Positions 1-42,834 of a stretch of DNA of 42,834 nucleotides are shown piece by piece. A program made the translations under genes and the position numbers. Every line of letters begins with the position of its first letter. Position 1 is the first letter of the stretch. The DNA comes from an uncultured Nitrospirota bacterium (GTDB lineage Bacteria; Nitrospirota; Nitrospiria; Nitrospirales; UBA8639). The DNA lies in assembly GCA_937139405.1 (NCBI GenBank), contig CAKZPV010000035.1, positions 1-42,834 on the forward strand. The letters run 5' to 3'. The notes under the pieces are model-generated. The model was not told the origin of the DNA. It saw only the letters and a list, made by a program, of their open reading frames with translations, and made no database searches.

Positions 1-77
1 GATTGTCCCCGAGATTGGCCCAGAGATTGTCCCCGAGATTGGCCCAGAGATTGGCCCCGAGATTGTCCCCGAGATTG
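1..77. other. 77-bp terminal redundancy (assembly overlap of a circular genome)
   Basis: Bases 1-77 are identical to bases 42758-42834. I tested longer prefix/suffix matches in steps of the 12-bp repeat and found none, so 77 is the maximal terminal overlap. Seventy-seven is a common de Bruijn k-mer length, so this looks like the overlap of a circular contig rather than a biological terminal repeat. Removing one copy also restores one reading frame across the join. Because the break lies in a tandem repeat, the true repeat length could be longer than assembled. Confidence 0.85.
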
Positions 78-190
78 GCCCAGAGATTGTCCCCGAGATT
101 GGCCCAGAGATTGGCCCCGAGATTGTCCCTGAGATTGTCCCTGAGATTGGCCCTGAGATTGTCCCTGAGATTGTCCCCGAGATTGGCCTT
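1..190 (-). repeat. 12-bp tandem repeat, left part
   Basis: About 16 units of a 12-bp sequence of the type GAGATTGKCCCN. Read on the minus strand each unit encodes four residues of the form (D/A)-N-L-(G/W/R). The array continues at 42665-42834. Units differ only at a few positions, which change D to A and G to W or R, so the reading frame is always kept. It lies wholly inside the DUF6745-type gene. Confidence 0.95.
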
Positions 191-424
191 TGGCAATTCT
201 CCAAATTTCTGCAAAAAGTTTATTGCCATAATGCACTGCCAAGGACTTTGAAAATGCATTATCATCGGCTGTTCAAGGCCACCTGCTGCATATAAATTAC
301 TGATAGCTTTATCTGCTTTTGCCTTTTCAATGGATTTTGTTGACAATCCAACCTTTAGCCATTCATCACGGAAAACAGGTAAGTAGGCTTCCTGCTCTTT
401 AGTTAGTTCTTTAATTTTTTGCAT
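1..424 (-). CDS. DUF6745-type repeat protein, N-terminal part (gene spans the join)
   Basis: ATG at 424 on the minus strand opens a frame with no stop to base 1. It begins MQKIKELTKEQEAYLPVF, followed by about 80 non-repetitive residues and then the N-L tetrapeptide repeats. The protein continues at 42834 down to 42027; joined, and with the 77-bp overlap counted once, it is about 384 residues. The N-terminal part resembles DUF6745 proteins, whose function is unknown. It lies 17 bp downstream of the 442-987 gene in the leftward early operon. A 4-residue tandem repeat in the middle of the protein is the odd feature, and its length in nature may vary. Confidence 0.75.
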   Translation of the reverse strand, partial: MQKIKELTKEQEAYLPVFRDEWLKVGLSTKSIEKAKADKAISNLYAAGGLEQPMIMHFQSPWQCIMAINFLQKFGELPKANLGDNLRDNLRANLRDNLRDNLGANLWANLGDNLWANLGDNLGANLWANLGDNLWANLGDN

Positions 425-441
425 TTCATTTTCCTCTCTTG

Positions 442-987
442 CTATGCTGCAATACTATCTGCTTGTGAGTTGGCTGTGAGTTCATCAACAGAAATGCCAA
501 TCATTCCAGCGATGATTTCCAACACGTCAGATTTGGATTTTTGGAACCGACTGTTACCCATGGCTTTCATCTTTTGAGATTCAGCAATCCATTTAACGAC
601 GACTGAGCCCGACACTGACGCCAGGGTGTATCTTTCAACATCATCCCTATCCTCAATCATGAATGCCGCGCGTTGGGCGTCCTTTGGGCTGTCAAATACA
701 ACTCGCGTTTCATGCCTGTATCCGGCTTGGATAAGACAATGTTTGCGGAGTAACTCAGGGCCATCCTTGCCAGTGAACTGATTGGAATACTGTTCAGGTA
801 ATTGACTCCATCCCTCTGCAATCACGGTGAAGTAGTGACGGTGAGATTTACCAGAACGCTCTTTGTTTTCGCTGCACCAATATTCCTCACCAATGACCAG
901 ATTCTTGTCAGCAACCTTTGCCCAGAATTGATTTATCGGTGTGAATGCTTCTCCATCCCAGCGCATATGGATTCTTGGAAACGCCAT
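442..987 (-). CDS. conserved phage protein of the recombination operon
   Basis: 181 residues starting MAFPRIHMRWDGEAF. I recognise the overall pattern (IHMRWDGE, then SHRHYF, WSQLPE, LRKHCLIQAGY and KSQ-like motifs) as a conserved phage protein often next to RecT/Bet genes, but I know no proven function. There is no transmembrane segment. Its ATG overlaps the stop of bet by one base (TAATG), so translation is probably coupled. A role as a recombination accessory factor is inferred only from position. Confidence 0.7.
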   Translation of the reverse strand: MAFPRIHMRWDGEAFTPINQFWAKVADKNLVIGEEYWCSENKERSGKSHRHYFTVIAEGWSQLPEQYSNQFTGKDGPELLRKHCLIQAGYRHETRVVFDSPKDAQRAAFMIEDRDDVERYTLASVSGSVVVKWIAESQKMKAMGNSRFQKSKSDVLEIIAGMIGISVDELTANSQADSIAA

Positions 988-1817
988 TATCCAGCCACCA
1001 ATGTATTCGGCTCGACACGTTGCAAAGCAGTATCATATAGAGCGTTGAATAGATCTTTGTCGGCAGGTTCGAAACCATCCAAATGGTGTTGAAATTCTTC
1101 CCATGCCTTTTCAACATCCTCACCAGTTTTTGAATTGTTGAACCATGTTTCAGCGTCTTCAAGAATATCGTCTGGTGATTGAATTATTTTGTTATTTATT
1201 GGTTGGCTTTCTTCTTCATGCTGAATAACGGATGGTGGCGGGGGAGGCGTCAACTCCTGATCTGTCGCTGAAACGTCTTTCATTTCGGCAATTTTTGCAC
1301 CTTCGTCTTCATCGTAAATGCCAGAGAACCCAAAAGCATATCTTGCAGCCTGGATCATCGCCTTATGACGCAACATTCGGTGTTCCATTTTCCAAGGATC
1401 AGTGCTTCGCTTGCATTCTGTTAGGTACTCAGTGACCTCAACAGGATAATTACGATCTTTGCGATGCATTTTGCATGTGCATGAAACCAACTTTTTGTCG
1501 CTGTCATGCTCCCATTCGAATGTAAAGCCATCTGCCTTTGGGTGTGAATTAACGAGGTTAACCCAGCCGTCTATGCTGACTATCGGCACTATGCCGCCAC
1601 CTCTTGCCGGGAACGCATAGATTTCCTTGACGATTGGGTTCAGTCCGTATTCATTGGCAACCAGCATCAACGCGCCAAACTGTTCATTGGTGTGCTTTGC
1701 TGGCATTACAGTGGTGCGGACAGTTTGCTCGAAAGCTTTTGGGTCCATTCCTGCCTTGGTTGCCATTGTGGTTATCAATGACTGCTTTTCTTGTGGAATT
1801 GTTGCTACTTCGCCCAT
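987..1817 (-). CDS. bet: phage recombination protein Bet (RecT family single-strand annealing protein)
   Basis: 276 residues. The N-terminal 180 residues match the Bet/RecT family: LMLVANEYGLNPIVKEIYAF, a PIVSIDGW core, CTCKMHRKDR and a MLRHKAMIQAARYAFGFSGI segment. Such proteins coat single-stranded DNA and anneal complementary strands during phage recombination and genome circularisation. The C-terminal 80 residues are acidic and low in complexity and probably contact other proteins. Family members usually sit beside a 5'-3' exonuclease (Exo or YqaJ type). I see none here, so the partner nuclease is either unrecognised or supplied by the host. Confidence 0.9.
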   Translation of the reverse strand: MGEVATIPQEKQSLITTMATKAGMDPKAFEQTVRTTVMPAKHTNEQFGALMLVANEYGLNPIVKEIYAFPARGGGIVPIVSIDGWVNLVNSHPKADGFTFEWEHDSDKKLVSCTCKMHRKDRNYPVEVTEYLTECKRSTDPWKMEHRMLRHKAMIQAARYAFGFSGIYDEDEGAKIAEMKDVSATDQELTPPPPPSVIQHEEESQPINNKIIQSPDDILEDAETWFNNSKTGEDVEKAWEEFQHHLDGFEPADKDLFNALYDTALQRVEPNTLVAG

Positions 1818-1819
1818 GA

Positions 1820-2791
1820 TTATCTCGCTCTTTTCTCTGATTTGATTTCCATGCCGGGTAATTCGTGATCACCCTTTGCCGCCCGGTTCGCCAATGACTG
1901 GACAACCGTTTTGATTTCTTCCCGATCCTTCAAGGCTTCCAGCAATTTGTCATAGTCGGTGATTTCTCCCCACTTAACGGTGACAAGTGAAACCTTGCTG
2001 CCGGTGCGGCCAGCTTGGGCATTGCGCTCTTTTGCCTCGCGCTCTATGGCTTTTTGTTCTTCGGCTAGTTCTTTGGCGCGCTCTGCGTCTTCTTCTGTTT
2101 TGGCTTCGGCAGCGGCTTTTTCAGCTTCTATGCGCTTGGCATCGGCGTCTGCCTGTGCCTTACGCTGGCGTTCGCGTTCAATCTCTGCCTGCTTACGTAA
2201 CCAGTCATCCAAGTGACGTTTGAGACGTGTTGAAAGGTCTTTGGCATCGTCGCGAATAGGGCTCCACTTCACGTCAACTGCTTTGCCTTCATCAATTGAA
2301 GGTTGCTTTTCGACCTTGCGGAAGTTGTCGGCTTTCTTGGCAATTTCAGAAAGTTTTTTCGACCAGGACGCGGCTTTATCTGCTGCCTCCTGTGTATCAA
2401 CTGGCGTGTTTAAAAACTGCTCTGCCAGTTCCTTGTCGCCTTCCAATTCCATCGCAAGGGCATCGTGCGGGTCTTCTGGGAGATTATGTCCAACAGTCGC
2501 AATATCATCCGGCCATTCGCCTGAATTGAAAGCGTCAAGATATGCCTCATAGGTGATTGGACTTTCACAGATGTATGTCCATTCGTCTGATGCATCGACC
2601 TGATTTGAATTTTCCTTGAAGCCTTTAAGCGCGATGATTTCGCCATCTTTTTCCCAGATTGCTACTGGATAATCAGGACCGTATTTGTTACGCTTGCGAT
2701 AGTATCCACATTGGGGATCGCCATCATGTACAGGGCCAAAATTGCCTTTGATTGCGTTTTCCCAATAGGTATGCGTGTGTGGTGCGTTCAT
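1820..2791 (-). CDS. conserved phage protein with long coiled coil
   Basis: 323 residues. Residues about 1-100 form a hydrophilic globular part (PDYPVAIWEKDGEIIALKGF). Residues about 190-265 are a charged K/E/A-rich coiled coil, and the C-terminus holds an LVTVKWGEITDYDKLLEALKDREEI segment. Proteins of this layout occur next to RecT genes in phages of alphaproteobacteria and carry no assigned activity. The stop lies two bases before the bet start codon, so the two are probably translated together. Function unknown; a recombination accessory role is a guess from context. Confidence 0.75.
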   Translation of the reverse strand: MNAPHTHTYWENAIKGNFGPVHDGDPQCGYYRKRNKYGPDYPVAIWEKDGEIIALKGFKENSNQVDASDEWTYICESPITYEAYLDAFNSGEWPDDIATVGHNLPEDPHDALAMELEGDKELAEQFLNTPVDTQEAADKAASWSKKLSEIAKKADNFRKVEKQPSIDEGKAVDVKWSPIRDDAKDLSTRLKRHLDDWLRKQAEIERERQRKAQADADAKRIEAEKAAAEAKTEEDAERAKELAEEQKAIEREAKERNAQAGRTGSKVSLVTVKWGEITDYDKLLEALKDREEIKTVVQSLANRAAKGDHELPGMEIKSEKRAR

Positions 2792-2794
2792 GGT

Positions 2795-2914
2795 TCAAAC
2801 TCCCTGTAACATGTCTGCAAAAAGCAGAATTGCGCCGATGAATAGTGATAGTGAAGCCAAGGACATAAGGTCTTTGAAAATGCCCTGGCTTAGGTTTTCG
2901 GTGATCCGGTTCAT
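2795..2914 (-). CDS. small membrane protein, 39 residues
   Basis: The frame starts at ATG 2914 and reads MNRITENLSQGIFKDLMSLA followed by a hydrophobic stretch (LSLFIGAILLFADM) that fits one membrane helix. Its ATG overlaps the stop of the 2911-3261 gene in an ATGA arrangement, and it ends three bases before the next gene, as expected in this tightly packed operon. Single-helix proteins in early operons sometimes act in superinfection exclusion, but nothing here proves it. Confidence 0.6.
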   Translation of the reverse strand: MNRITENLSQGIFKDLMSLASLSLFIGAILLFADMLQGV

Positions 2915-3261
2915 GATTTAGCCTTTGCACGGGTGAGGGCAGCGGTTGCTCTTTCTAAGGCAGACGTTAAAGCGCGAATTTTGTCACGATATTTGTAATG
3001 TGAATTACAAGCCTCAACGATGAATTTTGCATCGTGCTTGCTTAGGATTCCTGATAAGTTAAACCCGCATCCCCCAGTGTCGGGAGCGTGTTCCGAAAGA
3101 ACCCTATGATAGCTTCCTATGCCACCCTTAATTTCAAAGTAGGGGTTTCCAAAATCACTGTCTGGCGTATGGACTTGAGTTAGCTTGAAAGGTAGTGGAG
3201 TGTGCTTGATAGTGTCCATCTGCTCTTGTGGCGGGTTCATTGGGTCTGGTGAATGTGACAT
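2911..3261 (-). CDS. hypothetical early protein, 116 residues
   Basis: I take ATG 3261 (MSHSPDPMNPP) as the start, not the longer 136-residue frame. It overlaps the upstream stop as TAATG and has the sequence AGGAGG seven bases ahead, supplied by the end of the upstream gene. The protein has a central GGIGSYHRVLSEHAPDTGGCGFN section and an alanine/lysine-rich C-terminal helix. The middle resembles small phage proteins that describe an HDAKFIVEACNSH motif at the C-terminal side; function unknown. Confidence 0.65.
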   Translation of the reverse strand: MSHSPDPMNPPQEQMDTIKHTPLPFKLTQVHTPDSDFGNPYFEIKGGIGSYHRVLSEHAPDTGGCGFNLSGILSKHDAKFIVEACNSHYKYRDKIRALTSALERATAALTRAKAKS

Positions 3262-3281
3262 TATGCTGCCTCCTGCTTTAC
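3261..3281 (-). repeat. 21-bp direct repeat, copy A (partner at 4150-4170)
   Basis: Bases 3261-3281 and 4150-4170 are identical; flanking bases differ on both sides. On the minus strand each copy encodes the C-terminal residues VKQEAA plus stop and contains AGGAGG placed to serve the next gene. The two copies bracket the alanine-repeat gene. Confidence 0.9.
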
Positions 3282-4148
3282 TGGCAGAGGCCAGTCTTCG
3301 GGTTCTTTTTCTGACAACCATTGAATCAGACGATTGAATTGCCAGTCTTCTTCATCATCCCTAGCAGCATCCCTAGCAGCAGCCGAAGCAGCATCCCAAG
3401 CAGCATCCCTAGCAGCAGCCCAAGCAGCATCCCAAGCAGCATCCCTAGCAGCAGCCGAAGCAGCATCCCAAGCAGCATCCCTAGCAGCAGCCCAAGCAGC
3501 ATCCCTAGCAGCATCCCTAGCAGCAGCCCAAGCAGCAGCCGAAGCAGCAGCCGAAGCAGCAGCCGAAGCAGCATCCCTAGCAGCATCCCTAGCAGCATCC
3601 CTAGCAGCATCCCTAGCAGCAGCCGAAGCAGCATCCCAAGCAGCATCCCTAGCAGCAGCCCTAGCAGCAGCCCAAGCAGCAGCCCTAGCAGCATCCCTAG
3701 CAGCAGCCCAAGCAGCAGCCGAAGCAGCAGCCGAAGCAGCAGCCCAAGCAGCATCCCTAGCAGCAGCCGAAGCAGCATCCCTAGCAGCAGCCCAAGCAGC
3801 ATCCCTAGCAGCAGCCGAAATCTCGCCACGAGCGTATTGCCGTGCTGCTATTATTGTTTTTCTTGGCGCATCAGAATCGCCGGTCTTTTCGTATATATGA
3901 ATAACTCGCGCAGCACAGTCAGCCATCCATAACCGTAACCGTCTTTCAATATCTTCATTATTTCTCGCCAGTGCGGACGCCACCCAAACTAAATTATCGA
4001 ATGTAATTCCAGCATCTTTCGCACTGGCGGCACCTATCTTGTTGCCGTTCCATTTTTTTTTGCCGCCTAATTTGCGAACAACTTTTTTGAAATCATCTTC
4101 GCAGGGTGAAAGTGCTTTTACTTCGTCGTATGTGAGTGCAATAGTCAT
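3261..4148 (-). CDS. alanine-rich tandem-repeat protein (putative immunity-protein-like)
   Basis: 295 residues. The N-terminal 100 residues are ordinary (MTIALTYDEVKALSP, then a YARGEISAAA join). Residues about 110-265 are 38 repeats of four residues of the type AARD / AAWA / AASA, and a short unique C-terminus ends in VKQEAA. Proteins with an ARQYARGEIS stretch followed by A-rich repeats are often annotated as putative immunity proteins (Imm5-like), a name with little experimental support. The repeat should form a long alanine-rich helix. The gene is flanked by 21-bp direct repeats that carry the ribosome site of the following gene. Confidence 0.7.
   Translation of the reverse strand: MTIALTYDEVKALSPCEDDFKKVVRKLGGKKKWNGNKIGAASAKDAGITFDNLVWVASALARNNEDIERRLRLWMADCAARVIHIYEKTGDSDAPRKTIIAARQYARGEISAAARDAAWAAARDAASAAARDAAWAAASAAASAAAWAAARDAARAAAWAAARAAARDAAWDAASAAARDAARDAARDAARDAASAAASAAASAAAWAAARDAARDAAWAAARDAAWDAASAAARDAAWDAAWAAARDAAWDAASAAARDAARDDEEDWQFNRLIQWLSEKEPEDWPLPVKQEAA
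3359..3814 (-). repeat. 38 tandem copies of a 12-bp unit
   Basis: Exactly 38 units of the form CC(CT/GA/CA)AGCAGCA(T/G) are consecutive without any indel. Only bases 3-4 and 12 of the unit vary, giving at most six unit types, which on the minus strand change D, S or W and A. All units keep frame. The lack of indels and near-perfect identity suggest recent expansion by slippage or unequal recombination. Confidence 0.95.
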
Positions 4149-4149
4149 G

Positions 4150-4170
4150 TTATGCTGCCTCCTGCTTTAC
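4150..4170 (-). repeat. 21-bp direct repeat, copy B (partner at 3261-3281)
   Basis: Identical to 3261-3281. It forms the end of the 4150-4485 gene and supplies the ribosome-binding site for the alanine-repeat gene that starts at 4148. Confidence 0.9.
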
Positions 4171-4485
4171 GAGTTGTGATTTGGTAAGGCGGTGTTCAGC
4201 GTTAGGATCCATGCAAGACACCAATTCGCCTTCAATCGCTTGCTCACACAAATGAACATTGCGGCTCTTGGCCCATGCTTCAGCTGCATCACAAAGGATT
4301 TTACAATCCGGGCAATCGTCAATACGTGACCACTTGCCATCATCACCAAGGATATGAACGCGCTCAACTTCCACAAAGTCACTGCGATAGTCGTATTCGA
4401 CCTCGATCTTCATTGTTGTGTAAATCAAGACCTCAGCGCCGTTTACGCTGGTAATGAATTCATCATTTTGGATTGTGGTTTGCAT
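4150..4485 (-). CDS. first gene of the leftward early operon, unknown function, 111 residues
   Basis: I choose ATG 4485 (MQTTIQNDEFITSVNG) because AGGAGAA lies just upstream and the predicted PL start point near 4504 leaves a short leader; the longer 129-residue frame would begin upstream of transcription. The protein is acidic, with a CPDCKILC cysteine cluster around residue 60 that could bind a metal. It ends with LVKQEAA, the same ending as its neighbour. As the first gene after PL it holds the place of lambda N, but I see no arginine-rich N-like region, so an antitermination role is not supported. Confidence 0.7.
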   Translation of the reverse strand: MQTTIQNDEFITSVNGAEVLIYTTMKIEVEYDYRSDFVEVERVHILGDDGKWSRIDDCPDCKILCDAAEAWAKSRNVHLCEQAIEGELVSCMDPNAEHRLTKSQLVKQEAA

Positions 4486-4503
4486 TGCTGTTCTCCTGTT
4501 TGG

Positions 4504-4561
4504 TAGGAGTAACGTAATGGGCATTAACACATTAGTCAACTAAATAATGGGCATTAACACA
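4504..4561 (-). promoter_or_regulatory. PL promoter with operators OL1 and OL2
   Basis: On the minus strand TTGACT (4539-4534), a 17-bp spacer and TACGTT (4516-4511) make a promoter starting near 4504. Two copies of TGTGTTAATGCCCATTA lie at 4515-4531 (in the spacer) and 4545-4561 (upstream of -35), 30 bp apart. The same motif with one changed base occurs twice at OR in the same geometry, which identifies these as repressor/Cro operators of the leftward early operon. Confidence 0.85.
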
Positions 4562-4602
4562 TTTATTTTTTGCAGGCATGTGTAGGCAGAATGGAATCAG
4601 GC

Positions 4603-4629
4603 AAAAAAATACCCCGCACAATGGCGGGG
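4603..4629 (-). terminator. intrinsic terminator of the repressor gene
   Basis: On the minus strand CCCCGC (4629-4624), a 6-base loop and GCGGGG (4617-4612) are followed by TATTTTTTT. It lies 30 bp after the repressor stop and 40 bp before PL, so it should isolate PL from repressor transcripts. Confidence 0.9.
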
Positions 4630-4658
4630 CGTTGACTGTCTGGCTTGATTTATTTGAG

Positions 4659-5315
4659 TTAGACTTTCTCTACAACCCCAACAAAATAGCGCACTCGACC
4701 TTTTATGCTTATCTCGTCGCCATCATCGCCATTGATTTGAATTGGCAGTTGATGGTTAGGATCATTCGACTCCGGCATAAGCAGGTTGCGGCCCTCACTG
4801 TCTTGGAACAATCGCTTTACGGTTGTCTCATAAAGACCATCCGATCTGATGCGCTCAACAATGTACAGATTGCCAGGAGTAGGCGCTTCGCCAGTCTCCC
4901 ACACATCATCATAAATAAAGATCGTTCCTTCAGGAAAGCTTTTATTCATTGATGTGCCGCGAGATTGGGCGGCATGTAGTGTAATGCCTTTCATAGTGTC
5001 AGGGATAGAAATATCAAACCAAGCTTCCTCCGGCCATATTGCCGACTCTTCCCAAGCCCCCGCCTGGACGTGACCTTTTACCTGTAGAGTTCTTGTCCCT
5101 TCGTTCATAGCGTGAACCCCAAACATTACCGAAGGGTTAATATCCAGCACTTCGCATATTTTGGTAAATTTTTCCAAGGTTGGGGTGCGCTCACGCGCAA
5201 GCATGTCTCTGACGAATGTTTCCCCTAAGCCTGCCTTTAAAGAGGCCTGCTTCATATTTGTTTGCTTTTCTACGAGGGCTTCTCGTATCGCGGTTTTCCA
5301 TGCTGGTTCGCTCAT
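4659..5315 (-). CDS. cI: CI-like repressor (HTH plus S24 self-cleaving domain)
   Basis: 218 residues. An XRE-type helix-turn-helix spans residues about 18-62 (MKQASLKAGLGETFVRDMLA). The C-terminal half is an S24/LexA-type peptidase: cleavage site Ala85-Gly86 in VQAGAW, nucleophile Ser122 in GTSMNKSFPEG, and general base Lys167 in TTVKRLF. All parts needed for RecA-stimulated autocleavage are present, so the prophage should be inducible by DNA damage. It is transcribed away from cro, with operators between them. It should bind the 17-bp sites at OL and OR and keep both early operons silent. Confidence 0.92.
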   Translation of the reverse strand: MSEPAWKTAIREALVEKQTNMKQASLKAGLGETFVRDMLARERTPTLEKFTKICEVLDINPSVMFGVHAMNEGTRTLQVKGHVQAGAWEESAIWPEEAWFDISIPDTMKGITLHAAQSRGTSMNKSFPEGTIFIYDDVWETGEAPTPGNLYIVERIRSDGLYETTVKRLFQDSEGRNLLMPESNDPNHQLPIQINGDDGDEISIKGRVRYFVGVVEKV

Positions 5316-5351
5316 ACTAACCCAATATCAACAATTAGATACAAAATCGAT

Positions 5352-5409
5352 TGTGTTATTGCCCATTATTCTCTTGACAAGTGTGTTATTGCCCATTATT
5401 TGAAATGGT
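5352..5409 (+). promoter_or_regulatory. PR promoter with two operators
   Basis: TTGACA (5374-5379), a 17-bp spacer and TATTTG (5397-5402) make a strong rightward promoter. Two identical 19-bp copies of TGTGTTATTGCCCATTATT lie at 5352-5370 and 5382-5400, again 30 bp apart, one upstream of -35 and one across spacer and -10. The expected start point (5409-5410) is the cro start codon itself. The left copy lies between PR and the repressor gene and may also control the repressor promoter, which I could not place. Confidence 0.88.
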
Positions 5410-5619
5410 ATGACACAAGAACAAATCACAAAATCGATTGAGAGTTTTTGCAAATCGTCTGGAATGGCGTTGACGACTTTCGGCAACAAATCAGTGAATG
5501 ACACAAAATTATACGAACGATTGACAAGCGGCGGCTCTATTACTTTTAGGACCGCCGACAAAATCCTCGCATTCATTGATAAGCATTCTGAACCCCAATT
5601 GGATGGGGGGCAAAAATGA
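5410..5619 (+). CDS. cro: Cro-like DNA-binding protein
   Basis: 69 residues, divergent from the repressor with the OR operators between. The middle (SGMALTTFGNKSVNDTKLYERLTSGGSITFRTADKI) fits a small helix-turn-helix fold like those of Cro-type regulators, with no further domain. There is no Shine-Dalgarno sequence and PR should start at or one base before the ATG, so the message is probably leaderless. A second ATG at 5405, out of frame, opens only a two-codon frame. By position it should favour lytic growth by repressing the repressor promoter. Confidence 0.8.
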   Translation: MTQEQITKSIESFCKSSGMALTTFGNKSVNDTKLYERLTSGGSITFRTADKILAFIDKHSEPQLDGGQK

Positions 5620-6200
5620 CGACTGGTTATGTTTATTTCATTGAATGTCGAGACAGGGACAAAAAACCTGTTGCCATCAAAATTGGATATTCGGAAAACC
5701 CTGCCAGAAGGCTGACTAAGATATCTTCCGACAGTCTTTATGATTGTGAATTGTTGGGGGTTATCGCGGGGTCGCGAAAAGAAGAAAAGCAAATCCAATC
5801 TATATTCCAAAATGATGTAATTCGTCGTGAATGGTTTCAGGTTTCAGATCGTTTGCACCAGTATATTTCGGACAAGACCTTTCTGCCTGAGCCAGTAAAA
5901 AGGCGAATTGCCAGAATGAATCCTGAAAATCCAACAGAAGATTTCAGGTCTTTGATTTGGAGTTGGCCAACACTTGCAGACTTCGCTGATTGTATTGGTG
6001 TTTCTGTGGCTACTGCAGCACAGATGCGGTCAAGAAATTTAGTGAGTGCTCGTTATTTCCAGAAAATCGTAGTTGGTGCCAAGCAGCAAAATATTCCGGG
6101 TGTTGACCTCAGTGTTCTTGTTCAAATGCGCAATTCCACAGTGTCAAATACACTGCTGAGGACCCTCCGCTCCAAAGCCTCGCAAACAGCGGGGCAATAG
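5616..6200 (+). CDS. GIY-YIG-like (MUG113/T5orf172) nuclease domain fused to a carph-isopro-like DNA-binding domain
   Basis: 194 residues, ATGA overlap with cro. Residues about 4-90 match MUG113/T5orf172-type GIY-YIG domains: GYVYFIE, IKIGYSENPARRL and REWF, with the arginine and glutamate of the active site kept. Residues about 118-172 (LADFADCIGVSVATAAQMRS, then GVDLSVL) match the small HTH-like carph-isopro domain found in phage regulatory genes. It could be a site-specific nuclease or a regulator that reuses the fold. It is the second gene of the PR operon, a place usually held by regulators such as CII. Confidence 0.7.
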   Translation: MTTGYVYFIECRDRDKKPVAIKIGYSENPARRLTKISSDSLYDCELLGVIAGSRKEEKQIQSIFQNDVIRREWFQVSDRLHQYISDKTFLPEPVKRRIARMNPENPTEDFRSLIWSWPTLADFADCIGVSVATAAQMRSRNLVSARYFQKIVVGAKQQNIPGVDLSVLVQMRNSTVSNTLLRTLRSKASQTAGQ

Positions 6201-6203
6201 GTA

Positions 6204-6354
6204 TGAGCGCAGCCAGCATACGAGGTACATGCTTGACTGCGCTCTGGGGGCCACCTCTGCGGCGGGAGGTGGAATCTTTCGGCACTGGGTTTTTTGGGGT
6301 CCATCCAGTGCCATTACCCACGCGGCTTAATTCTCCTCCCTTTAGCCGCGTGGG
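6204..6354 (+). ncRNA. candidate structured RNA with four consecutive hairpins
   Basis: Four strong stems follow one another: 6205-6212 with 6237-6244 (GAGCGCAG/CTGCGCTC, with an inner AGCAT/ATGCT stem), 6251-6257 with 6266-6272 (CCACCTC/GAGGTGG), 6281-6288 with 6305-6312 (GGCACTGG/CCAGTGCC) and 6317-6327 with 6344-6354 (CCCACGCGGCT/AGCCGCGTGGG). The loop of the last stem contains CTCCTCCC, complementary to a ribosome-binding site. The stretch lies between two rightward genes. No T-run follows the last stem, so a plain terminator is unlikely. From 6355 to 6485 I see nothing else that I can support. Confidence 0.55.
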
Positions 6355-6485
6355 CTTTCAATACGTCCAATGCAATTTCACCGGCGTTGCGAAACTCCTG
6401 GCGGTAAATCCTTTCCGGTTTCTTCCTCGTGGGTTTGCGTCCTTCCATTCAATTTATTCCTTTGTTCAGTCTCTGAATACCGTAG

Positions 6486-6932
6486 ATGGTTTCAAAGATA
6501 ACAAAGGAGCATTCCAAGGTGTCAGAAAAATATTCCAGAGGTTCAGAAAAAATGTATTCGCGTGAAGTGACCTTAAACGAAATCAATAAGTATTCAGAGG
6601 AAATAGCTGATTTAGCGGCAAATTCTACTGGTTGGGAAGATCGCGTTAAAGCTGTAGCCAAACGGACAGGTTTTACATTCTCAAGAGCGAAAACATTTCT
6701 ATACGGCGAAGCGCGAACAGTCGAAGCCCATGAACATATTATCGCAAAAGCGGCATTGCGTGAACTCAGAGCCAAAAGGCAAGCCAATGAACAACATGAG
6801 AGATTATTATCGACGATCACCTACCTACGCGAGACAGACGAAGACTTTTATAGCCCAACGATTAATTCGCTTGAGCATTCGTTTTCTCGGCTTGGCGTAC
6901 TGGATAGCGCCGTGGGTGAACCCGAACAATAA
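6486..6932 (+). CDS. predicted helix-turn-helix protein, 148 residues
   Basis: The central part (RVKAVAKRTGFTFSRAKTFL, then YGEARTVEAHEH) resembles a DNA-binding helix-turn-helix seen in short phage proteins of alphaproteobacteria that precede replication genes; a basic helix (LRELRAKRQ) follows. The first 25 residues are charged and repetitive in serine/glutamate, and a start at M23 is possible. Likely a regulator of the replication operon, but that is inferred from place and fold only. Confidence 0.65.
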   Translation: MVSKITKEHSKVSEKYSRGSEKMYSREVTLNEINKYSEEIADLAANSTGWEDRVKAVAKRTGFTFSRAKTFLYGEARTVEAHEHIIAKAALRELRAKRQANEQHERLLSTITYLRETDEDFYSPTINSLEHSFSRLGVLDSAVGEPEQ

Positions 6933-6952
6933 AGACCAGTAAGGAGTAACCA

Positions 6953-7360
6953 ATGCTAATGCACCAAAAGGTAGACGCAAAGCAGCAAGAAGGGTTAGTT
7001 CCGATTGCCATATCGGAAGCCCTTGGAATATCTCTTGAAGATACATTGAGGTGGTTGCGTGTTGCCAAAGTCCAGAGGCGCAAGAAAGAAGCCAGACAGA
7101 AAAAAGCTGAACGAAAATTCAGCAAAATCGCTTATGCCGGATCACACCGACAAAGTGACTACTGGCATAAAAACCCAGACGAACGGAAAACCGCCTCACA
7201 AAGAGCATATGAACTTTATGTATGTGGTGATGATGTTGGAACCATAGCCGAAAAACTTGGCGTGTGTCGCAGAACTGCCACCTCTTATATTGCGAATGAA
7301 CGCAATCGCTTGAAGGCCTCTAAGCCCACCGTATTGGTTCCATACGCGGGGGCAGGATGA
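6953..7360 (+). CDS. predicted DNA-binding protein, 135 residues
   Basis: Two helix-turn-helix-like stretches are visible: IAISEALGISLEDTLRWLRV near the N-terminus and YVCGDDVGTIAEKLGVCRRT near residues 86-106, separated by a very basic linker (RRKKEARQKKAERK). A ribosome site (AAGGAG) lies 10 bases before the ATG. The stop overlaps the next start as ATGA. I do not recognise the family; a regulator or replication-origin binding protein would fit. Confidence 0.65.
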   Translation: MLMHQKVDAKQQEGLVPIAISEALGISLEDTLRWLRVAKVQRRKKEARQKKAERKFSKIAYAGSHRQSDYWHKNPDERKTASQRAYELYVCGDDVGTIAEKLGVCRRTATSYIANERNRLKASKPTVLVPYAGAG

Positions 7361-7509
7361 TGACCGAACAACAGATCATCAATGCCAATTTTCTTTGGTC
7401 ACATGGCTACAATACGCACCAGATTGCAGTTGCTTTGGATCTGGAAGAATCCACCATTTACAACTCCATGAGGCAGATCAAGCGGTCTGGATTGAAGGTG
7501 GCTGTATGA
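7357..7509 (+). CDS. small helix-turn-helix protein, 50 residues
   Basis: Starts MMTEQQIINANFLWSHGYNT and contains HQIAVALDLEESTIYNSMRQ, a clear helix-turn-helix of the kind seen in region 4-type or Trp-repressor-like folds. It overlaps both neighbours by ATGA (7357 and 7506), so the three genes are translationally coupled. It is too short for more than DNA binding. Confidence 0.7.
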   Translation: MMTEQQIINANFLWSHGYNTHQIAVALDLEESTIYNSMRQIKRSGLKVAV

Positions 7510-8222
7510 GCGTTAAAGCACTTTCATGGGCATTTGAACAGACCGTCAACGACTCTATTGCGAAGCTGGTTTTGATTGCTCTATGTGATTCCCACAACAG
7601 CGAAACAGGCAAATGTTTCCCATCTCATTCATCGGTCGCGGCCATCGCTGATTGCTCGATTAGAACTGTTACCAGGAAGGTGAAATGGCTTGCTGATCAT
7701 GGCTGGATTCAGATTATTCCAACTTACAATGAAAACGGTAGGACATCCAATTCTTACTACATTTCAGTGAACGCCAGCCTGTCCTTTACTGATCCGGTGG
7801 AGGACACAGGTGTCGTGGGGGTGGAGGACACTGCTGTCGTGGGTATAAGGAATGTAACCGTAAGTTCTAGTAACCGTAATAAAAAAACTAAAGCAAAAAA
7901 AGAAATTGAAATCTTGGCTGGTGTTGTCGGTGAAGAACACGCCCAAGCGGTTTTTGATCATCGTAAATCTATTCGAAAGCCCTTGACCGAACGGGCTGCA
8001 AAATTACTTGCAAATGAGTTTGCAAAAACCAGTGATCCATGTGCGGCGGCTGATCAAATGATCATGAACGGCTGGCAGGGGTTCAATGCCCAGTGGGCAA
8101 ACAATTCATCAGCAAAAAGCAATACCAAACCAAACAGTAGGTCAGAACGTGAGGCGGCTGTTTGGGGGAAGTACGAACAAATGGAAGCTGCGGCCAAAGC
8201 GGAATTAATCGAGGGAAATTGA
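7506..8222 (+). CDS. replication initiation protein with winged helix domain (lambda O-like position)
   Basis: I start at ATG 7506 (MSVKALSWAFEQTVNDS), inside a longer frame, because it overlaps the previous stop as ATGA and matches the family start. 238 residues. Residues about 1-90 form the winged-helix typical of phage replication proteins: LVLIALCDSHNSETGKCFPS, IADCSIRTVTRKVKWLADHG, then GRTSNSYYI. A K-rich linker and a C-terminal region (RAAKLLANEFAKTSDPCAAAD, GWQGFNAQWA) follow. It should bind the origin and recruit the host helicase with the next protein. Confidence 0.8.
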   Translation: MSVKALSWAFEQTVNDSIAKLVLIALCDSHNSETGKCFPSHSSVAAIADCSIRTVTRKVKWLADHGWIQIIPTYNENGRTSNSYYISVNASLSFTDPVEDTGVVGVEDTAVVGIRNVTVSSSNRNKKTKAKKEIEILAGVVGEEHAQAVFDHRKSIRKPLTERAAKLLANEFAKTSDPCAAADQMIMNGWQGFNAQWANNSSAKSNTKPNSRSEREAAVWGKYEQMEAAAKAELIEGN

Positions 8223-8223
8223 A

Positions 8224-8709
8224 ATGTCGAAAGTGAAATCAATCAAGCTTTTGCTGTCAACGAACACAGTCGAGACTGACGAAGTCAAAATTCAGGGATA
8301 TCTGATCGGAGTTTCGGAATTTGACGACAAGGTTGTTGAACAGGCTGTTCTCAGATTTGTTCAGGGCAAGGTAGAAAACCACAACCAATCATTCTGCCCC
8401 AACTCCGCGCAACTGGCTACAGAGTGCCGGAAACTGGCTGGTGAGTATGTTAACCCAGATAGCACCTTTGGCAAGTTCATGGCGGCAAGCAAGCTGAACA
8501 AAATCAAAACTGATCGGGAAGACGCAGAATTTAACAACGGTCGTGATCATAAGTTCCTGGATAATCCGAAAGTGAAAAAGGCTGGTCGAATCCTGACCGA
8601 CAAAACCCGATCCAGTTCCGAGCGTTTGAAAGCTTTGGAAGACATGAAAAGCATCAAGACCGGCAGCCAGTTCGAGCCTTCAAAAGCAGAGGCAAGAAAA
8701 AATGGGTAG
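8224..8709 (+). CDS. probable helicase-loader-type replication protein
   Basis: 161 residues directly after the winged-helix replication gene. The N-terminal third (YLIGVSEFDDKVVEQAVLRF, then FCPNSAQLATECRKLA) follows the pattern of phage proteins that occupy the position of lambda P or DnaC-type loaders in alphaproteobacterial phages; there is no Walker motif. The rest is basic and probably flexible. Assignment rests mainly on gene order. Confidence 0.55.
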   Translation: MSKVKSIKLLLSTNTVETDEVKIQGYLIGVSEFDDKVVEQAVLRFVQGKVENHNQSFCPNSAQLATECRKLAGEYVNPDSTFGKFMAASKLNKIKTDREDAEFNNGRDHKFLDNPKVKKAGRILTDKTRSSSERLKALEDMKSIKTGSQFEPSKAEARKNG

Positions 8710-8896
8710 CAAAATTGAATGGAGAACATGCGGGGCTTGTTCTGAACATTACAAAGGAAAATTTGGCGAGTGTCCAAAGTGTCAAAGCAGCCATGAAAAG
8801 GCATCCAAATGCAGGCCAGAAGTCATTGGGTTTTCAAAGCATAAAGGATCCCCAACACTCGATGTTCAAGAGGGTAATTCTGAGGAGTATTTTTAA
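8702..8896 (+). CDS. small zinc-ribbon protein, 64 residues
   Basis: Two CxxC pairs (CGACSEHYKGKFGECPKC) form a compact zinc ribbon near the N-terminus; the rest is hydrophilic. The start overlaps the preceding gene by 8 bases and has an AGAGG-like ribosome site. A nucleic-acid or protein-binding accessory of replication is a reasonable guess. Confidence 0.65.
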   Translation: MGSKIEWRTCGACSEHYKGKFGECPKCQSSHEKASKCRPEVIGFSKHKGSPTLDVQEGNSEEYF

Positions 8897-8897
8897 A

Positions 8898-9101
8898 ATG
8901 GGTAGACTTTCACCAATCCTTCAAGACAGACACGACAGGGCGCTTTCACGGTTCAAGAAATCAAACAAAGCTTTGCGAGAACAACGCAAGGCAGAAGACA
9001 ACGCCAGACCGGGCAAGACCTTCATGCAGGAAACCCATGAGAAGTTTAACCCAGGCGGGAAAGCAATAATCAATTCGATGAAGGGTGAAGCAGATGGATA
9101 A
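8898..9101 (+). CDS. hypothetical protein, 67 residues
   Basis: I take ATG 8898 (MGRLSPILQDRHDRALSRFK) with GAGGAG upstream, rather than the longer frame from 8715 that overlaps the zinc-ribbon gene. The product is basic and helical with no known domain. Its end overlaps the next gene by 8 bases. Confidence 0.6.
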   Translation: MGRLSPILQDRHDRALSRFKKSNKALREQRKAEDNARPGKTFMQETHEKFNPGGKAIINSMKGEADG

Positions 9102-9483
9102 AAAAGAACTGATCAAGCAATTGAGAAAACCTACCCGGTGGTGGAGTACAGATGCAATGCCACTTACAAAGGATTGTAGTAAATCCGTCAACCATCTGCC
9201 TTATGAAGCTGCTGTGGCCTTGGAGGCTCAACAATGGCAACCGATAGATGACGATGCAAAAACAGGGAAGCCAGTTCTGGCATACTTTCCGCTTGAAGGT
9301 TTAGCCGATAGTTGGTGTAGGGTTGTTCCGGTTATTTATTACGATAAGGATGATGTTTGGAATTTCGCAGGTCGGGCAGCGTCTAACTTTTCAAGAGAAT
9401 ACCAGCCCACCCATTACATGCCACTCCCAACACCCCCAAAGGACAAAGACCCAATAGCAGCGATGCAGAAGGGCGGGGAGTGA
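9094..9483 (+). CDS. DUF551-like protein
   Basis: 129 residues from ATG 9094 (MDKKELIKQLRKPTRWWS). The last 80 residues follow the DUF551 pattern: WQPIDDDAKTGKPVLAYFPL, a middle with WCRVVPVIY, and QPTHYMPLPTPP at the end. DUF551 proteins are common small phage proteins of unknown function. The stop overlaps the next gene as TGATG. Confidence 0.75.
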   Translation: MDKKELIKQLRKPTRWWSTDAMPLTKDCSKSVNHLPYEAAVALEAQQWQPIDDDAKTGKPVLAYFPLEGLADSWCRVVPVIYYDKDDVWNFAGRAASNFSREYQPTHYMPLPTPPKDKDPIAAMQKGGE

Positions 9484-10382
9484 TGAAAGAGAAAATTTGT
9501 TCAATAGACGGATGCGCTTCCAAAGTGGCAGCACGCGGATGGTGTTCAAAGCATTACGCGCGATGGAGGAGGTTCGGTGATCCTGTTTCTGGTTTAGCTG
9601 AAGTAACCGACAGAAGCGGCGGGTTGTGGCTGGAAGAAAAACAAAAAAAATGTGTTGAGTGTGGTGACGGGTTTTCGACCAGGTGGCCAAGGCAAAAGTA
9701 TTGCACAACCTGCCAATCTGTAAAGAAAAGCAATTTGCAGAATCAAATGGTATCTGCCCGAAGAGAGACAAAAAATGATGCACTCAAAGAAATTTTTACA
9801 AAATCCAGTGAGGGCAATGCAGGAATTATAGGCAGATTTAACGAACCATCCCCTATATGGGAAATAACAGTGAGAGTGCCGTATAGTCGGTCTGCTTCAA
9901 AAAATAGAAGATGGCACCCATATGCTGGTCGTTTTGTTTTAGATGGTGATGTTAAGAAATATGAGGAAGTCGTAGGACTTCTGGTTAAAAGAGCAGTCAA
10001 AGGGAGAAAAGTAAATCAGAACAAAATCTGGGTAAGTTTCTTCGTGCAAAAGCCAGATCATACATCAGACTGCGTAAATGTTGTTGATACGCTTTGCGAT
10101 GCTATTAAGGGCGCAATCGGAGTTGATGATCGATGGTTTTCGCTCGGGTTGGTTGATTGGGAAATCAAAAAAGAAAACCCTGAGATATTTATCAAAATTG
10201 CGCAGGAGCATGATTGGGACGCCCAAGCCTGTTCGCATTGTGGCGGAATATTCCCGTTTGATCAATTCTACAAGAATAGTTACGCGAAAAATGGGATCGC
10301 TAGAGTTTGTAGGTCATGTAAAAAAATTGTCGATCGTCACACCAGATTGAGAGCCAAACAAAAGCGGGAAGGAGCTGCTTGA
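9483..10382 (+). CDS. RusA-like Holliday junction resolvase with three zinc clusters
   Basis: 299 residues. Cluster 1: C6, C11, C21, H24 (WCSKHYARWRRFGDP, an HNH-associated type). Cluster 2: C57, C60, C74, C77. Residues about 125-240 match RusA: VRVPYSRSASKNRRW, then HTSDCVNVVDTLCDAIKG and GVDDRWF, where D196, N199, D206 and D215/D216 correspond to family positions. The second aspartate and the lysine of Escherichia coli RusA align with V198 and D202. Cluster 3: C250, C253, C276, C279. RusA proteins cut four-way DNA junctions. The zinc additions are unusual in length and number. Confidence 0.7.
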   Translation: MKEKICSIDGCASKVAARGWCSKHYARWRRFGDPVSGLAEVTDRSGGLWLEEKQKKCVECGDGFSTRWPRQKYCTTCQSVKKSNLQNQMVSARRETKNDALKEIFTKSSEGNAGIIGRFNEPSPIWEITVRVPYSRSASKNRRWHPYAGRFVLDGDVKKYEEVVGLLVKRAVKGRKVNQNKIWVSFFVQKPDHTSDCVNVVDTLCDAIKGAIGVDDRWFSLGLVDWEIKKENPEIFIKIAQEHDWDAQACSHCGGIFPFDQFYKNSYAKNGIARVCRSCKKIVDRHTRLRAKQKREGAA

Positions 10383-10474
10383 TGATTATTACAGTAGAGC
10401 GCTTCAAGGCGTCCCAGGCAAGCTGTGAGGTCATTGTTCGTCCTTCCAACGGCATAGCGGAAAGGGCAGCATGA
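10382..10474 (+). CDS. possible 30-residue peptide
   Basis: The frame MIITVERFKASQASCEVIVR ends in AERAA. Its ATG overlaps the RusA-like stop (TGATG) and its stop overlaps the methyltransferase ATG (ATGA), so it fills the gap exactly. That packing is the only support; no family is recognisable. Confidence 0.45.
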   Translation: MIITVERFKASQASCEVIVRPSNGIAERAA

Positions 10475-11793
10475 CCATGATTTACGGCTCAGTATGTTCC
10501 GGCATTGAAGCAGCAACAGTTGCATGGCACCCCCTTGGTTGGAAGCCAGCATTTTTTTCAGAAATAGAAAAGTTTCCATCTGCTGTTTTAGCGCATCATT
10601 ATCATTCAAATATGCCAGGGGATCCAATTGGCAACGGTATTCCGAATTATGGCGATATGACCAAATATGAAAGGTGGCCAGATCATGCAATTGACATTCT
10701 TGTCGGAGGAACGCCCTGCCAATCTTTCTCGATCGCAGGACTTCGCAAAGGACTTGATGATCCGCGCGGAAACCTCATGCTCACCTATCTTGCAATCGCT
10801 AGACGCTATCAGCCACGTTGGCTGGTTTGGGAAAACGTTCCCGGCGTCTTGTCTTCCAATAATGGACGGGACTTTGCAGCCTTTATCCAAGGGTTGGAAG
10901 AATGCGGGTATCATGCGGCCTGGAGAGTGCTTGACGCTCAGTATGTCAGAGTGGACGGTTTTGGACGAGCCGTGCCACAAAGACGAAGGCGTGTCTTCGT
11001 TGTTGGATATCTTGGAGACTGGAGACGTGCCGCAGCGGTTTTATTTGAGCGCGAAGGCATGCAGGGGCATCCTGCGCCGAGCAGAAAAACGAGGGAAGAA
11101 ATTGCCGGAACACTTGGAGCGCGCACTTGTCGCAGTGTCGGAGCTCAAGACGCGGACAATGGGCATTTAATACCATTCAATATGGAGGCCATGGGGCAAT
11201 ATGGTGATGGCAAAAAAGCCAGCACAATAAAATCCAGGGATTATAAAGGTGCAACTGACCTGATTGCATTCAATTCTCGTGAAGATCCAGAAGTAACATT
11301 TGATCGCACCGGCCCATTGGGAGCATCCAGCCCACAAGCGCAGGCTATTGCGTATTCAATCATGCCTATGAACTCTGGGAAAGATTACAAAGCACGAGAA
11401 ACCAATGTGTCACAACCCTTGATGTCTGGCGGTCCAACAGGCGGCAATCAAAAAAATAATTTTATATCTGTTTTTGATCCCAACCAAATAACCAGCAAGA
11501 CAAACAGGTCAATTCCAAAAAATGAGATATCACACACGCTTCCCGCGGCTTCTAATTCTCCTGTTGTTTTCGGTAATAATTGGTCTGTACGCCGCTTAAT
11601 GCCTGTTGAATGTGAAAGGTTGCAGGGGTTTGCAGACTCATACACGCAAATACCTTGGCGCAATAAGGAGTCTGATAACTGCCCAGATGGACCAAGATAT
11701 AAGGCATTGGGAAATTCGATGGCTGTTAATGTAATGCGATGGATTGGGCAAAGAATTGAAATGGTCGAAGATGTATTCCAGCGCGCGGCATAA
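10471..11793 (+). CDS. C5 cytosine-specific DNA methyltransferase, orphan
   Basis: 440 residues with the ordered C5-methyltransferase motifs: I (GSVCSGIEAA, residues 6-15), IV (GGTPCQSFS, catalytic C83), VI (WENVPG, 120-125), VIII (PQRRRRVFVVG, 169-179), and IX/X at the end (MPVECERLQGF, ALGNSM). Between VIII and IX lies a long target-recognition part with repeated serine/threonine-rich T-L-P-A stretches, as in many phage enzymes. No restriction endonuclease is next to it, so it most likely protects phage DNA from host restriction or alters its regulation. The recognition sequence cannot be told from here. Confidence 0.92.
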   Translation: MTMIYGSVCSGIEAATVAWHPLGWKPAFFSEIEKFPSAVLAHHYHSNMPGDPIGNGIPNYGDMTKYERWPDHAIDILVGGTPCQSFSIAGLRKGLDDPRGNLMLTYLAIARRYQPRWLVWENVPGVLSSNNGRDFAAFIQGLEECGYHAAWRVLDAQYVRVDGFGRAVPQRRRRVFVVGYLGDWRRAAAVLFEREGMQGHPAPSRKTREEIAGTLGARTCRSVGAQDADNGHLIPFNMEAMGQYGDGKKASTIKSRDYKGATDLIAFNSREDPEVTFDRTGPLGASSPQAQAIAYSIMPMNSGKDYKARETNVSQPLMSGGPTGGNQKNNFISVFDPNQITSKTNRSIPKNEISHTLPAASNSPVVFGNNWSVRRLMPVECERLQGFADSYTQIPWRNKESDNCPDGPRYKALGNSMAVNVMRWIGQRIEMVEDVFQRAA

Positions 11794-11836
11794 ACCAACT
11801 CCAGGACCTCACATCAACAGAAAGGCGGTGAATAGA

Positions 11837-12010
11837 ATGGCGGAAACGAGATCAACAGACAAACTCCAGAAATCAGTATCAGAAAAATGCGCTGAATCCA
11901 TTCTGGAAAATGACATGAAACGCAAGCATTGGGGTTATGCAGTTCGAGACTCTATTGCTCGTAAGATTGAGCGCTCAAATCAAGTGGCCATAAAAACTTA
12001 TCTGGTTTAA
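11837..12010 (+). CDS. hypothetical protein, 57 residues
   Basis: Starts at ATG 11837 (MAETRSTDKLQKSVSEKCAE) after AGGCGG. It is charged and helical with no recognised domain. Beyond its TAA the same frame stays open to 12076 and reads QAAQERIRAQNRQYKARLKT, which may be a former C-terminal tail. Confidence 0.55.
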   Translation: MAETRSTDKLQKSVSEKCAESILENDMKRKHWGYAVRDSIARKIERSNQVAIKTYLV

Positions 12011-12088
12011 CAGGCGGCGCAAGAACGAATACGGGCGCAGAACCGACAGTATAAAGCCCGATTGAAAACGGCATAGAGGGGATTACTA

Positions 12089-12559
12089 ATGGCGGCGCAC
12101 ATTGAAGAAATTAACATTCTGGACATTGAAAAGCGCATTATACGAGCGCTCAAAACAATTCGGGTGTTGCCTGATCCAGAAGCTCGGTTCATGACCTATC
12201 GCACGGCGTGGCCGGAGTTCCCACAAGACTTTATGGATGCCTACAACAGCGATGAAGTGCGGCAGCGATTTAAACCCAGTCCATTCGACGTAGGAGACTG
12301 CCTGACGGCGTTATCGTGGCTCAGGGGTATTCAGCCACATGACACTCGTTTCATCCACTGGAGAAGCCATGAAGTCTCATTCAGGCAGATAGGTGACAAG
12401 ATTGGCACCAGCGACGAGACGGCGAGAACCAGGTATCGCGATGCAATGGTTCGCGTTTGGGCAAATGCCAACAGTTATTCACAGGATAATTTCGGAAAAC
12501 TAAGGGAAAGCGCTCGAAAATCGCGATGTTCTGGTAATGTTCGGAAGAAAGTTGCATAA
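12089..12559 (+). CDS. DUF6362 protein, probable late-gene regulator
   Basis: 156 residues with the DUF6362 pattern: RIIRALKTIRVLPDPEARFM, WPEFPQDFMDAY, a middle of LTALSWLRGIQPHDTRFIHW, and a helix-turn-helix RQIGDKIGTSDETARTRYRD like sigma-factor region 4. It is the last gene before a 217-bp gap that leads into the terminase block, the position where late regulators sit in such phages. Whether it activates late transcription is inferred. Confidence 0.7.
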   Translation: MAAHIEEINILDIEKRIIRALKTIRVLPDPEARFMTYRTAWPEFPQDFMDAYNSDEVRQRFKPSPFDVGDCLTALSWLRGIQPHDTRFIHWRSHEVSFRQIGDKIGTSDETARTRYRDAMVRVWANANSYSQDNFGKLRESARKSRCSGNVRKKVA

Positions 12560-12777
12560 GCCCTTGCCATTTTGCCAAAAATCAAGTATTTTTTCATACA
12601 ATCAGGCGAATGATGTTCGCATTCGTTGTTTTCAAGGACATTATTGTGAAACAGTCTGTCTACCAATACACGACCACCGCTTAATTTAGGCTGGTGTAGC
12701 TTTAAATGGTAGAGCGCCCCAATTTATTTCGATATTGGAATCGCAATATCGCTTTCAACCACACCCATAAGGCTACT
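12560..12777 (+). other. 217-bp intergenic stretch before the late genes
   Basis: No reading frame is supported here. It holds a perfect 8-bp hairpin (CGATATTG at 12730-12737 with CAATATCG at 12744-12751), a short inverted repeat around 12608-12626 and AT-rich blocks that could be a promoter (TTGTGA near 12644 with TACACG 17 bp later, weak). A 5' half-tRNA look-alike lies at 12689-12718 but has no matching 3' half. Late transcription may start in this gap, but I cannot prove a promoter. Confidence 0.5.
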
Positions 12778-12984
12778 ATGCCAGATAAAACCAAGACCTA
12801 CACAGCCAGCTATCGCTTGGATGACAGGGATCTGAATATCTATCTAAAGGCCACATCATTCGAAGACGCTGAAACCCAGGTAAGAGATTTAGCAGCATTC
12901 AACGCGGCATTTTCCAGCCTAAAGCTTGAGGGTGTATTGGCTCATTCAGAACTAGTTCACTTCCAGAGCAGGGCAAAGCACTAA
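12778..12984 (+). CDS. hypothetical protein, 68 residues
   Basis: I prefer ATG 12778 (MPDKTKTYTASYRLDDRDLN), after an AAGG ribosome site, to the longer frame from 12706, which would run through the hairpin. It has a small alpha/beta look with one amphipathic helix (SFEDAETQVRDLAAF) and no recognised family. Confidence 0.6.
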   Translation: MPDKTKTYTASYRLDDRDLNIYLKATSFEDAETQVRDLAAFNAAFSSLKLEGVLAHSELVHFQSRAKH

Positions 12985-12986
12985 AC

Positions 12987-13097
12987 ATGGCACTTGCAAT
13001 CACCCTGTCATTTCTACTTGGCACTTTAACCGGCCTATTCATAGCCTATTACATTACAGACAGGATTGTTGCGGATATATCGGAGCGTGAAGAATGA
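12987..13097 (+). CDS. small membrane protein, 36 residues
   Basis: MALAITLSFLLGTLTGLFIA with a hydrophobic helix over residues 3-23, ending TDRIVADISEREE. It begins two bases after its neighbour and overlaps the next ATG as ATGA. Function unknown. Confidence 0.65.
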   Translation: MALAITLSFLLGTLTGLFIAYYITDRIVADISEREE

Positions 13098-13426
13098 CAC
13101 TATCAGAATTTAAAATCTGGCTTGAGGGTTTCAATGAAGGAATCGACAGCGCTCCGACTCCAGAGCAATGGGCGCGGATACAGGAACAGTTGGCCTCTGT
13201 AAAGCAAGAGCCGCCAATATTGCCGGTTCCTCCAAGCCTGCCAAGGCAAGACCGATATTGGCGTAACAAGCCATGGTATGATTCATTTCCACATAAAGGC
13301 GATCCAATCTATCGTGTAGGCCCAACACTATCAGAACCGGGATGCAGGCCAATTGAACCATTTTGCCCAACTTCCAAAGCCAAACCAGCCAACACCACAG
13401 GCTGCATTGAAGGGAATGGCGGGTGA
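13094..13426 (+). CDS. conserved phage protein next to terminase, 110 residues
   Basis: The N-terminus MTLSEFKIWLEGFNEGIDSA and PTPEQWARIQEQL is a conserved signature of small proteins found just before the terminase genes in alphaproteobacterial phages. The second half is proline-rich and disordered. Function unknown; overlap with both neighbours shows it is part of the packaging operon. Confidence 0.7.
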   Translation: MTLSEFKIWLEGFNEGIDSAPTPEQWARIQEQLASVKQEPPILPVPPSLPRQDRYWRNKPWYDSFPHKGDPIYRVGPTLSEPGCRPIEPFCPTSKAKPANTTGCIEGNGG

Positions 13427-13608
13427 ATAAGTCAGACCGAATCCGAAAACGACTTATCAAAGCGTCGAATGGTTCATTTCGCATTATTCATAAGGCACTT
13501 TCCGAAGCCAGCAAAAATGCCAAATCCAACATTCTTGATATTGAGGAAGTTATCTCAATAATCAAACGAGATATTTCCCACACCAACCTCATAACCATGC
13601 AGGATTAG
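13423..13608 (+). CDS. hypothetical protein, 61 residues
   Basis: The frame begins with GTG at 13423, overlapping the preceding stop as GTGA, and reads MNKSDRIRKRLIKASNGSFR. Basic and helical, no known domain. It sits one base before the small terminase gene. Confidence 0.5.
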   Translation: MNKSDRIRKRLIKASNGSFRIIHKALSEASKNAKSNILDIEEVISIIKRDISHTNLITMQD

Positions 13609-13609
13609 T

Positions 13610-14020
13610 ATGGCAGCGCCAAAGGGGAATAAAAACGCCATTGGCAATAGCGGCGGTAAAACCAAATACAAACCTGCTTACTGCAATGAAGTCAAAGAAC
13701 ACATGGCACTTGGATATTCGCTCACAACATGGGGTGGAACTGTCGGTGTTTGTCGTGAAACTTGCTACAATTGGGCAAAGGAATATATTGAGTTCTTCAA
13801 CGCCATAAAAATCGGCAGGGCAAAAGGTCAGCGGGTTTGGGAAGACAAACTGATGAAACAGGCGGATACTGGAGGCGGTAATACAGCGGCCACCATCTTT
13901 GCCATGAAGAACTTATACCGCGATGATTGGGCAGATAAGATCGTTCAAGAACATACTGGCGGCATTAAAGTTGAAAAGATTGTGAGAGAAATTGTCCGTC
14001 CTAACAAGACAAGTACCTGA
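13610..14020 (+). CDS. terS: terminase small subunit
   Basis: 136 residues. The N-terminus MAAPKGNKNAIGNSGGKTKY is the typical basic start of terminase small subunits. A helix-turn-helix follows (LTTWGGTVGVCRETCYNWAK), then an alpha-helical oligomerisation part (GGGNTAATIFAMKNLYRDDWAD). It selects viral DNA at the packaging start. It overlaps the large subunit gene by 29 bases, as is usual. Confidence 0.88.
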   Translation: MAAPKGNKNAIGNSGGKTKYKPAYCNEVKEHMALGYSLTTWGGTVGVCRETCYNWAKEYIEFFNAIKIGRAKGQRVWEDKLMKQADTGGGNTAATIFAMKNLYRDDWADKIVQEHTGGIKVEKIVREIVRPNKTST

Positions 14021-15278
14021 GGTCTTCGAGCCGTTATTATATCCGTCAAGATACAAAGGGGCGTTTGGGGGCAGGGGTTCTGGCAAGTCTCATTTCTTTG
14101 CAGAGCAACTAATTGAGGAATGCATTGATAATCATGTACGTGCAATATGCGCTCGTGAAATACAAAACTCGATAGATGACAGTGTAAAACAACTGCTCGA
14201 AGACAAGATATATAAATTTGGGCTGCAAGATGCATTCAGGATAACTGATAGGGAGATATCAGGTCCAAATGAAAGTTTGCTTGTGTTCAGGGGTCTTCAA
14301 AAGCACCTAGTCAACAGTGTTAAATCTATGGAAGGTTTCAATAGGCTGTGGGTAGAGGAGGCTCAGACAGTTTCACAACATTCTATTGATGTGATTACCC
14401 CTACAATTCGAGAAGAAGAATCTGAAATATGGTTCTCATGGAATCCTAGTTCACCAACTGACGCAATTGATAAGTTCTTACGCAAAAGACCTCCAGAAGG
14501 GGCAATTGTAGTTAGGGCAAACTATTTAGACAATCCATTCTTTCCAGAGTCACTACGGGAAGATATGGAAGCTGACAAAACCAGTGATTATGCAAAATAT
14601 GAGCATGTTTGGCTTGGTGAATATCAAGATGTGTCGGATATGCAATTTATCTCACGCGAGGTAATAAAGGCGGCAAGAGACAGGCAAAGTCCTCTGCCTG
14701 AAGAGCCCCGCATTATGGGTTTAGATGTGGCCCGGTTTGGTGATGATAAAACGGTCCTGATACTCCGTCATGGGCATAAAGTTAGAAAAATTTGGGATTG
14801 GTCAAAGCTGGACACAATGCAAACTGCGGCAAAAACCGCTGAATTGTGTGACAGGCACACGCCGCAAGCCTTGTTTGTTGATGGAGTCGGGGTAGGAGGA
14901 GGCGTTGTAGACCGCCTTAGAATGCTGGGTGTGAAGGTTATTGATGTGAACGCTGGTGGTAGAGCCATGCGAGATACGCGATACGGTAACAAACGGGCTG
15001 AAATGTGGGCAAATATGCGCGATTGGCTTCGAGATGTTGGTGAAATCCCTGATCATGATCATTTGGAAATGGAACTACAATCACCTGAATATCGCTATGA
15101 TAATCAAAACCGTGTGTTTCTGGAAAAAAAGGAAGATATGAAAAAGCGGGGGATGCCTTCACCGGACTATGCTGATGCTCTTGCTTTGACATTCGCGCAG
15201 CCTGTTAGGCAAAGAATGCAAGGAAACCGACCAAAAAAGAATTGGCACAAAGATTATAATCCGCTGGCCGGTGTATGA
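13992..15278 (+). CDS. terL: terminase large subunit, PBSX type
   Basis: 428 residues. Walker A GGRGSGKS at 26-33, Walker B RLWVEEA at 118-124, and a C-terminal RNase H-like nuclease opening with MGLDVARFGDD (D245), then VDGVGVGGGVVDRL and PDYADALAL. It matches PBSX-type large terminases that pump DNA into the procapsid and cut it. The start is TTG at 13992; no ATG lies near enough upstream in frame, and the overlap with terS fits. Confidence 0.92.
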   Translation: MSVLTRQVPEVFEPLLYPSRYKGAFGGRGSGKSHFFAEQLIEECIDNHVRAICAREIQNSIDDSVKQLLEDKIYKFGLQDAFRITDREISGPNESLLVFRGLQKHLVNSVKSMEGFNRLWVEEAQTVSQHSIDVITPTIREEESEIWFSWNPSSPTDAIDKFLRKRPPEGAIVVRANYLDNPFFPESLREDMEADKTSDYAKYEHVWLGEYQDVSDMQFISREVIKAARDRQSPLPEEPRIMGLDVARFGDDKTVLILRHGHKVRKIWDWSKLDTMQTAAKTAELCDRHTPQALFVDGVGVGGGVVDRLRMLGVKVIDVNAGGRAMRDTRYGNKRAEMWANMRDWLRDVGEIPDHDHLEMELQSPEYRYDNQNRVFLEKKEDMKKRGMPSPDYADALALTFAQPVRQRMQGNRPKKNWHKDYNPLAGV

Positions 15279-15784
15279 TTGAATTTCACCCGGTTAATTT
15301 GGTTGATATCAGGTTCATAGTTGAGAATTTACGACAGTCAGACAGTGACGAGATTTATTGCCAGATCGATGATGCTGCTATGCTGATCGACTTGGCAATG
15401 GAACTAAATTCTACCATTTGCAGGTTGCGAGGTGAACCGGTCGCGGCAATATCATTCTCGCCGCTTAATTTGGCAACTGTAGCGGTCAATCTGTTCGGAA
15501 CGGACAAGATAACAAGAGCGATACCTGAAATAACCCGATTTATCTTCACTCAGATGATCCCTGACGCGCTTGTTCAGGGCATTCGTCGCTTTGAAGCCAG
15601 ATCAATTGAAACGCATGCACAGGCTCACCAGTGGCTTGAAGCATGCGGTGCTATTCGTGAAGGCACTCTTGAGCAAGTGGGTGTAAACGGTGAGCGATTT
15701 TTTATGTATGCTCTGACTAAACCAACATTAGATAATTTAAACCCGAAAAGGTGGCAAAATGTGCGTTCAAAAAGCGGCTCGTAA
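15275..15784 (+). CDS. GNAT-like protein of podoviral structural operons (T7 gp13-like)
   Basis: 169 residues, ATGA overlap with terL. The layout (IVENLRQSDSDEIYCQIDDA, VAAISFSPLNLATVAVNLFG, then HQWLEACGAIREGTLEQVG) follows the acetyltransferase-like fold known in T7 gp13 relatives (DUF2833-type). In T7 the protein is needed for virion assembly. Catalysis is not shown here. Assignment to the gp13 group is by fold pattern and position. Confidence 0.6.
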   Translation: MIEFHPVNLVDIRFIVENLRQSDSDEIYCQIDDAAMLIDLAMELNSTICRLRGEPVAAISFSPLNLATVAVNLFGTDKITRAIPEITRFIFTQMIPDALVQGIRRFEARSIETHAQAHQWLEACGAIREGTLEQVGVNGERFFMYALTKPTLDNLNPKRWQNVRSKSGS

Positions 15785-16055
15785 GATCAGGAAAACAGTG
15801 GATGACACCACTGGATACACCGGCAGAAAAGAAGCGGCGAGTGATGCTAGGCAAAATGCGCGTGAAGTGGCGCGAGCTGCGGCTGAAACCGGTGTTGTTG
15901 GTGATCGAAACGATAACAGTGAGATTAACCGGCGTACAAAGGCCAAATCCCGGCGTTCGCGCGGCTTCAAGCGTAATATCTTCACTTCTTTGTTGGGTGA
16001 TAGTTCATTCGGCAAGAGTATCAAATCCGCTTTGAAATTAGGACAAACTTCATAA
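15759..16055 (+). CDS. hypothetical structural-operon protein, 98 residues
   Basis: Starts MCVQKAARKIRKTVDDTTGY and ends RGFKRNIFTSLLGDSSFGKS. It is strongly basic and alanine/arginine-rich in the middle. It overlaps the previous gene by 26 bases and the portal start by one base. Small proteins just before the portal in T7-like operons are often minor virion or assembly factors; no family is recognised. Confidence 0.6.
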   Translation: MCVQKAARKIRKTVDDTTGYTGRKEAASDARQNAREVARAAAETGVVGDRNDNSEINRRTKAKSRRSRGFKRNIFTSLLGDSSFGKSIKSALKLGQTS

Positions 16056-17713
16056 TGGGTATTGTTGACGACCTTCTAAAGCGCAAGACAGAGTTGGAAT
16101 CTGATTGCTCGCCCTGGAAGGATCACATACGCGATGTTGCGAAATACGTCCTGCCGACTATGGCACATCGGGAGGTGACCGACGTTGTTCGTGCAATTGC
16201 TGGTGAGCCAAATTCTGCTTATACCTCACCTGAGTTGTATGATCATACGGCTGTTATGGCTATTCAGCGCCTTACCGCTGGTGAGATATCACTGAATATG
16301 CCGTCATCTTCCATTTGGCATGACTTGAAGAAGTCGGATCCATTTGCCCCAGACGCAAATCAGGAAGAAAAAGAATTTTTTGAAAAACTGCGTAACTACC
16401 TGTTCAAGATGCGCTACAATCCAAAGACTGGCTTTGCGGTGGCTTCCAAGGCTGCAATCAAGTCTCGTTGTGCATTTGGTACCGGTGTTATGTACGTGTC
16501 AGAGTTGATGGGTCAGGGTTCAAGCGTTCCTTTGTCTTATCGTTATGTGCCAATTTTAGAAAATAATCTCGGCGCAAACTTTGAAGGCATTGTTGATACA
16601 AATTTCAGGGTATTCACTCGAACTGCCTCACAATGTGTTGAGAAGTGGGGAAATAAATGTTCACCAAAGGTTAGATCAGATGCTGGTGATCCTGGTAAGT
16701 CAAATCGGACAGTTCAATTGCTTCATGGTGTGTTACCAAAGCGTGATTTTACAGACAAATCAGGAAAAAACTTCACAAGCTTTTATGTGGAGGTAGAGGA
16801 ACGGCATCTTATTCGCGAGAATGGATACTTTGAGTTTCCTTATATCGTGTTGCATTGGGATAGAGAAAGCCAAGGGCCGTATTCTGAAGGCCCGGTATCG
16901 ATGGCGATATCAGAGATTAAATCTCTCCAGTTAATGAGCAAGGAAGAATATACTGCTGCTCAACAATGGGTAAATCCTCCCACAGCGCAAACAGATGATG
17001 ATCACAATCGCCCTGACCTCAGCCCCGGCGCTCCTAATCCCGGTATGCTGAATGAGCGTGGTGAATTGTTGATCAAACCGATTATTCTGCAACAAAACCC
17101 AGGCATGGCGCGGGAGATTATCCAAACCAAACAGGAAAATCTAAAAGAGGCGCTATATGTGAACCTCTGGCAGATATTGATTTCAAATCCGAATATGACC
17201 GCAACAGAGGCCATGATCAGAAGCCAGGAGAAGGGTGATTTGCTTGGCCCGTCTGGTTTGTCTCTGCAAGTTGGTCTTGCAGATATGGTTGATCGGGAAA
17301 TAGCTGTATTGGGTCGCAAGGGTGCGTTTGAAGCCGGTTCAAGGCTGGAAGCACCCGATTCAATGTCTGATCAGCCAATTGGTGTTGGTTTTACCGGTCC
17401 ATTGGATAAAATGCGGCGTATGCCTGAATTGCAGGGTATTGATCGGGCAATTGAAATGGCCGGCAGACTTGCAGAAGTTGGCGATAACAGCGGCGTTGAG
17501 CGTTTGGACGGTGATAAGATCATGGATCACACTCAGGACATTGGTGGTGCTCCGGCTGATATCTTCAAGTCTGATGATCAGGTACTGGCTGATCGTGAAG
17601 TCAAACAAGAACAAATGGCTCAACAGCAAGAGATTGAACAAATGCAACAGGGTGGTGATGCTGCCCAAGCTGCCGGGCAGGGTATGCAGGCGATAGCCGA
17701 AGCTGCTGCATGA
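16055..17713 (+). CDS. portal (head-to-tail connector) protein, T7 type
   Basis: 552 residues in the podoviral head-to-tail connecting protein family (PF12236): DVAKYVLPTMAHRE, LYDHTAVMAIQRLTAGEISL, FGTGVMYVSE, and a stem/clip part with SEGPVSMAISEIKSLQLMSK, NPNMTATEAMIR. It forms the dodecameric ring at one capsid vertex through which DNA passes. The C-terminal 50 residues are glutamine-rich, as in relatives. It overlaps the next ATG by four bases. Confidence 0.9.
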   Translation: MGIVDDLLKRKTELESDCSPWKDHIRDVAKYVLPTMAHREVTDVVRAIAGEPNSAYTSPELYDHTAVMAIQRLTAGEISLNMPSSSIWHDLKKSDPFAPDANQEEKEFFEKLRNYLFKMRYNPKTGFAVASKAAIKSRCAFGTGVMYVSELMGQGSSVPLSYRYVPILENNLGANFEGIVDTNFRVFTRTASQCVEKWGNKCSPKVRSDAGDPGKSNRTVQLLHGVLPKRDFTDKSGKNFTSFYVEVEERHLIRENGYFEFPYIVLHWDRESQGPYSEGPVSMAISEIKSLQLMSKEEYTAAQQWVNPPTAQTDDDHNRPDLSPGAPNPGMLNERGELLIKPIILQQNPGMAREIIQTKQENLKEALYVNLWQILISNPNMTATEAMIRSQEKGDLLGPSGLSLQVGLADMVDREIAVLGRKGAFEAGSRLEAPDSMSDQPIGVGFTGPLDKMRRMPELQGIDRAIEMAGRLAEVGDNSGVERLDGDKIMDHTQDIGGAPADIFKSDDQVLADREVKQEQMAQQQEIEQMQQGGDAAQAAGQGMQAIAEAAA

Positions 17714-18033
17714 AAACATTAAGTGATTTGTTCCCTGAGGGAACCAGCCCAAAGGCATTAGAGCGCCTTATGGGATCGTATGAACGTGTCTTTTTCGGAC
17801 GTGGTGCAAGTAAGGAAGACCAACAAATTGTGTTGGCTGACTTGGCTACGTTCTCCAAGCATTTCTTTGTAGATGGGGCCAAAGCCTCAAATGAAGAAAT
17901 TCGCGAGGCCAACGGAATGCGGCTTATTATGGGCCGCATTATCCGTTTAGGACTTGGCGAAAATGGCGATCTGTCTGCGCTTTACAAAGCTGTAGTCAGA
18001 CAAACCGCAACAAACAAGGATAAACAAACATGA
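17710..18033 (+). CDS. Bbp19-like phage protein, 107 residues
   Basis: The pattern YERVFFGRGASKEDQQIVLA and DLATFSKHFFVDG, then REANGMRLIMGRII, matches small Bbp19-type proteins found between portal and scaffold genes of podoviruses. Their function is not settled. It overlaps both neighbours by four bases. Confidence 0.7.
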   Translation: MKTLSDLFPEGTSPKALERLMGSYERVFFGRGASKEDQQIVLADLATFSKHFFVDGAKASNEEIREANGMRLIMGRIIRLGLGENGDLSALYKAVVRQTATNKDKQT

Positions 18034-18884
18034 CCGATCAAAACGGGTCTGATCAATCAGGCAACCCAGGCGATCAAAACGGAGGCGCACCCAATGGATC
18101 AGGTGACGCCGCTGTGAACCCATTTTCTGGCCTCGAAGGAGACAACCAGATCTGGATCGAAGCAAAGGGTGCAAAGTCAGTTGCTGACGTTGTTACCATG
18201 GCGCGAAACTCTGAAAAAATGACTGGTGGCTTACAGTTGCCAGCCAAAAATGCAAAACCAGAAGATATTTCTTCTTTCTTTGACAAAGCAGTGAAAAACT
18301 TCATGCCTGAAGACGCATCCGGTTATGATTTCGCTATGCCTGAGGGCATGCCGGAAAACATGCCTTACGATGTTGAAATGTCAGATAACATGAAGTCATG
18401 GATGCATGACAGCGGGATTCCCCCGCAGATGGCAGACAAATTTCATGGTCACATTGTCAATGAGTTTATGATTCCTGCTTACGAGGCAGAACTCGCGGAG
18501 GTTCAGCAAATGGTTGATACTTCCAACACTCTCTTAAAAAAGGAGTGGGGGGAACCTGACAGCCAGGAATTTAAAACCCAGATGGAATACACCATGAAGG
18601 CCGTAAACGGTTTTGATGGCTACAAGGATGCATTGATACAAGCCGGGGCGATAGATGAAGATAATAACATCTTGAACGCTGCTTTATTGATGCCGCTTGC
18701 CAAACTGGGTGAATTGCATTTTTCAGAAGACGGCCTGGTGACTGGTGACAACAACGAGCCAAACCCATTTGCAGATGATACTCGAAACTGGACCAAGTCC
18801 AAGGATATTATCGCAGCCGATCCAGCCAAAGCAAAAAGCCTTATTACCGCAGCCGGGAAAAACCCTGCTGATTATGGGCTTTGA
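18030..18884 (+). CDS. scaffolding protein
   Basis: 284 residues. An acidic, glycine/asparagine-rich disordered N-terminus, then helical parts (KSVADVVTMARNSEKMTGGL, PEDASGYDFAMPEGMPENMP), an elongated helix (AYEAELAEVQQMVDTSNTLL) and a C-terminal end with ITAAGKNPADYGL. The position directly before the capsid gene and the low-complexity acidic content are those of T7-like capsid-assembly scaffolds. Confidence 0.8.
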   Translation: MTDQNGSDQSGNPGDQNGGAPNGSGDAAVNPFSGLEGDNQIWIEAKGAKSVADVVTMARNSEKMTGGLQLPAKNAKPEDISSFFDKAVKNFMPEDASGYDFAMPEGMPENMPYDVEMSDNMKSWMHDSGIPPQMADKFHGHIVNEFMIPAYEAELAEVQQMVDTSNTLLKKEWGEPDSQEFKTQMEYTMKAVNGFDGYKDALIQAGAIDEDNNILNAALLMPLAKLGELHFSEDGLVTGDNNEPNPFADDTRNWTKSKDIIAADPAKAKSLITAAGKNPADYGL

Positions 18885-18901
18885 TTTAAAGGAAAAATAC
18901 A

Positions 18902-19927
18902 ATGGCTGTCGCTAAAATTACAGACATCATTACGCCGGAAATTTATCTCGGTTATCGTGCCGAGCAATTTCCAGAACTGAATGCTTTTGCCAAATCCGGC
19001 ATTTACACTTCACCGCCTCCCGAGGTGGTTTCACAGTTAAACGCCGGGGGTGATACAATCAATTCACCTTATTGGGATTATATCCCACGCACTGCGCCAC
19101 AGATTCCATCTGATAATGATGGGGCCAGCATTACACCTAAAAAGGTTGGCGCTGAAAAAATGCGTATGCGCAAGCAATATTGGGTAGAAGCCTGGTCCGC
19201 AATGGATCTGACTGGCATTATGGCCACCGGCAACAGAAAAGACCCAGAGGCTCACCTTTTGAGGTCGCTGGCAAACTATTGGATGGGCGCTGAGCAGACA
19301 ATGCTGATTGCCTCCTGCATTGGTTTGTTTGCGGACAATGCTGCGAATGACAGCGGTGATATGACATTCTCGGTTTATTCCGACATTGCCTCGCCACTGG
19401 CTGCAAACAAGTTCTCCCGATCAGCGTTTGACCGTGCGTGTAATACGCTTGGTGATCGTATGGGCGATGTTGTGGCTATTGCTATGCATTCATCTGTGTA
19501 TCTGTCGTTGCATGACAATGACGATATTGATTTTGTGCATGATTCAAAGCTGGAAAAAGACATTCCTTATTACAAGGGTCGTCTTGTGATTGTGGATGAC
19601 CAAATGCCGGTAACTGCGGGAAGTAATTCAGACAAATATACTTCATATCTGTTTGGTCGTGGGGCGTTTGCAATGGCAAAGGCATCGCTCGATGCTGATT
19701 ATGTCATTGAATCCGAGCGCGAGCCTCTGACTGGCAACGGCGGCGGTCAAACCACTACTGTTGTTCGTGAACAGTGCCTGTTGCACCCAATGGGGGCAGA
19801 TTGGCTTGAGGGTTCGGTGGCAGGCGTTTCACCAACTGAAACAGAGTTGAAGGCTGCTGCCAACTGGGATCGCAAATATGCTCGCAAGAACATTAAAATT
19901 GCGTCTTTGGAAACCAACGCGGCTTAA
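18902..19927 (+). CDS. major capsid protein
   Basis: 341 residues, preceded by AAAGGA. The N-terminal IITPEIYLGYRAEQFPELNA and the later DRACNTLGDRMGDVVAIAMH, GRLVIVDDQMP, LLHPMGADWLEGSVAG segments match HK97-fold capsid proteins of podoviruses. It follows the scaffold gene and is itself followed by a terminator, which agrees with a need for high, separate expression. Confidence 0.88.
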   Translation: MAVAKITDIITPEIYLGYRAEQFPELNAFAKSGIYTSPPPEVVSQLNAGGDTINSPYWDYIPRTAPQIPSDNDGASITPKKVGAEKMRMRKQYWVEAWSAMDLTGIMATGNRKDPEAHLLRSLANYWMGAEQTMLIASCIGLFADNAANDSGDMTFSVYSDIASPLAANKFSRSAFDRACNTLGDRMGDVVAIAMHSSVYLSLHDNDDIDFVHDSKLEKDIPYYKGRLVIVDDQMPVTAGSNSDKYTSYLFGRGAFAMAKASLDADYVIESEREPLTGNGGGQTTTVVREQCLLHPMGADWLEGSVAGVSPTETELKAAANWDRKYARKNIKIASLETNAA

Positions 19928-19947
19928 TCCGCCCAATTGAGACTTAG

Positions 19948-19974
19948 ACCGGGCAGGGCAACTTGTCCGGTTTT
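19948..19974 (+). terminator. intrinsic terminator after the capsid gene
   Basis: ACCGGGCA (19948-19955), an 8-base loop and TGTCCGGT (19964-19971) followed by TTTCTC. One G-T pair in an 8-bp stem. It sits 20 bp after the capsid stop, so downstream tail genes are probably expressed by partial read-through. Confidence 0.75.
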
Positions 19975-19998
19975 CTCATGCAAAAAAGGAATTATCAA

Positions 19999-20373
19999 AT
20001 GTCGCTCAAATCAGAAATCAAAAAAGAAAAAGATATTGTTCGTCGCAATCACCTGCAACGACAATTGAATGGCCCTGCTGCAATTGCTCACATGACCAAC
20101 AAGGTTGATGTGAAAAAAGAGGCTCGTATCAAACTAACTGACGAGGTTTCAAAGATTGGCACTAAAAACCGCCTGGAAGCTGAAGCGCTCGGGAAAAGGG
20201 CTCTTGCCAAGGCTCAGGTCAAAGCTGCTGGTGAGGCAAAGAAGGCGGCGGCGGCTGCTAAAGCAAAAGCTGAACAGGCAGAGGTTGAATCTGTCGAGTT
20301 TAACGAACTGGCCGCGGTCAAGCAGCACAATGCTGAACTTGAAGCCAAACTGGCTGAATATGAGGGGAAATAA
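19999..20373 (+). CDS. coiled-coil protein, 124 residues
   Basis: Start at ATG 19999 (MSLKSEIKKEKDIVRRNHLQ) after AAAAGGA, downstream of the terminator. The second half is a long alanine/lysine/glutamate coiled coil (KAQVKAAGEAKKAAAAAKAK). It lies between capsid and tail genes. No family is recognised. Confidence 0.6.
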   Translation: MSLKSEIKKEKDIVRRNHLQRQLNGPAAIAHMTNKVDVKKEARIKLTDEVSKIGTKNRLEAEALGKRALAKAQVKAAGEAKKAAAAAKAKAEQAEVESVEFNELAAVKQHNAELEAKLAEYEGK

Positions 20374-20376
20374 CCC

Positions 20377-20661
20377 ATGGATAGCTATAACAGCACCTTC
20401 GGGGCAATTGGCCAATCTTCAAGTGCAAATGGTGATGTTTGCGACGCAATCATATCCGGTACATTTGTCGGGACTGTCGCGCTTGAAGTACAGGATGCAA
20501 CCGGGAATTGGGTTGAGGTGGATTCTTGGACTGCCCCGGCTAAATCTCTCAACAATGAGGCTGCATTCGCTCGTAAATGGCGGTTGAACTGTACTGCTTA
20601 CACCTCTGGCACTGTTGATTATGAGTTATCTGCTGGTCGTTCGCGAGATTTGAAGCGCTGA
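20377..20661 (+). CDS. small beta-rich protein, possible head decoration or fibre base
   Basis: 94 residues, MDSYNSTFGAIGQSSSANGD, then an SGTFVGTVALEVQDATGNWV strand-rich core like short beta-sandwich virion proteins. Start is 3 bases after the previous stop. The position after the capsid gene fits a minor head or tail-base protein; this is an inference. Confidence 0.55.
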   Translation: MDSYNSTFGAIGQSSSANGDVCDAIISGTFVGTVALEVQDATGNWVEVDSWTAPAKSLNNEAAFARKWRLNCTAYTSGTVDYELSAGRSRDLKR

Positions 20662-20662
20662 T

Positions 20663-21250
20663 ATGACTTCATCAATCGCGGCAGTTGATATCTGCAATAT
20701 GGCTCTGGATATGCTGACAGAAGCACCAATCGACTCCATCGATGATGATGATCCGGTTGCAAAGCGCTTCAAGCGGAATTTTGACCAATGGCGTGATTTA
20801 TTTCTGTCAGTGCATCCTTGGAACTTTGCCACAAAGCGAGTCTCAATTGGTGCGGATGCCACAGCGCCGGCACATGGTTGGAATTATCGCTATTTGCTTC
20901 CTGGAGAATGCGTGAGGTTCCTGCCTTTGCGTAAATCTGGTGAGTTTGAAGGTGATATAATCCCCCATGAAATTGAGGGCAGTTATATCCTGACAGATGA
21001 AAAGGCACCATTGAAAGCGCGATATATCTGGCGCAATGAAGATTATGGCTCTTGGTCACCTGAAGCAATCAATGCATTTGCCGGATTGTTGGCTTTTAAG
21101 GTGGCTCTAGCGCTCACTGGGAAGAACTCAGCAAAGCAAACGGCAGAAGTGGAGGCAGATACACTATTAGGCACTGCAAAGCGTCTTGATGGGTTGCAAA
21201 GCCATGTTGAGCGCCCTTCCTATCAAGATGTTATCTCGGTTCGCTATTAA
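20663..21250 (+). CDS. tail tubular protein A (T7 gp11-like adaptor)
   Basis: 195 residues. AAVDICNMALDMLTEAPIDS and the RNFDQWRDLFLSVHPWNFAT block, followed by YLLPGECVRFLPL and a helix-rich end, match the adaptor that joins the portal to the nozzle in T7-like tails. The next gene is the nozzle protein and starts immediately after the stop. Confidence 0.85.
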   Translation: MTSSIAAVDICNMALDMLTEAPIDSIDDDDPVAKRFKRNFDQWRDLFLSVHPWNFATKRVSIGADATAPAHGWNYRYLLPGECVRFLPLRKSGEFEGDIIPHEIEGSYILTDEKAPLKARYIWRNEDYGSWSPEAINAFAGLLAFKVALALTGKNSAKQTAEVEADTLLGTAKRLDGLQSHVERPSYQDVISVRY

Positions 21251-23713
21251 ATGACAGTCTACCCAATCAAAGCAACATTTGTGCGTGGTGAATTATCTCC
21301 CCGGCTACATGGCCGTGTTGATATTGATCACTACAAGATGGGTCTGGAAACCTGCACAAACTTCTATGTTTTGCGGCAAGGTGGCATTCGTCGGCGTCCA
21401 GGTACTGTGTTTGTGTCTGAGGTAAAGGATTCATCCAAGAAAACCAGATTGCTGCCATTCGAATTTAACGAAACGCAGGCTTATGTTGTTGAACTGGGCA
21501 ATTTGTATGCGCGTTTCTATGCATTGACCGGGCAGGTTGAATCTCTTGGCTCGCCTTATGAGATTTCTCATTCGTATCTGGAGGCCAATTTATTCGACAT
21601 TCACTATGAGCAATCTGCTGATGTGCTGTATTTGGCCCATGGTGATTATTTCCCAAGCACTCTGACACGGACAACTGAAACCAATTGGGCAGTTGCGGAT
21701 TTTGAAGCAGAAGATGGTCCATATTTGGATGAAATTTCAGACGGAACCAGCCTAACGCTCGATGGTACCGGCGCGGTGCACCCGATAATGACCAGCAACG
21801 TGCTTCCAGCGGGTTTCACGGTTGCGGCAAGTAACAGTTCTGCAAGTGCATGGCATGCCTTTGATAGTGATCCAGATACCGCTATTGATCTGGGCAGCAT
21901 TGGTGGGGCATGGTTGGATATCACTCTGAATGCATCAAAAGTTGTGGACGGATACACTTTAAGAGCAAGCCGCGTCTACCCAGACAGGCACCCAATGACC
22001 TGGTCATTGCAGGGGTACGATGGGGCGGACTGGGTTACACTTGATTATATCGAAAATGAAACCGGTTGGGATCGTGGTGAAACCAGGCACTTCCCTTTTG
22101 CGAATACAAAGTCATTTTCCCGATACCGCATTTTTGTCCATGCAACCTCTGACAATAACAACGCTCAAATTGCTTCATTTATTTTGCACTGGAAACAAAC
22201 GGACCAAACAGGGATTACTTTAACGGCATCGGCTGTGACTGGCATTAATTCTGGCTCTGGTTTCATCGCCTCTGATGTTAATCGCACAATCAGGCTGTAT
22301 GGTACAGATGGAATGTGGCGTTGGGCAAAGATTGATGCTGTGAACTCGACGACCAACGTTGATGTAACAATTGGTGACCAAGCCTTTCTTGACCTCAATC
22401 CAATCTATCGATGGAAATTATCGGCATGGGATGCAACCAATGGATATCCCCAGACGGTAGGCTTTTTCAATGAGCGATTGGCCTGGGCTGGTTCAGTGGC
22501 CTACCCAAGAACTGTTTGGTTTTCTGAATCTGCGAATTACAATGGTTATCGGATATCTTCACCATTGGTTGATTCCGATGGTGTAACTATCACCATGACA
22601 GGCGGGAAGATCAACAAAATTCAGTTTATCAAAGATATCTATGATCTGGCAGTTGGCACTACGCAAACAGTCCGAACAGTTGGCGCTGCATCATCTTCAA
22701 GTCCATTTGCTGCGGGAAATGTTGAGCAGAGACAGCAAACAACAGAAGGCTCAAGCCATATTCAGCCAATTACGGTTGGCGAGACAACCATTTACGTCGA
22801 TTATTACAAAAAGAGACTGCGTGAATTTACCTATTCATTCGAATTGAATGGCTATCAGGCACCTGAACTATCAGTTCTTTCCGATCACATATACCGATCT
22901 GGGGTTACTTCTGTTTCATACCAGGCGATACCGGATAATTTGATCTGGATTGGCCTTGGTAATGGTCGTTTGGGCTGCACTACCTTTGAGAAAAACCAAT
23001 CCATTGTTGGTATGGTTCAAATGTTTATCTCTGGTGGATCCTCAACAGATGAAGCAATTGTTGAAAGTCATTGCACGGTACCAACCGAAAGCGGTGACAG
23101 ACTTTGGATGATCGTTAAACGCACAATCAACGGCGTTACCAAGCGATATGTCGAATATATGGCTGAGCCGTTTGAAGAAGGCAACATTGAGGATGGGATA
23201 TTCTTTGACAGTTCGGTCACGGCAACCGGTTCAGACTTTACAACAATATCCGGTTTGGACCATCTGGAAGGCGAAACAATAGGTGTTTTGGCTGATGGCG
23301 TTGACATTGGGGATGCAGTTGTTGCTTCGGGGCAAATAACGCTTCCAGGCAGCGTCAGCGCGGACAAAGCAACAGTGGGCCTCAGGTACCAAAGCTATGG
23401 CAAAACCTTGCGTATGACCGAGGCTGGCAATCAGGACGGCACTGCAATGGGTCGCAAGAAGATAATCAGTGAAATCTTCCTTGATGCTTACGAAGTCGGC
23501 TCAATGAAAGTCGGCACCAAAACAAAGCAGTTCGAAATGTTCGAGCGAAAAATGACTGAAACATTTGGTAGCGCAAAATCCCTGTTTACCGGGTTTGAGA
23601 AAATAAAAACTGAGGGTAAGTGGTCCGGTGATGGGCAAATTGTGTTTCACACTGATCGCGGATATCCGGCAACAATCAGAGCGTTGGTTGCTGGCGTCGA
23701 TGGAGAGCCTTGA
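21251..23713 (+). CDS. tail tubular protein B (nozzle) with F5/8 type C-like insertion
   Basis: 820 residues. The start (YPIKATFVRGELSPRLHGRV, YKMGLETCTNFYVLRQGGIR, RRPGTVF) is diagnostic of podoviral nozzle proteins. Residues about 185-320 contain an inserted domain with WHAFDSDPDTAIDLGSIGG, LQGYDGADWVTLDYI and FSRYRIFVHA, the pattern of a discoidin/F5-8 type C carbohydrate-binding fold. The remaining beta-rich nozzle (YPQTVGFFNERLAWAG, VDYYKKRLREFTY) continues to the end. The insertion could give the tail tip a glycan-binding surface. Confidence 0.85.
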   Translation: MTVYPIKATFVRGELSPRLHGRVDIDHYKMGLETCTNFYVLRQGGIRRRPGTVFVSEVKDSSKKTRLLPFEFNETQAYVVELGNLYARFYALTGQVESLGSPYEISHSYLEANLFDIHYEQSADVLYLAHGDYFPSTLTRTTETNWAVADFEAEDGPYLDEISDGTSLTLDGTGAVHPIMTSNVLPAGFTVAASNSSASAWHAFDSDPDTAIDLGSIGGAWLDITLNASKVVDGYTLRASRVYPDRHPMTWSLQGYDGADWVTLDYIENETGWDRGETRHFPFANTKSFSRYRIFVHATSDNNNAQIASFILHWKQTDQTGITLTASAVTGINSGSGFIASDVNRTIRLYGTDGMWRWAKIDAVNSTTNVDVTIGDQAFLDLNPIYRWKLSAWDATNGYPQTVGFFNERLAWAGSVAYPRTVWFSESANYNGYRISSPLVDSDGVTITMTGGKINKIQFIKDIYDLAVGTTQTVRTVGAASSSSPFAAGNVEQRQQTTEGSSHIQPITVGETTIYVDYYKKRLREFTYSFELNGYQAPELSVLSDHIYRSGVTSVSYQAIPDNLIWIGLGNGRLGCTTFEKNQSIVGMVQMFISGGSSTDEAIVESHCTVPTESGDRLWMIVKRTINGVTKRYVEYMAEPFEEGNIEDGIFFDSSVTATGSDFTTISGLDHLEGETIGVLADGVDIGDAVVASGQITLPGSVSADKATVGLRYQSYGKTLRMTEAGNQDGTAMGRKKIISEIFLDAYEVGSMKVGTKTKQFEMFERKMTETFGSAKSLFTGFEKIKTEGKWSGDGQIVFHTDRGYPATIRALVAGVDGEP

Positions 23714-23714
23714 T

Positions 23715-24137
23715 ATGTGCATGTCATTTCTATTCAAAGCCCAGGGCATTCAACAACAATATGCAGCAAAAGCACGGGCTGACAGGTTGCAGGCGAATGA
23801 AAACGAAAAACAATCACGTTTAGAGCGCACTCGGGCCAGTATTGAGGCCAAGCGTGAAGGTGATAATGCTGATCGGCTGGCTGGCCGTCAAATTGCTTCT
23901 TTTGCTGAAAATGGTATTGCGATTGATGGAACTGCATTGGACTATATCGAAGATTCCGCAACTGAGTCCGGTAAGGATATTGAACTGATCAGGGAAGGAT
24001 CAAAGATCAAACGTGATAATCTTGCATTTGAATCCGATCAACTGCGCACCCGCGCAAAGAATACTCAAAAAGCAGGGAAATATGCTGTATTTGATGCGGC
24101 TGTGGAAGAAGCGACTAAACTGGTAGGCGCATTTTAA
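23715..24137 (+). CDS. internal virion protein, T7 gp14-like
   Basis: 140 residues from ATG 23715 (MCMSFLFKAQGIQQQYAAKA); the 169-residue frame would start inside the nozzle gene. A hydrophobic start, an R/E/Q-rich long helix and an FAENGIAIDGTALDYIEDSA segment fit the small core protein of T7-like phages that forms an outer-membrane channel at infection. The stop overlaps the next start as TAATG. Confidence 0.75.
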   Translation: MCMSFLFKAQGIQQQYAAKARADRLQANENEKQSRLERTRASIEAKREGDNADRLAGRQIASFAENGIAIDGTALDYIEDSATESGKDIELIREGSKIKRDNLAFESDQLRTRAKNTQKAGKYAVFDAAVEEATKLVGAF

Positions 24138-26563
24138 TGGCGGTTATTCCAAAAAAACAATCCAATAGAAGCCTGGATATTGGTCGCGGTGCGCGTGTTA
24201 TCAATACTGATGGAGGCTTGGGCGCTGCAATTGCTGGTGTTGGCAGTTCAATCGATGCGACCGGTGACCTGTTTATCAGAAAGCAGCAACAGAAAGAAGA
24301 TTTTCGGGCTGAAAACGAATATCAAAAACTGCAATTAAGTCATCAATCGGCAATGGATGATGAAAAGAACAAAATTGAAGGTGACGGCACCGGTTTCCAT
24401 GACAATTTTCTCGGTGATGATTACAATAAGCGAAATTCTGACTTCATCACAAATTTGCCAAGGCGATTGCAAGAAAAGTATGCTTCAAAATCTTCGGTCG
24501 CAAATGAAAGATGGTCGATCAATGCTGCCCGAATAGAAAGCGAACAAGGCAAAGACTATGACCGGTTTCAAATTGGGCAGCGATCAGAAGAAATTCGCAG
24601 TGAAATCTATTCCGATGACAGCAAATATAACGATGGCGTGACCAGGGGCGTTGAATTAATCAATGCGTCCAGCCTGTCAAAACTGGAAAAGCAGAAGCTT
24701 GCCAATGAATTGCGCATGGCTTCAGTTGAATCGCGTGATTTGGGTGTTGTTGAGCGTGATATTGACTATGCAAAGGCCGTATCAAACGGAATTTCGCCGA
24801 ATTATATTGCCAAACTGATCGGGAATGAAAGTTCTGGGGATCCAAATGCTAAAAATAAGTTGTCCACTGCTACCGGGTTAGGGCAATTTACAAAGGGTAC
24901 ATGGCAGGATTTCATGAAAGAGAAGCACCCTGAAACAAAGGGTGATATTCAAAAACTCCGTAATGATCCTGATTTGAGCAAGCAGGCAATCGTCTGGTAT
25001 GCCCAAAAGAATGCAACCCAACTTTCAAAATCTGGATTACCGGTAAATGATGCAACTGTTTATCTTGCGCACTTCGCCGGGGTGGGTGGCGCCAAGTCAT
25101 TGCTGAAAGCCAATACAAATGAAACTGCTGAAAGCGTTCTGGGTAACGAAGTTATTAAAGCCAACCCATTTCTGAAAGATATGACAGCCGGTGAGGTTGT
25201 TGATTGGGCAAGTCGTAAAATGACCGGTGCAAACTCAGATTTGTCATTCCCTGCAATGACCAGAGTGAGGCGCGCTGCAGATGCCAGGGTGAGGGCGCAT
25301 AAGGCAGAACAGAAACTTGAATATGACAGTTATAGCGATCAATTCAAACTTGGCATTCAAACCGGTGAGGTTGATAATGAGCGTCAGATTTTAAATGATC
25401 CTGTCCTGAACAATGGTGACAAAGCAATCCACTTGAAGGCGTTTAAAACTGCAAACAAAGACAGGATTGATAAACAGAAGCGATATGCAAAATTAACTGA
25501 GAAAGACGCAATCTGGAACCCATGGGATAAAGACGACAAGAAAACCCTGAATGAAGTTGTCGAAGATTCCGGTATTGTTGCTGGCTTGGTTGATGGTGAT
25601 GATCAGAGCATTGAAAAAACAATTTCGCTTGTATCTGAAACAGAAATGATTCCCGGCAAGGTTGAATCTACTGTTAGAACAATGATCGACCAGGGCGATA
25701 TTGATACCGCTGAAAAAGGTTTTGATATTCTGGACCAGATTTATTCTGTGAACCCTTCCATGGCTATTCGTGATCTGGGGAAAGATACAATTGACCGTCT
25801 GCATGATTATAAAGCACTTCAAGGACTTATCCCCAATGACGAAATACTAAAAGCTGTCCGCGCTCCGGCTGACGCTGTGGATGCGAACTTGCGCAATACA
25901 CGCGAGAAAGCAGCGAATGAAGTTTTGAAGGATTACGACCTCGGCGCATTGCTGAACGATATTGATACCTCAATATTACCATTTACAGAGCCTGACGCCC
26001 CAAAAGACATTTCAGAACAAACCAGAATGATGTTGGATTATAAAAACGTCTACCGGGCTAAATTTTCACATACAGGGAACGCAGAATTATCCCACAAGCA
26101 GACTCTTGATGTAATTCGATCAACATGGACTTCGAGCGCCGTCAATAACGGTCGTTTGATGAAAAATGCTCCAGAGATTTACAACGTGAAAGTTGAAGGG
26201 TCGCATGACTGGATGATGGATTACGCCAAAAAGATGATCAAACCGCTTGCGGGTGGTGATCTTAGGTATATCGGTCATGAACTGGTCGCGACTGAGCAAA
26301 CGGCTGCTGATATTAAAGCCAAACGCAATCCTGCATATCGTGTGATGATTAAAGTCGGTGGCAAGGGCCAAGGTCTGTTAGAGCCATTGCGAGACAAAGA
26401 CAACAATCTTGTTGTTCTTCGTTTCGATCCAACTGAATATCAAAAAAGAGCGCGTGAAAAATTCAAAAACCAGAGCAAGGCTGCGCGGAAAATTGCCAGC
26501 GACCGGGAAGCATGGCGCACCGGTAATTTCAACAAATCAAAAGAATTAGCCGATGCCAATTGA
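24137..26563 (+). CDS. internal core protein with lytic transglycosylase domain
   Basis: 808 residues. Residues about 215-350 form an SLT domain: catalytic E231 in IGNESSGDPNAKNK, then TATGLGQFTKGTW, and QAIVWYAQKNATQL, YLAHFAGVGGAKSL. In podoviruses such core proteins cut peptidoglycan so that DNA can enter. In T7 this activity sits on gp16; here it sits on the middle core protein. Other parts are long helices. The next gene starts 11 bases before its stop. Confidence 0.88.
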   Translation: MAVIPKKQSNRSLDIGRGARVINTDGGLGAAIAGVGSSIDATGDLFIRKQQQKEDFRAENEYQKLQLSHQSAMDDEKNKIEGDGTGFHDNFLGDDYNKRNSDFITNLPRRLQEKYASKSSVANERWSINAARIESEQGKDYDRFQIGQRSEEIRSEIYSDDSKYNDGVTRGVELINASSLSKLEKQKLANELRMASVESRDLGVVERDIDYAKAVSNGISPNYIAKLIGNESSGDPNAKNKLSTATGLGQFTKGTWQDFMKEKHPETKGDIQKLRNDPDLSKQAIVWYAQKNATQLSKSGLPVNDATVYLAHFAGVGGAKSLLKANTNETAESVLGNEVIKANPFLKDMTAGEVVDWASRKMTGANSDLSFPAMTRVRRAADARVRAHKAEQKLEYDSYSDQFKLGIQTGEVDNERQILNDPVLNNGDKAIHLKAFKTANKDRIDKQKRYAKLTEKDAIWNPWDKDDKKTLNEVVEDSGIVAGLVDGDDQSIEKTISLVSETEMIPGKVESTVRTMIDQGDIDTAEKGFDILDQIYSVNPSMAIRDLGKDTIDRLHDYKALQGLIPNDEILKAVRAPADAVDANLRNTREKAANEVLKDYDLGALLNDIDTSILPFTEPDAPKDISEQTRMMLDYKNVYRAKFSHTGNAELSHKQTLDVIRSTWTSSAVNNGRLMKNAPEIYNVKVEGSHDWMMDYAKKMIKPLAGGDLRYIGHELVATEQTAADIKAKRNPAYRVMIKVGGKGQGLLEPLRDKDNNLVVLRFDPTEYQKRAREKFKNQSKAARKIASDREAWRTGNFNKSKELADAN

Positions 26564-29500
26564 AATTGAACAATTGCCTCAAGGTTCGGCGTTTACTGAC
26601 GCTCCAGTTATATCTGAACCAGAAGTGCCTTTATTGCGAGATGTTGCCAGTGCCGCTTTTATGCGTGAAAATTCGGTTGCCGGTATTTATGAAGCAACCA
26701 GACATCATTTGATGCGGTTTGAGGGTGATGATAATTATGATGTAATGGCTGACATTCAGGACAGCGAATATGAACAATCGCACCTTGATAGCTTTGTCGG
26801 GTCGCGCTCAAAGGCTGAGACTGATTTCATTAAATCAAAGATAGATGCTGAAAACAACAGATCGCAGATTATAGCCGATGGCGGGTGGACCGGAACTGTT
26901 TTCTCAATGGCTGCGGGGGTAATTGATCCAACAATTGCGATGCCAGGCGGGGCAATTGTCAAATCAGTAAAAACAGGCAAGGCAGCGGTTAAATCTGCTG
27001 CATCAGTCGGCACGGTTGCGGGGGTTAGTGTTGCCGCACAAGAGACTATTTTACAACAAGCGCAAGAAACACGAACCAGTGAGGAAACTGCTTATGCAAT
27101 CACTGGCGGGGTTCTGCTCGGTGGCATTCTCGGTGCTGGCGCTTCAAAGCTATTGTCCAAGGCTGAGTTTGGCAAACTGTCTGATGATATTGCCGATTTT
27201 CAAGATGTTATGGTTGCTGCTGAGAAAGAACATGGTGAATTTGTTTCAAACAGCACGGCAGGCGCTGCACAAGTCGATACTAGACAGGCCCGGTTAAAAG
27301 ACGAGAATGTAATCAAAAAACTGTATGGATTGAATTATCAGGACCCAATGATACGTGGGCAACTGAAACAGTCTGTCCATGCTCGACGTACCACAAACGA
27401 TCTGGCTGAAAGCCCTTTGGAAATGGCTGAAAATGCCGATTTTGTACCGACAAGCGTTGGTGGTTCAGTTGAAAGCAGCATGAAGACCTGGCAGGGGCCA
27501 CTTGCTGAATCCATAGAAAATTTAAGCGATGCCTATTCACGGTATTACTTTGGAACGAATGTGGGTAGGATTAAAAAAGCGACAGCGCCAATCCGCTCGG
27601 AATTTTCTAAAGGTGGTAAACTCACTTACACGCAATTCAAGGAAGAAGTTGGCTATTCCCTGCGCCGTGGTGATAAACATGCTATTGCCGAAGTTCAGGA
27701 AGCTGCGCGAACATTTCGAAGTAAGATATTAGAACCGGGGAAGCAAAAAGCAATTGAGGCTGGAATTTTTGATAAGGATATTGATATAAGAACTGCTGAT
27801 AGTTACCTGACAAGAATCTATCGGAAGGAATACATCATTGCCAACCGGGGAGAGTTCAAAAGTATTCTGGAAGCCCATTTCCAAGGTGAGCGTGTAAAAA
27901 TTAATTCGGCTATACAACGAATGGAATTGAAGGGCGAAAAAATATCTGATGATATGGCTGAATTCTCTCGATTGAGTGATGAAGAAATTACTGACGTTGT
28001 AGATAGTGTCATTGATCGCATTCTAGGGCACCCCGAAGGTCGCGTTCCTTATGATATTGTACAAGGTAATCGAGGACCCCTACGAGAACGCGTATTAAAT
28101 ATTCATGATCTGAAGATAGAAAAATTCCTTGAATCAGACATTGAATTGATCGGGCGACAATATACCCGCACAATGTCTGCTGATGTTGAACTGACAAGGA
28201 AATTTGGTGATGTCAAATTAGAGACTCGACTCAAAGAAGTTCAGGAAGATTATAATCGCATCATAGAAACTGCTAAGGACGGAAAATCCAGAATTAAATT
28301 GGAGAAAGAGAAAGCACAGGCAGTTTCTGATATTGAGGCTATTCGCGACCGGCTGCGTGGCACCTATGCTCTACCGTCAAACCCTGATGGGCTATTAGTT
28401 CGATCAGGGCGGGTATTGAGAAACCTTAATTACTTACGCCTGTTGGGTGGCATGACTCTTTCAGCACTGCCAGATATTGCAAAGCCGGTGTTTGTTCATG
28501 GTATGGGCAGATCATTCCAGGATGGCCTCGCTCCAATAATCAAGAATATCGGTGCATTCAAAATGGCTGCAAAGGAAGTAAAGCTTGCAGGCACTGCATT
28601 GGATATGGTGTTGGATAGTCGCGCGATGGCGATTGCTGACATTATGGACGATTATGGCCGGCACAGTAAGTTTGAGCGATCTATAAGCAATTTGACCAGT
28701 AAATTCGGCATTGTCTCATTGATGGCACCATGGAACGCGGCTGCAAAGCAGTTTTCCGGTGTGATCGTCATGACGCGCATGCTCAAGGCCATGGAAGATT
28801 TAGCCAATGGCAAGATATCGCCCGATGATACAAGATTGCTGGCATCCTCAAATCTTGATGAAAATTTGGCGCGGGAGATTCACAAGCAGTTCAAGGCTCA
28901 CGGTAAGATTGAGGATGGTGTTTATATCGCCAATACATTGGATTGGGCCGGACCTAATGCAGCGGCTGCAAGGGATGCATTTCGGGCGGCTGTGGTGCGT
29001 GATGTTGACAGAGTGATTGTAACGCCTGGTCAAGATAAACCGCTTTGGATGAGTACAGAGCAGGGCGCGATTATCGGTCAATTCAAGAGTTTTGGCGTGG
29101 CAAGCGTTCAGAAAACACTTCTTTCTGGTGTTCAGCAACGTGACGCGGCTACATTCAGCGGTATCATGATGATGATGTCGCTCGGCGCTGTGACTTATGC
29201 TGTAAAGGAAAAATCCGCTGGCCGTGAGGTTTCGGCTGATCCGCTTGTACTGGCTGGCAATGCTCTGGACAGATCGGGATTGTTGGGCTGGCTGGCGGAT
29301 GCTGACGCTATGGCTTACAAGGTTCTTGGTGGTTCACCAATTGGCACAATGACAAGGGGTGTTGGCCGGTATCGATCAAGAAATCCTTTGGGCGCAATGC
29401 TCGGTCCTTCTTTCGATGCATTGGGTGACGCAATGTATGTTGCCGGTTCAGCTTCAAGAGGTGAATTGAAAGAAAGCGATTTGCACAAAATGCGAAAATT

Positions 29501-29585
29501 AGCACCTTTGCAAAATCTGTTTTATGTTCGTCAATTGCTTGATGAAGTGGAGGGTAAAGTTGCTGAAGGTGTTGGCTTGCAGTGA
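26553..29585 (+). CDS. large internal virion protein (T7 gp16-like position)
   Basis: 1010 residues, starting MPIEIEQLPQGSAFTDAPVI. Residues about 115-205 hold two hydrophobic, alanine/glycine-rich stretches (GTVAGVSVAAQETIL; AITGGVLLGGILGAGASKLL) that could insert in the inner membrane during DNA ejection. Long helical parts and a C-terminal half (MFWNAA-like, AKQFSGVIVMTRMLKAMEDL) follow. It has no transglycosylase motif. The size, order and membrane segments fit the largest ejection protein. Its stop is at the end of the rightward run. Confidence 0.8.
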   Translation: MPIEIEQLPQGSAFTDAPVISEPEVPLLRDVASAAFMRENSVAGIYEATRHHLMRFEGDDNYDVMADIQDSEYEQSHLDSFVGSRSKAETDFIKSKIDAENNRSQIIADGGWTGTVFSMAAGVIDPTIAMPGGAIVKSVKTGKAAVKSAASVGTVAGVSVAAQETILQQAQETRTSEETAYAITGGVLLGGILGAGASKLLSKAEFGKLSDDIADFQDVMVAAEKEHGEFVSNSTAGAAQVDTRQARLKDENVIKKLYGLNYQDPMIRGQLKQSVHARRTTNDLAESPLEMAENADFVPTSVGGSVESSMKTWQGPLAESIENLSDAYSRYYFGTNVGRIKKATAPIRSEFSKGGKLTYTQFKEEVGYSLRRGDKHAIAEVQEAARTFRSKILEPGKQKAIEAGIFDKDIDIRTADSYLTRIYRKEYIIANRGEFKSILEAHFQGERVKINSAIQRMELKGEKISDDMAEFSRLSDEEITDVVDSVIDRILGHPEGRVPYDIVQGNRGPLRERVLNIHDLKIEKFLESDIELIGRQYTRTMSADVELTRKFGDVKLETRLKEVQEDYNRIIETAKDGKSRIKLEKEKAQAVSDIEAIRDRLRGTYALPSNPDGLLVRSGRVLRNLNYLRLLGGMTLSALPDIAKPVFVHGMGRSFQDGLAPIIKNIGAFKMAAKEVKLAGTALDMVLDSRAMAIADIMDDYGRHSKFERSISNLTSKFGIVSLMAPWNAAAKQFSGVIVMTRMLKAMEDLANGKISPDDTRLLASSNLDENLAREIHKQFKAHGKIEDGVYIANTLDWAGPNAAAARDAFRAAVVRDVDRVIVTPGQDKPLWMSTEQGAIIGQFKSFGVASVQKTLLSGVQQRDAATFSGIMMMMSLGAVTYAVKEKSAGREVSADPLVLAGNALDRSGLLGWLADADAMAYKVLGGSPIGTMTRGVGRYRSRNPLGAMLGPSFDALGDAMYVAGSASRGELKESDLHKMRKLAPLQNLFYVRQLLDEVEGKVAEGVGLQ

Positions 29586-29825
29586 TTATTCGTCTTTGGA
29601 GGCCTGATTCCAAGCCGTGCCAAATCTCCTAAACCATTTGAAAAAATCAAACTTGCTTGGGGTTGCTTGAATGTATCCGAAGTTAAGGCACATAAGAATA
29701 ATAAATGGAATGAGTATGGTTAGCGGGAGATAATCTTGACGTTTTATCAGGCTCCAATCACCATACATCCAAGTAAAAAGAGCAAATACCGCTATCATAT
29801 TACCAACCAGTAAGAATATTCTCAT
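29586..29825 (-). CDS. membrane protein, 79 residues, cargo block
   Basis: Two hydrophobic helices (MRIFLLVGNMIAVFALFTWM and YLPLTILIPFIILMCLNFGY) and a basic/aromatic tail. It is convergent with the ejection protein gene, with which it shares an exact border. It lies in the inverted three-gene block and may be expressed in lysogens. Family unknown; superinfection exclusion is possible but unproved. Confidence 0.6.
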   Translation of the reverse strand: MRIFLLVGNMIAVFALFTWMYGDWSLIKRQDYLPLTILIPFIILMCLNFGYIQATPSKFDFFKWFRRFGTAWNQASKDE

Positions 29826-29917
29826 TCGACAATCCAGATTTACAATCCAACAAGCTTACAACTTGGCGTGTAATACCGTCAGTGTCAATTAGTGACCACT
29901 CGGGCAGATGGGGTTGG

Positions 29918-30601
29918 CTAAAATTTGTAAGTCAACCTCATTAAAACTGTATCAAGTAGAAGATTGTCGATTTTTACACCGGTAGTTTGGGCGCCAAGAT
30001 ATCCACCATGGACTTTACTTTGAAATTTGATGTGTTTGTATCCCACACCGAACACCCAATTCGAATTTAATGCCCAATCGATACCACCACCTAAGTAGTA
30101 ACCTTTATGTGTGACTGACGATTCTGCAACACCCAATGGAATTAGATGCATCAAATCAATATCTGCGGAAGCTATACCGGACTGAAAATAATAAAGAGAG
30201 GTATCTTTGGCATATCCTACGCGGCCACCGAACATTAAAGTAGAACTGATGGCACTTGAATTTGGAAGGTTTCTTGTACCATTAAAATATGAACCTTTGT
30301 CGTCTACATTCCCAATAATGCTAGCTTCTATACCAAATACCAAACTATCTTTTTGCCAATTGTAGCCGAAAACGCCACCATATGTGATGCCTGAAGGCCA
30401 ATGGTGAACCTGAACACCAGGGGCACCGAAAAATGGAATATCTACTCCGTTTGCGTCCAACCACTCGATATTACCTTGGCCATAACCTAAAGTTCCACCA
30501 AGATAGATACCACTCCAATCATACGTCGATTGTTGTTCCTGTGAGTGTGATTTAACCGAGTATGAAAGCAATAGTACAAAAACAATGAGTAACCTGAACA
30601 T
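29918..30601 (-). CDS. outer-membrane beta-barrel protein, Omp25/Omp31-like
   Basis: 227 residues. Signal peptide MFRLLIVFVLLLSYSVKSHS, then the typical small-porin start YDWSGIYLGGTLGYGQG, alternating strands (GVFGYNWQKDSLVFGIEASI, FGGRVGYAKD), a VFGVGYKHIKF strand and a final LMRLTYKF with terminal phenylalanine. That is the eight-stranded barrel family frequent in Rhizobiales. Inside a phage late operon, in the opposite direction and with its own promoter, it is most probably lysogenic-conversion cargo that changes the host surface, for example by masking a receptor. Confidence 0.85.
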   Translation of the reverse strand: MFRLLIVFVLLLSYSVKSHSQEQQSTYDWSGIYLGGTLGYGQGNIEWLDANGVDIPFFGAPGVQVHHWPSGITYGGVFGYNWQKDSLVFGIEASIIGNVDDKGSYFNGTRNLPNSSAISSTLMFGGRVGYAKDTSLYYFQSGIASADIDLMHLIPLGVAESSVTHKGYYLGGGIDWALNSNWVFGVGYKHIKFQSKVHGGYLGAQTTGVKIDNLLLDTVLMRLTYKF

Positions 30602-30628
30602 TATTCATCCCCTTCAATCAACAGAGAG

Positions 30629-30658
30629 AATATAAACACAGCAACCAGAATATGTAAA
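30629..30658 (-). promoter_or_regulatory. promoter of the beta-barrel gene
   Basis: On the minus strand TTTACA (30658-30653), 18 bp, TATATT (30634-30629); start point near 30622, followed by AAGGGGAT before the ATG at 30601. No operator copy overlaps it, so it should be active in the lysogen. Confidence 0.6.
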
Positions 30659-30669
30659 ATGGTGAAATA

Positions 30670-30843
30670 TCATCCCTCAAACTCTGGTTTTTCAACCCAT
30701 GCCTTATACCCGTGAGCAATATACCAGTCATTCAAGATAAACTGGATTGCCTCTGCATGGGTCAGGTTGCCGTCATGCTCTTCAACAAAAGTTTCAAGTG
30801 AGGCAAGGGAATAGGGCGTTAAAGATACTGTTACATCGGTCAT
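30670..30843 (-). CDS. small ribbon-helix-helix-like protein, 57 residues
   Basis: Start at ATG 30843 (MTDVTVSLTPYSLASLETFV); the longer frame would begin beyond it without support. A beta strand with TVSLTPYSLASLETF followed by two helices fits the ribbon-helix-helix pattern of small DNA-binding regulators, though weakly. It is upstream of the beta-barrel gene and could control it. Confidence 0.5.
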   Translation of the reverse strand: MTDVTVSLTPYSLASLETFVEEHDGNLTHAEAIQFILNDWYIAHGYKAWVEKPEFEG

Positions 30844-30877
30844 AACGACCAGATAACCACAAAACAAAGAATACACC

Positions 30878-30901
30878 AACCCGCTTCACGGCGGGTTTTT
30901 T
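30878..30901 (+). terminator. intrinsic terminator just before the tail-fibre gene
   Basis: AACCCGC (30878-30884), 6-base loop, GCGGGTT (30891-30897), T-run to 30901, on the plus strand. The tail-fibre ATG is only 16 bp beyond the T-run. It would stop rightward transcripts that have crossed the inverted block. Confidence 0.88.
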
Positions 30902-30916
30902 CATGGAAAGTTCAAA

Positions 30917-32353
30917 ATGACAATTACAAGCGTCATAAACAGAGTTGAAACGGCTGGTGATGGGTCAACAACTGTATTCCCATTCAACCAGTTTGTTGAA
31001 GACTCTGGGGATCTGGAAGTCTGGCTTCGTTCAAGTGCTGGCGTGGAAACGCTTCAAACCATTACAACGCATTATGCACTATCGGGATTGGAGTCTGCCG
31101 CAGTATCGGTGACGATGGTAACTGCCCCGGCAATTGGTGAACGCCTGGTTATGATCAGGAAAGAGCCGCATACCAATGAAGTCTCAGTTGATAATGTCAA
31201 AACGTTTCGCGCGCAGGCGTTTGAGGACCAGTTTGACCGCATCGCGCGAGGACTGCAAAGCCTTGCTGATAGTGTAGGGCGATCACTTGGTCTGAAAACA
31301 ACTGACCTTGATGATTCCACAGGTGAGTATGACGCCAATTCACGCAAGATTGTAAATGTTGCGGATGGCGTTGCCGATAATGACGCGGCAAATAAAGGCC
31401 AGATTGAAACTGTCGCGGCTGCCGCTGCCGCTGCCGCTGCAACAACGGCGGCGGCTCTGGCTGCGCTTGGTTTTAATTCTCGCGGTAATCATGCCGATGC
31501 AACTGAATATGCGGCTTTCGATTGGGTTTATAATTCTGGACAAGGTGCATTTGCTTGTATTTTGGGGCACACATCAGGAAGCAATGACGACGAGCCGGGT
31601 GTGGGCGGCAATACTGCTACCTATTGGGCGCAAATGTCGGCTGATGGTTCTGCGGGGATGGCTGCAAGTAAAACAGTGGCGGGTATTATTGAACTACTTA
31701 CCATCGCTGAAATTAATACCGGGACAGATGACGTAAGGGCGATGACTGTTGCCGGTTTTAAAGGCTCGGCAATGGGGATAAAGCTTGATGCAATTCCCGA
31801 TGTCAACAAGCACAATGCTACTGCTGCCCCAACTGTCAATGATGACAGCGCCGACACTTCGGGCAATGGCGCTTTTTCTGTCGGTTCAAGATGGACTGAC
31901 GTAACAAATGATGAAGCATACTTGTGTGTTGACGCAACCGCAACGGCGGCTGTTTGGGTGAATACCTCTCTTGAACTGGGGGATTTGACAGGCGTATTTG
32001 AACCCGCTGACGCCGACATTCTGAAAGCAGATACTGACGACACTCTGACTGCTGGTTTTGCCGCAACAGGCTCCAGCGATGGAACAAAATCAAGCGGCAC
32101 ATACACACCAGCGGCGGCAGGTGGAAATTACAAGGAAATTATCAACGGCGGTGCATTCACTCTGGCGCCCATGACGCTAGAGGGAAATGTTACAATTGAA
32201 ATGACCAACAACGGCTCAGCGGGGGCAGTAACCACAAGCGGGTTTGATATCGTTACCGGCGACAGTCTCACAACTACGGATACCCACGTATTCCTGCTTT
32301 ATATCACGGTCATTGACGCTTCCAGCCATCTTCACATTACAGCACTCCAATAG
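30917..32353 (+). CDS. tail fibre protein with T7-type N-terminal domain
   Basis: 478 residues. Residues about 1-125 are the T7-type fibre anchor: [36 protein letters not shown] joining helix ([20 protein letters not shown]) follows, then [20 protein letters not shown] and a distal beta-rich part ending in [27 protein letters not shown] simple repeat codes for the alanine run at 31410-31450. It should bind the nozzle with its N-terminus and the host with its tip. Confidence 0.85.
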
Positions 32354-32362
32354 GATTAAACA

Positions 32363-32881
32363 ATGAAACATATTGGATATTCATGCATCAGGAACAAGAA
32401 CTCGAAAGAGATTTCACATTCTGCGACATTGCCGATCAAGGCCGTTGATCCGTTAAAGCCAAAAGGTCGCATTGGTGTGTTCTATGAACTTGGTCCGGCT
32501 GGTGATAAATTCACAATTGTTGAGCGATGGGAGGTTGAGTCGCCTTCAAAAAGCTACAAGCGAGCAGTTAATTCCTCTCAATCATTTGAGGACGGCAAGA
32601 TTATTATTGACCCCAAATGGAAGCCTTTTGGCCTCAATACCATTCGACTGGGCTTGAAACGTGCAGTAAGCCAAAAAGCCTCGGAAATCATTACAGGAAA
32701 ATATGATACAGCCGATCAGATCAATGCAATTGTTTATGATAAGGAAACTGACCAAAGTACACGATTTAAGGCAATTAAAACCATTCGCGACCATGTCAAG
32801 GTTTTGAAGGCTGAAATTGACGCCCTGGACACAGTATCAGATTTAGACGCATGGGAACAACATGACTGGCCGGTGATCTGA
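32363..32881 (+). CDS. hypothetical protein of the tail-fibre region, 172 residues
   Basis: MKHIGYSCIRNKNSKEISHS, a central IDPKWKPFGLNTIRLGLKRA and a helical end (KAIKTIRDHVKVLKAEIDAL). A fibre-assembly or fibre-associated role is inferred from position between two receptor-binding-type genes. The stop overlaps the next ATG (TGATG). Confidence 0.6.
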   Translation: MKHIGYSCIRNKNSKEISHSATLPIKAVDPLKPKGRIGVFYELGPAGDKFTIVERWEVESPSKSYKRAVNSSQSFEDGKIIIDPKWKPFGLNTIRLGLKRAVSQKASEIITGKYDTADQINAIVYDKETDQSTRFKAIKTIRDHVKVLKAEIDALDTVSDLDAWEQHDWPVI

Positions 32882-33393
32882 TGTTCTTCCCTTTCATGGT
32901 TCCTCAAGAAAGTATAATTGCTGCGCGCTATTGGCGTATTCGCAGAACTGCCGCTGGCAACCTTTGGGATTTGCAGGGCAATGCATCCAATGGTATCTGG
33001 GAAAGTTCAGACAAATCAGGCACCAACTTAGCATCCGGCCTGACTTATTCAGGCGGCATTAGTTTCAGAAATTCCGGTGGTAGCGTCAGCACGCTCGGCG
33101 GAAGCTATCAAACCAATATTTTAGATTCCAGTTCAGGCAGATTGACGGCTGCAAACGGTAATGATGACACCGCTTTACGTCTTGATTTCGGGTCGGATAA
33201 AATTATTGGCAGTATTCGATATTCAGTCCTTTCGAGCAATCCCGAACGCCAGCCTCCTGACATGGAGTTAGAATATAGCCATGATGATAGTGTGTGGACA
33301 GCTTATGCAACTCTCACTTCCACTTTGACGTTTGTTAATGTTTCATGGACTGATATCATGCTCGGCGCAACTGTCGCTTCGGTAGATGTGTAA
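32881..33393 (+). CDS. F5/8 type C-like (galactose-binding fold) tail protein
   Basis: 170 residues. AARYWRIRRTAAGN and LRLDFGSDKIIGSIRYSVLS, DMELEYSHDDSVWTAYATLT give the strand pattern of discoidin-like carbohydrate-binding domains, often found on tail accessory proteins. No signal peptide. It probably binds cell-surface glycans at the tail. It is the second such fold in this genome after the insertion in the nozzle protein. Confidence 0.65.
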   Translation: MFFPFMVPQESIIAARYWRIRRTAAGNLWDLQGNASNGIWESSDKSGTNLASGLTYSGGISFRNSGGSVSTLGGSYQTNILDSSSGRLTAANGNDDTALRLDFGSDKIIGSIRYSVLSSNPERQPPDMELEYSHDDSVWTAYATLTSTLTFVNVSWTDIMLGATVASVDV

Positions 33394-33402
33394 GGGCAAA
33401 CA

Positions 33403-35061
33403 ATGACAGGCTATACAGTAGGTTTTTCAGGGCTGCTATCATCAGGGCAGGGCGGTACTCTTGAGATTGCTGGCAGGATACCTGGTGCTACACATTATAG
33501 TCACCGATCATGGAGGCAAGTCCTCAAGGATATTATTGCTCTTGATACATTGGGCAAGCTATCCCGGCCATTGTGTCTATTTGGTCATTCAATGGGCGCT
33601 GAGGCTGTTCTTGAGATATGCGCTGGCTTGAGAAAAATCGGCATTGAAGTTGATTACGCAGGAATAATTGATTTGACACTCGGCCCGGTCACATCTGCTG
33701 AGAACAATATCAAACTACTGCAAGAATTTCACTCGCAATTTCAGCGGGTAAAGTTCCATGATTTCCAAGGCGTTCATGAACTGTATGAACTTGATGACAT
33801 CATGGATGACAACATAGGTCATTCAGAGGCTGCCAGACTGGATTTCACACAAGACAAGATAGTCGAAACAATAGCAATGCTAACCAAAGGTGAGCCGGTG
33901 AGCAAGGACAGATTTTACAAAGGCGAAGGCAAGCGGATATCTGACAAGGATTTTGCTGTATTGTCTGCCAAGCATCAAATCCCCCAATATTTGCTTCGGG
34001 CAGTTGTGGAAGTTGAAGCGCGTCAAAAAGGCTCACATTCCTCTGGCGCTCTGGTGTTCAGGTATGAACTGCATAAAGCCTATCAATATTCCAAAGGCCC
34101 AGTGCGCGATGCGCTCGTAAATGCAGGATTGGCCAGCCCCAGTTACAAGGTGGCATTGAATTGGGATCATGCCAATTCATATCCACACCTTGAACAAGCT
34201 GCTGCAATTGCTGGTGAAGAAATTGCCTGTCTCGCTTCATCATGGGGCATGGGGCAGATTATGGGCTTCAATCACAATGCTGTTGGATTTGATACGGCGC
34301 TTGAAATGGTAACCAACTTTGCCCAGTCCGAAGCCAACCAGGTTGAAGGCATGGTTGCATTCATCAAGTCTGAAGGTTTGCTTGACGATCTGATGACCGG
34401 CAACTGGAAGGGCTTTGCTGCTGGCTACAATGGCAAGAGTTATGCGACCAATCAATATGACGTAAAACTCTGGCAAGCGGCTGAAAAATGGCGGCGTAAA
34501 ATTGGCGAGGATATAGACGTTATCAGCGTTCCGGTGCCTACGCACCCAGAACAGCCAAAACCGCCTGTAATCGACGATATGGGCGGTTTGGAGGGTGCCA
34601 GAACCACGCTGGAGCAGTACTTCCCCGATCTAAATCCACAAAACCGGGAATTGGTGCTGGCCTTGGCAATGGTGCTTGGCAAAACGCCAGAACCACCCCC
34701 GAAAATAAATCAAATAGAATTACCAACCAACCCGCCCACTGAGGCGGGTTTTTCTTTGCCACAAACAAAAGGACTAAATCAAATGGAACCACAAGGTTTT
34801 ATCAAATCAAAAGCATTCTTCAAATCAAAACGTTTTTGGGGACTGGCTACAATATTGGTTGGGACGATCTTCCCGACAGCCAAGCCAATTGTCGATATTA
34901 TCACGCCAACGGTCACAGATGCGACTCCCGAATTGTTGACTGAACTTCAAGCGCAATCCGTTGGGTTTGTCGAGTGGGTAAAAGAGGGCGTTCGATATGC
35001 CGGTATCGCTCTAACAGCATTCGGTAGCTGGAAAGCAGAACACAAGCTGACACTCAAATAA
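33403..35061 (+). CDS. serine hydrolase - muramidase - holin-like fusion frame
   Basis: 552 residues in one open frame. Residues 1-165: alpha/beta hydrolase with GHSMG (nucleophile S63), D90 and H140 as a plausible triad. Residues 178-378: N-acetylmuramidase-type endolysin (PF11860-like): KHQIPQYLLRAVVEVEARQK, LVFRYELHKAYQY, ASSWGMGQIMGFN. Residues 379-460: proline-rich linker whose DNA holds a complete terminator (34729-34757). Residues 461-552: a holin-like part with a membrane segment. A one-base deletion near the C-run at 34696-34700 would stop translation at 34706. It may be a fusion, or two genes joined by a recent indel or a sequencing error. Confidence 0.8.
   Translation: MTGYTVGFSGLLSSGQGGTLEIAGRIPGATHYSHRSWRQVLKDIIALDTLGKLSRPLCLFGHSMGAEAVLEICAGLRKIGIEVDYAGIIDLTLGPVTSAENNIKLLQEFHSQFQRVKFHDFQGVHELYELDDIMDDNIGHSEAARLDFTQDKIVETIAMLTKGEPVSKDRFYKGEGKRISDKDFAVLSAKHQIPQYLLRAVVEVEARQKGSHSSGALVFRYELHKAYQYSKGPVRDALVNAGLASPSYKVALNWDHANSYPHLEQAAAIAGEEIACLASSWGMGQIMGFNHNAVGFDTALEMVTNFAQSEANQVEGMVAFIKSEGLLDDLMTGNWKGFAAGYNGKSYATNQYDVKLWQAAEKWRRKIGEDIDVISVPVPTHPEQPKPPVIDDMGGLEGARTTLEQYFPDLNPQNRELVLALAMVLGKTPEPPPKINQIELPTNPPTEAGFSLPQTKGLNQMEPQGFIKSKAFFKSKRFWGLATILVGTIFPTAKPIVDIITPTVTDATPELLTELQAQSVGFVEWVKEGVRYAGIALTAFGSWKAEHKLTLK
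34729..34757 (+). terminator. intrinsic terminator inside an open reading frame
   Basis: AACCCGCC (34729-34736), loop CACTGA, GGCGGGTT (34743-34750), then TTTTTCTTT. Perfect 8-bp stem. The hairpin is coding DNA in the fused frame (PTNPPTEAGFSL). It shares CCAACCCGC with the terminator at 30878. Confidence 0.9.
34783..35061 (+). CDS. holin-like protein, internal start in the fused frame
   Basis: ATG 34783 opens MEPQGFIKSKAFFKSKRFWG, with GGA 9 bases upstream (AAAAGGAC). 92 residues: one clear membrane helix (FWGLATILVGTIFPTAKPIV), then a helical part and an end with YAGIALTAFGSWKAEHKLTL. It sits after the endolysin, as holin genes often do. Whether it is translated alone, as part of the 552-residue product, or both cannot be told. 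The terminator just before it would limit its own messenger unless read-through occurs. Confidence 0.65.
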   Translation: MEPQGFIKSKAFFKSKRFWGLATILVGTIFPTAKPIVDIITPTVTDATPELLTELQAQSVGFVEWVKEGVRYAGIALTAFGSWKAEHKLTLK

Positions 35062-35110
35062 ATCAAATCCCCTGGCTTTATGTCCGGGGGCCAAAGAAGG
35101 AACTGGAACG

Positions 35111-35509
35111 ATGAACAAGTTTGCATCGGATGGTGGCAGGAGAGGGAACGGATGCGGGGGCTTTTTGCTCGCCTTGATGGCTGTTCTTGTTCTTTTCACC
35201 TATTTAGTATTCAGCACACCGGTAGAGGCCGGAACAAACTGGGCATGCGACAATCATGGGCAAAAACTGCAGGACTTTGTAGACAAGATCAAGTCCAACA
35301 GTAAAAGGCGATCACACCTTGAGATTATACCCGCAGGTGACCATCAGATTGTGATTGCCATCATCGAAGGCGTGCCGGTTGCCGGGTTCAATATATTTCT
35401 CAACCAGTGTGCCATTACATCAAAAACAATGCCGCTTATTCCGCTGGTAGAAATGTACGACATTGATCTTAAAGAAGCCTTCCCGGTGCTTAAAAAAGGA
35501 TCATTCTAG
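35111..35509 (+). CDS. secreted or membrane-anchored protein, 132 residues
   Basis: MNKFASDGGRRGNGCGGFLL, a hydrophobic segment (LALMAVLVLFTYLVFSTP) and then a soluble domain. No lipobox is seen, so an o-spanin is not supported. A short hairpin (CCCCTGG/CCGGGGG, 35070-35091) lies before it. It may take part in lysis, or be an exported protein of unknown job. Confidence 0.6.
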   Translation: MNKFASDGGRRGNGCGGFLLALMAVLVLFTYLVFSTPVEAGTNWACDNHGQKLQDFVDKIKSNSKRRSHLEIIPAGDHQIVIAIIEGVPVAGFNIFLNQCAITSKTMPLIPLVEMYDIDLKEAFPVLKKGSF

Positions 35510-35700
35510 TGGAAGACCTGCCCCTCGCACTATTCGCCCAATATGGGGCCTTGTCTTTCGGCTGGCTCCTGGCCGGATACTTGCTGCACCGGCAATCGAA
35601 AAACGAGGCGGCACTACGCGATATCATCAACAAAAACACAGCTGCATTTATCAAGCTGGAGACAATAATCACTGAACGAATTTCGCGCAAAGGTGATTAA
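35509..35700 (+). CDS. small membrane protein with coiled coil, spanin or holin candidate
   Basis: The frame begins with GTG at 35509: MEDLPLALFAQYGALSFGWL, membrane helix within residues 5-26, then a charged helix NEAALRDIINKNTAAFIKLE. That layout suits an i-spanin or a pinholin-like protein. It ends where the next gene starts (TAATG). Assignment is uncertain. Confidence 0.55.
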   Translation: MEDLPLALFAQYGALSFGWLLAGYLLHRQSKNEAALRDIINKNTAAFIKLETIITERISRKGD

Positions 35701-35876
35701 TGGGCAAGATAGCAAAACTGTGGAATGTGTTCACCGGTACCGAAACAAAAAAAACCATCAAGCAACACTCTAAAGCATCAAAAAGATTGGATAAGGCATT
35801 TGAGAAAATATCCAACGACAAACAGGCATTAATTGAAATTGATAATTGGTTGAAAACTGGCAATCGGAATGTTTGA
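35700..35876 (+). CDS. hypothetical basic protein, 58 residues
   Basis: MGKIAKLWNVFTGTETKKTI and a lysine-rich helical end (EKISNDKQALIEIDNW). Both ends overlap neighbours by one and eight bases. No known domain. Confidence 0.6.
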   Translation: MGKIAKLWNVFTGTETKKTIKQHSKASKRLDKAFEKISNDKQALIEIDNWLKTGNRNV

Positions 35877-36327
35877 ATTATTTGAAATTACAAAGCACCA
35901 TAATATTGCAGGTGCAAACACAGTATTCGCGCTCACCTATCTGGTGGCCGGCACATACCTTATTCCCCAAGTCTATCGGCACATCATTGATGGAAGATGG
36001 CAAGATCCGAGCAGGATGATTGTTGGGTTTTTCATCATGTGCATTGGTGTTGCGATCAGAACAGGATTTTGGAACCCTTGGAGGGCGTTTCTTGCAGAGG
36101 GTGATGCAGGATTGGCCAAGATATATTTAAGCTACTCCTGGATGTGGACATGGGGAGGGACTGCATTTGGAATTGTTGGCCTATATCTCATTGTCTTCCC
36201 GGCGATGATTAGAATATTTGGTAGATCGGCTTGGCTGATTGCAATTGCCGGACCTGCTGTTTGTTACGTGCTTGGCCTTCTATTCGCAGAGTATTTTGGC
36301 GTGGTTGTTGAGTATATTCTCAGTTAG
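35869..36327 (+). CDS. four-helix membrane protein, 152 residues
   Basis: Hydrophobic stretches at about 18-33, 51-67, 92-112 and 122-144 (VFALTYLVAGTYLIPQVYRH; IVGFFIMCIGVAIR; FGIVGLYLIVFPAMIRIF; WLIAIAGPAVCYVLGLLFAE). No family name fits. It closes the rightward late block and may be a second lysis or exclusion protein. Confidence 0.6.
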   Translation: MFELFEITKHHNIAGANTVFALTYLVAGTYLIPQVYRHIIDGRWQDPSRMIVGFFIMCIGVAIRTGFWNPWRAFLAEGDAGLAKIYLSYSWMWTWGGTAFGIVGLYLIVFPAMIRIFGRSAWLIAIAGPAVCYVLGLLFAEYFGVVVEYILS

Positions 36328-36402
36328 CGTTCATATGCCTGTTTTTAACCACGCTCAAAGCCTTTTCCCTAGATTCCGCAACACAAGTTTTCCTATCCGA
36401 GC

Positions 36403-36429
36403 CAGTTGTTGCAAAAAACGCAACAACTG
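36403..36429. terminator. 10-bp hairpin between convergent operons
   Basis: CAGTTGTTGC (36403-36412), loop AAAAAAC, GCAACAACTG (36420-36429). It lies between the end of the rightward block and the stop of the DHFR gene. No T-run follows on either strand, so it may be a weak bidirectional terminator or protect messenger ends. Confidence 0.5.
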
Positions 36430-36431
36430 AA

Positions 36432-36824
36432 TTATTCCCGCCATATTGCATTCTGTATTTGTTTTGGCGTAAATGCATCAACTGGGAAAAAGGTATCTGC
36501 CGGGCCATCGTAGTCAATGCGTGAGAGATAAAGTTGGTCGATTTGATTGGCAAAACTGCGGTATGTTTTAGCTCCACCTATGAGGATATATTTGTCTGGT
36601 AAAGGCGTCTCAAGTTCACGATATTGGTCGGCTGTGATCAATTGTCTGCAAAGATTCCACTCAACATGTTTCAGTGGTTTATAGGTTGCCCAGCCAGCAA
36701 CCATTACCTTGCAGGTGGTGATATCTCGATACCATTTCAAATCATCCTTGTGGTGCGGCCATGGTAACATCTCCTCAAGACCAATCTGCCAGGAATTACC
36801 AACTGCACAAATTGCTGAAATCAT
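36432..36824 (-). CDS. dihydrofolate reductase
   Basis: 130 residues from ATG 36824, with AGGAG seven bases upstream; the TTG-started longer frame is less likely. MISAICAVGNSWQIGLEEML and PWPHHKDDLKWYRDIT match the N-terminus of DHFR, with the acidic substrate-binding residue in HKDDL at the place of Escherichia coli D27. YILIGGAKTYRSFANQIDQL carries the GG cofactor motif. It is shorter than the usual 155-165 residues, ending soon after the last core strand. It makes tetrahydrofolate for thymidylate and purine synthesis. No thymidylate synthase gene is present. Confidence 0.85.
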   Translation of the reverse strand: MISAICAVGNSWQIGLEEMLPWPHHKDDLKWYRDITTCKVMVAGWATYKPLKHVEWNLCRQLITADQYRELETPLPDKYILIGGAKTYRSFANQIDQLYLSRIDYDGPADTFFPVDAFTPKQIQNAIWRE

Positions 36825-36879
36825 CTTCAATCTCCTGGCGTTGTTGCTTTATGGGTGTACATAGGAGGCAGACGTAATT

Positions 36880-37080
36880 TTATTTGATCAATGGGATATC
36901 AGCATAAGTACTGTTGGAATCAAAGTTGCTGTTTAGATCAATGAAGTCATGAGCGTCGAATTGGGATGCCAACATTTTTAGAGTATGCGGCGTAAACTTT
37001 ATTCCAGCGATAGGGTCAGCACCCAGCTTAATCAAAGTCTCATTTAAGTTTTTTAGACATTCTACTACTTCTTGATTCAT
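36880..37080 (-). CDS. hypothetical protein, 66 residues
   Basis: Start at ATG 37080 (MNQEVVECLKNLNETLIKLG), inside a longer frame. Helical and acidic with no recognised domain; it belongs to the cluster behind attP. Confidence 0.5.
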   Translation of the reverse strand: MNQEVVECLKNLNETLIKLGADPIAGIKFTPHTLKMLASQFDAHDFIDLNSNFDSNSTYADIPLIK

Positions 37081-37135
37081 GGTATGCGACCTTTGCTTGT
37101 GCAGGTTCCTATTTTGTTCTAAAGGGTAGGGGGAG

Positions 37136-37339
37136 TCAATTATGTTTCTTGCGGCCACGCCGTATCGGCTTTTGGTAGCCGCAATTACCCGATACACTCA
37201 ACCAGTCCAAAAGTGAATCCATCATTTTATCAAGGTCATCTTGTGTCGCTCTAGGGCCAGCAGAAACATATTTTCGAACTGATTGGGCAACGACTTCGGC
37301 GCGTTTATAACTTTCCAATTTCCTAACCGATATGGCCAT
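37136..37339 (-). CDS. hypothetical basic protein, 67 residues
   Basis: ATG 37339 (MAISVRKLESYKRAEVVAQS) has GGAGATGG upstream. Ends with RRGRKKHN. It may bind nucleic acid because of the basic end; no family recognised. Confidence 0.55.
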   Translation of the reverse strand: MAISVRKLESYKRAEVVAQSVRKYVSAGPRATQDDLDKMMDSLLDWLSVSGNCGYQKPIRRGRKKHN

Positions 37340-37368
37340 CTTCCATCTCCTGGTATATACTATAGGGG

Positions 37369-37569
37369 TTAGGATTGGGGGTTCATCCATTCATCGCCAA
37401 CGCTGAACTCTGTACCATCGGGCCATATTTCTTTAATTTTTTCGACGCATGCGCCGCAATAGTAAGAACCAACAACACCCGATTCCATTTTATGGGTTAC
37501 CTGTTGGCGGCAATTTTCAGAAGCGCAACGCATAGTTAATCGCTGGTCACCATTCAATTTAAAAAACAT
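37369..37569 (-). CDS. small zinc-finger protein, 66 residues
   Basis: Cysteines in C(x4)C (CASENC) and YYCGACVEK place a zinc-binding site; start MFFKLNGDQRLTMRCASENC with GAGG upstream. Such small zinc proteins are common in phage early regions. Function unknown. Confidence 0.55.
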   Translation of the reverse strand: MFFKLNGDQRLTMRCASENCRQQVTHKMESGVVGSYYCGACVEKIKEIWPDGTEFSVGDEWMNPQS

Positions 37570-37592
37570 ACCTCTATTCCTCTTGGTTAGGG

Positions 37593-37730
37593 TTATTCAG
37601 TGGGTGGGTTGCAAAGTGTTATCTTCCCACATTCATCGTAATTCGACTTCATTGGAATATAGCCCAAAACAGTGAAGCCAATTGCCAGCCCCAGTATTAT
37701 TCCAACAATTGCTGCTGCTTTTTCACTCAT
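37593..37730 (-). CDS. small membrane protein, 45 residues
   Basis: MSEKAAAIVGIILGLAIGFT and VLGYIPMK give one membrane helix, then a short tail with two cysteines (ECGKITLC). Its ATG overlaps the stop of the upstream gene (ATGA). Function unknown. Confidence 0.6.
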   Translation of the reverse strand: MSEKAAAIVGIILGLAIGFTVLGYIPMKSNYDECGKITLCNPPTE

Positions 37731-38032
37731 CGTCTATCTCCATTACTGGGCTGGGGGTGGAGATTTTTTATTGCAATTTTCGCTAAATTAATGACGTTTT
37801 CATATGCCATCTCTATTGCTTCGCTTTGATCAAGTCCCATGCAATCATCATTACTTAAATCTTCCGGCAATATGAAATTGGATATATTAAGTACAGCGGT
37901 TTTTAGAATATTATTTTCACTATGTAATTTTCGTATTAATACCGCTGTCTCGTCTAACCCGGCGTCGTTATCGGCAAATGGCAGTGCATTAAGTATTTTC
38001 TCAACGCATTCATTGCTTGTGTCGATTTCCAT
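37727..38032 (-). CDS. hypothetical protein, 101 residues
   Basis: Begins MEIDTSNECVEKILNALPFA and contains a coiled-coil-like helix (LDETAVLIRKLHSENNILKT). Acidic; no recognised family. Stop overlaps the following small membrane gene by four bases. Confidence 0.55.
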   Translation of the reverse strand: MEIDTSNECVEKILNALPFADNDAGLDETAVLIRKLHSENNILKTAVLNISNFILPEDLSNDDCMGLDQSEAIEMAYENVINLAKIAIKNLHPQPSNGDRR

Positions 38033-38035
38033 CTT

Positions 38036-38221
38036 CTATTCCTCATTCCTATTACTGTCTTGGGAATGTTCTTGGCATTTTGTGTGGCGGAACGGGAATT
38101 GATTGAGATTAGAAACACCCGCCCTTGCTTCGCATAAATACCCGGCATCTAAAATGAACCCATCCGTTTCGTCTTCGATGTATTGAAGGTGTCGGCATTC
38201 GCGGCAACTCTTATCGCTCAT
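38036..38221 (-). CDS. small zinc-binding protein, first gene after attP
   Basis: Start at ATG 38221 (MSDKSCRECRHLQYIEDETD). C6xxC9 and two later cysteines (GYLCEARAG, KCQEH) suggest a zinc-ribbon. In the prophage this would be the first gene behind the restored tRNA-Lys gene. A GAGGAATAAGAAG ribosome site precedes it. Confidence 0.6.
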   Translation of the reverse strand: MSDKSCRECRHLQYIEDETDGFILDAGYLCEARAGVSNLNQFPFRHTKCQEHSQDSNRNEE

Positions 38222-38329
38222 CTTCTTATTCCTCACTTCATTACTGGCTTCACATAGACAAGCTAGGGAGGGAGAGGGGGCGACAAGAACATGAATCTTG
38301 AAACGTGAACAAAGAACAAACAGGGAAAG

Positions 38330-38568
38330 TGACTAACCCAACTATATGGGGTGACTAACCTTTCGTTATATGAATTCCAATAACGGGTTATCTGTCTGAT
38401 TCTATTTGAGAAATTTGGTGAGCCCTGACGGGTTCGAACCGTCGACCTACTGATTAAAAGTAAGACGGAATAAGGCGTAAACCTTTGAAAACATTGCATC
38501 CGGTTGACTAACCTAACCATTTTTGCCACCATTATTTTTCAATGACTTAGCCCCATGACTGACTAACC
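38330..38568. promoter_or_regulatory. attP arm region: four TGACTAACC sites
   Basis: TGACTAACC occurs at 38330-38338, 38352-38360, 38505-38513 and 38560-38568, all in one orientation, two on each side of the core. The left pair is 22 bp apart and the right pair 55 bp apart; the right pair lies in and at the end of int. I did not notice the motif elsewhere. This is the pattern of integrase arm-type sites. A 6-bp palindrome (CGTTAT/ATAACG, 38364-38385) sits between left arm and core and might bind a bending or excision factor. Confidence 0.75.
38416..38461 (-). other. attP core: 3' half of tRNA-Lys (TTT)
   Basis: On the minus strand the sequence from the anticodon loop (CTTTTAATCAG) through the T arm (CGACGGTTCGAACCCGTC) to AGGGCTCACCA is the 3' half of an alphaproteobacterial tRNA-Lys with anticodon TTT. 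The 5' half is absent. It lies 52 bp from the end of int. Integration here would restore a complete tRNA gene. Upstream of the anticodon loop the tRNA identity stops at about 38461. Confidence 0.92.
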
Positions 38569-39586
38569 TTACTACCGCTGCTTTGGAGCGCGTTTTCTGA
38601 CTAGCCGCCTTCGTATAATGTGTCACCATTGTACTTGTTTTATGGCCGGTAATCGACATAATTAATCGGTCGCTGCATCCAGCTTCTGCAAAATCTGTTG
38701 CTGACCTCTTGCGCAAACCATGTGGTTTGCAGGCCTCTGGTAATCCTGCTGTCCTGGCTGCGGCTTTAAGGATCTTCCCGGCTCTTTCCGATGATAATAT
38801 TTTACCACGCTCACCGATGAAAAATGCAATCTGGTCAATGGGTAATAAATTGATTTCTGCGGTGATATCCGGGTGTTCAAATATCTCCAGCTTATCATTG
38901 TCTGAATTGCCTGTTTCAGTCTTTTCCGGTACAACTTTAATATAGCCGCGCTTGCGGTCGTGGCGTGTCATTTTGGCAGTGTCACCCACACGTTGACCCG
39001 CATACCTTAAAAACGTGTACAGGCGGCGCTCTAGGGTCCCTGGAGCCCAATGCGCTTCGAATGTATCACATTCCTCCAGCGTCCATGCTCGCCAATCACC
39101 AGTCTTGTACATATCGATATTAGACGCAGGGTTTGTTGGGATTGCCTTGATCTTCACAGCGTAGTTTAAAAACGTTCTGAAATAGCGCATAGTGGCGTTT
39201 GCAAGGGCAGGGGTGTCTTTCATCTTTGCCTGCATAATTTCCACCATTTCAGGTGTGAGGTCTGCTAGAATGGCTTTTTCATTGCCTTTGCAAAGCGCAT
39301 CCAGTCGGCGCGAATATTCCAGCTTTGATTTTGGTTTCAGATTGCTGAATTTTGGTGATGCATAATATTGATTTAGAATCCTCGCAAATGTACCAAAGCC
39401 GTGTTCTTTTGGCTTTTCCCATTTTCGACCATATAAGGCCGCGTCATATTTAGCTGAAAATTCTGGGTGATCTGGTGCAGGCAATGGGGTTTTGAATTTA
39501 CCTCGTCGAAAGGCATACCGCCACTTTCCATGCCGGTCTTTGTATTTATTCACATATTGCAAATTGATTTCGGTCATAGGTTCCAT
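38513..39586 (-). CDS. int: tyrosine recombinase (integrase)
   Basis: 357 residues. A SAM-like core-binding part (residues about 65-160) leads to the catalytic domain with R199 (LRYAGQRVGD), H289 and R292 (KPHGLRKRSA), H315 (SITGHKTSTM) and nucleophile Y324 (VTHYTKAA). A basic N-terminus (KYKDRHGKWRYAFRRG) is the likely arm-binding domain. The attP core lies next to its 3' end. ATG 39586 or 39577 may be the start; the second overlaps the preceding stop by four bases. It integrates and, with an excision factor, excises the phage. Confidence 0.92.
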   Translation of the reverse strand: MEPMTEINLQYVNKYKDRHGKWRYAFRRGKFKTPLPAPDHPEFSAKYDAALYGRKWEKPKEHGFGTFARILNQYYASPKFSNLKPKSKLEYSRRLDALCKGNEKAILADLTPEMVEIMQAKMKDTPALANATMRYFRTFLNYAVKIKAIPTNPASNIDMYKTGDWRAWTLEECDTFEAHWAPGTLERRLYTFLRYAGQRVGDTAKMTRHDRKRGYIKVVPEKTETGNSDNDKLEIFEHPDITAEINLLPIDQIAFFIGERGKILSSERAGKILKAAARTAGLPEACKPHGLRKRSATDFAEAGCSDRLIMSITGHKTSTMVTHYTKAASQKTRSKAAVVRLVSHGAKSLKNNGGKNG

Positions 39587-39786
39587 CCACCATCGCCCCC
39601 CTTCAACTCGTCAAATGCTTTCAATAGTTCGCGACCATCCCAAACCACGCAACCGTCAATTTTAAACGGTTGCGGGAGTTTATTGCACTTCACAAGCTGG
39701 TTAAACTTCGTCAGCTTCATGCCAACAAAGTTTGCGGCTTCTTGCCGACGATAGCCTATTTTTGAAAGTGCAACAGGTGTATTCAT
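39574..39786 (-). CDS. AlpA-like DNA-binding protein, excisionase candidate
   Basis: 70 residues, MNTPVALSKIGYRRQEAANF with a helix-turn-helix RQEAANFVGMKLTKFNQLVK, then PFKIDGCVVWDGRELLKAFD. That is the AlpA/MerR-like winged helix of phage excisionases. It overlaps int by four or thirteen bases, as xis genes do. Confidence 0.75.
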   Translation of the reverse strand: MNTPVALSKIGYRRQEAANFVGMKLTKFNQLVKCNKLPQPFKIDGCVVWDGRELLKAFDELKGGDGGWNL

Positions 39787-39840
39787 AAGTTGTTACCGCT
39801 TTTCCTTTTTTTTGTTGTCATATTCACATGCTCTTGGTGT

Positions 39841-40062
39841 CTACCAGGATTGGTCGGGGTATATGTTTCCAACTAAAAGCTGACCTTCGCCGTCAATTTC
39901 TGCGATGGCGAAGCATTTGGATAGCGGCTCCAAATTCAGGGCCTCGTAAACGGTTTTTGCAAATGAGCCGGACAACGGAATAAAGGTTGATCGATCTTCA
40001 TTGTAGACAAGAACTTCACCGCCGCTGATATCGCGTTGGAATTTCATTATTTCTGCGGACAT
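39841..40062 (-). CDS. hypothetical protein, 73 residues
   Basis: MSAEIMKFQRDISGGEVLVY, small and probably beta-rich, ending GNIYPDQSW. AGGAAAGG precedes the start. No known family. Confidence 0.55.
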   Translation of the reverse strand: MSAEIMKFQRDISGGEVLVYNEDRSTFIPLSGSFAKTVYEALNLEPLSKCFAIAEIDGEGQLLVGNIYPDQSW

Positions 40063-40094
40063 CGCCTTTCCTTTTCTTGATGCTAGTTGGTGGG

Positions 40095-40322
40095 TTATTT
40101 TTTAGATTTCCACAGAGCCAAAATTTCTTCGTCTATTTGACGAATGCTTACAAGATATGTGTTTTCAACAATCCGTCTTTGACTTGCGAGTTTTTCAACT
40201 TGTTCAAATATTGTTGGCTGTTGTTGATTTTCCAAGGCGTCTGCGGCTTCACGCAAAATCTCATGGTTCAAAGCGTTGCTTGCCGCTTCCCTCAATCGCT
40301 CGATCAGGTTGTTGTTAGTCAT
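40095..40322 (-). CDS. hypothetical helical protein, 75 residues
   Basis: MTNNNLIERLREAASNALNH with a start reminiscent of Ead/Ea22-like short phage proteins, then QVEKLASQRRIVENTYLVSI. All helix, charged. It overlaps the previous gene by eight bases. Function unknown. Confidence 0.55.
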   Translation of the reverse strand: MTNNNLIERLREAASNALNHEILREAADALENQQQPTIFEQVEKLASQRRIVENTYLVSIRQIDEEILALWKSKK

Positions 40323-40479
40323 TGGTTTTGGCCTCTGGTTGCCAGAGTATTTTCTGACCGGATTCGTCCATTATTTTCAACGTTCCCGGGTTCAATTCTG
40401 CATGAACTGCAAGATCTTCATTTTCCTTGACTTCAATAGGGTAGAAAAATCCTTCCCTGAAAAACAATACCGTTTTCAT
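40315..40479 (-). CDS. hypothetical protein, 54 residues
   Basis: ATG 40479 opens MKTVLFFREGFFYPIEVKEN and the frame ends at TAA 40315. Beta-rich appearance, no recognised family. It fills an otherwise open 170-bp space in the operon and overlaps the following gene. Confidence 0.55.
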   Translation of the reverse strand: MKTVLFFREGFFYPIEVKENEDLAVHAELNPGTLKIMDESGQKILWQPEAKTND

Positions 40480-40498
40480 CTTGACTTTTGTCACACTG

Positions 40499-40822
40499 CT
40501 ATCCTCTCTCTATATTAAAATTATTCTCTAAATTGGCGTATCTTAAAAGCACGTCCGCATGACAAAGCGCATCAAGACCGCACCAGCAGGCCAAGTTTTT
40601 GCCCTTCAATTCCGATGCGTCAGGTTCACTATCATGCAAATGAATGTTATAATCCCACAAGCATTGTTCAACGCTTTCGTAGTCATCTGCTTTAAAAGGA
40701 TTGCCCCATTTAGATGGCCGTGCAACGTTCACAGCATTCAGCCCATTTGTAGCTTTGGAATGCTTCTGAAGGTTGAACCCCTTCTTTCGTGAAAGTCTAA
40801 GCCTGGTTGGGGTGGCCTTCAT
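40499..40822 (-). CDS. DUF4326-like protein
   Basis: 107 residues matching DUF4326: TRLRLSRKKGFNLQKHSKAT, NVARPSKWGNPFK, then ELKGKNLACWCGLDALCHAD. Function unknown, widespread in phages. The conserved CWC and CH cluster could bind a metal. Stop of the HNH gene overlaps its ATG by four bases. Confidence 0.85.
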   Translation of the reverse strand: MKATPTRLRLSRKKGFNLQKHSKATNGLNAVNVARPSKWGNPFKADDYESVEQCLWDYNIHLHDSEPDASELKGKNLACWCGLDALCHADVLLRYANLENNFNIERG

Positions 40823-41250
40823 GATGATACCTTTCCGTATAACTGCCTTGGCTCAAGAGGCGCTTTGGTGAACCGTGATTTCTTGCTGGATTTCTGGAAT
40901 CCAGGAGAAGGGATTTTCTGCTTTGGCGCGGCAATGCCAAGGTGCTTCTTGCGGGTGCGGTTGACCTTCTTTTTCTTTGCCATCTGGCGCTTGGTTTCGG
41001 CCTTGTGTGGAGCGACTAAAACAGGGGCAAGATTGCTTTCTCTGTTTTCACCACCTTCGATCAATGCTACCTTGTGGTGCAGTTCCCATTTCTCACCGGC
41101 CTCAATCTTTCTCTTTGATAGCCAGCATATGCCGTTGTGGGCCTCGTAGACGCGAAGTCTGACACGCGGAGGTGCATTGGTGTCGTCATGCTTTGAAATC
41201 CACTCAGGTGTGCTTCTAGGCATTGGCTGAGTTCCGTTTTCCAGGGCCAT
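40819..41250 (-). CDS. HNH endonuclease-like protein
   Basis: 143 residues. RVYEAHNGICWLSKRKIEAG, WELHHKVALIEGGENRESNL and APHKAETKRQMAKK give the HNH metal motif (HH, N, H). The C-terminus is very basic. Such genes occur in the early region of many alphaproteobacterial phages. The native target is unknown. Start at 41250 or the later MPRSTPEW is possible; the former overlaps the upstream gene by 35 bases. Confidence 0.8.
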   Translation of the reverse strand: MALENGTQPMPRSTPEWISKHDDTNAPPRVRLRVYEAHNGICWLSKRKIEAGEKWELHHKVALIEGGENRESNLAPVLVAPHKAETKRQMAKKKKVNRTRKKHLGIAAPKQKIPSPGFQKSSKKSRFTKAPLEPRQLYGKVSS

Positions 41251-41581
41251 AAACTTCCGCGTATTCCCGTGTTAATTCGCGCATTTCCTCGCCAAGTGTG
41301 ATACAAAAACCCAACTCATCTAATGACCAATACATGTCGCCGCATTTCTCGCACATAAACCAATTTGCTAAATAAACTTCGTCGCCGTGAATCCTTTCTT
41401 CGATGTCTGAATTAGGCCTCCGAAATCTCGGAAATGGGACAACTGGAGAACCCGGTTTAATCAAGTCATTGCAAGAACAACATCGACGCGCCTTTTTCGT
41501 TTGTAGTGTTGATTCCTCTGTTGGCTTCCAGTAAGACCAACCCTCACCATCATAATCGTGGCATTGGCACGATAGAGACAT
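41216..41581 (-). CDS. zinc-binding phage protein, 121 residues
   Basis: Start at ATG 41581 (MSLSCQCHDYDGEGWSYWKP). Cysteine pairs CQC, CCSC and MCEKCGDMYW mark a zinc-dependent fold. It is a conserved phage protein type without known function; the WSYWKP and RRCCSCNDLIKPGSPVVPF stretches are typical. The first 32 residues of the longer frame are not needed. Confidence 0.65.
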   Translation of the reverse strand: MSLSCQCHDYDGEGWSYWKPTEESTLQTKKARRCCSCNDLIKPGSPVVPFPRFRRPNSDIEERIHGDEVYLANWFMCEKCGDMYWSLDELGFCITLGEEMRELTREYAEVYGPGKRNSANA

Positions 41582-41655
41582 CTTCCTAATTCCTTTCCGC
41601 GGGTCGCCAGGGGAACAGGCAACCCGCTTGCTTTGTAGTGACCGCTTCACTACTG

Positions 41656-42009
41656 TTAGTCTGCTACTCGACGCCAACCTTCTGGTGTGGATTCTTGCTG
41701 GCGTCTAATTTCATACATTCCAGGTTGGAACATAATGCTTTCATGCGTGTGGTGAGTGCGCTTGTGATCCAACGAAGTGGGGCGGTTAACCTGGAGCCAA
41801 GAGATTAGTGGATTCTCTCCATTGAACATTTGAACTGCTGGCTCTGGCTTCTTATCGAGAACCATTACATGGTCGTGTCCGGTTTCACTGTGAGTAACCA
41901 CAAGTTCGCTTTCATTGTTTGGGAGTTGTTCGGTTAAGCCTTCTGGAAGGCTATCAACCTTCACAAAAAGAACATCTCCTTGAGCCGCGCATTTAGTAAA
42001 TTTTTGCAT
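41656..42009 (-). CDS. conserved phage protein, 117 residues
   Basis: MQKFTKCAAQGDVLFVKVDS, a beta-rich part with TGHDHVMVLDKKP, and an end with THHTHESIMFQPGMYEIRRQ. It has the look of widespread small phage proteins that precede zinc-binding and HNH genes. AAGGAAAATACA precedes the ATG. Function unknown. Confidence 0.65.
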   Translation of the reverse strand: MQKFTKCAAQGDVLFVKVDSLPEGLTEQLPNNESELVVTHSETGHDHVMVLDKKPEPAVQMFNGENPLISWLQVNRPTSLDHKRTHHTHESIMFQPGMYEIRRQQESTPEGWRRVAD

Positions 42010-42026
42010 TGTATTTTCCTTTTTAG

Positions 42027-42834
42027 TTATGTTCTGACTTCCGGTATTAAAAACTCGTCTGCTTTGAGGCCGTAGGAAGCTGCTTGAGCCTCAATAATTG
42101 TTTTGGCGTTTGCATCTGCCATGACTGCGACTTCTCGCCCTGTGCCACACTTCGCATGAATAAATTTCTGGCGACCGTGATCAGGCAAGTTAATTTCAAC
42201 CAGCCTGCCAATCTGAGGATCTTTATCCTCATCAATAATTTTCGCATCGAGTGAATTAATGATGTGATGCCATCCGAGTATCTCACAGGCTGCGGAGCGC
42301 TGATCTACATTTTCCCATGTGATCGCCATTTCTGGCGTTAAACAATCGGGCTTTTCGATCCAGTCTGCTGGTATGTTTTGACCATGCCAACAATACACAG
42401 AATACCCATCCCTAAATTTCAAGGCAGGATCATCTTCACAATGGAGTCTGGCTTCATCATCTTTTTTGATGATTTCTGGACGGTCGCTTACAATAGCAAT
42501 GCCGGGGTAAAAATACCCCCACCCGCATGTTTTTGCGAAATTGATATAGGCATGAAAATGATCTTTTTTGCCGTACTCAACGCCAATTTTTTCACCAAAT
42601 TCATAAAATGCCAACCAACTAGCATCCTGACCAGCCCAGAACCATGTATCAATAAATTTTGAGTTGGCCCAGAGATTGTCCCTGAGATTGGCCCAGAGAT
42701 TGTCCCCGAGATTGGCCCAGAGATTGGCCCCGAGATTGGCCCAGAGATTGTCCCTGAGATTGTCCCCGAGATTGGCCCAGAGATTGTCCCCGAGATTGGC
42801 CCAGAGATTGGCCCCGAGATTGTCCCCGAGATTG
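42027..42834 (-). CDS. DUF6745-type repeat protein, C-terminal part (gene spans the join)
   Basis: Continues the frame that starts at 424. From 42834 to 42665 it encodes N-L tetrapeptide repeats; from 42664 the unique part reads SKFIDTWFWAGQDASWLAFY and further GYSVYCWHGQNIPADWIEKP, the latter close to the pattern of DUF6745 C-termini. It ends VRT at 42027. A TTG at 42614 could be read as a start but the frame is open far upstream. The C-terminus is followed after 17 bp by the 42009 gene. Function unknown. Confidence 0.75.
   Translation of the reverse strand, partial: NLGDNLGANLWANLGDNLWANLGDNLRDNLWANLGANLWANLGDNLWANLRDNLWANSKFIDTWFWAGQDASWLAFYEFGEKIGVEYGKKDHFHAYINFAKTCGWGYFYPGIAIVSDRPEIIKKDDEARLHCEDDPALKFRDGYSVYCWHGQNIPADWIEKPDCLTPEMAITWENVDQRSAACEILGWHHIINSLDAKIIDEDKDPQIGRLVEINLPDHGRQKFIHAKCGTGREVAVMADANAKTIIEAQAASYGLKADEFLIPEVRT
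42665..42834 (-). repeat. 12-bp tandem repeat, right part
   Basis: About 14 units of the same 12-bp repeat as at 1-190; the last 77 bases duplicate bases 1-77. In total about 23-24 unique units are assembled. Encodes the four-residue repeats of the DUF6745-type protein. Confidence 0.95.

Follow-up and report, generated by a model that had tools for sequence, protein, structure and literature searches.

A seven-gene cluster ending in a gene for dihydrofolate reductase (DHFR) lies on the far side of a predicted phage attachment site (attP) from the integrase gene, and this layout raises the question of which promoter serves the cluster when the phage genome is circular and what becomes of its expression after integration. 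The window analysed here is the entire 42,834-nucleotide contig C35. An earlier note on this DNA proposed that integration disconnects the cluster from the leftward early promoter PL and places it behind a host tRNA-Lys promoter, such that it could be on in lysogens. The gene order on which that proposal depends is confirmed by the coordinates: on the minus strand, int (39586-38513) is followed by the 3' part of a tRNA-Lys(UUU) gene (38461-38416) and then by the cluster (38221-36432). The features considered below are collected in Table 1.

Table 1. Predicted features of the phage contig, in window coordinates.
Feature	Coordinates	Strand	Evidence or remark
Two 17-bp operator-like sites, OL/PL side	4515..4561	-	TGTGTTAATGCCCATTA twice, 30 bp apart
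CI-like repressor	4662..5315	-	PHROG 4 transcriptional repressor, E 1.4e-11
Two 17-bp operator-like sites, OR/PR side	5352..5398	+	TGTGTTATTGCCCATTA twice, 30 bp apart
10-bp perfect hairpin, CAGTTGTTGC..GCAACAACTG	36403..36429	.	-13.5 kcal/mol; between convergent cluster and late operon
Dihydrofolate reductase, short phage type, 129 aa	36432..36821	-	PF00186, E 4.5e-17; PHROG 316, E 3e-24
66-aa cluster gene	36880..37080	-	ORF
67-aa cluster gene	37136..37339	-	ORF
66-aa Cys-rich cluster gene	37369..37569	-	Weak DUF1272 match, under Pfam cut-off
45-aa cluster gene, N-terminal hydrophobic stretch	37593..37730	-	ORF
101-aa cluster gene	37727..38032	-	ORF; function unassigned in profile searches
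First cluster gene, 61 aa, Cys-rich	38036..38221	-	ORF; GAGGAA motif upstream; no family match
C-rich, G-poor rut-like stretch, before first cluster gene	38255..38332	-	C minus G = 16 in 78 nt
Putative Int arm-type site GGTTAGTCA, cluster side	38330..38338	-	
Putative Int arm-type site GGTTAGTCA, cluster side	38352..38360	-	
att core	38409..38461	-	tRNA-Lys(UUU) anticodon-loop boundary to CCA (38461-38416) plus AAATTTC
Putative Int arm-type site GGTTAGTCA, int side	38505..38513	-	
Tyrosine integrase, transcribed toward attP	38513..39586	-	PF00589, E 1.5e-13; PHROG 1 integrase, E 9e-35
Putative Int arm-type site GGTTAGTCA, int side, within int end	38560..38568	-	

The ends of C35 overlap by exactly 77 bp. 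Given that a 77-bp overlap also joins two other contigs of the same assembly, we consider C35 to be a closed circle, albeit one whose end overlap sits in a 12-bp tandem repeat that could hide lost copies. Arrays of 12-bp tandem repeats occupy positions 1-250 and 42604-42834 (one array across the contig ends, in a protein-coding region) and 3269-3900 (within the gene at 3261-4148).

Several characteristics of its sequence indicate that C35 is probably a temperate, podovirus-like phage of the Hyphomicrobiales that was misbinned into an unrelated bacterial genome. The tRNA-Lys(UUU) of the assembly's own bacterium differs in sequence from the phage core, which is also absent from the other 269 genomes of that bacterium's class. 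In contrast, the Hyphomicrobiales MAG Bse_28 (G270) shares the core, as described below, and carries, on one contig, counterparts of the structural genes of the phage that are about 70-74% identical in nucleotide sequence. The correlation of tetranucleotide signatures with the window is 0.92 for the Hyphomicrobiales MAG versus 0.76 for the assembly's own bacterium. The latter was considered as a host and rejected on the basis of its different tRNA-Lys(UUU) and the absence of a lysogen from its genome and class.

The prophage in a host tRNA-Lys gene that the earlier note envisaged did not come to light. No lysogen came from 270 genomes of the class or 395 genomes of the G270 family, nor from a search of the viral_contigs collection with the core pattern, and the only core match in genome_contigs was in the Hyphomicrobiales MAG. 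Given this outcome and the different host, we infer integration and both of its junctions. Neither the integrase nor the DHFR had a match in viral_contigs, from which the exact tRNA core was likewise absent, and a comparison of the region with phage records at the DNA level was also negative. The relatives of the capsid and endolysin in viral_contigs, all of them short or distant, lack the side of the genome with int, attP and the cluster; the phage relatives in G270 and G629 are contig fragments that stop before attP.

Two observations concern tRNA-Lys sequences in the assembly itself (G000). Its tRNA-Lys(TTT) gene is split by the 77-bp overlap over C40:50648-50725 and C49:1-77, and thus may mark a branch point, for example where an element is integrated in part of the population. 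Fragments resembling tRNA-Lys(CTT) occur outside intact genes at C3:194216, C17:929, C17:10393, C25:25689 and C32:131665, and these are possible att remnants of other elements.

The identification of attP as carrying the 3' half of tRNA-Lys, in the same direction as int and the cluster, withstood several independent tests and is well supported. An exact 45-mer, CTTTTAATC...CACCA, is found in genome_contigs only in Bse_28, where one copy resides within a complete tRNA-Lys(TTT) gene (L068) and another forms an orphan 3' half. Window positions 38404-38464 align with the complete Bse_28 gene at 96.8% identity over 62 columns (blastn). With the exact 45-mer, attP carries the 3' part of a tRNA-Lys gene that is complete in the Hyphomicrobiales MAG, as expected if integration is to rebuild the gene. 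In two related complete genomes, the sequence AAATTTC, identical to that of the phage, is native to the 3' side of tRNA-Lys, and therefore the att core extends past CCA to about 38409, an overrun of about 7-12 nt. The exchange region is located independently by the limits of an orphan copy in G310, one of these two genomes, where a small element lies between this copy and an intact tRNA-Lys gene; the orphan likewise runs from the anticodon-loop boundary through AAATTTC. Rfam models at gathering scores returned nothing, as expected for a partial tRNA. The orphan half in Bse_28 (L067:3408-3452), which has no integrase nearby, probably marks the distal boundary of a different tRNA-Lys island.

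About 50 bp separate int from the core. The four copies of GGTTAGTCA in the window are all on the minus strand and all within 38330-38568, one pair on the int side of the core, the other pair on the cluster side and none elsewhere, and these are probably Int arm sites.

The orientation of the att site relative to int is unusual. We compared 60 relatives of the integrase (24-36% identity) from Hyphomicrobiales-centred genomes, and found an intact, convergent tRNA gene downstream of 48, within about 220 bp in 46 cases, whereas the tRNA part in the window is codirectional with int; because these relatives are not mutually independent, this contrast serves as a description rather than a test. A relative that uses a tRNA-Lys gene of 86% core identity also has the convergent arrangement. 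A codirectional tRNA within 250 bp accompanies a single relative among the 60 (L104, G476), which was rejected as a precedent given that its tRNA-Ser is intact and has no second copy on the contig. In G334 (L102), the closest codirectional part of a tRNA lies at a distance of 855 bp, and this case was left out of the count. In lysogens of the convergent relatives, the tRNA reads into the back end of int. With a codirectional tRNA part, the rebuilt tRNA would instead be located at the other prophage end, reading into the cluster.

Control of the leftward genes by a repressor is plausible, given that operator-like sites flank cI. All four sites share TGTGTTA(A/T)TGCCCATTA, with two on each side of the gene, and from those at 4515-4561 leftward via int to 36432 every gene is on the minus strand. 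On the basis of these sites and the gene order, we infer a PL promoter that is silenced by CI and whose transcripts may read through into the cluster. No CI-operator-like site is present near the cluster in the window.

The gene content of the cluster offers some indication of when it might be used. Its DHFR is of a type found in lytic Rhizobium phages and is 47.5% identical to that of Rhizobium phage AF3; both proteins are short, and the AF3 gene comes after that for thymidylate synthase. Phage DHFR genes belong to nucleotide metabolism and typically act in the lytic stage, and thus the presence of this gene points to early expression in the lytic cycle more than to lysogenic conversion. None of the cluster proteins matches a PADLOC defence model. 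The cluster is like a lysogenic-conversion (moron) cluster, such as that of SfI, in being separated from int by attP, but it consists of DHFR and small unassigned genes with no recognisable effect on the host, such as a surface change or defence. The hairpin beyond DHFR lacks a clear T run, and is possibly a (bidirectional) terminator.

With these characteristics in mind, we favour, as probable if only just, an account in which the cluster forms the far end of the leftward PL operon and serves the circular genome, whereas weak read-through from the tRNA is possible in lysogens. The attP site would be embedded in this early operon, between int and the cluster, such that in the circle formed after infection or excision PL transcription would cross int and attP into the cluster. 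Recombination of the tRNA-Lys(UUU) core by the integrase would then leave int at one prophage end and the cluster at the opposite end, behind the rebuilt, codirectional tRNA-Lys. Because int and the cluster would be parted in this way, expression of the cluster would depend on whether the genome is circular or integrated. PL would drive it fully only in the circle, and expression in a lysogen would amount at most to what escapes the tRNA-Lys transcript, with Rho probably curtailing it. The claims of the earlier note that the cluster is disconnected from PL by integration, and that a rebuilt tRNA-Lys comes to lie upstream in the same orientation (at 194 nt, by our measure), follow directly from attP, which is well supported by the core match, the arm repeats and the native AAATTTC.

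What could happen in a lysogen depends largely on the 194 nt between the tRNA end (38416) and the first start codon (38221). The statement that no strong terminator is located there is true for the intrinsic type, in that the best hairpin-plus-T candidate is equalled by 27.5% of random 210-nt stretches. A composition rich in C and poor in G is preferred by Rho, and the score of the rut-like stretch is equalled by 1.2% of minus-strand windows, prior to allowing for its choice as the best of the gap. Our preference for a distal PL operon is based on this tract together with the lytic use of DHFR.

The same two features count against the proposal that the tRNA-Lys promoter reads into the cluster in lysogens, making it a lysogenically expressed operon switched by integration, and we regard this proposal as unlikely despite a number of observations that agree with it. 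The gap is without an intrinsic terminator above chance or a recognisable promoter, and a CI operator is likewise missing near the cluster. Sequences resembling promoters accompany tRNA-Lys genes of related hosts, as exemplified by TTGACC-N17-TATGTT, read by eye in G310. In addition, the opposite orientation among integrase relatives implies that the arrangement is not a default, and the cargo of the G310 tRNA-Lys element is also codirectional with its tRNA.

It is similarly doubtful that the cluster has a promoter of its own, in the gap or within its first genes, that would make it independent of integration and leave the geometry without regulatory meaning. No sigma-70-like site matching 9 of 12 positions is present on the minus strand of the gap (by an E. 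coli-type consensus, which may miss the host type), and such sites are fewer in the region than in shuffled sequences. Regardless, a consensus of this kind could overlook a promoter in a short, ordinary gap, where weak 8-of-12 matches do occur.

A more elaborate conjecture, which we consider distinctly improbable, is that this lineage inverted its att core with respect to the integrase, and that the flip was selected since recombination thereby becomes an expression switch, by which early genes controlled by CI and PL in the circle would turn into a tRNA-driven operon under growth-rate control in the lysogen. Least credible of all, and very improbable, is that the piece of tRNA is a relic or a decoy, with the phage either using another integration site or being maintained as a circular episome, which would suit a closed circle lacking host flanks and the failure to find a lysogen, but conflicts with GGTTAGTCA repeats that flank exactly the tRNA core, the tRNA genes targeted by most related integrases (48/60 with an intact tRNA downstream) and the absence of any other tRNA 3' half near int.

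Clusters split off at attP have precedents. In the Shigella serotype-converting phages SfI, SfV and SfX, as well as P22-like phages, the order is gtr genes, attP and int (PMC3636060). The attP core of the serotype-converting phages is a 46-bp portion of tRNA-thrW, and integration sends gtr and int to opposite ends (PMC3636060). The C35 arrangement is similar in having an attP with a tRNA 3' core between int and an accessory cluster that would be split off on integration, but here the tRNA is tRNA-Lys rather than thrW, the phage and host are unrelated, and it is the Shigella cargo that is a lysogenic conversion operon. In phage lambda, circularisation joins the sib element to int, and integration separates them. 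On the transcript from PL, this retroregulatory element of the b region comes after int (PMC2951348). Thus, both phages appear to carry a PL-distal element beyond int that integration detaches, although the lambda element acts on int mRNA whereas here a gene cluster is detached.

Orientations of integrase and tRNA genes have been sorted into the classes STI, OC, SIT and OD (PMC2951348), and the same paper cites Swenson et al. for the proposal of an element that is transcriptionally coupled to its own tRNA. In that survey of orientation classes int adjoins the tRNA, whereas here the neighbour would be the cargo cluster, with int at the far end. Some mycobacteriophages have attP inside the repressor gene and exhibit integration-dependent regulation. 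Recombination at attP alters phage gene expression in those phages, as we propose here, but it truncates a coding sequence there, whereas for C35 only the upstream promoter would change. Split clusters and the idea of tRNA-coupled elements are therefore already known; the variation here is a flipped att site that places cargo, and not int, behind the tRNA.

A swap of promoters is a plausible consequence of this layout. If the tRNA-Lys promoter does drive the cluster in lysogens, then a standard integration event would be turned into a promoter swap, and the switch would be readable from sequence. The flip of att relative to integrase relatives makes this idea testable in other codirectional cases, and if it is true, cargo behind a tRNA should share its direction more often than expected by chance. 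The G310 element mentioned above (L200:12306-14993; G310:C1:2522305-2524993) provides a second example of cargo placed after tRNA-Lys: the 2.6 kb between the intact tRNA-Lys(TTT) and the orphan 3' half hold three genes that read in the same direction as the tRNA, and we saw no integrase relative there.
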